Notes under the pieces: model-generated
Seen by the model: only the letters and a program-made list of their open reading frames with translations
What the model was told of the DNA's origin: nothing
The model's database searches: none
Assembly (NCBI RefSeq): GCF_020740795.1
Contig: NC_067282.1
Coordinates: 152,444,858 to 152,508,857, forward strand
Direction: 5' to 3'
Length of the DNA stretch: 64,000 bases
Source: Apus apus
Taxonomy: Eukaryota > Chordata > Aves > Apodiformes > Apodidae
Shown here: piece by piece, positions 1 through 64,000 of the stretch
How the letters are laid out: every line of letters starts with the position of its first letter
Position numbering within the stretch: position 1 is the stretch's first letter
Program-made: the position numbers and the translations under genes

Positions 1-900
1 TGTGTATCAAGCCATACATGGGAAAAGTCATGAGGCACCAGGATCCAGGAGCTCTTGTTCCTGCTCTGTGCCTGATGGGAGAAGAGGGATGCATCAGGAG
101 TGATCATTTTCCCCCTCCCCCTGTTGATCTGCTCTTCAATTGTCACCTGTCTGCTCTTCTCTCATCCTCCAGCTGCCTCCTTTTCCCTTCTTGGCAAGGC
201 TTGCCAAAGGTGTTGGATCACTGCTTGGGTGCAGAGCAAGCCCATGCAGGGTGGCTGTGCCCCCACAGAATCTGTGCACCAGGATGAGAAATGGCCGTGA
301 CTGGGTCTCAACCCATCTTGTCAGCCTATCCCTGCTCTTTCTCAAATGCACTCCAATATTATCACTTTCTCCTCTTCTTTTTCCCTTCCTCTTTCTTCAC
401 CTCCCTGCTTTTTCCTCTCACTCCTGCTATTTCCTTCCTTCCCCTCTGCTTCTTCCTCTCTTTCCTCTTGCTTCTTGAACCAATTCCAAATTGATTACCA
501 AGATGCTGCTTTTCCACTTTGTAGATCAGGACTTAGGTCAGACATCACTTTTTCAGCTATTCCCTCCCTAGCACAACTGTTGCGTGCACAGAGCAGCTTC
601 CTCAGCCACCTGTTTCTCTTCCTGTCCTCATATTATCTACAGTTTCAAAGAAGTAATTCTGCTGCTCCTAAAGGAAAAGGCTCACCAGGTTTTCATATCT
701 TTTGTGAAATGACAGCAAAGGGATGTTACCAGTCTAGCTCTGGTTGATGCCCTCCCTCATTTCCCCTAGTTCTTACTTGCCTCTAGGAAAAAAAAACAAA
801 AACAACACAACATCACACAAACAACAACCACCAACGCTAATATTGCTCATCAGTCTCTATACCAGGCTGCAGCCTTGGGTTCTCTCCTTTGCTTCCAAAC
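1..900. other. Left flank, no gene seen
   Basis: No open frame here has a recognisable product or splice structure. The stretch is mostly C/T-rich spacer beyond the KCNJ4 poly(A) signal, including a polypyrimidine tract near 357-475 and an A/C-rich patch near 787-830. The human neighbour on this side of KCNJ4 is CSNK1E, but nothing of it is visible. Confidence 0.5.
357..475 (+). repeat. Polypyrimidine tract
   Basis: About 120 bases are almost entirely C and T on the plus strand (degenerate TTCC/CTCT units). It is simple-sequence DNA just past the KCNJ4 3' end. The open frames across it are low-complexity Ser/Leu/Phe runs and are not genes. Confidence 0.7.
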
Positions 901-904
901 CTCC

Positions 905-1857
905 CCCTGGGATATTAGACTTTATTAAAAATAAATAGTTACAAATTCAGTTTTACAGCTGATGGCAGCAGGGAGAACGGAGGAGGTGAAACGGAGCAAG
1001 TTGAGGGTCTGCTGTCCAGTCAGGTCACTTGTCTGTCATCCCGGCCATGCTGTGCCGGGGAGCAGTCTGAGTGTGCAGCAAGCACAGGGCCCTGCCTCCT
1101 CTGCCAGGCATCTCAGGAGAGGACCAGGACATGATTTTCAAGAGGACTGGGAGAACTGGATCTGAGTCTGTGGAGCCGAGCTGCTTCTGGAGGTGACAGA
1201 CGCCAAAAGCCAAGGAGAATACAGAGTAGGCTACATAGAGTGTCCTTGTCTCCTAGCTTGGCATTTGCAGTGGAAGAATATGGATTTCAGTTCTTGTTCT
1301 GTTTTATATACAAAGAAAGAGTCATGTGCAACACGCATTAAACATGCAAGTATACCCCTCCCTTGAGATCCTTCCCCACTCCCTCCAGGTGTCCTAGACT
1401 CTCCCATCCATCCTTCTCTGGTCAGCACTCAGGTATCGCTCCTCTTGACAACCATGGGGCCTACCCACGTCAAGAGGGAACAGAAAGTCTGCTGTTGACT
1501 CAGCAGCAGGAGCACTTGCTGCAGGTCCTGGTGTGTGTGTTGAGGGCATGGATTCCTACTGCCTCTCCAGAGATGAGAAACCAGGTGTGCTGCTCTCCTG
1601 TCTCTGGGCAGGAAAGGGATCCCGGCACAAGCTGCACATGCTGGAGGAGCAGTATATCCTCACTCCTCTTCCAGGCAGTATGACTTCAGGGGAAAGGGAG
1701 TATATCAGAGCAGCTCCAGGCCTTGATGTACTCAGGGGCTGAGATGCAGTCACAGGAGGCATTTTCTGGTGGGCAAGGGACTTATCCAGCTACATACAGG
1801 TGCAGAATGGAGGAGGAGGTGGTGGGCAATAGGTGTGGAATGGGGAGGCTGGAGGAG
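905..1857 (-). other. KCNJ4: KCNJ4 3' UTR
   Basis: This is the noncoding sequence between the KCNJ4 stop codon and the first good AATAAA on the minus strand (921-926), giving a UTR of about 0.95 kb. The extent is inferred from the poly(A) signal only. A longer UTR using a signal outside the window cannot be excluded. Confidence 0.5.
921..926 (-). terminator. KCNJ4: KCNJ4 candidate poly(A) signal
   Basis: A canonical AATAAA on the minus strand (TTTATT on plus) lies about 0.93 kb beyond the KCNJ4 stop. No earlier canonical signal was noticed between the stop and this site. Confidence 0.45.
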
Positions 1858-3187
1858 CTAGATGGCTGACTCCCTACGATATGAGATTGTGTCTAGGGGT
1901 AGAGTTGCCTGGAGCCTCTCCAGATCCAGGTGGCTTCCAAAATCCATCATCTGGATGATGCCTCCCTCTTCTTTAGTGTTGCCCTCTAACACCACACCCA
2001 CTTCATCGTCATCTTCATCTTCATCTTGACTGACAAGAGCCAGCTCGTTCTCATAGCAGAAGGCACTAGGAGGTGGGGGAGAAGGTAGGATAGTCATCTT
2101 GCTTTCTTGCAGTTCCCGGGCTGAGCAGCAAGGTGTGCCAGCTACCTCATAGGTCTTGTGAAAGCGTGAATAATCTACTTTATAATGGTTCTTCTCCTCA
2201 AACACAACTGGTTCAAAACGGTGACCCCAAAGGATTTCACTAGCAAGGTAAGAGCTTCGTGCCTGGGTGGTCATGGCTGTGGCTTCCACCATCCCCTCCA
2301 GGATAACAACAATCTCAAAGTTCTCTGTCTCCAGCTCCTCCTTGCCAATCCCATAGAGTGGGCTCTCCTCGTCAATCTCATGAACAATAATAATGGGTGA
2401 GACCAAAAATATACGGTCGAGGCCCACATCATAGCCCACATTTAGGTCCCGCTGGTCCAGGGGGAGGTATTCACCTTCCTCTGTCATGTAGGGCTTGATG
2501 AGCTGGGCTCGGACGTGGGCCTCCACAATGTGGCTCCTCCTCAGGTTGCCTACCCGCCACATGAGGCACAGTTTGCCATCCCGCACAGAGATGACCGCAT
2601 GGTGACTGAAGAGGAGGGTCTGGGCCCGCTTCTTGGGCCTCGCCATCTTGGCCATGATGGTGCCAATCATGAAGGAGTCAATAACACAGCCCACGATGGA
2701 CTGGACCACAACTGCCATGATAGCCAGCGGGCACTCCTCAGTCACACAGCGGAAGCCATACCCAATGGTTGTCTGTGTCTCCACTGAGAAGAGAAAAGCC
2801 CCTAGGAAGCTGTTCACGTGCATGATGCAGGGCTTGAGGAGAGAAGGACCACCTCCCACTGCCGGAGCATTGAGGTCACCATGGAAGAAAGCGATGCACC
2901 AGAAAAGGAAGCCAAAGAAGAGCCAGGAGGCCAGGAAGGCAGCAGAGAAGATCATGAGCATGTACCTCCAGCGTGTGTCCACACAGGTGGTGAAGATGTC
3001 GGCCATGTAGCGCTGAGACTTGTTGCTCAGGTTGGCAAAGTAGACGTTGCACTGGCCGTTCTTCTTCACGAAGCGGTTGCGGTGCTTCCTCCGAGGGGCG
3101 TGGCCCTTCCCGTTTCGGCTGTGCCCGTTCATGCTGCCCAGCGCAGAGACCTTGTGTCCATCCTCTTCCGTGGAGACAACGCTGTAC
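1858..3187 (-). CDS. KCNJ4: KCNJ4 coding exon 2 (main exon)
   Basis: Carries the last two bases of... the split Arg-8 codon's final base through the stop TAG/TGA-type end after RESAI, i.e. nearly all of the channel. The acceptor is a clear ...cttttccag just above 3187. The frame stays open past the acceptor to 3282 with a GTG, but that stretch is Ser/Cys/Phe-rich intron. An internal ATG at 3132 gives the 424-residue short form that corresponds to mammalian Kir2.3. Confidence 0.95.
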
Positions 3188-4537
3188 CTGGAAAAGAAGA
3201 AACAGGCTTTGCCAGCAGAAACAGATGAAGAACAACAGCAGCCACTGAGACAGCAAGGGTGGGAGACACACAGGCGGCTCACAAAGCTACGGCACCACAG
3301 TGTTGAACATCACAACAGCCCATTTCTCTGGCTCTGCCACCCTGACCAAATTGGTGGAGCTCGGCTGCAAGATTTGCCAAGTCTTGCTGCCAGGAAGTCG
3401 TATCTAGCAAAGTCCTGAGAGGGCAGCAAGACAGGAGAAGCTTGTAGAGCTGTGCTTCCTTCCAGCCCTTGTGGGGAGGAGCAACTCAAGGCTTCGAAAT
3501 CTGATGGCAGCTGGACCAGCTGGGAAGCAGGGAAGCAAGCACCCGCAGCCTGGCCACATTTTGGCCCCAGCATTATATAAGACCCCGAGTTTCTATTTTT
3601 TCCTCCTCTCTCCTCACTGATTTCATGGTGTGTCAGTGACAATGTTTATACACTTCTTGTGCTCAGGACAATTCTGTTGCCACAGCAACGCGCGTGGCTC
3701 CCATCATCCCACATCCAAAGCCAAAGGTGTAATTTGGAGATCAAGAGCCAAAGTGCTGGCAGATTTCCCTGGGAGAAGCTCCCAACACACTTTCTGGGAG
3801 ATGTTTTTCCCCTCCGGCTCCCCTCCCTCGCAGGCGGCATCGATGCTGCCCTTTGTGTGCTGCTGCATCTATGGTTTCAGATACTCATTAAAGACATGAT
3901 GATAGAAGATGCTCTGACCACTGAGGACATCAAGGGAGCGCATAGACCCACCAAGACCATTCTGCCCTCTTGACCACCAAGTCCTGGTTTCTCAGAACCA
4001 GTTGGGCTGGCAGTGCCTCCCACCCCATAGTGGAACCCTCTGGAACCTGCCAGCATAGGTTCTGTGACCCTGATCCTGCTCTCATGGGAAGAGGGAGCAG
4101 GGGAAGCATGTGTGGTTAGAATTTTGACTCCTGGGGACTCTGGGGGACAGGGGACTTCTGCAGGACTGCTGAAATCTGTAATTTCTGGTCCAGCACCATG
4201 CAGTGCTTTGCTTCTCCTCTGTTGCGCACCTCCTGTGAGCACTGCCCCCATGTATGGTGTGTCTTGGATTGGAGGAGGAGAGAGAAGGCATACCTTGAAG
4301 CAAGAAAGCCCCTGGCAGATAATTTGGGAAGAATATCACAGAATGATAGAATTGCTGTGGTTGGAAAAGACCTTTAAGATCATCAAGTTCAATGATTAAC
4401 CTGGCACACTGCCAAGTCCACTAAAAGGCAGGCTGAATTTAGGGCTTGAGGGATTAAATGAGGAGGACCAGGCCACCCTGGGCAGCAACAGTCCTTGAGA
4501 AGGGGGTTACTCACCGGTTGACTCGGACGCTGCCCAT
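1858..4537 (-). CDS. KCNJ4: Kir2.3 inward-rectifier potassium channel (two coding exons)
   Basis: Strong inward-rectifier K+ channel subunit that sets resting potential in neurons and heart and forms plasma-membrane tetramers. Coding exons are 4515-4537 and 1858-3187, joined across intron 3188-4514, giving 450 residues. Visible parts are the cytoplasmic N-terminus, TM1 around residues 83-107, the pore with selectivity filter TIGYGFR (GYG at 150-152), TM2 with the rectification aspartate D178 in VGCVID, a large cytoplasmic domain, an acidic tract near the C-terminus and a final RESAI (class I PDZ ligand). From residue 27 on, the protein matches mammalian Kir2.3 closely; the extracellular linker before the pore is shorter than in human. 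The first 26 residues ([18 protein letters not shown]...) match the Kir2.1/Kir2.2 N-terminus and are absent from the human Kir2.3 known to me, which starts at the equivalent of M27 (ATG at 3132). Confidence 0.95.
3573..3689 (-). promoter_or_regulatory. KCNJ4: Candidate internal KCNJ4 promoter (TATA and X-box)
   Basis: Inside KCNJ4 intron 1, TTATATAA (3573-3580, the same on both strands) lies downstream, on the minus strand, of GTTGCCACAGCAAC (3676-3689). The latter fits the RFX X-box consensus GTNRCC-N2-RGYAAC without a mismatch. A start about 30 bases beyond the TATA would give an unspliced mRNA whose main start is ATG 3132 (short Kir2.3). Motifs are seen; promoter activity is inference. Confidence 0.35.
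4334..4425 (-). mobile_element. CR1 LINE 3' end fragment
   Basis: A short reverse-oriented CR1 tail: a CACAGAATGATAGAAT-like terminal motif, then the GGTTGGAAAAGACCTTTAAGATCAT block and a degraded piece after it. It sits just past the donor of KCNJ4 exon 1, inside intron 1. It is truncated at its 5' side like most avian CR1 copies. Confidence 0.75.
4515..4537 (-). CDS. KCNJ4: KCNJ4 coding exon 1 (8-codon micro-exon with start)
   Basis: Twenty-three coding bases give MGSVRVN plus two bases of Arg-8, followed by a consensus donor gtgagtaa. Joined to 3187 the reading is [18 protein letters not shown], close to human Kir2.1 MGSVRTNRYSIVSSEEDG. The ATG has a strong context (gagccATGG). A candidate acceptor (ctcccag) ends at 4576, so the full exon may be 4515-4575 with more 5' UTR upstream. 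Too short for ORF callers. Homology and splice sites are seen; use in transcripts is inferred. Confidence 0.85.
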
Positions 4538-4575
4538 GGCTCGCTGTATCATCAGGTGTCAGGGGGTGGCAGGAG

Positions 4576-6717
4576 CTGGGAGGGCACAGGATCTCATGCA
4601 GCAGCACTCACATGGGACCAGGTGGCTCCAGGTTTCACCTCCAGTGAGCTGGGACCTGTGCTGCCATTGCCATTGCTTCTGGACACGTGCCTTGCAGAGA
4701 AGGACAAAGCAAAACCTGGTCAGAGCCTCCTCTGACAGCACCTGTCCCAGTTCCAGAGCAGGGAGCACAAGGGCTCCCAGCCTTTTCCTCAGGAGGATGC
4801 TGGTGGTGTTCACGGGGCAGGTGAGGAGCTGATGGCCGCAGATCAGGTTGGCCCAGTGCATCTGCCACAGGGACAGGTGCAGGAGAGGTGCTGGTCACTT
4901 CTTTCGAGATCAAGGGCACAATGACTGAGCAGCTTGCAGGGCCCTTGCCCTGAGCCTTTTTATTAATATCATGGCTTACCCCAGGATGAGAGCTCAGCCA
5001 GGTTAAATACCTCACACACAAGGACTAACAAAGCACAGACATGCACAGCAACCCTCAGGAAACCCCGTCAGCCCAGCCTGGGATTTAATTCCAAGGGGGG
5101 CAGAACATCCCCCTCTTTCAAAGAGGGAAAGAAAACCAAAAGGGCAAACTGATGGAAAGGAAGGGCCTAGGGGTGGCCAAGGAGAAGCCAATTAGAGCAA
5201 ACAGACCTTGCAACATGCCCTGTGAACCGCAGCCAAGGAGCAGCTCAGCAGCAGAGCGCTGGGGAGGACATCCAGGAGATGTGATGTCCCAGCCTGCTCC
5301 TCCTTGAGCTGAAGAACAGAGAAACCAAAGATTCAAGAGCCGACCTATCCCACCTGCCCAGAGCTGCTGGGAAGTGAAATGCAGTGAGGGCACAATGACT
5401 CTCAGATTAGGAAGGGCTTTGTACGCCCATGCTAATCCTGCACTGTAACCTTTGGATTACAGCAGCCAATGCAGAGGGCAGGACACAGCCAGCTAGTTCA
5501 CTTCTTCCCAGCCTCACCAGCAAGCAATCAATGGTTGCCATATCTGGGGAAAAGCCAAGGATTTCTGGGTCAAATCCAAGGTTTAGAGCTGATTGCAAGT
5601 GGTCATGCACAGGCAGGAGAGAGGAACAGCAAGGGATGTTGCCAGGGACAGAAAAGTTGGTGGGAACCATTCTTGTCTCATCATCAGTGTTGCAGAACAG
5701 GACTTCATGTGTCTAAGGGTGACCACCAGCTTTCCCCAGTTAGGAGCACAGTCTAGAAAGCAGCAAGTAAGGATCTCCAAGCATCGCCTCTGATGTGCAA
5801 GCACTGCTGTTGTCATGTCTGGGATGGAGATGAACCAGCAGTCTCTCCTCCAGAGACCAAGGTTACTGAAGCAGTTTAAGCCCTGGGACCACACAAACAT
5901 GGTTATTCAGACCAGAGATACTATGGGACCAGGAAAAGACAACAATATTATAGTCCACAACTCACTCCACAGAGGCAGAAGTGAGCAGCTGCCTAGAAAC
6001 TCCCACCAGGAAAAAGCACTTTGGCACAGAATTTCACCAGCACTCACCCCCCTCACCACTCGACAACATCCAAGTCTTTAAGGAGGGTTGGTTTGGCCAG
6101 ATACAGGAAATTTGGTTGTGTAGTGGGCTGAACCTACAGCAGGAACTGGGGTCAGTAGCCTAAATTAATCAGAAATGTTGAGGGATAACCAGGTGATGAA
6201 GAAAGGTCATTTCATGGCCACAGATGGTCCCCCTAGAATAAAGTTAAGATGTATCTCCAGTGACTACATGGTGAGTTTGGGCTGCAGGGTCCCACAGGTC
6301 TTTGGGAGGTGACAAAAGTCGGCAATTTAGGTATACTCCTCTATACCAGCTCCAACCGGGAGAGGAAGGCCATTCTCCCCAGCTGGTGCCTTCCTTAGCT
6401 AGTCCAGATAAGTCAAGCTGATCCTTAGCCAGCACTGACATTGGTACCAGAGGAGAAGCACTGCCACAGCTCACGTATGGATACTTCACAACTTCCTAGG
6501 GGTTTCTGTTCACTACTACCACCCCATTCCCCAGCTGCAGGAATGGGTGCACAATTTCTAGAGACTTCAGATTTCTGGCCCAGGTGATTTAAGAATCCCA
6601 GCAACAAAATACAGCAACTTCACTCCAGAGGTGAGCTGTCTGATGGACCAGTTTGCACTTGTTATTATCTTGCAGAGGTTCTGGGCTGGGGACTGCCATC
6701 GCATTGGGCCCCCTGGA
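4576..6717. other. Gene-free stretch upstream of KCNJ4 exon 1
   Basis: No exon, RNA gene or clear repeat recognised. Open frames on both strands are short, overlap each other and have no family signature. If KCNJ4 has an upstream noncoding exon, this is intron. Confidence 0.4.
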
Positions 6718-7055
6718 GATCATAGAATTCTTGAATGGTTTGGGTTGAAAGGCACCTTAAAGATCATCTAGTTCCAACCCCCCTGCATGGGCAGGAACAC
6801 CTCCCACTAAACTAGGTTGCTTCAAGCCCCATCCAACCTGGCCTTGAACACTTCCAGGGATGGGGCACCCACAGCTTCACTCGCCAACCTGTTCCAGTGT
6901 CTCACCACCCTCATAGTGAAGAATTTTTCCTAATATCTAACCTAAATCTACTCTTAGTGTGAAACCATTCCCCCACATCCTATCACTACATGCCCTGATG
7001 AAAAGTCCCTCTCCAGCTTTACTGTAGGCCCCTTCAGGTATGCCACACTGGGGGT
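6718..7055 (-). mobile_element. CR1 LINE 3' fragment
   Basis: Reverse-oriented CR1 of about 340 bases. It begins at the tail (ATCATAGAATTCTTGAATGG), continues through the GGTTTGGGTTG, CACCTCCCACTAAAC and CCAACCTGTTCCAGTGTCTC blocks and ends after the CCCTCTCCAGCTTT segment. It is moderately diverged and 5'-truncated. The 260-residue minus-strand open frame over 6954-7736 runs into this element and is not a gene. Confidence 0.9.
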
Positions 7056-10000
7056 GATGTAGCCACTGTCCCTTCTCAGCAGCTGGTGGCCCAGTGTCAC
7101 TGCTGGCACCCTTGCCTGCAAAATGGGTGCAGACAGTTCCACAAAGCCAGGGGCTGTGCAAGGAGCCTGAACCCTAGGCAAACTCAATTCAAATGGCTGT
7201 GGAATTATTCCATTGCTCTTTCCAAACCTGAAACACAAATTGGATGAAGGGGGAAGTCTCAGAGATGCCTCCAGCAAAACGGGGTGCTGAACAGGCAGCG
7301 GACTATTGTATAGATCAGGGGGAGAAAAGCTGAGGACAGAGGTGCAAATCCTGGAGCATGCCTGAGGACCTTTCTTGGAGCTTGCTTTGCCTCCAGGGAC
7401 CCAGGTGCACAGAGGAACCTGGGGAGACAGCAGTGACTCCTGGGGAGTGGGATGAAGCCACACTGATGAGTGCAGCCTGGGGCACCCTGGGAGATACCAG
7501 GCAGGAGACCGCAATCCTGAGAGGTGGTTCTCCATCCCTCCTGTCCCCAGCATACATGAACACTCATGTATTTCATGGCCTGAGGAAGCGCCCCAGCTCA
7601 AGGACACCTCTGCAGTGTGGGCATCACAGCCCCCGTCTCGCAGCACTGAAGCTGTCGGCCAGGTGGGTCTCCAGGGGCCAAGGGCCACCTCCAGCCCTGC
7701 AGCTGGGGCTGCCCAACCACTTTCCTCCTCCTGCACCCTAGATGGAGCAACGCTGGGGACACTGCTGCCATGCTGAAGTCATCCCTACCTTCCCAGGTGA
7801 CACTGTGCTCCAGCAGCACAAGCCATTGCACCAGCCCGTGCAGCCACCCCTGTGCTGCTCTGACCCCAAGCAGACAGGTGGGACCAGACTGCTGCTGTGG
7901 CTTTCCAGGGGATCTGAGGGCTAATTATAATGTCAGGGTGCATGGTGCTGATGCAATGCCTCCATCACTTCATCCCCAGGACACCTCGCGGCACCTCACA
8001 CGTCTCCGGCTTTCTCCAGCCCCTGCCAGAGTGGATCATATGCTGTCAATCCTTCCTTAAATTTGCAGTGGAAGAGTCTCATGAAACAGAACAGAAAAGT
8101 CCACGCTGAAGCACTCCCCCACTTCTCTTTTTATAACAACTGTATCTGGTGCTCTGGGATGTACACCGTGAGCGACAACGATGGAAAAATCCCAGGGTAT
8201 TTTTACACTCTTAGTCTTTGCTTTATCTGGAGTCGTCTGGCAAATGCTTCCCTCCTGTCTGTGGTCAATACCGTTGCTTCTGCTGCCTTTTCTCCTCTTC
8301 CTGGCTGCATGGCACCGTCTGGTTTTGACACCAGCACCCACAGACCCATCCTGCCAGCACGGGCAAGGTGACAACGTGGCAGAAGACATCATCTCACCTC
8401 TTACAAAGTCTGGGTGGAAACACCCGCAGCAGAGAGGGGAGCCCCTTTGGCTTTTTGCAGAGCCTCACGGACCCATGGCATAGGGTTTGTCCTCTCCATC
8501 TCCTTTGTAACTCCATCTCCTCTTCCTCACAAGTATTCCTGGGGTTCGTGCCGGGGTTTGTAGGGCAGCCCAGTGCTGTGAGGTTGCCCTGTCTCAAGGG
8601 GCAGTGGCTGAGGTCTCTCTCCTCCGTGCAGGCAGGGCTGGGTGCTAGGTGCTGTACCAGCACACACGAAGGCACAGTCACTGTGCAGGAGAGTTTCACC
8701 ATATTAAGAAGGCAAGTGACATATGGAAGGTGAGGGGAGGAAGCTGTAATCAACTCCATACCATTTTTATATACACACTTATGTCTTTTCGTTCAATAAT
8801 TATAAATAGATCAAGCAAGTGCCAACAGTCCCCATCTGCCCTGCAAGGCATGATCCCCTGACCAGTTTCTCTCTCCAAAAGAGGATTTTATTAACATGCC
8901 TCTGCCCAGTTTATATTTTGGGGTGGAGTGAAAAGGGGGGACTTTTCCCCTCCCTCCCCCCGTGAAGCTCTGGAGCCTGGGGATGGGTAATATGAAAACA
9001 AAACAAAATGATTTGAAGTTAAACCATCTCAGTGTGTGACTCAGAGCTATTCATAGCTCCCTGAAGCCAGCTGCAGCAACGGAGCCAGAAGGATTCTGCC
9101 CGTATTATTATTCCAATTACCATCTGAATTAAAAGTTTGAGCAGTGATCAGCCCACATACTGATGGGAGGGGGAGAGAAGAAAGTGAAGAGAGAAGGAGA
9201 GAAAGAGAGGGGGGGGGGGGGGAAACCAGATAAAAATGGGATACACACAAAGGTCCCTGGGATGACAATGTCAGGAAGAGGCACAGAAAGGTGACAGCAT
9301 CACCTCCTGCCTGCTCCTACACCACCCCAGCAATTCCTGCTCCAGAATGGGCAATGGCACTGCAAGAGAGGCCATCTACTCCCTGGAATACCAGTCAAGA
9401 TGGGGATACCCCACAGTGAGCTGGTGGGACTGGCACAGGGCTCACCCATGCTGCTCCCGCTTCCCCAGCTAGGGCTGGGGGGACAAGAGGCAGGGGCTGG
9501 GGTGTGGCTGACCAGGAGTGTAAGGAGAGGATGCTGCTGGGGTGGTGGCTGGGGAGAAGTCCCTACTTTTTCTTGTCGAGTGAGGTGGGTGGGTGTTATT
9601 CTTTGTGGCTGGCATCACAGGGAAAATAAAATGCTCAGGAGGCCTTCCCTGGGTGGTGTTCTTGGCCAAAAAGGAGGTGGGCTTCTGCAGCAGCCAGGAT
9701 GCAGACTGCATCCTACCTGCTCCCAAGATAGTGCTGGGGCTGACATCTGCCCCAGCGGCTGCCCTACCAAAACCATAGACTAGATCCCAAAGACTTGGTG
9801 TAAAACCCACAAGAGCTGAAAAACTGAATGCCCTGGGGTGTCCCCAAGGTCCCCACACCCTGGGCGGCTGCAGTGTGCTCAGGTTACTTCCTCCAGCTTC
9901 TCAGCATGACTGCACCAGCAAAAAGGGCATCTCCCCTAAACCCCCATCCCAGAAGCTCCCTTTGTTGATCTTCCTGCCCTGCAGGAGCCTTGCCAGAAGG

Positions 10001-12179
10001 CCATCCCCAGCCATGTCCCTGCACCTGGGTGTTTCTCCAGCACAGAGCCCCTCCTGAGCCCATGCTGGCCAGGCCAGGAGGGATGCCTATGTGGGGTCTC
10101 TTGATGGCTTTTGCCTAGTTGGGGGTGAGGATTATTATCAGTGCACAGAAACAGAGGGGCAAGGGCAGCTCACATCATCTGCCTGTCGCTGCAGTCGCAC
10201 CTCTGGTAAGGCAGGGTTGGTCTGTTGGTGCTTCTGCAAAGCACCATGAGAGGCAGGCACGTGCAAATGGGTTTTGAATGATGATAACAACAGTGACAGC
10301 AGCAAAAGGCGAGCAATACACAGGTCAAAGCCTGCTCTGCACCAGGCCCCCAGCCAAGAGTGGCTGCAGCCGCTGCTGCTCAAGGGCTGCCTTCTCAGCC
10401 TGGCCTGGCTGCTCAGTGTTAACCCATCAGCAACCGGGAATAAAAAATTCCTCCCCTCCAGACCCTTGCTGCTGCTCTAACAAGAAGCCCTGCAGAACCA
10501 ACAGCCTCCCGAGGGTGTCCCAGCTTCTCCTCTTTCAGTTATGCCTGCTAAGCACCAGAAACAGAGCTGATGGAGCATCCCAGGTAAGCTGCAAAATTGC
10601 CCTCCCGCAGCGAGAGGATCAGCTATTTCACTACAAATCTGCTGACTTGTATTGCTGCAGCTTGCTCGGTGGTGTGGTTAAACAAATGTACCTGAAAGAC
10701 ATCAAGCCTTGGTGCTGCCCAATGCCTGTGGTAGGGAGGACTGTCCCCTGCCTCTTCCTCCTGCCCTCCCAGGTGGCAGGGGCTGCCAGCATGGACAGGC
10801 TCAGTGGTAGAGTGGTGAGAAGCTCAAGACATGGCAGCTCTGTTTGCATGCTGCTACACCTGTGAAATCTCCCCTCTCCCACCATTGCTATGAATTGCTG
10901 TCATACCCCTGCTCCTCTGGGCTGCCATGCTCTCTCCTGCTGGCAGGATGTCCTGCCTGCTCACCTGCCTGCTCACCTGCCTGTCACCTGCTGGCACTCG
11001 GTGCTGCCCGCAGCTGCTGCCTGCTCACCTCCACCCAGACACAAGGCTCTTTCTTGGTGATGGGAAGGATGGGGACAGGAGAGGAAAGCAACTCCTAGGG
11101 CCACTGGGTCTAACCCTGTGGCAGGCACTACCAGCTCATAGTGCCCTTGAGGTTTTTTTGAGGAATGAAGTGCCTGCCTGTTGGGTGTCTGGGATCCCCG
11201 GTGCCCTTCAGCCCCCACAGTGCTGCTGGTGGGGCCAATATATATGGCTTTCATGGGGCTGTAGGGTGGCTTTACCCTCCTCTATAGAGGTGTGACTTTT
11301 GACATCCTCTTTCTAGAAGTCTCTGTTTGGCTGGCCCCTCTGCATAGGTGCCTAAGCAGGCTGCCAGTGAATGCTGTGGCCCAGCACAGAAAGGGAGCAG
11401 GTGAGAGGAGAGGGGACAGCAAAGATGAAGGCAGGGGAAGGGAGAACAGGCAGTGGAGAAGCAGACAGGATGAGGCCAGCAGCTCATTGCACCAGTGCTG
11501 GCACTGCTTTCTGGGGAGGAACTGAGGGAGGGAGGTGTAGGGGGAGACAGGAGAGGTGTTGGGGTCTTTTCTCCAAGCCTTTCACAGGGGACAGAGTGGG
11601 GGACGCTGCCTCCCTCTTTTTTGCACAGCACCAGACTCCCTCTTGTTTTGGGAGAAATGTTGCCATAGAAATAAAGCAGCCGTCCAGACTGCGAGGAGCA
11701 GACCCACTGCCATGGTGGCAGGGGCTGGTGCAGCATAGGCAGAGTGGCTGCAGGCCTCTCTGGCTGGAGGCTTGGGGCAGTGCCAGGCTGGAGGGTACCT
11801 TGTCCTCCATCCCCTGCTCCCTCACCTCCGGTGAGAGTGGCTGCGGTGCTGCTGTGCCAGCATGGCCAGTGCCAGCCCCAGGTGGCATCTCTCCCCAGGT
11901 GCACCAGTGGGTGAATGCTGAAACTGCCCCTACAGGCAAGCTGCCTGCCCTGGGCTCCTGAGAGGACAGGCATGGACATGCAAGGGTCTTTGAGGCAGCT
12001 GGACAGGGTCACGCTGCAGCCAGCTCTCATCCCCGCCTTCACTGCTGGAGAACAAGCCTGAGGGTGACAACCAGCTCACAGGCAGCCCCTACCCATCCCA
12101 AGCCCCCCACTGCTGGAAGACCAGCATCTCTTCCAAGGAGTGGCTTCAAGATCAACCATCCCCAGTAAAGCCACCTTGT
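7056..12179. other. Gene-free GC-rich stretch
   Basis: No coding exon recognised. Visible items are a perfect AP-1 type TGACTCA (9037-9043) in an AT-richer patch around 8.9-9.15 kb that looks like a possible enhancer core, a G-run at about 9209-9222, short repeats of CCTGCTCACCTG at 10.95-10.99 kb, and an X-box-like GTTGCCATAGAAAT (11659-11672). Long open frames such as 11272-12042 (minus) are composition-driven. Confidence 0.4.
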
Positions 12180-12490
12180 TTGGGGAGGAAAACCAACCCT
12201 GGGGGGCTCTGCGCGAGGCCCCTCCGCCCTGGCAAGGGGCACCAGGATCAGCGCCGCTGAGGAATACGCGTCCCTCCCCAGGCGGCTTCGCAGCGCCAGG
12301 CACAGGCAGCTTCTCACGGCCCTCAGCACTCACAGACAGCGAGCGGCAGCGGGGGGCCGGGGAGCTGCGCCTGGGAGCAAAGGGATCGATGGCCGAGACG
12401 CCAGCGTCCATCTATTGATCCTGGGCCGCGCTGCCGGGCTCAGCCAGCCCAGCGCAACGAGGAGCCGGGACAGCGGGAGCTTGCTGAGGG
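12180..12490 (-). promoter_or_regulatory. KCNJ4: Candidate KCNJ4 first (noncoding) exon and CpG-rich promoter
   Basis: A local CpG-rich patch stands out from the surrounding sequence. On the minus strand it contains a consensus donor, TGTCT|gtgagt, with the exon edge at 12334. Mammalian KCNJ4 has a noncoding first exon far upstream, and this is the best match in the window for such an exon. Start site and splicing to the acceptor near 4576 are inference. Confidence 0.35.
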
Positions 12491-15400
12491 CAGACTGCCA
12501 GGAACAGCTCGGCTCTGCCTCTGAGCTGCTGGCAGGTGCCCCTCACTGTGTCCTTCTCCCCCTTGCTGCCACCCTCACGGCAGCAGCACCACCCCAGGAA
12601 GGCAGCTGCTCCCAGGGTGGTGGCTGAGGCTGGCCCGAGTCCTGACAGGTCCTGACAGCTAACTCCATCCTTCCCTGGCCACGCTTCCCAGCTTTCTTTG
12701 CAAACCATGGAGGGGGGTGGCGAGGGGCGAGGACTGCTGCCAGACCCCTCTCAGCTCTACATATCATGGCACTGGGTCTTGGCACCCAATGAGGAGGGGA
12801 GGTGGAAGAGAAGAAAGGTGGAGAGGGAGCCCCGCTTCCCTACAGATCAGCCATCTCCAGCTCATCCTGTCCGTGACCATCTTCACCATCTCCCTGTCCC
12901 CATCAGGCTCACGTGTCCCTCCTAAGGCACGTGTTTCCCCTGTACTCATTGCCAGTGGCTACAAAGAGGGGTGGCCACATGCTGGGTTTGACCCAGGCAT
13001 CAGTGGGCACCACTTCCAATGGTGAATGGAGAGGGGACATGTCCCCATATCTTTGGTGCTCCCTGTACACCCCCCCTCCCCCATCCCCTTCCAGGCTCCA
13101 GGTGACCTCAAGCCCTGGGTCCCTCTCCACACCTCCCACCTCCTCTGGTTGCCTCCTCCCGCGACATGAGAAGGGCACAGAACAGGGGCTGAGAGTGGTC
13201 TGGGTCCTGTGTTAGCTTTGCCATGGATCCCCCACATGTGCTGTCACCATCTGCCCTTTGCAGAGTGCTCCACTAAAGGGAGGAAAGGGAGCTGGGGGAG
13301 GCCTTGGAGACACTATTGGCTCTGCCATGGATGGAGCTAGGGCTGGGCAGTTGGGATGGGAGACTCCAGGCTCTCGGCAGGGGGATTTGGTTGTCTCCAG
13401 GTGAATTGCCCAGGAGAGAGGGCATCAGGGGCTGCAGGTGGCACCAGGGATGTTGGAGGTGACCTGTCCATGTAATGCAAACCTGCCTGCCCACTCTTAC
13501 CCTGGCAGAGACACTGGCCTTGCTAACAAAGAGCAAGAGTACAGTTTCTCCCGAGCTCTCGGATCCAAACCCAGTATCCAGAAGATCCTTTGCACTCTGC
13601 CTATCTGTGGGATGCTGGCCCATCACCAGCAGCATCAGCTATGCTGGGACTAGAAAAGCTCAAAGACAAGAGAAGGGCAGGTCTGGAGCCCAGAAAGCTC
13701 CACAGACAGCGGGAGAGCCCACACAGCCTCTTTGACCTCAGTCACACCAGAGTGCTTGGAGAACAGGTCTCCAGCTTCATTCTTCTCCAGGCTGCCAGCC
13801 AGCCAGGACCATCTCCCTCAGAGAGCAGGAGAAACAAACAGTGAGCAAGACCCAGCTGTGGGGAAGGAGGCACTAAGGAAACACGGGGAACCAAAAAAAT
13901 TAAGAAGTTACCTGCAAAGGGACCAAAGTCAGGGCAGCGAGGGGAGGGAAGTTGGGGAGGTTTACAGGCAGGCACCTACCTCTGCCCCTTGGCCCATGGA
14001 CACCCCAGTAACCACATGTGCCTACACTGTGCACACAGGCAACTTTATTATTCACTGGCATGCTCACATGAAGCCACGCATCTCTCCCTAAGTTATATTT
14101 ATAGCTGTTCCTCAGAGCGAGTGCAGATCAAACAATTCATTATTTTCCTCAGGAAAAAAAAAACCCAAAAAAACCCAAACCCCTTCCCAGTCCCGCGCCA
14201 GTGAGGGCAGCCGCGCATCCCAGCACCGCCTCTTACCCGGGTCCTGCCGAGGGCTGCACCTACTCCAGCCGTGCCGAGCCAACATCAGGGGAGAGGGAAA
14301 GAGGCCAGTTTCTCCATCTCACCATGAAACATCTCAGCTGGACCGGAGGAATCGGGGAGGTCTCTCTGCAGCCCTCACTTGCCTCTGGCTTGGGGTGTTT
14401 TTTTTCTGCCCCCACCCCTAACCACCTTCGAGGAGCTACTTCTCCACTGCGACCTGCTTCTCTCCTAACTCTGCCCTGCCCACGCCAGTGCTCTCCTCCT
14501 GCCTCTGCCTCTCCTCAGCATTTTTTGCTCTCAGGAGCGTCCATCCCACGGAGTGCTGATGTGCCTTCACGGCTCAGCGATGGGTTCAGGTCTCCCCTTC
14601 CTGCTGGCTCCCTCCTTCCCTAGCGTTATTCACCTGTTCCCCTCACTGGCCCCCTGCTCTGGTCCCCAAATCCCCCTTCTTCCTTCCACTCTTCCTCCCT
14701 TTGCGCTCCTCTCCCTTGCTTTCCCTGGCTGCCTCTCCCCCTCGCTGATTGCTATGCAGTCTGTAGCTGAGAAGTCAGTAACTCTGTGGTAGGATCCAAC
14801 AGCTTTCCGCTACTTTAGCCCATCCTCGTGTGTGAGCTCAGCGCCGCGGAGGCACCGCTGCAGAGCTGACATGAGGGAGGCGAGAGCACAACCACCGGCA
14901 GAGGGAAGGGGACAGTGGGGCTGACAGATGCCCCCGGGGAGGTGAATCCTCCCGGGCTGAAATATCCACTCTCAAGGGGCTTTTTTCCCACCTGGATCTG
15001 GGGTGCTGGGCTGACAGCTCACCCTGAGGAAGGGACCAGGCTCTCCTGACTCATGCAGCGTGTTTGCCACAGGGCATCACCTCCCTGGACCCACAGCTCG
15101 GCCTCTCCACCCCACAGTGCTAGGTCTGTCCTGCTGGGGAAGGTGATGCTTGGGAACAGGAACACAGGCAAGGAGGGACCAGCCCTGTGGTTCCAGGACG
15201 GTGCATGTATGCCCCACCGGGAAACACGACCTGGAAACCTCTCCTGAGTCTCCATGGCCAGCAGCATCTCAGGGGCTTTGAAGAAGTCACTTCCCAGTAG
15301 CAAAGTGAGGGGCTGTATGACGCTGCAGCAGTGAAGCCACCCCTTTCATGCAGGAGAGAAGCTGGGAGCTGAAGTGAGCCCTGACCCTGCAGGCAGCAGC

Positions 15401-16595
15401 TGTAGGCACAGGCTCCTGTGGGGACAGCCCTGCACCAGGCCAGCAGGGTCCATGGGCATGGTTCCCATCTCGATATCTCATCGGTCATCTCCAACATTAA
15501 GACCTCTGCTTAAAAGTCAAAAAAGATCAAAAAAACACTTTCTCCTGCCTTCTGAGACCCAATGCTGCAGCAATCATGACCGTCCCTCCCAAAATAATCT
15601 CAAGATTCCCTGGCACACAGGTGTCCCCTCACACACCACACTGATGGACCTGTCATCCCCCACCATCACCAGCGATTGCATCCCACTCTCACCAAGCACA
15701 GCAGCCCGGGGAGGCACAGGGCATTTTTAGCAGCTCCCCAGGGCCACCAACGAGCAGTTGCAAACAGGGAGCATGGCAGCCTCCTGCCCCCGCCTAACCA
15801 CAGCTGGTGCCCCCTGGCTCAAACGTGGAGCCCTGGGGAACTGAGGTGCCCAGATGGAGCAGAGCCATTCTGCTCCCTCCATCCCCTTTGCAGCCATCCC
15901 TGCAGAGACCTGTTCAGGTTGAGGGGCAACTTGCTTTCCCAGAAGACCTGTCCCCAGGGCCTGCATCCCAAGAGCTACTGCCTGGGAGCTGCATGGGTGC
16001 CCTGCCAGAAAGCACACCAGCCCTCTGGCACTGCAACAGGCCTTTCTCCTCTGCGCAGTAACAGGATGAAGATGCCTCTGAGACACCTTGTCCCTTCCCT
16101 GGGTGGGCGAAGCCACCAAGCACCAGAGCACCCCTGCAGCCCCCTCAGCTTCAGGTTGGGTTTCACTCTCTCTGCCTTTCGCTCCTCGTTGCTGGCTCCC
16201 CCTGGAGACCTGGTCACGTTTCCGTCTGCCTGGGCAGCAAGAGGACAAATAACTGCACCTCACGCACGGCACAGCCAGCGTGTCAGGGGCCACTTGGGGG
16301 GCACATGGGGGTGTTGTGTCAAGGTTGCCAATCAATAGGTCCTCGCTGTCCTTTTGCCCCCGGGGTGCCGTGCCGCGGCCGCCCAAGCCCGCTGGCCCCA
16401 GCAGCAGGGTGCCTCACACTCGCCACCCCCGGCCGTCTCCACCGGCACTGTCTTTAATAAGAATCGTGGAATATTTTAGCACCTATGGAAAAGCCACCAC
16501 AGACGGTGGTGGCAGCCGTTGCCAGGGAGATGCTCCCAAAAATAGCCCCACTCCGCCAACCTTTCCCAGTGCTGCTGTGGGGATGGGGGAGGCAG
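12491..16595. other. Gene-free GC-rich stretch
   Basis: No exon recognised. Contains AT-richer islands near 14.0-14.15 kb and 16.44-16.53 kb, and GC-rich patches near 14.83-14.9 kb and 16.35-16.42 kb. Overlapping antisense frames at 15.68-16.39 kb on both strands show no protein family signature. Confidence 0.4.
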
Positions 16596-16778
16596 AGGGG
16601 TGGAGGAATGGAAGGGTGGGGCTATGGATGGAGGGATGGAAGAAAAGAGGGGGAAAAGGATGGAGGGAGGGATGGAGGATTGGACGGATGGGTAGAGATG
16701 GATGGATGGATGGATGGATGGATGGATGGATGGATGGATGGATGGACGGATGGACAGACAGGTGGGTGGGTGGGTGGA
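16596..16778 (+). repeat. (GATG)n microsatellite
   Basis: A clean core of about 12 GATG units (16697-16745) lies inside a longer degenerate GGATGGA/GGTGG zone. It produces repetitive MDGWMDGW and IHPSIHPS open frames that are not genes. The core is long enough to be length-polymorphic. Confidence 0.9.
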
Positions 16779-18080
16779 AGAGGAAGCTGGAGCTTCTGGG
16801 CAGGTGAGCAAACACTGCCTGACCTCTCTCCTGCCTAGGGATGAAGGCAAGTGCAACCCCCATGCCAGCAGCCCCTGTCTGGGCACATATGGTCCTGCTT
16901 CCCTGCAGCACCAGCTAAGCCAGCATGATCCCTTGAGCCCTCTCTGCTCCAGGAAGGTCTGACTTTGAGTGTTGGAAGCAGACAACACAGTTTTGGACTC
17001 CTTAGGACATGCCAGGCTCTGTCTGCCATCCTCCTCCAACCATCTCATCTCTGCCTCCAGCACTCCAGCACTGCCCCAGCTGAGCTGTCCCAGTCATAGG
17101 GCCAGCTGTGGTGAGATGTGGAGTTGGCCCACGGTGCTCAACTGCACCATGTTTCCCTGCCCTCCAGGAAAGCTGAATTACTTCACTCTCTGGGCCTAGG
17201 CTGGGGTGAATCCTGGGGACTGCTCACCCTCTCAAGGGGTTTGGATGCAGCCTTGAGCCACAGCCTGCAGCAGAAATAGAGAGGAACTCCCAGCCAAGCA
17301 CCTCCCCGGGGCAAAAGCACAGGCGTCCTCCTGGCGGTGGGAAACTAATGCATTAGTGAGAAGATCTCCCTCTCTCATCTTGTGGTGCCATTGCCATCAC
17401 GTCACAGAGCAGCCAGAGGTGGGTGATCTCCATCAAGGGCACTTGATGAAGAGAGATCACCTGGCTCAGGGGCTCTGCAGGAGAAGGAGCCTTTCAGACC
17501 AGCAAAGGCAGAGAAGGAAAACCAAAAATAGAGCTAAAGGGAGAAAAAAACCCAAAAACCAACCAACCAACAAAACCCCAACAACCCATAAAAACCAAAC
17601 AACCCCAAATTCCCATTTTTTATGCCAAATTCCAGCTCACTCGCCTCCCTGTCACCCTGGCGACATTCCTTGCCGTCGCCATGGAGACAAGAGGCATGGA
17701 GAGAGCATCGCCGTGCAGGGTGGTGGCAGCACTGGGCATTATTTCAGGAGGCGGGGAGACACCCGGTGCAAGGAACTTGCGTTGTGGCAAGGAGGGAAGG
17801 TTTATTTTTACTTGTTCCCACTTCATGTGCCAGTTTTTCCTTCTCTAAACACTTGGGAGCCCCTCACCCTTCCAGCATGGCCCTCCTGCATGCCTCACAG
17901 GGATGTCCCATGGGGTCACCCCAGCCTCACCACCGTTTCCCAGCTGGATGAGCTTGGCCAGGCTGCTCCTGCAAAGACCGTCTTGATGGTCACTTCACAT
18001 GGTGTTTCCTGGTATCATAGCCAGAGTTAAGGCCAGAGGACAGGTCCCTGTGGTTTGGAACCTATCAGCTCTTCTTGGGA
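16779..18080. other. Gene-free stretch with A/C-rich patch
   Basis: No exon recognised. Holds an A/C-rich simple sequence patch (about 17517-17612) directly beside the tandem X-box-like pair at 17651-17688. Confidence 0.4.
17651..17688 (+). promoter_or_regulatory. Tandem RFX X-box-like motifs
   Basis: GTCACCCTGGCGAC (17651-17664) and GTCGCCATGGAGAC (17675-17688) sit 10 bases apart. Against the X-box consensus GTNRCC-N2-RGYAAC the first has one mismatch and the second two. RFX factors bind such inverted half-sites. No gene start is visible here, so an enhancer role is only a suggestion. Confidence 0.35.
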
Positions 18081-18310
18081 ATCATAGAATTGTTTTGCTT
18101 GGAAAAGACCTTTAAGATCACAAAGTCCAATCGTTAACCCAGCACTGCCAAGTCCACCACCAAACCATGTCCCTAAGTACCACATCTACATGGCTTTCAA
18201 ACACCTTCAGGGATGGTGACTCCACTACTTCCCAGAGAAGCCTGTTCCAGTGCCTGACAACCCTTTCAGTGAACAATTTTTTCTTAATATCCACTTTAAA
18301 GGAAGGCGCA
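18081..18310 (-). mobile_element. CR1 LINE 3' fragment
   Basis: Reverse-oriented CR1: tail AATCATAGAATTG, GGAAAAGACCTTTAAGATCA, the CCAAGTCCACCACCAAACCA block and TTCCCAGAGAAGCCTGTTCC, then decay after TTTTTTCTTAATATCCACTT. It is of the same subtype as the plus-strand copy at 59.2-59.7 kb. Confidence 0.9.
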
Positions 18311-20100
18311 AGATTAAGACAATGTCCCTTTACCACCCATAACAGTCTTACCCCTCTGCAGGAGGCTTCATTCCCTAGGTGGAACAAGAAGCTGTGAAGA
18401 GGAGCAGAGGGACTGGAGGATGATGAGGGCTCTCAGACATGGAGCGCCAGGGGCTTGAAAGGGGATGTGTCAGCATAGGGACCCTAAGTCTGTTCCACTT
18501 AAACCTTCCATCCCCACTCCATGGCTCAGACCTCTCTCTGCCCACCTGTGAAAGGACATGGGATACCAGGGAGCTGCTGAACCACATGGGCTGGGGATTG
18601 GCTTTCACAAGCACCCATATGGCCTTGCAGAACCCTGCTGAAACCCCAGGCAGCTCCTCTCCAGTGGCTTGAAAGCGAATTTCAGCCAGTCCCTATCCTG
18701 TCGCTCCCTCGCTGACACTCTTCCTTTGGTCTATCCTGCTGTTTTTCCACCACACCAGCCTCTGCCATGATGCCCTGGCAGGGGCAGGCTGGATCCTTCC
18801 AGGTTTCATGGGACTGAGACGGGTGTTTTCTAGCCAGGCCTGGCAACACAGCTGGAAAAGCCTGGTGCAGCAGGTGCTGAGTAGCAGAGAGGGAAAACAC
18901 AGCAGCCAGCCTAATGGGCAGAGAGGAAATGTATGCAAATATATTCAGAAAGGAATCCGGTGGTGCTAATAGACATGTTAGTCCTCTCCATAAGCACCAG
19001 GAATAATATTTTTATGCTTGAATCATTAAGGAGTTTACTCCAAGTGAGCCCATAGGGATGTGCTGCAGGGAGATGCGGAGGAGGTGGCTGCTGGTGACAG
19101 CTGGGGACAGGAAGGGCAGCAGCCAGAGCTGGCCCCAGGTCAAGAGCGGGCAGGGTCACACAACCCTTCAGTAACCAAATTAGATCCAAGGCCAGATGTG
19201 ATTTGCTTGGGGACAAGGTGACAAATTAAAACATCTGTTTGGTTGTATTAAAGCAGCTTTATACTAGTGATTAGATAATTAATACCTAATGGCCCCTTGT
19301 GCTGCCATGAGACCCCCCCAGTGTAACCACAGCTCCAAGGACAAGTTTTATCCCAACCGGCCTGGTCACCCCGGGCTGTTCCTGAATACATTAAAACTTT
19401 ACAACCATCATTAATAAGCTCATTTCTGTTAAATCTATTAAGATGGCAGTACTCACCCGTGTGCTTCTCTCACGCAACATGTGTATTACACTGTTTGTAA
19501 ACCAATTGCAGGAATCCAGGATTAATATTTTTAGCAAAGTTTGTTTCAAACCAGCCCTTGGAAGGATCGGATTTAATTTCCTTTCTCCTCTCCTCTTTCT
19601 GGGGCTGGGCTATGGGATTTGCATCTTTCCAGAAAGAACACCCAAGGTGGAGGCAGCTGGTGGGAGGGTCCCTGGGGTATGGCTGCCAGGGGAGAGAGGG
19701 GGTCTAGCTGGGATGTGACATGAAGCCACAGCAGTCCAATAATTCAGAACTCTCCCTGCTTCTTCATTTTCTTCAGGAGACAAGGTGGAGGACCAAGGAG
19801 AATGTGTTGGAGGCGGGACAGGGATGGGAAAGGGCAGAGGGCGGGAGGCTGCCTGCTGGGAGCAGGACAGAGGTTAATGCACACACCAGGAATGTCCCTG
19901 GAAAGCCAAGCCCTCACCAGAGGGTGCATCCCCAAGGCCAGAGGAGGGGGCTCCCTTTCCCTCTGCCTTTTCCCCTTTAACGACACTTCTGCGTGTAACT
20001 TGAGACAAGTTTGAGAAGAAAAAAAAGAGGAAGGAAAGAAAAAAAAAAAAAAAAAAGAGAAAGGGAAAAATAGTGCAGTTATTCCCGCCTCCGCCTCCTC
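18311..20100. other. Intergenic, AT-rich islands upstream of KDELR3
   Basis: No exon recognised. AT-rich islands at about 18.92-19.04 kb, 19.2-19.3 kb and 19.38-19.57 kb contain TAATTA/ATTAAT-type homeodomain-like words in GC-rich surroundings. They are candidates for conserved noncoding elements, which only alignment can test. A poly(A)-rich run lies near 20018-20058. Confidence 0.4.
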
Positions 20101-20128
20101 CTCCATCTCCTCCCCAGCCAGCCAGGAG

Positions 20129-20136
20129 CCACGTCA
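20129..20136 (-). promoter_or_regulatory. KDELR3: UPRE-type element upstream of KDELR3
   Basis: CCACGTCA on the plus strand is TGACGTGG on the minus strand, the unfolded-protein-response element core bound by XBP1/ATF6. It lies about 385 bases before the KDELR3 ATG, in a GC-rich candidate promoter. KDELR3 is a known UPR target in mammals. No full ERSE (CCAAT-N9-CCACG) was found beside it. Confidence 0.5.
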
Positions 20137-20517
20137 CCGTCACCCAGTGCTGGTTTCAGGGCTGCTCAGCAGGCTCAGCCCGGGGCTGTCTGGCGGACAA
20201 ACCCCAACTTTTGACTTGGAGTGGGGCAAGAAAGGCCCTGGGGGGAGGGAAGAGAGAAAATCTACCTTGGGGTAAAAGTTAGCGAGATCTGGCTTGAGCA
20301 CCTGGTAGGGGAAAGGCGCTCATGATCAGGGGAGAGGAGAGGCTGAACTTTTCTCCACCAGAAAGGAGGGCTCCGTACTGGGGAAAAAAGGAAAGCTGAG
20401 CCAGAGGAGAGCATCTGCTTGGTCAAGGCTCAGGGGTGAAAAACTCTTGTGCCTTTGCCCTCCCCGCCTGCAGAAAGCACCCCGTTCCCTTTGCCCCAGA
20501 GGAGCCCTCCTGGCACC

Positions 20518-20608
20518 ATGAACGTCTTCCGCATCCTGGGGGACGTCTCCCACTTGCTGGCCATCATCATCCTCCTGCTGAAGATCCAGAAATCCAAGTC
20601 TTGTGCTG
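20518..20608 (+). CDS. KDELR3: KDELR3 exon 1 (coding part)
   Basis: Start ATG (ggcaccATGA context) to Gly-31, split 1/2; codes the first hydrophobic segment. Donor gtgagt. The upstream frame stays open to 20449 without a homologous extension, so the ATG at 20518 is chosen by family alignment. Confidence 0.95.
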
Positions 20609-23600
20609 GTGAGTGCTGCCATACCTCAGGGAAGAAAGGGGGCCTTTTCTGGAGGGTGGCTCAGCAAGGGGTGCAAGTGAAATGGGTGCTGAAAGGGGTA
20701 GCAATACCCCATGTGAGCTGGCAGGCCTCCCTGGTGGGATCCTCGAGGGAAATCATCCTTCTCCAGGAAGGCTCCCTGCTGGGAGGAGAGGGCTGCATCG
20801 GAAGGATGTGATGTGGCAAGGCACTGGTGTTCGGGTGGTGAAGCAAAGGGGAAGGCAGCAAGGCTGGAGGGAGGCAGAAAGCGAGTGCCAGGAGTTGTGG
20901 TGGCACCAAAACCTCAAGGGAAAGCTGCTTTAGGTCGGATGTCCTGCCAGAAGGCAGGCGGGTAGCAGAGGCTGCCCCATTCCTGGGGTAGGAAACCAGC
21001 ACAGCAGCTTCCCACAAGAGCATTTTTCTCAGAGTTCATGGCGTCCTCCCCAAGAGACTTCAGGGCTGGGCTGCAGCACTGCAGCCGTTGTCACAGGTAG
21101 AGCAATGGGTGGGTCTGTCTGCTGCTCCACACCAGCAGTGACTAAGCTCCATCAGAGTCCCCAGACCAGTCCCTGATACTGCTGCTCTTCCCTGGTGTTG
21201 CAGATGTCACATCACACAACCCCCTGCAAGGCGGGCTGGCGAAGGGGGTGAGGGAGGGAAGAGAAAGGCATTTTTCATGACAGTAAGGATGGAATTGGCC
21301 AAAGCAGTGAATGTGCCCACCTACCACCAGTCCCTATATCCCAAGGGAAGGCTCAGGGGTGTCAGCAGGAGCCTGCCCTGTTACTTGGGAGACTCCAGCC
21401 AGTCCTGGGGTTGGTCTAGAGCTACCATAGCACCTACACACCATCCCAGGCTCACAAAGCAACATGCACATATACAACCATTCCCAAAGAAGGTGTAAGG
21501 GGAAACCATCATCCTAAGGACCGTTCCTCTCATCCACCTTACCCTCCTTTCTTCTCCCTGCCATGCAGGCATCTCTGGGAAGAGTCAGATTCTTTTTGCC
21601 CTCGTCTTCACAACCCGCTATCTGGACCTGTTCACCACCTTCATCTCTGTCTATAACACGGTGATGAAGGTAAGGAGAAGGCAGTGTGGGAGCAGAGGTT
21701 CCACTCAGCTTGCTGCAGCTTCTCAGGGAAGCAAGGGTACATGGTCAGTAAGTTTTTCAGCTATAGATCATCAATGCTACAGGTAGTTATACACAGGAGA
21801 GGTGGATAAGGATCCTTACTTTGGTATCACTGGCCCTCCATTGACCAAAACAACCTCTCACCACAGCTAAGTGAGCAAGATGGACCTGCCACATTTAGTA
21901 CCACCAAAACCAGAACAAGGTATTATGAATCAACATAATTGTGCCCATGAATGTCCATAGGGTGTCCAGATGGATGCCAGCAAGCCAGCCTCTTCACACA
22001 GAGCCCTAGAGGGCTCAAGCAAGTGTGATCCTCACAATGGGGCAATCTCTAGTTGACTGCTGGAGTATCTCCAGAAGCCAGCACAGAAAAAGCAGTCACC
22101 GCTATCTCATCCTGGCGTGGCCCCACCAGAACCAGGTTAAAAGATCTTGACTTTGGCAAAGCTAGCCTGTCTTCAAGCACAGAAGGTGTGATTTCAGGTA
22201 AGGTCTTGCCATCTCCCTTCCCTCCCGCAGGTCATTTTTTTGATATGTGCCTACGTCACTGTGTACATGATCTATGTGAAATTCCGGAAAACATTCGACA
22301 GCGAGAATGACTCCTTTCGCCTCGAGTTCCTGCTGGTCCCTGTCACAGGCCTGTCATTCCTGGAAAACCACAGCTTCACACCCTTGGAGGTAAGGAACAC
22401 CTGAGAGAGGAAAGGGGAGGGAAAGCAGCAGCCAAGCACTATGCAGCAGAGCAAGCAGCATATTGAATAGCTTTTTACCAACAAAAGCAGGCAGGAAAGG
22501 CAAGGTTGACAGGCCTTGAAGACCATACCCTCTATAGAGCAGCTCGGCGCTGTCTCCTCTCAGTCCCAGCACAGCAGGATCATTTTCCTCAACTCCAGCA
22601 GCCCTGCTCATCCCACTCAGACATCGGTGCTCTGCCAAGCAAAAGCTTTGGCTCTTGACATGTATCAACCAGCACCACTCTCCCCTGCCTTCATTTTGCA
22701 TCTCACAGATACTCTGGACCTTCTCCATCTACCTGGAGTCCGTGGCTATCCTTCCTCAGCTCTTCATGATCAGCAAGACGGGAGAAGCAGAGACCATCAC
22801 CACACACTACCTGTTCTTCCTGGGCCTCTACCGCGCTCTCTACATTGCCAACTGGGTCTGGCGCTACTACACGGAGAACTTCTACGACCAGATTGCTGTA
22901 GTTTCCGGAGTGGTACAAACCATCTTCTACTGTGACTTCTTCTACCTCTATGTTACCAAAGGTAGGTAAAGGGGGGTTGAGTGGAGCTGCAGCTTGCCGC
23001 GTGCTAATCATATGTGGCTTTGTTCTTTGCTGTATTTGTGATGCACGTTGTCCACCTAAATTACACTGTTTAAAATGCACCTATGGAATCCAAGTGGGCA
23101 TCTCTGTTCAAGAGGCTCTAGATGGGCATGTGAAACAAAGCAGAAGTTACATCAGAGCTAAGCCTGGTATAACCCCACCTTGGGAAGTTAACAATTAAGG
23201 TTTATTTAATTCTACATATATTTTGAAAGATTATAGATAATGCAAAAGAACTTCAGGGAGAAGGGGCAGGTGGGAAACCAGCTGTAGGCAGACAATGTAC
23301 CTGAGAGAGCAACTGCAGATACATGGAGATATTAAGCCTACTTTTTTATTTTGATGGAGATGACGTAACATTCCCAAGAACCAATTCTGTAGGAAGACGG
23401 GCATCTGCACAGACATGACACCCCTTTCTTCTCCCCCAAATCAGATGCCCCTTCCATTTCAGTGTTGTGCTTTAGCAAAGAGCCACGTATCAGAGCTAGC
23501 AAGGGCATCGAGGGCATGAAATCTGGTAGAACACACCATGGTTTGCTGAGGCTGAAGTACCCTTTAAAAGGCTTTTCTGTTGAGGAGGATGGAATTTGAT

Positions 23601-26188
23601 GAGATCTAGCTGAGCGAACAAATATTTTCTTCCTTCTTCACATTCCCAAAATAGTCTGCCAAAAGCAGTAGCGACGGCCTGCGTTTGATGCCTTGGGGGA
23701 TGGATCTTTGGTAGCTCCATGCAATATACCTGCTGGTAGAGAGGTGACAGGAGCACTGAGCAGGTGGCTGGCCTTGGCAGATTAAGACCTCCTTCTGTCA
23801 TTGAAACATTTTTGTAGCTGAAAAAGTACTTTGTAAAACTGCCATCAAGGTGTTCCACGTCAGTTGGTTTTGTTGGGGGTTTTTTGTTAACTAATTCCCA
23901 TTTTAGCTTCTCTCAATTCATGTCCTGCATTTTGTGAGAAATCCATACCCTTTGTAGCTGTGGATGGTGGAACAAAAGGGGGGAGGAAAAAAACCCAACT
24001 GCTAGTTTTCAGTCTCGCATTGCTAGTAATAAAACTGCAAAATGTAGATGATACAGGAGGCAGAAGAAAAAAAAGACTTGTTCCTGAGACATCACAGCAG
24101 GAAGAGAATTGTCTCACAAATGTTCAGGATCATGGGAGAGAAAAGGTGACTAACGATATGCAAATGCTTTGCAGTCATTTATGAAAACCAGCAATATTAC
24201 AGCAGGTTGCAGCTCTCTTACAGTCTTGAAAAAAAAAACAACAACAAAACTTTTCAAAACATTTCTAACACAGAAGAGCTCAGACAAAAGGGCAGCAATG
24301 CTGCAAAAAAAGCAAAAATGTGTTACATAAAGAGATGTATTTAGTAAGACTTCAGAACCTCTACCAAAGCATTCTAAAGGGATTTTTATAGAACACAACT
24401 TCCCTTGATCTTGTTTTCAATCTTAGATGAGCTCCCTTCTGTTTAATCAAAGGACCTGATAGATATTCCGAGGAAGCTTTCAGGTCTCAAAAGCTTGCAT
24501 TTCACAGAATGGCTGTGGTTGGGAGCAACTCAGGGGATCATCTAATCTACTCCCTTGCTCACAGCAGAGTCACCTAGAGCAGGATGTCCAGTCAGGTTTT
24601 GAGGATCTCCAGGACAGAAGCACCACAGCCCCTTCTGGGCAACCTGTGCCAGTGTCCACCCTCCCTGTAAACGTTTGTTGTTGTTTTTTTTTTCTTATGT
24701 TTATGCAGAATTTCCCATTGCTGCTTGTCCCATCACTGGGCACCAATGAACAGAGTCTGGCTCTGTCTCCTTTACTCCCCCCAACAGGCATTTATGCACA
24801 CGGAGAAGATCCCCCTCAGCCTTCTCCAGGCTAAGCATTATCAGCTTGTGATCTCGTGTCCTTACATGGGGTGCTCTAATCCCTTAATGATGCATCCTTA
24901 TGGTCTACCTGGACATGGTCCAATATGTCCCTGTCTCCTGTATTGGGAGTCCAGCGCCAGTCCCATCATTGCTCCAGCTGTGTCCATCCCAGGGCCGAGT
25001 AGTGAGAAAGAACCATCTTCCTCAGCCTGGATTATGTAGCTCAGGAGGCTGTTTGCATTCTCTGCCACAGGGGCCCATCAGTGCCTTGTGTTCAACTTGG
25101 TGTCCAGCAGCACATCCAGGGCCTTCTTTGTGAAGTTGCTTTCCAGCTCAGCTGCCCAAAGCACATTCTGGTGCACAGAGTTGTTCCACCACAGGGGCGG
25201 GATGTGCCATTTCCCTTTGCTGACCTCCATAAGGTCCCCATCAGCCCATTTCTCCAGCCTGGCAGTGTCTCTCTGACCCCACCCTGGTCTAGCAGACACT
25301 CCCCTCTGCTGTGCATCATCAGCAAATCCCCGAGGGTGCACTCTGCCCTTCCCTATAGCACCAAACAAAAACCTTGAGTAGCACTGGCCCCACTTCCTAA
25401 CTGGTACACCACCAGTACCAAGCCACCAGCTGGACTTCACACCACTGACCACTATGTGACTTGGCAGCCACTTCTCCATCCACCTCATCTGAGCCAACGT
25501 GCTCCTGATATTTCCAAGAGGCCTCCTATCCCAGCTTCCAGATCAGATGAGATGGGGTGGGTGCTGGGGGGTCTGGCCATAATTATTTAGTCAGGTCACG
25601 TTCTCCATAAAAAGGGGGAAAGCAGACTTCATACTACATCATCAAGAAAAAATGGAGAAATTAGGAGGTTACTCATGCATGAGCAAGAGTAACCATGGAG
25701 GAGGAAAAAATAACCTTTCCTTTAGCATAAAGAGAATTAATAGATTTTGGAGTTTTCCTACTTAGAAACAATTTTTTAGTAATTGCCTCCCATCAATTAT
25801 CATGTAACTTCTTCACTTTTCTCTGGATTCCCAATTTTACCCTTCTTGCCAAATTCTCCTAGATGCTCCTTGCACAATGAGCAGGGTTCTCCAGAGCTCT
25901 TAGCAGAGAGTCCTAACTGGGGACAAGCAGCCATGTCACCTGAAAGCAGCTCAGCTCCATTCCTACCAGCGTAAAGTAGCACACAGAGGATGCCCAAGAA
26001 GGCCCACCCAAGAGCCCTAATTTCATTGCTGTTTGCAAACGTTTTAAATATACTGCTATTTAAATAGCAATTTTGGAAAAAAACAGTCATTGAAACAATG
26101 AGAATTCCCCAGAGTTCCTTCATCACCTTCTCTTTCTCTTTGCACAGTCCTAAAAGGAAAGAAGCTAAGTCTTCCCATGCCTGTTTGA
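20518..26188 (+). CDS. KDELR3: ER lumen protein-retaining receptor 3 (KDEL receptor 3)
   Basis: Golgi/cis-Golgi membrane receptor that binds the C-terminal KDEL signal of escaped ER chaperones at low pH and returns them to the ER in COPI vesicles. Five coding exons (20518-20608, 21569-21669, 22231-22389, 22709-22961, 26148-26188) give 214 residues, the length of human KDELR3. The protein begins [16 protein letters not shown] and carries the ERD2-family blocks [42 protein letters not shown] and the seven hydrophobic segments. The tail is [14 protein letters not shown] with the cytoplasmic lysines used for COPI retrieval; the LPMPV ending, not LPA, marks paralogue 3 rather than KDELR1/2. All junctions are GT-AG. 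Confidence 0.97.
21569..21669 (+). CDS. KDELR3: KDELR3 exon 2
   Basis: Codes residues 31-64, [13 protein letters not shown] to YNTVMK, the second membrane segment with the conserved TRYLDL. Acceptor ccatgcag, donor gtaagg; ends in phase 0. Confidence 0.95.
22231..22389 (+). CDS. KDELR3: KDELR3 exon 3
   Basis: Codes residues 65-117 ([15 protein letters not shown] to HSFTPLE), with the conserved FRLEFLLVP and NHSFTPLE loop. Acceptor cctcccgcag, donor gtaagg; both ends phase 0. Confidence 0.95.
22709..22961 (+). CDS. KDELR3: KDELR3 exon 4
   Basis: Codes residues 118-201 plus one base: [18 protein letters not shown] through DFFYLYVTK. Holds the last four hydrophobic segments and [14 protein letters not shown]. 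Acceptor catctcacag, donor gtaggt. Confidence 0.95.
24504..25520 (-). mobile_element. Older CR1 LINE, about 1 kb, in KDELR3 intron 4
   Basis: Reverse-oriented CR1 covering the tail, 3' UTR and the end of the reverse-transcriptase frame. Recognisable blocks are CACAGAATGGCTGTGGTTGG, GGGCAACCTGTGCCAGTGTCC, TCACTGGGCACCAATGAACAG, CATCATCAGCAAA with GAGGGTGCACTCTG, and CACCACTAG-like GGTACACCACCAG near the end. It is strongly diverged with small indels, so older than the other minus-strand copies. Any ORF2 coding is broken. Confidence 0.8.
26148..26188 (+). CDS. KDELR3: KDELR3 exon 5 (last coding exon)
   Basis: Forty-one coding bases give [13 protein letters not shown] and TGA after a good acceptor (tctctttgcacag). 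Too short for an ORF track, found by searching for the family tail. It follows a 3.2-kb intron that contains a CR1 copy. Confidence 0.95.
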
Positions 26189-26980
26189 AGACATTTCCAG
26201 ACAATGCAAGAAATTGAAAAGATGAAGCTCTTCACCACAGCTTTCCTTTCCTGGCCCTGACTAATGGATGGCTCAGCCAAGTTTTGCTCCAGTGCCAGGA
26301 ACATAATGAGGCCTGGAAAGCTGATATGCTTTTTATCGATACGAGACTTTCTTTTTTAAAAAAAAAAATAGTAATAATTGTTTTTTTCTTACTTGATTTT
26401 GGTGCTAGTAAGTAGTGCTGGCCAATACTCAAGTAGTGCAAATTAGTCTCTCCTGGCTCTTCCCAGCATCAACCTCCAAAACATGCCTCTACCTTGACCT
26501 GAGGCAGCATAAGGAATGTAAGGGAAACTGTCACTACCTTTAGTCCTGAGGTCCTTTCCTGAGTACCTATGGCAAAGGGAACATGGTACTAACAAGTATG
26601 ACAACATACAAAGGCCACATCTAACACAGACGACACTATAAGCTGCTACTTTAACTCTGTACAAACTAGCATCCTCCTGAAAGTGAACTCTGCTTGACTC
26701 CCATCCTGTAATGTTACAAGTGCTCTAAAGTTCAGGAAAAATACACTCCTTCTGAATGACATGAATTTTCCAATTCTACAGGCATTCAAACATCCTCCTC
26801 ACACACTCGCTTTCAGTGACAGTTCCTCATATTCTACAAACAGGGATCATTTCAACTAAAATTCAGTGGGTTGCCAACAGCTGTTTCCAACTCCTTGAAT
26901 TTTACTTTTTTTTAACAGAACTGGGAAGAACAAGGGCAAAGAAGGTTTCACACTCAAAAAATAAAGACCAAGTTCACAAT
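26189..26980 (+). other. KDELR3: KDELR3 3' UTR
   Basis: From the stop to the expected cleavage zone after AATAAA at 26960. AT-rich and without other canonical AATAAA. Its last bases probably overlap the DDX17 3' end on the other strand. Confidence 0.7.
26960..26965 (+). terminator. KDELR3: KDELR3 poly(A) signal
   Basis: Canonical AATAAA, followed at 26993-27005 by a GU/U-rich stretch (gtgtttttattta) of the kind used as a downstream element. The only canonical signal found between the KDELR3 stop and DDX17. Confidence 0.75.
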
Positions 26981-27003
26981 TTATTGACAACAGTGTTTTT
27001 ATT
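26980..27003 (-). terminator. DDX17: DDX17 poly(A) signals
   Basis: Two AATAAA hexamers on the minus strand (27003-26998 and 26985-26980) end the DDX17 3' UTR. A U/GU-rich stretch lies beyond them on the minus strand. They are within 40 bases of the opposed KDELR3 signal. Confidence 0.7.
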
Positions 27004-29548
27004 TATACCTACAAAAGAAAACAAGATGGTATCAAAAGGACAATTTACAAACTAAGAATAGTAACATAGCTCCTGTGTCTGAACACCACAGATCTATGAA
27101 TCTCTCAATTCAAGTCTTCATTAATACAAGAGGAATGTGTTCAGAGACCAGCAGGTGTGTGAAACAAGATGCTGATCCCACACAAAGCCACTAACCCTTC
27201 CATTGTTCAGAGAAGTCCAAACAGTAAATTGCTTCAGGAAGTGGGAGGGGAGGAGACACCCTACTCATGTGACACTCCCACAAACTTTTACAGACTGAAA
27301 ACAAGGCAAACAATACTAAATGCTAATGCTTTATCAACAAGGGCCCTCCAGCTGGTATGTGGAACAGATCAGTGAGCACCAGGTGGGACAAGGGCAGCAC
27401 ATGCCATGGTGCATTTATGCATTGAACAGTCTGGTTAACACTCTGAACTGAACCAAGCCCCTGGACTTCAGCTGACCTCAATGGCAATAAAGCACTGCAA
27501 GACTTGGCACAGATGTGTATGTGTGCACAAGTCCCTCCCAAAAAAAGTGAAAGCTATAGCAGACTATAAGGCAGCTTTGGCGGTCCAGAGACCCTCTTTA
27601 AAGCCAGTCAGTGAGATGTCCTACCCCTACACCCCTCAAACACACTTCTGCATTGAAGTCACAAATTAAAAACAAAACAAAAAAACCAACACCCTACACT
27701 TGCTTGCAAGGGAGGTTAAAGACAAATCAGTCAGTGCCTGGATAAAGAATACGTTTCTGGCTTTCACTTAACACAAGCTTTCTGCCCAAGCACTGGAATT
27801 ACAAGATGGGACAAGGGAACCAAGGTTAGGGAAGATCTCTCCCTTTTCCCTCTGTGTCAGCAACCTACCTGTGTACTGCACCAAAAAAAAAAGTGCATTC
27901 ATCCCAAAAAATTTTACTCTGGGAAGAAATTAAATGTAAAAAGAAATAATTTCTGCATAAGCAAGCTCTTTCCCTGGGCTATAAGTACCACTCTGCTATA
28001 GAAGGAGTGGGCTGCCTTGTTCATCCATATGCAAGAACGCCAACAGAAATAACCCAAAAGCCTGAAGTCTCGTAATGCAACGATGCTGTCTCACAAACCA
28101 GGAAATGTATCCTTTCTTTTGTCATATTATCAGACCAAGAGCAGCCAACTCCTTTTATCATCTACTGTCTCTGAACCGTCTGGTATTAGAAATAACAAGT
28201 GAACATGCTTTACACTAAAGCGGAAACCCCCCTCACACCCACCTTAGCCAGTAAAATAAACCAGTTTTATTTACGTATTTACTAAAAATTTCACTCTTCT
28301 CTAACATTTTCTAAAATGCTACCTACCTGCGAGAGCTCTGCTCAAAGGGACCAGTGGAACAGGGAAACGCACTCAAAAGCCAGGAAAAGCAATAATCAGA
28401 GCAAAGTACAAAAAGAAACAAAGCTTCAGAATCAAGATGAACTAACCAGCTCACCGCTTACCTCATGAAAAGGAGATTCCAGGCAATCTCCTCCTCCTCC
28501 TCCCTTCCTCCCCTTGCCCTCCCTTCCAGCCCACCCTATTCAAACCTTATAAATTTGAAGTGTGGAAAACTCTATAGTCACATTTTATTCAGCGCAGCGG
28601 CATTCAGAACATTCCCCACACCAAAAGGTAGTTTGTTCATGAAGGTATGCTCTTCATCATCTCAGTTCTGCTTTGTTTCTGCACTCTCAAATTAAGACTT
28701 CTCTCAAGCAATAGGAATTTGAGAGCAGAAACTTAATTTTAAGGGTAACCAGGCTCCATGCATTGGCAATGCTGCAGTTTAACAATTGTAGAGAAATAAC
28801 TTACTTGGCTAAACATCACAGCAGTGGTACCTATGGTGACAATCTGGGTTTCAGGTATTGATAGGTTTGGTCTCTGACACTGGGGGTTTATTTCCAACTT
28901 CCCTACTGCAGGCTGCTGTAGGTACCAGAAGATGAAGAAAACAACAGTGTACCTGGGGCATTACTCTGAACACCGCTCAGCTCAGACAAATGAGCAGAGT
29001 TTTCCTATAGAAAGTTACCTACAATAGATTACAAGCAAGAATAGTGAGCTATTAATAAAAAATTAAGATTAGGAGAAGTGAGCGTTGCTCCCTTGCATTT
29101 ATCATTTTTAATGAAGTGCTTTTTGGCTCCCCAAAGTTTCCCACCTCTCTTGACACTTCCTGAAATTAAGTTAACATGTTACAGAATACAAACTTCCTCC
29201 CCTCACACAAACCTTGGACACCAAGATGATCAAGCTGGGACCTATCTGCCTTATACTTGTTTCTTTTAGAGAAAATAAAATTTCCAATTTCCTCAACATG
29301 CAAGACAAAAATTAATAATTTTTCCAGTCAACTATATATATAATCTTAAAGAAAAAAAGAAAGAAAAAAGAAAAAAGAAAAAAAAAAAGAGGAACAGGGT
29401 CAGTAATGTGGACTGGGGGCCATTTTTGACGGGCTCAAGGGATTTTAATGGTGAATTCTAAGCCTAACCTGCATGAGAGACATCACAATGGGAAAGAAAA
29501 AGGTTCCTTTAAATGCAAGAGGTCTACACTGGTCACCAGCAAGTGGTC
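26985..29548 (-). other. DDX17: DDX17 3' UTR
   Basis: About 2.5 kb from the DDX17 stop to the paired AATAAA signals, similar to the long 3' UTR of mammalian DDX17. It contains a C/T-rich stretch (about 28481-28540), AT-rich blocks and an A/G-rich run at 29345-29395 just below the stop. No intron or open frame of note. Confidence 0.75.
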
Positions 29549-46994
<17,446 letters not shown>

Positions 46995-47219
46995 TGCACC
47001 CGGAGGGGTGGGAGAGAGGCAACGGAACGCCGGCCGTGGGGTCGGCGAGGGACTGGGGGTACGGGGAGACGGTCCAGCCAGGGGCGGCTGTGTCTCGGAG
47101 GAATCGCTTTGCGCCACCTCGCTTCTTTGGTGGGATACAAAAGGAGAAGAAGTGGTCAGTGGGTCAGGGACCCGCTGAACGTCGGCGGAGGGGACGGCGG
47201 GGCTCTCGGTCGGCTCCAG
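46995..47219 (-). CDS. DDX17: Candidate p82-type N-terminal extension of DDX17 (CTG start)
   Basis: The frame 5' of the DDX17 ATG is open for 75 codons back to a CTG at 47219 in an optimal context (GCC CTG G), with a TAG seven codons above it. The extension begins LEPTESPAVPSADVQRVPDP and is rich in Pro, Ser and Thr. Human DDX17 makes p82 from an upstream CUG with a 79-residue Pro/Ala-rich extension, so position and length fit; sequence similarity is weak. Two further in-frame CTGs (47159 and 47081) are alternatives. Confidence 0.5.
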
Positions 47220-47795
47220 GGCCCGTGAAGTGTGGAGACACTAACGTCTTCTTCCTCCGGGCTCCCGGCTCAAAATGGCGGCCGCCGCCCCAACCCGCTT
47301 CGCTTACGTTACGGCCGGCCCGGCGCTGCGCAAACCGCGGCCCTGGAAAACACCTACGCCTATTCCCGGAAGCCAACTACGCCGGCAGCGCGCTCCGCGA
47401 AGCACGGCTCCGCACGGCCGGCAGGTTACGAAAGCTGCGCAGCGTTCCCTCCTTGCGCCGGGTCCCTGCGTGACGACAAGGGGGAGGAGAGTAACGCTCT
47501 CTCTATTCCTCAAAGTCCGCTACGCAAGGAGTCAACCCCGTAAGCCCCTTCTGGACGGCAGGGGAAACCGCGGCCGCCGCGTACGTTGCTAAGCACACGG
47601 CGTACGCAAGTTGCGCAACTCAGGCTGGCGTCGGGCCAGCAGAGCCTGCGCGCTTTGCGTAAAATTCCTCGGCGGCTTGCGCGGGCAGGGTTGGAGGATT
47701 ACGCTCGCTTTGCAGCGGAGTCGTCTTTGGAGAATACGGCCTTTCCCCTCTGCGCCCGCGGGCCCCGGGGAGGGCGGCCGCGGGGCTGGGAGACA

Positions 47796-47924
47796 ATGGC
47801 GGCGGCGGGGCCTGGGGTTTTCCCTTCGCTTTTCCCCTTGGCAGGGCACCAGGGGGATGTTGGCGCGGCGCTGGGGCAGGATGTGTTGGCCTGCGCTGCG
47901 GGAGGCCGGGAGAAAATGGCGTAA
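47796..47924 (+). other. Small divergent ORF in the DDX17 CpG island
   Basis: ATG at 47796 (gacaATGG, strong context, inside a YY1-type motif) opens 42 codons, MAAAGPGVFPSLFPLAGHQG to GREKMA, ending in TAA that overlaps a consensus donor GGC|gtaagg (edge 47920). It points away from DDX17. It could be the first exon of a divergent noncoding transcript, or chance. No protein family recognised. Confidence 0.25.
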
Positions 47925-47960
47925 GGGGCTCCAGCATGGGCCGTGCCAGCAGCCCCCCGC

Positions 47961-49490
47961 CGCGCACCCCCTGCTCAGCTGCAGGAGCCCCTCCAGAAAG
48001 GAAACGAAGTCGTCCTGTTCGCTCACTGTGGCGTTGTTGCAAGCGATGGAATAAGTTCCTTGGAAGGACGCTGGGCACGGTGCAGACACCGTGTTTATGG
48101 CCTGCTAGTGTTTTGAGTCCCAAATCAACGAGCAACTCAAAAGGTAAAACAGGCCATGAGGTAATTCAGTTCTCTAGTGCTGTGCCCACACTTTGAACAT
48201 GCACTGAGCCTGTAGCCAGTCAGTCCATCCTGGTGCTGGAAGCCGTGCCTGGTGGGTGACCCGTGCCAGACCAGCCACACCATGAAGACTTGTCCCAGAC
48301 CACAGTCCTACCATCAGCAGTGCTTTCAGGGCTGCCAGGTTACCAAAAATCAGTTACGGTGGCAGATGAAAAAGTGAATCCCCTCCACTTTCAGACCCTT
48401 GAAACAACATAGCCTGAGAGGAGACCCAGATTATTTACGGTTTTAATTTTGCTTGCTGTGTGTATGCATGGAATATATGAGAGAGCAAAAAGCAATCTTG
48501 GTGTTCAAAATAAAATGTTGGAAGAAACTTGGGCCTTTCTAAATGGGTGAGAGTCAGGTACTTGGCCATGAGATATAACTGCTTGGTGTGGGGAAGTCTG
48601 GCATATGCAAATAACTAGTTTCTACATCAAATGACAAGGGTTAAGCCATTCCTGGCACTCAAAGATCAGCCAGCCTCGGTGCCTTTGTCTCTTTAGATTG
48701 CTCTTCACTGTGAAAAACAGTGCGTTATCTCAGGAAAAATATCAAAGATATGTTAAGATACCGCTCAAGGAAGGCAGACTCTGGGTCTGCCACAGGGTAA
48801 ACCCTGGCTACAGTGTCAGGCTTTTCTGGGATTAATTTCTGGTCATCACTGCCTTTTTACTTCATGTTCTCTTACCTGCATTAGTGAATCAAAATGAAAA
48901 CATTCATATCTCTGAGGACAAGCTCTCTAACCAGACACCAAAGTTAGACCCATCCTGATCAGCATTTTAAGAGAACAAAGGAACGCCTTCCTTTAAAGCC
49001 TCTAATACATAAATTGTTGAGTTTCTTTGGAAACAAGCAATTCCGTGAGCATTTGAGGTAATGCAATCTGAACTGGTAGTTTGTCCTGTGATCCCACATT
49101 TCTTTCTTTACTCCCAGCTTCTTTCTCCCATCTGCCCAGTTTGGAGCCATGCCTGTGCTGACTGGCCTGCAGACAAGTTGAGTCTTAAGTGCCCATTCCC
49201 TCAGTGTAAGTACCAGTTTCAGCCTTTCTCCCCTCTCTAGCCACTGGTTGTGGTTTGGTTGTTTTGTTTTCTTTTGCTGCTTTTTAATATTTAATATTAT
49301 TTAATAATAATAACCACCTTTAATATTCTGTCTATATTCTGAGACTGAAAAGGCAATTATATAAAGTTTGTTTCTTTAGAGGACTAGATAAAGGTTTTAA
49401 AATGTCAGCTTCCAGTTTATTTCTCGCATGACTGGTCAGTGGGATTATTGCAAGCGGGGTTTTTATCCAAAACACCCAAACATGAGAGGA
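47961..49490. other. DDX17-DMC1 intergenic region
   Basis: No exon recognised. A plus-strand AATAAA near 48508 could end a short divergent transcript from the CpG island. Otherwise unremarkable unique-looking sequence, AT-rich towards the DMC1 end. Confidence 0.4.
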
Positions 49491-49494
49491 GTGC

Positions 49495-50107
49495 TGTTCT
49501 AATTAACAATCTTTATTTTTTAACTTCAGTAAGAACAGTTTTAAAATGTTCCCTCCAAAAAATAGAAAATGATAAAAAAAAATACAAAATTATCTAGTCA
49601 AAAATGCCTAAAAAAATACATTTTAGGTAGCTGTTGTTCTTCTATGGTACATGAGATTCCATGAAGTGCTCCTGTCACTGCCTTTTCCATCTATTTCTAC
49701 CAGTTTTACAACTGAGTTTATTCCAATTCTGTTCCATTTTGCACTATTCTACCACATAGACACTGTCTTTGAAATAAACTAAAAAAGAGTACACCAATCT
49801 CATGTAAAAGGACAGCTTTGACTTTCATAAAATGTAGGACGAGGATTCTTTGAACAATTCACAAGCTTATTTTTTAAATCTTTGTCTGCTGAAAGTTCAA
49901 CTGAAAAATGAAGATCCTAAATGAACCAAATTCTGTTAAGATCAATAAAACTGAACTGTAGAGAGTTCATCCCAGTGTTCTCTCAAAAAATAAATCAAAT
50001 GGTTCCCAACAGATAGAAGTGCAGCCAGGCAGCTGGTGACCTTGCACAAACCTTCATCCCAACTGCCCAGGTGGTTTTCAGCTGTACAGTTATATCCTTT
50101 TTTCTGT
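49495..50107 (-). other. DMC1: DMC1 3' UTR
   Basis: About 0.6 kb from the DMC1 stop to AATAAA at 49517-49512 (minus). AT-rich. Extent inferred from the signal. Confidence 0.65.
49512..49517 (-). terminator. DMC1: DMC1 poly(A) signal
   Basis: Canonical AATAAA on the minus strand, about 590 bases after the stop codon. Confidence 0.6.
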
Positions 50108-50177
50108 CTATTCTTTGGCATCCCCAATCCCTCCGGCAGTTATTGCAAATGTGGCTTCATTTTCAGGCATCTCAGGG
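50108..50177 (-). CDS. DMC1: DMC1 exon 13 (last coding exon)
   Basis: Residues 320-342: [23 protein letters not shown], then TAG. Acceptor ccccaccag. Confidence 0.96.
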
Positions 50178-53100
50178 CTGGTGGGGAAAAAAAAAATAAA
50201 ATAAACAACTTGTGGGTTTCCTCAGGTTAAACTCAGTTGTGAAACAGCCCCCAAAATGTTTTAAGTGTAAACAACCTGGAATGTCTCCACATCTTTATAC
50301 CTGTGTGCAAACTGTAGAATGTGACCAGTATTACTGAGATAAGAAAACGTGAAATCCACCTCTTGGAAGATGATGAACACATGGAAGGGGAATGGAGAAG
50401 GTGCAGGAGAAGGAAAGGTGCTGTCTGTGCAAACTCTTAGTTTCTTAGTTGAAACACTTGGTGCAGTTCCACTAGTGTGATTTTTAATGACTTGTGTCAG
50501 CCACAGCTTAGCAGGTAAAGTGATACTAATTGTGTCAGCAAAACTTAGCAATTTAACAGCTGTGGAATTTTCCTGCCATGAGATCACAAGTCTTACCAAA
50601 CTACTTGATGGTCTTCTTTAAGAGATAAGCATCTAGTGGGATTTATGATCAAAGATTATGTAATTTAATGTATGCAACTTTTAAATCTCTTAATTAGTTT
50701 CTCCTGTTAGATTTTCTCTCGACCTACCATCCAGAAACATGGTAAGTTAAACTATGAATTGGCTGTCAAGCTGTTAAGTTTCAGTACCATGAACTTTGCT
50801 ACCTTATGGATGCTCATAACACAGCTTCTTCCCTGTGAAGGAAAGGTGATTTACCTGTCATATATCTTTGCAATACGCAGCTCCCCTCTCCCTTTCCTCA
50901 AACTGATCCTGGTAGTCGAAGCATGAGCAAGGATGTGGCCCCCAATGGGCTTTTTTGGGTCTGCCTGAAAGCTAAGTTAGCAAGAAAATTGTCCTGATTC
51001 ACTGTGCAAATTCCATAGGTTAATACTGTTATTAACTGCCAGATGAGGCGCATAGAACTCAGTGATTAATAATAAATAGGTAAATAGATCATTAAAAGGA
51101 CTTTATCACATGTACTTCAAGATCGGATGTTCAAATGCTCAATGCTGCCATAATTTTCCTCTCATTAAATTAAAGAGGCTCAGGAAGTAAACACTTTAAG
51201 TTTCAAATATAAGCTGCTCCAAAAGAAAACAGGGTGCTTTCCCCATACTTCTTATGGCTTCTTCTCTTCATTTAAGCCATAGTGAAAGAAGCCATCCTGC
51301 CAGGCAGCAGGTAAACTTAAAAAAACTCATAAAAATTGAGAGAAACCTGTAGGTGTCAGCCATGAATGATTCATCATACTAGAGGGGCTGATGACCAATC
51401 TGGACCTTTATTTCCCTGCCTCTTGTTCCATACAGTCTCAGCTCTCATCTCTGTTATCTTATGTGATACAAATGAGATTAAATTTTTGAAAAGAGAATGA
51501 GAAAAGGTGTCTTACGTCATAGTTGCTCCTGGATCAGCAGTCATCTGGTTGGTCACAAACACAGCCACGTTATATTCTGCAATAGAATGCAAAGAAGGTG
51601 GACTGCATTCAATCAGAATTTCAAAATATTCTGCCACCCATGGTAAAAGCAAGGCTGATGCTGAAGCACTTCAAATTTCAAAAGAAAGGGAAGCAAATAT
51701 TCTTTATATCTAATGGATGGAGTTAATCAGGAGACAGCCTAAATTTGCTCCTGTGTGACTTTAGCTGTAATACTTACGCCAAAAAAAACCCAACACTTTT
51801 CAAAATTCACTGAACAAGTCTTTCTCAGTTCCCATCTCTCTTGGCTCCCTGCCCCCAGCCCACTCTCCTTCCCTTTGCCAGTATTTTTTATTTATTTATT
51901 TATTTACTGTGTGGAAAAACAACAGCAACAAAAACATTTACTCATTCCTCATCAACATTTCTGAGACATTCCAAAGAGGAGGGATCCTATTCATCCTGTC
52001 ATGATCCCTCAGAGGATTGCAAAGTACTAGGAACATGGCAATGGGCCCAGCTTTTTTGTCTCTCTCTCTGCCTTCATCCTTTTTTTCTGTTCTTCATGTT
52101 TCTCATGTATTTAAACTGGCAAAATTTGGAGAAGACAGTTTGTCTTACTGGGTATTTGTCCAGTTCTACAACCTGTTCTCTCATTTAGGACTTCTCTTGA
52201 GAGTATTCCTAGGAAAACTCTGCATGTTGAATAGTTCTAAAGACTCCTTAATCAATCATCCTGAAATAAGGTACTATCAGTTGAATCTTTTTGGTAAATG
52301 ATGGCTGTAAAGTGAAGAAAGATTCCCAGGCCAGTGCCTGATTGTTAGTAGACTTGGTCTAGGAAGTGGTTGTGCTACAAACGGCTACTGTTTCAGTAAC
52401 TCCTGTCCATGTTTTCCAGGTTTTGCAATGTTCCCTTACCTTCTGATATTTTTTGGAGCCTTGACAGCATCTGAGCGAGTTTCTGTTGTCGTTCAGCCAA
52501 CTCTCCACGACCACTGAAATCCACACGGAAAAGTGCCATTATGGAGTCAATGATCTGCATTGTAATTTTGCTAGATAAGTAAATATAGTGGGGGAAAAAA
52601 AAAGGAAAACCTATTCTGAAAGCAGTAAGCATATAAATAAACTACTCTTGTACCAACAGCTTGAAGATACCAGCTTCCTCATGGAACTTGGCTGCGACGT
52701 AGTCAAGCAGTTCCATCTGATGTTCACCTGGTGGGAAGTACAGTTGCCAAATGAATTTAGGACCAGAAAGGGCTTGAAGCAACAAAAGCCTGAATTTTAA
52801 AATTCCACTTTAGATGCCCTGTTTATATTTTCACTGCCCACAGTTTTAAACCCAGTGCCCAATAACAAGCTACCTCTACAGTAACCAGCAGTGCCTGTGC
52901 TTCTGCAGGTTCCAGCTTCCACTCGCTGAGCTAACAAAACTTCTTTGTGAAAATCCTCACAACAAAACTTAGCATGGAGACAACGTTTTTTGTTGTTGCT
53001 GTGTTAAGAACTTAAAAGGAATATAAACATTTGAATTTAATGTTGAATTAAATGACACAGAGATATTGAATTAAACACATGTTCACGTTTACATTGTACA

Positions 53101-56100
53101 CTTAAAAGTCCCATTTAGAACTTCCTTGAAGTTTTAATGCAGTGTCCTGTGACCAAGTGTGTTGGAGCTGTCCCTAGAAGGTTCCATTCACAAGATCGTA
53201 GAGAATTTCTCAACAGCATTTATAGAATTAGCCTGTATTGAGATGCTTGTGGTTACATTAATTGGTGCTCATTTTACTAAGATGCTACACTGACACTTGT
53301 CATATACATGGCAGAGTTCACTAAATGTTGCAGCAAAACCTGCAACACTTTCTTGTTTATGCAGTGCAGCTGAGCTGGAATACTTCACTGACAAAGCCTA
53401 CTTGGTGTACAAGGAGCAGAAAATGGGGAGGCAAGCTTACCACTTATTTTTTTAGCAACAGAACATTCTTCACGATCCTCGGTGGGCAGTCTCAGTTAAT
53501 AAACAGAGGACTGTTAAAACAGGAGCCTTAGAGGAAAAAAAAACCCACATGGATATCATGCTGGCTGCAACAGTGGTCTTACTGGTGTAGGCGCGTGCGT
53601 AGAGCACGTTGTCGAGCACAGCGTCGGGGTCAACGCTGAAGCGGTCAGCGATGTCGCGAAGACGGTCCGGCCGGCTGACGTTGCTCAAAGTTAAGGATTT
53701 TCTCTTTGAACATACCCTGCTCTGAAAATAATAAAGCTCCACTCCAAAACAGAACTGTGGAAAAACAACGAAGGATATTTCTTTTGATCCTAGAGAAGGC
53801 TGACTTTTCACGCAGTCCCACGCACCCTAAAGATAGTTTAGGGTATGGTGATTGTTTTGTGTTTAGAGTTTGAGGTGGGGAGTTTGACATATGGATATCT
53901 GTGCTCTAGGAATTTAGCTGTGAACAAAACCTATTTATACACAGTCTACCACAGATACGAAGTGTTAAAAATAGTGTTGGGTACTTAGATGAATTTCTCT
54001 TGAAGTAAATAGAAAAGCTGTTATCACCTGTGTCATTATGAAGAAGGCATATTAGATCTAAAAAAACCCACAACAAAACCAACCAACCAACCAAAAAAAA
54101 ACACAACCAAAAAACCCCAAACAGTTAAAATCTGTATCCTAACTCTAGTTTTTCCAGGTTGGATTACATCAAATTATGAAGAAAAAAGGGCCACTACACA
54201 ATGTGGTCTCCAGACTTTCTATGTCGGTTGTAATGTTTTACATGTATAAAGTTATCTGGAACCTCCTCCTTGCTTATAACAAAAGGAACTGTCTCTCCAG
54301 CTCATCCTACCTGTAGCTTTCAACAGTCCAAAAGATACAAAGTGTTTTCAGTATCAATGAAGATAATTTTTCCACCTGTATATCCATTTGGTCCTGGAAG
54401 CTGAGCTGTCACTACAGTGAATCATAGAAGATGAAAATGAAAAAGCAGGAAAAATACTGTCTTGCTCCCTCTATAATTGTTTTTAATGCATTATGAATGC
54501 TTATCCATATCACAGAGAACCAGCAGTTTTAATCAATGTGAAAATCAAGTCTTAATGCCAGCTTGAGGAGAAACTCAAGCCACTTTTCTCAATTGGGGAT
54601 CAGATGAGATTAAATGAGTGGTGTCAGAATTGCGTATTACTCAGTACCACCACTAAATCTGTATGTGTTCTATTGAAAATAGGTAAGGATATTATTAAGA
54701 GGTTCTTAGGCACAAAGCATCCTCTTAATCCTCTGCCCAAATGAATGCTATTGATTTAGTAGGGTTTTTTTTTCCAAGCTGTAATTCATATGATCAAAAA
54801 TTCTTTGGCTATGAATTTTTCCTGATATGTCAATAGTCACTGATTGCAGGTTTAGTCTCTCTGAAGTGAATAAGCTAAAATAATTCATTCAGTTGTAATC
54901 ACCCATACAAAAGGATATGATTCTGCTGACCATTACTGTACTAAATGGAAGAGGCCTTATTTTTCCAGAAGGTGCCACAATTCCCTTTACAATACAGGGT
55001 TCATTTAAAGGAATATTTGCCTATCCACTGTCTGGTAACTATATTCCAGCCGCATTAGGAGATTGGTTATTATTTACTGTCATTTACACATTGAGAGATA
55101 TCACTGGGAAATCAGAGTCCTGCTGTGTTTGGCACTGCTGAATACAGTGACTGCCAAAATCTTTGTTTATCCGGTTACTGTCAGCCAGTAGTATCCTTTC
55201 AGTGCCCTTTCAGAATGTCATATTCAGCAGAACCCCTTGCAACCAGGAAATTAAAAGAGTTGCTAAGAAAGAATCCTGCCTGTGCCCTTTTCTGGACAAT
55301 GCTTCTGTCTACCTGTAACCCATATTTGTGCTTAGCTTTTCTAAATGGTGGCGTTTCACTGGTTTCTCTAAGACAGTCTATTATCTTAGAGACATAGAAC
55401 CATGAATGGTTTGGGTTGGAAGGGACCTTAAAATCCATTTAGTTCCAGCCCCCCTTTATGGGCAAGAACACCTCCCACTGGACCAGGTTGCTCCAAGCCC
55501 CATCCAACCTGACCTTGAACACTTCCAGGGAGGCGGCAGCCGCAGCTTCTCTGGGCAACCTGTGCCAGTGTCTCACCACCCTCATAATGAAGAATTTCTT
55601 CCTAATGTCTAATCTAAATCTCCCATCTTCCAGTTTTAATCCATTACCCCTACACACCCTTGTAAAAAGACCCTCCCCAGCTTTCCTGTAGCCCCTTTGG
55701 GTACTGGAAGGCCACTATGTGGTCTCCCCTGAGCTTTCTCTTATCCAGAAAAAAAAAAAGGGGAAAAATAATAATAAAAAAAGAATCTTCTCTCTCCTTG
55801 TGGCAAAACTTACACTGATATGAGCACTATTAAAAAGTAATAATTTATATGAGATCTCTATTCAAAGACAATTAGTGGAGGTAAGAGTCACCAGGTCTGT
55901 TTCACTGTATTTCTAGATTCTGGTTTGTGTTTAATTCTGGTATAGTTGTAAATATACTGGGAAGAAACTGCTCCCTGCTTTAAGGCAGTGCACCTACCAC
56001 AAAGGGTGTGTGATAGCTGGGTTTTGCCTGTCCGGAACTCTGTTAAATAAAGAAGACCAACAAAAAAAACAAGTCAGGGTTTCTTTTTCTGAGTTTGCCA

Positions 56101-59100
56101 GATTCAGGAGTTACTGCAGTGAGAAACACTCTCAATTACAAAATTCACCTCTATCTCTACCTTTTTACATCATTTAACCCAAATTTACAGATCATATTCT
56201 GTGCAGTAGAAATGTGTCACATAAAAAGCAAACTCTGAAATGCTCTCACATTATCATACTTGACTGCTGGGAATTTTTTTTTCTTTTCTCTGTAGAAGTC
56301 AAATACCACATGGCATCTGTGAAGAAGTGTTAATTGAGGTGTGGGGGTGGGAAGAAATGGTGGATTCCACTGACCTGGCCCAGTTTCATTTTCAGTAAAA
56401 TGATCAAGGAGAAGCTTTTGAGTTCATTAACCGCATTATATCAAGCCATGTCAGTCTGCAGTTCATCTTTTCTAAAGAATATTGTGGTTTACAAACTCTT
56501 ATTTATTACCAGAGTGTTCATCACTAGCTGATAAAATTTACTATAGTAGTAGCTTAACTGTAATTTCAAAATCTTATATAAAATGCAGTGTATCCTGTGT
56601 GTGCATAAATAAAATTACTTTTATGGCAGTTTTGTTACTGGAAAGGAACAGAGACTGATTCCAGGAAATCTTCCCTGTGGGACAAGTTAGTGTTAATGAT
56701 GTCATGTTGTACAGAATCAGTATGTCCCAGGTCTGATGATTACTCAGCTCAAACTTAGTCTGCAAGCAAATGAAGGAGGAAAAAAAGGAAAACAGTAAGA
56801 TAAATGAATTCTTTCTTCTTACAGTCATGCAAGTACTCATGACTACAACTTGATCAATTTCTTAGAAGAGAGCTTGATTTAAAATCTGAACTAAGTTGCA
56901 ATTCTTTGTTCAGTGATACTCATTTAACATTTTTTTCTCACCTCCAAAGGCCTCAGTGATTGCCATGCTTTCAATCCCACCACCCAGAAGTTTACTAAAG
57001 AAAGGGAGAGAATATTATATAGTTAAACTCACAAGAGGAAAGTAAAACAGAGAAATTCTGGCTACTTTAAGAAAAGTTGTTTCTGCCCAAAACCCCTCAC
57101 TTGATGCATTAAATGCAGAACACTAAATGATCACTAATTCATAAAGATTCAACTTGGTCTCAATGTTCCTTTCTGTGTGCAAGTGAAAGATCTGAATAAA
57201 TTATCACTGAAAAGAAGGGAGAAAATACCTTTGAAAATATAATATTCCATAAAAATATCTAAAGCAAGGTCTTGAAGACTTACAGTTTCAACCTGAGTCC
57301 TGCAGGTTGCTTTGAATAGATAAAAAAAAATGTGATAGGCTTGGGATTTCTGGATGCAAACTTCTGATTATTTAGAATGGCTGTACAAAGTCCAGTTTCC
57401 CCTGGTTTTGTTGTTTACTGATGCAGGCAGCTTTGAGCCAGCACTAGCTCCAAATGCAAGGTAACCTACATGTCCTAGCTGAGTATTTGTTCCTTTATAC
57501 TTCTGTGTCTCATTAAAGACAATAAATATGATTACTGAAAAAAAGAAAAAAATTGGACTAAGGGGGGATTTAAGTAGAGATCAGCTTACTCAAATTCCTG
57601 GCTCCCAGTGGTAATATGAAATACCATCTTCCGTTTTTCACTGTACTCAAAGGCAGTCAGGAAGCCTGGTTCCTAAGGAAGACCATAGAGAACAAGAGAA
57701 GTTTGTTTTAGCTTTAACCTGAAGCCAAAGTGCAATATACCATATAAATATCCCTCTCCACACTAGCCTCATTTACACAGGTTGGGTAGGAGAAGCACCA
57801 CAGCATTAGTCTGGTTGCTGTACAGTATCAAAGTATTATTCCTTTAGGGTAATGAGCAGAATAGTTTTCAAAATCATCTTGATGATGTGGTGAAAAAAAT
57901 CTGTGAAGAGAAATGTTGCACAACATTTTTGAGAGGCCAGCATAAGTTTTAAGTATCAGGAAAGGGACTGGCTTACAATAAGCTTGTTTGCAGCTTCTTT
58001 AATCTTGTCCACTTTGGCCTCTGAAAGCCCTTTCACATTGCACAGTGCCCGCCTCGTGGTCATCTGAATTCCTTTAATTGTGCAGATCCCAACTGACTTC
58101 AGTTTTTTAATATCTGCTACATTCTGTGAAGAAAGTTTTCTTCCATGAGTACTCATGACAGTTAACAACTAAACCGTGAATATTTGAAACACATTTTATT
58201 ATACGTTTATGGTTAATTGTGCCAGTCTTTCTAGATCCAGGCTGGTAGTAGGGAAACAGCAGGGATTATTTCAGATAGCGTGGAGCCCACCATACTAAAC
58301 TCTGTAACACTCAATCTGTCCTTGCTCCCTTAGCGCAGATAATCTGTAAACAAGATAATCTCATCATGGATTATTGGGAGCTGGCTCGCAAGGACTGCCA
58401 GAACTGCTGCACTGTTTCTGCATGTTCACAGCGTGTCCAGTTTAAAGCAAATGTGTCCTCCAGATCTGACCGACACTTTGGGCTGGAGTGAATTTACTAG
58501 TTTTTCATAAATTGTGTACAGCATGACCTCAGTAAGTGCCCTACAGACAGATTTTGCCTCCTCTCACCTCATTTTATGATTCTGACATCACTGGAAACAT
58601 AAAGGCAAGTAACAGATTACTCACAAGAAGACATACCATGTGACAAGTTTGGGATAATACTTCAATTTACCATTTCCAGGCAAGATTTTTCCTTGAAAAA
58701 AACTATGAAGTTGATGTATCATCTATTTATCTGGAGCGTGTGGGTGCATATGACATAAGAACGGAGGGGGTCTAGGTTAGAAATTAGTCATGTTCATTGG
58801 GAAGCTTATTTCTCATTCAGTGATGTGGTTTTTGATTATTACATTAACAGAGATGGATAAAATCGGTCACGAATAAAAATTACTCTTCCACCCCAAAAAA
58901 TATAATAACCAGCAATATAAAAAGAATCAAGTGGTTTTATTGTATTTTCCTATTAAGACAACAGAATACTGCTGCAAAGAGCTTTTTCTGTAGACCAAAA
59001 TTTAAAAAGTGTTACCCTGCTTCTGCATTTCTTCAGTGGCTCTGTCTTCCTGGTCACATCAGCCTCAAGGCTGTTCTGCATTACAAGTCTTTGTGTGGTA

Positions 59101-62100
59101 GACCCAGTTACAGAAGTCCTTGTTCTCTCCCTCAGATACACCTCTCACCAACAGCTTATGTACCAACCAAGGTCCTAGGACATATACCTCCTCAGACTAT
59201 AGTTCAGTAGTTCAACAAGACAGACATTGAGGTGCTGGCATCTGTCCAAAGAAGGGCAAGGTGCCAGAGAAGGGTCTAGAGCAGAAAGCTTACAAGGAGC
59301 ATCTGAGGGAGCTGGGGTTGTTTAGTGTGGAGAAAAGGAAGCTGAGGGGAGGCCTCATTGGTCTCTACACCTACGTGAAAGGAGGAAGCAGTGAGGTGGG
59401 GGGTTGGTCTCTTCTCCCAGGTAACAAGTGACAGAACAAGAGGAAATGGCCTCAGGTTGTGCCAGGGGAGATTTAGATTGGATATTAGGAAAAAAACCCT
59501 TCCCTGAAAGGCTTGTCAGGCACTGGAATGGGCTTCCCAGGGAAGTGGTGGAGTCACCATCCCTGGAGGTGTTTTAATAGCCTTGTAGACGTGGTGCTTA
59601 GGGACCTGGTTTAGTGGTAGACTTGGCAGTGCTGGGTTAATGGTTGAACTTGATGATCTTAAAGGTCTTTTCCAACCAAAATGATTCTGTGGTTCTGTGA
59701 ATACTGTGAAGTGTTCAGCAGTACTCCTGGCTTAACATACTGACATTCCTGCCCCCTTAACACCAGCTGCTTGTCCTGATCCTTTACCTTAATGTTGCAG
59801 CCCTCTCCCTGAGGTGGGAAAGGGAGCAGGCAGAGAATTTACAAACAAAAAAAAGAAAACCACATGTTTTGATGTGGTAATTTTTTGACGAACTGATTCA
59901 CAAATCCAGTTCACAGCGTGACTACAAAAGCAGATGTGCCAGGAGAAGGGACAGCATGCTCCGAGGGCAGGAACATTCAGCAAAGTCTTGGGGTCACAGC
60001 ACCTTAATTCCTACCAAACACTTCTGAACTTCAAACCACAGCCTAGGTTGTGCTAATCTGACTCTCTTTGTGGCTGCACCATCAGATCTAGGAAATATTT
60101 CTCTCTCTGCTCCTAGGAAAACCTTTCTAATCCCACAAAAAATATTTATTTAAGCAAATGAATCCAACAGATATGGATCATTGTATGTTCACACGAAGAT
60201 TTTAACTGTGAGAGCTGAGAAGAAAAGCTTTTCCTGGGATGTGGTAATAACCACAGGAAAAAGAAAAGGAGCAGGAAACCCTTACTAAATCAGAAGAACA
60301 GCCTAAGTAATTATTCTTTATTTTCAAGATCTTTCATGCCTTAGTATCATTCTCTGCATACCATGCTTCATTTAATATTGACAGGCTCATACAGCTCCCT
60401 TACAGCTCACAAGGTCACCCTCTTTGGTCAAATTGTTGTATTTTTAACACAATAATTTGTGCATTTTTCCTATGTTGCCCCACAGTTAGAGCTCCTGCCC
60501 TCGTGATTCTTCTTCAGAACTCTCTTTAAAGCTGTCAGTGAATTGCCAGTAAAAAAATGTTGCAAACAATTACACTGCTGACACGCTAAGCCCAGTAACT
60601 CTAGTGCTGACTAACACTGTCTCAATGTGTCTGTGTCCTCCTCATCTATACCCATTTGCAGTAATTTGTGCTAGAGTTAAGTCTTCCATTATTTCAGGCA
60701 AACCCAGCTTCTTATTCTGCTTCTGTAACACTGAACCTAATAAGAATCATAGAGTCATAGGGGTTGGAAGGGACCTCTAAAGATCAAGTCAAACCCCCCT
60801 GCTGCAGCAGGAACCCCTAGGGCAGGTCACACAGGAACATGACCAAATGGGTCTTGAAGTCTCCAGAGAAGGAGACTCCACAACCTCTCTGGGCAGCCTT
60901 TTCCAATGCTCTGTCACCCTCACAGTAAAGAAATTTTTCCTCATGTTGAGGTGGAACTTCCTGTGTTACAGCTTGGTGCCATTTCCCCTAGTCCTATCAC
61001 AGGGCACCACTGAAAAGAGACCAGCCCATTCTTGACATCCACCCTTCAGATATTTATAGACATTAATAAAGTCCCCTCTTAGTCTTCTTTTCTCAAGGCC
61101 CTCATAAGCCAGACTCCTAGATAAGCATATAATATTAATGATTCAAATAAAGAGGTGATATTAATGCAATAACAATTATTATATTACAATGATTATATGA
61201 ATTAATATTTAATGAAGAAAATGAACCACTTATTTCTCTTACTGCTAATACTTTCCTCACTCCCACTCTATCCCCTTCACCAGTATGATGGAAATAGTCT
61301 AACAGCAATTGTCACAGTGTAATTTCAGAGGCACCAGAAATGCAGGAGTAATTACAAAGATTGGCAGGAACAGGAAGTAATCTATCACACAGTTTTCAAA
61401 TAAATTAGCACATTGTTGGTTTTTCAAGAGTGCTGGGCGCTAAATACTTTGAATATCTTGCCACTTTATTTAGGAATCTGACAGGAATGAGATTTTCTGC
61501 AAACCTGTCTTATCACCAAAGGCAACATTTCTCTACACATGACTGATTTAGAATGTATTGCAAGAAAGAAATTCAGTTACTTGTGTCAATGTATAAATGC
61601 TTTTGGAGAAATGACCTTACAGTAGCTTTATGTGATAAAGTCATTGCTAATACTTACAATTCCATGCTTTTGTAGCAGGTCAATATCCTGAAAAAATGAT
61701 TCCTGAAAAAATAGCAGAAAAAAAGAAAAAAAGCCTTTTCTTGTAATTACACCTATTTCACTATGTGTCTGTTTTGAATTTGTAAACATTTACATTATTT
61801 TCCCTAATAATACATAACTTGTTGCACTGCCCAAATAAGAAAAGCCACAGTGAGACAAAAAGGCCTACACATTTCCTATCCCCTTCTTCATAAACTGTAT
61901 TTTCACAGGCAAGTCATCCTCTGCTGTGCTAATAACACTTGTGTTATCATCATCATCTTGATTCCTTCTGCCACAGTTCCTCAGGCTTTTCAGGCTGATG
62001 ACCATTGCTTGGAAACATAAAACTGATAGTCCCCTTGCATTTAACATAGAAGTCTAAAATACAAGTAAATAATGATAATCCCATTAAAAACTGTGCATAG

Positions 62101-62386
62101 TTTTGAAAGGTTAATGTTGAGCACTTGAAGAGCAAGGCTGTACAGGGACTAATAGAACAAGATTTTCTCAGCATTAGACTGGAACAAAATTTTAAAAGCA
62201 TTTAACTCCCTGATGGTCTTTGGGGACCTCCTGCCTCTCCTTGGATTTCATAATACTATCAAAATACCTTCAAACAAGGTATTTTGCACCTATTTTCTGC
62301 ACTTATTTTCCAATTAACCATAAGTTTACCTCATCATCATGGTATCCTGGTTCTTCTTGGACTACTTGGTCCTCCATGGCCTTCAT
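50108..62386 (-). CDS. DMC1: Meiotic recombinase DMC1
   Basis: RecA/RAD51-family ATPase that forms filaments on resected DNA at meiotic double-strand breaks and carries out strand exchange between homologues. Thirteen coding exons sum to 1029 bases, 342 residues (human 340; the N-terminus here is MKAMEDQVV against human MKEDQVV). Helix-hairpin-helix domain about 20-83, Walker A GEFRTGKT 128-135, Walker B LLIID 221-225, then [16 protein letters not shown], loop regions [20 protein letters not shown] and the C-terminus [19 protein letters not shown]1 not RAD51 by [22 protein letters not shown] and the tail. All introns GT-AG. Expected to be germline-specific. Confidence 0.97.
50855..50971 (-). 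CDS. DMC1: DMC1 exon 12
   Basis: Residues 281-319 plus two bases: [39 protein letters not shown]. Acceptor taacttag, donor gtaaat. Confidence 0.95.
51516..51576 (-). CDS. DMC1: DMC1 exon 11
   Basis: Residues 261-280 plus two bases: [20 protein letters not shown], reaching the L2 DNA-binding loop. Acceptor ctattgcag, donor gtaaga. Confidence 0.95.
52440..52554 (-). CDS. DMC1: DMC1 exon 10
   Basis: Residues 223-260 plus one base: [38 protein letters not shown]. Walker B aspartate D225. Acceptor caatgcag, donor gtaagg. Confidence 0.96.
52654..52727 (-). CDS. DMC1: DMC1 exon 9
   Basis: Residues 198-222: [25 protein letters not shown], ending at Walker B. Acceptor cccaccag, donor gtacaa (weak). 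Confidence 0.95.
53583..53674 (-). CDS. DMC1: DMC1 exon 8 (CpG-rich)
   Basis: Residues 167-197 plus one base: [20 protein letters not shown] to YARAYT. About 66% GC with about 15 CpGs in 92 bases, quite unlike the AT-rich exons and introns around it. SVDPDA replaces NVDHDA of human. The acceptor gcaacgtcag has a poor pyrimidine tract; donor gtaaga. Confidence 0.94.
54055..54122 (+). repeat. A/C-rich simple repeat in DMC1 intron 7
   Basis: Degenerate AACC/CCAA units with A runs, between DMC1 exons 7 and 8. Confidence 0.7.
54339..54411 (-). CDS. DMC1: DMC1 exon 7
   Basis: Residues 143-166 plus two bases: [25 protein letters not shown]. Acceptor cactgtag, donor gtatct (weak). Confidence 0.94.
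55389..55750 (-). mobile_element. CR1 LINE 3' fragment in DMC1 intron 6
   Basis: Reverse-oriented relative to plus, hence sense to DMC1. Blocks GAATGGTTTGGGTTGGAAGG, CACCTCCCACTGGACCAGG, CTTGAACACTTCCAGGGAGG and CCCTCCCCAGCTTTCC are well kept, so it is a young subtype like the copies at 6.7 and 63.4 kb. The open frames over it are CR1-derived. Confidence 0.92.
55998..56039 (-). CDS. DMC1: DMC1 exon 6
   Basis: Forty-two bases, [14 protein letters not shown] plus one base; holds the Walker A lysine K134 and T135. Acceptor tatttaacag, donor gtaggt. Confidence 0.95.
56942..56994 (-). CDS. DMC1: DMC1 exon 5
   Basis: Residues 111-128 plus one base: [18 protein letters not shown], leading into Walker A. 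Acceptor actttag, donor gtgaga. Confidence 0.95.
57590..57672 (-). CDS. DMC1: DMC1 exon 4
   Basis: Residues 84-110 plus two bases: [27 protein letters not shown]. Acceptor cttccttag, donor gtaagc. Confidence 0.95.
57977..58123 (-). CDS. DMC1: DMC1 exon 3
   Basis: Residues 35-83, [18 protein letters not shown] to EAANKLI, the DNA-binding helix-hairpin-helix. Acceptor cttcacag, donor gtaagc. Confidence 0.95.
59225..59705 (+). mobile_element. CR1 LINE 3' portion in DMC1 intron 2
   Basis: Plus-oriented CR1: GAGGTGCTGGCATCTGTCCA region, GGAGCTGGGGTTGTTTAGTG, GAGGGGAGGCCTCATTGG, GGCAGTGCTGGGTTAATGG and GATCTTAAAGGTCTTTTCC, ending with ATGATTCTGTGGTTCTGTGA, the 8-base tail repeat. The 3' end is intact; the 5' side is truncated. 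Antisense to DMC1. Confidence 0.93.
60743..61118 (-). mobile_element. CR1 LINE 3' fragment in DMC1 intron 2
   Basis: Minus-oriented CR1 of another subtype: AATCATAGAGTCATAGGGGTTG, GAAGGAGACTCCACAACCTC, TGTTGAGGTGGAACTTCCTG, and the CCCTCTTAGTCTTCTTTTCT segment. About 1.0 kb from the plus-oriented copy at 59.2-59.7 kb, in opposite orientation. Confidence 0.92.
61658..61702 (-). CDS. DMC1: DMC1 exon 2
   Basis: Fifteen codons, [15 protein letters not shown], the start of the helix-hairpin-helix domain. Acceptor attttttcag, donor gtaagt. Found by family alignment. Confidence 0.94.
62330..62386 (-). CDS. DMC1: DMC1 coding exon 1
   Basis: Codes [19 protein letters not shown], donor gtaaac, phase 0. 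A second ATG three codons in (MEDQVV) could also start. A good acceptor (ttccctgcag) lies just upstream, so this exon probably runs 62330-62417 with 31 bases of 5' UTR. Confidence 0.93.
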
Positions 62387-62417
62387 TGTGAAAGAGCAGG
62401 CAATAAATTAGTGATCA
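62387..62417 (-). other. DMC1: DMC1 5' UTR part of the start exon
   Basis: Thirty-one bases between the acceptor acatttccctgcag and the ATG. This acceptor is strong and implies at least one noncoding exon upstream, as in human DMC1. Confidence 0.55.
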
Positions 62418-63316
62418 CTGCAGGGAAATGTAAACAAAGATAGTATTGGGGTGGCAATAAATTAAAAAATGACTGTAAAAGGACTTTTAAGAAGTCCTTG
62501 AACTACAGAACCTTCTCAGTGTGCCATCACATACAGATTTAAACTTCCACTCTGCTTCCAACTCTTTTTACCAGACTAAAAGAAGAAAATCTACTGTGTT
62601 ACTCTCAGATGAACAGGTTTGGCTAGAAAGGGTTTAAATGGAGTCCCTTTTGTTAGTATTTAACAGAAATATGACTATAAAATAAGTTGTTTCCATTTCA
62701 GAACGCTGACAATTATGGAATGAGAAATCATGCCTTCTCATCATGCCTTATATAAGAACAATAATTACAGCAAAACATTAATTAAGAAAATATTTGAAGA
62801 AATTAAAAAACCATCTTTGCTTCAAATACTGAAAGAAGAAAAACAGGTAATGCAAAAGGCATTACAATGGTGTTACAATCCCCTCCTCCATGAACAATAT
62901 CCTCCTGAAATCGATATAATCCTGCACTCCAGGCACAGCTGAAGAAGTCATGGGATCATTCTCCCACTCCCCATCCTTAGGCAATTGGCATCCCACAGCC
63001 GAAAAACGAGGCAGACCCAGGCCTGTGCCTTCCTGCAGGCTAGGAGGGAAAACGCAGAAATTATACCACACCCGACTGAAAGCTTTAGGGATGAGCAAAA
63101 TCCTCCTGTTTAGTGGAGAAACCTCCTGCTGCTGGTACGTTGGCACACCGAAGACCCAGAGCCACCGCTGCCTGCAGTGAACCAGGTAACAGGGTGAAAG
63201 TCTGAGACAACACAGCAAATCTGTGAAGAAACAAGGATCTTAGCGAGGAAGCACAAACACGGTTGGGCCACCCCGGGTGCCCCGACCCTGCTGTTACCAC
63301 CCCAGGAGCTACTCAC
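62418..63316. other. Probable DMC1 first intron
   Basis: No coding exon recognised on either strand. Lies between the start-exon acceptor and the candidate exon-1 donor at 63316. Overlapping minus-strand frames at 62.86-63.3 kb have no family signature. Confidence 0.4.
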
Positions 63317-63361
63317 TAGGATGGGTGAGCAAGACCTGCGCGCTACACTCCTTTCAACAAA
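63317..63361 (-). other. DMC1: Candidate noncoding exon 1 of DMC1
   Basis: On the minus strand a consensus donor CCTA|gtgagt has its exon edge at 63317, preceded by a short CpG-bearing stretch (GTAGCGCGCAGG). It fits as the donor for the acceptor at 62418. A CR1 copy starts immediately upstream. Splicing is inferred, not shown. Confidence 0.3.
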
Positions 63362-63622
63362 TCACAAAATAATGGAATGGTTTGGGTTGGGAGGGACCTT
63401 AAAGGTCATCTAGTCCCAACCCCCCTGCCATGGGCAGGGACACCTCCCATCAGACCAGACTGCTCAGAGCCCCATCCAGCCTGGTCCTGAACGCTTCCAG
63501 GGAGGGGGCTTCCACAACTTCCCTGGGCAGCCTGTTCCAGTGTCTCACAGTGAAAAATTTCCTCCTAATGTCCAACCTAAATCTACCCTCCTCCAGTTTA
63601 AAGCCACTTCCCAGTACAGACT
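63362..63622 (-). mobile_element. CR1 LINE 3' fragment at the DMC1 5' side
   Basis: Minus-oriented, well-preserved CR1: GGAATGGTTTGGGTTGGGAG, CACCTCCCATCAGACCAG, GGGCAGCCTGTTCCAGTGTC and TCCTCCTAATGTCCAACC. The 113-residue minus open frame over 63450-63791 is derived from it. Confidence 0.92.
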
Positions 63623-63837
63623 GTCGGTGTGACAAGGACCAGGCCCCAGCACGTGGCAGGTTTTGAACTGCCAGGAACGTGGAAGCTGACGTGACTGGAG
63701 CGGAATTCGTGCCCCACATGAGGGGCAGGAGAAGCTCTGACCTGCCCCGAGGGGTGCCCTGGTGGAATTTCACGTCTGTTGTCAGAGGCAAATAAATGAT
63801 TAATCATGTATCAACACAGGGATCTATTTGGCTTTTC

Positions 63838-64000
63838 CTCCCCAGCCGCCCTTTCAGGGGGCGCAAATCCCCGTTCCCAAAGGGCGAAGCACCACAGAAC
63901 TCCCCTCCCCCCCCCCGGGCGGGGCACAAACGTTCCCCATCGAAATCACAACCACCGCGGAAACGCAGCTGGTTTCCCGGGCCCCTCCGGGAGCGCCGGG
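63838..64000. promoter_or_regulatory. Edge of a CpG-rich region
   Basis: CpG content rises sharply to the window end, with a GC-box (GGGCGGGGC, near 63916) and a C-run. It is probably the start of a CpG island promoter lying mostly outside the window, either for DMC1 or for the next gene. Confidence 0.5.

Follow-up and report, generated by a model that had tools for sequence, protein, structure and literature searches.

A probable start-codon exon of bird KCNJ4

We are confident that bases 4537 to 4515 on the minus strand of a 64,000-nucleotide stretch of the Apus apus genome (the window; contig NC_067282.1, positions 152,444,858–152,508,857) are the start-codon exon of bird KCNJ4, and that this exon is spliced to position 3187 to specify a long Kir2.3 of 450 residues. 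The exon is very probably real and coding, and very probably marks where the Kir2.1-type N-terminus of this channel truly begins. The features of the gene, listed in the direction of transcription, are as follows.

4515..4537, minus strand: first coding exon of KCNJ4 (coding part), running from the ATG through two bases of codon 8 (MGSVRVN plus CG) and ending in a phase 2 junction.
4509..4514, minus strand: 5′ splice site GTGAGT (CCG/GTGAGT, a consensus donor), rank 4 of 1014 by an approximate consensus matrix.
3188..4514, minus strand: 1327-base intron interrupting codon 8, ahead of exon 2, placed from sequence and phase.
3188..3202, minus strand: 3′ splice site with the sequence TTTCTTCTTTTCCAG, which ranks first of 1602 by the same matrix.
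1858..3187, minus strand: main coding exon (exon 2) of KCNJ4, from codon 8 to the stop, with the IRK and IRK_C domains, FCYENE at residue 384 of the product and the C-terminus RRESAI.
3133..3187, minus strand: end of codon 8 and codons 9–26, before M27; these bases would belong to the 5′ UTR if M27 were the only start.

The minus strand reads ATGGGCAGCGTCCGAGTCAACCG from 4537 to 4515 and then GTGAGT, with the same letters as in the preliminary description of this DNA. The start ATG at 4537 lies in the context CGAGCCATGG, with G at both −3 and +4, and the first base of exon 2 is 3187, directly after the acceptor sequence listed above. Splice sites were ranked on the minus strand from 22000 to 1858 with a consensus matrix whose frequencies are approximate. 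The ranks of the donor and acceptor, together with the sequence as read, bear out the earlier claim of a strong start context, a strong donor and an in-frame join to 3187. With donor and acceptor present and the phase open, the 4515/3187 junction gives a KCNJ4 product of 450 residues. The unspliced frame 5′ of 3187 runs into a stop at 3310, with no ATG before it. The exon-plus-donor string has a single exact occurrence in the whole genome.

According to our model, splicing of the KCNJ4 mRNA would connect the 4537–4515 exon with position 3187 of exon 2, and initiation at the ATG of the exon would produce a Kir2.3 of 450 residues whose N-terminus is of the complete Kir2 type (IRK_N). This long Kir2.3 would have 26 residues more than the product of a start at M27, which corresponds to the inferred start of mammalian Kir2.3. 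Use of the 4515/3187 junction is predicted to be constitutive and not alternative. The preliminary description had the new peptide replacing the known Kir2.3 N-terminus; instead, the peptide adds 26 residues in front and everything from M27 onward is retained. It had also spoken of a 23-base micro-exon. There are indeed 23 bases of coding sequence, but this is the size of the coding part and not a proven exon length.

Family profile, paralogues and selection on the N-terminal codons

Three KCNJ4 fragments with a common end residue were scored against the Pfam profile IRK_N (cut-off 25). The fragment starting at M27 scored 18.5 bits, which is below the cut-off. Including the exon 2 codons before M27 but leaving out the start exon gave 57.8 bits, and including the start exon gave 73.6 bits, with the match covering profile positions 1–45 of 45. 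The full 450-residue product scored 69.7 bits with IRK_N, and 209 and 254.5 bits with the IRK and IRK_C domains, respectively. The joined N-terminus also aligned with the Kir2.1 chain of PDB 7zdz over 1–113 with no leading gap, and no chain named Kir2.3 was among the 34 PDB sequences matched. The earlier statement that the N-terminus closely resembles that of Kir2.1 thus held for the profile score, for the alignment from residue 1 and for the exon itself, in which seven of eight residues agree.

Profile searches covered the whole genome (1.10 Gb, 110 contigs). The transmembrane IRK family was found in at least 14 places and IRK_N in three, which are KCNJ2, KCNJ12 and KCNJ4. These three were the only Kir2-like genes among the matches, with more than 60% identity to each other; the other IRK places had at most 57% identity over the main stretch and 58% over one 62-residue piece. 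Nothing resembling Kir2.4 (KCNJ14) was found among the at least 14 IRK-family places in the genome. The KCNJ2 and KCNJ12 frames are uninterrupted and carry the whole IRK_N profile in a single open frame (493 and 525 codons, respectively), whereas in KCNJ4 an intron interrupts codon 8 between its second and third bases. The genome search therefore recovered only IRK_N positions 7–45 at the KCNJ4 locus, because the remaining part of the profile sits on a separate exon.

Each of the eight start-exon residues is found at the corresponding position of KCNJ2 or KCNJ12, seven of them in KCNJ2 and V6 in KCNJ12. Kir2.1, from both the bird KCNJ2 gene and human (7zdz), has in common with the KCNJ4 product the N-terminus MGSVR-NRYS-VS-EEDG, the R44/R46 numbering and FCYENE. 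Kir2.2, encoded by bird KCNJ12, shares the YSIVSSEEDG block as well as V6 with KCNJ4. In contrast, its first eight residues (MTAGRVNP) equal those of KCNJ4 at only four positions, indicating that this stretch varies among Kir2 channels.

At the nucleotide level the start exon and KCNJ2 are equal at 19 of 23 bases. Of the differences between KCNJ4 and KCNJ2 over codons 1–18, 3 fall on the first, 1 on the second and 10 on the third codon position (Fisher p 0.0009); 8 codons are synonymous, 3 nonsynonymous and 7 identical. Judged from the sequence, this third-position excess is what would be expected under protein-level selection. Codons 9–18 have 2, 0 and 7 differences at positions 1, 2 and 3 (p 0.008) and keep 8 of the 10 Kir2.1 residues. 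For codons 1–8 the differences (1, 1 and 3) are too few and not significant (p 0.21), and codons 19–26, with 6, 3 and 5 differences and one of eight residues equal, carry no sign of constraint. Retention of codons 9–18 is the strongest sign of translation through the region upstream of M27. The presence of conserved codons in exon 2 before M27 would be explained by the start exon, which supplies the sole Kir2-like start found for codons 9–26.

Long form versus a short form starting at M27

An alternative to our model is that the exon is used alternatively, with long Kir2.3 made from some transcripts and a short form starting at M27 from others. The context of M27 (GGCAGCATGA, with A at −3) is acceptable. 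Moreover, the Golgi-export residue R20 of mammalian Kir2.3, as numbered in PMC6920955, fits a start at M27, residue 20 of the long form being K. However, transcripts that lack the start exon would carry the following element.

3129..3161, minus strand: out-of-frame AUG AAGAGGATGG that opens a frame of 10 codons; the closing TGA shares bases with the M27 ATG at 3132–3130 (ATGA).

The AUG at 3161 has a strong context and would matter only in transcripts without the start exon. An exon-less transcript would meet this stronger, out-of-frame AUG first and, as its frame overlaps M27, initiation at M27 would need leaky scanning or reinitiation. Because skipping leaves a strong upstream AUG overlapping M27, these features favour the long form as the main KCNJ4 product. 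In addition, codons 9–18 have been kept as protein, so translation of the long form has to be at least frequent. We consider the production of two forms unlikely, and prefer a model in which long Kir2.3 is the regular product.

The 5′ edge of the exon and the upstream region

Acceptor-like sites upstream of the ATG were found at 4543 (score 2.0, rank 392, weak) and at 4575 (score 7.15, rank 82); their use would give exons of 29 and 61 bases, respectively, where an internal micro-exon would have 27 bases or fewer. Alternatively, 4515–4537 may belong to a first exon that has a start site of its own. At 4552 there is an in-frame ATG in a poor context, which would add five residues if it were within the mRNA. 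The 5′ end of KCNJ4 must lie before KDELR3, whose exon 1 starts at 20518 on the opposite strand. Splice-site scoring and a CpG scan identified no clear upstream exon or CpG island for KCNJ4, and no 500-base bin of 1–24000 had a CpG observed/expected ratio above 0.6. The ratio was 0.78 in the 250 bases from 12250, within the following candidate feature.

12150..12550, unstranded: weak candidate for the KCNJ4 promoter, at the peak of CpG density between 4000 and 20850, placed by CpG only.

A GGAT tandem array of about 24 copies occupies window positions 16658–16754, and a search of the whole window with Rfam gave zero matches at the gathering score.

The weak upstream acceptor at 4543 might be taken to mean that the exon is a relic, the long N-terminus having been in use in this lineage until recently and the exon now being idle. 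However, the frame, the ATG context and the donor are all intact, the acceptor of exon 2 is the best of the region, and nothing similar was seen in 300 shuffles. We regard a relic as very improbable, and a functional start exon as the better account of these signals.

Likeness to Kir2.1 compared with chance

The residues encoded ahead of each of the 948 minus-strand GT dinucleotides between 22000 and 3188 were compared with the Kir2.1 start MGSVRTNR. Seven of eight residues matched at the GT of the start exon, which was the sole site of this kind; the next best were eight sites with 3 of 8 residues, and the remainder were lower. In 300 dinucleotide shuffles, the best match to MGSVRTNR was 3 residues in 177, 4 in 118 and 5 in 5. 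A chance likeness of a random ATG and donor, for which the shortness of the stretch and the choice of target after the fact might speak, has a negligible probability and was rejected, as 7 of 8 residues compares with at most 5 of 8 in the shuffles and the match to the family profile runs on into the part of exon 2 to which the exon is joined. Insertion of a processed or partial KCNJ2 copy upstream of KCNJ4 would account for the 19 of 23 bases equal to KCNJ2 but is hardly credible, since the likeness ends exactly at the donor, the KCNJ4 intron has no similarity to KCNJ2 at its inner edges (14 of 48 bases equal beyond the donor, and 8 of 23), the 30 bases before the ATG are without similarity by eye, and codons 9–18, in place in KCNJ4, carry the match on.

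Comparison with mammalian Kir2.3 and possible role of the extension

We take the human Kir2.3 sequence to start at the equivalent of bird M27. Mammalian KCNJ4 is the same gene by its domains and its neighbour KDELR3, and differs in that the described Kir2.3 is a form without the first 26 residues. In the trafficking literature, the N-terminal Golgi-export residue of Kir2.3 is R20 (PMC6920955) and the corresponding arginines of Kir2.1 are R44 and R46 (PMC8864065, PMC11422472). The long form of bird Kir2.3 has R44 and R46 in register with Kir2.1, and R46 is number 20 when counted from M27. Therefore, the mammalian Kir2.3 of the cited studies very probably starts at the M27 equivalent. FCYENE, further downstream, is given as an ER-export signal in the same source (PMC6920955).

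These positions bear on the role of the extension. The preliminary description held that the N-terminal segment affects trafficking, a statement that needs care because the mapped Golgi-export arginines are downstream of M27 and present in the short form. Since these residues are kept in the short form, Golgi export is unlikely to require the 26-residue extension. As a best guess, the extension would form a flexible tail in the cytoplasm and modulate gating or partner binding. In our model the added tail would thus be a cytoplasmic segment that tunes the channel and would be dispensable for assembly or Golgi export. The N-terminus contains an acidic block with Ser or Thr (VSTEEDG in KCNJ4; VSSEEDG in KCNJ2 and KCNJ12). 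By consensus, this block presumably resembles a possible casein kinase 2 site, which we treat as putative.

With the exon, Kir2.3 shares its N-terminal module with Kir2.1 and Kir2.2, and the Kir2.3 known from mammals may be a truncated version. Whether the short N-terminus of mammalian Kir2.3 is derived, alternative or the result of incomplete annotation is now a testable question. We put forward only tentatively, as a rather doubtful extension of our model, that vertebrate Kir2.3 ancestrally and natively carries the full Kir2 N-terminus and that the mammalian M27 start reflects an exon that was lost, decayed or missed. If this were true and the exon had been missed in mammals, published Kir2.3 gating and trafficking would have been measured on a channel short of 26 residues.

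Bird KCNJ4 models that start at M27 would likewise miss 26 residues, and the exon may well be present in automatic gene models that have RNA support. A full-text search of open papers gave no report of such a KCNJ4 exon among the titles, abstracts and listings returned. The strings MGSVR and MHGHSRNG retrieved no paper in the literature search, and neither KCNJ nor Kir2 occurs in PMC11317171. KCNJ4 models of zebra finch and chicken appear in a survey of songbird potassium channels from 2013, which lists the zebra finch model as complete; the start is not commented on in the available part of that survey (PMC3711925). The distance from known systems is small: this is an ordinary channel with a start exon that is easily missed.

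Gene identity and neighbouring sequences

By its domains and its neighbours KDELR3, DDX17 and DMC1, the gene is KCNJ4 and not another Kir2 gene. Domain matches to ER_lumen_recept, Helicase_C and Rad51 were found within the window, and KDELR3, with its first exon at 20518, is on the strand opposite to KCNJ4. We take the same three genes to flank KCNJ4 in human, and the bird gene is presumably orthologous to mammalian KCNJ4. When viral and prokaryote contigs were scanned with the bird Kir2.3 protein, 42 and 127 pattern matches were obtained, respectively, and 0 were confirmed in either set. This lack of viral and prokaryote relatives is as expected for an animal gene.

Two minor observations concern other sequences. 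The PEST segment in the C-terminus of KCNJ2 from this genome reads PESMSTDTH, a version that PMC6624654 lists for pigeon and zebra finch KCNJ2, with PESTSTDTH listed for chicken and quail. Within the window, the minus-strand open frames 18118–18432 and 63450–63803 have the common motif RHWNRL..EVVE.PSL and no Pfam match. We take this motif to be typical of avian CR1-type repeats.
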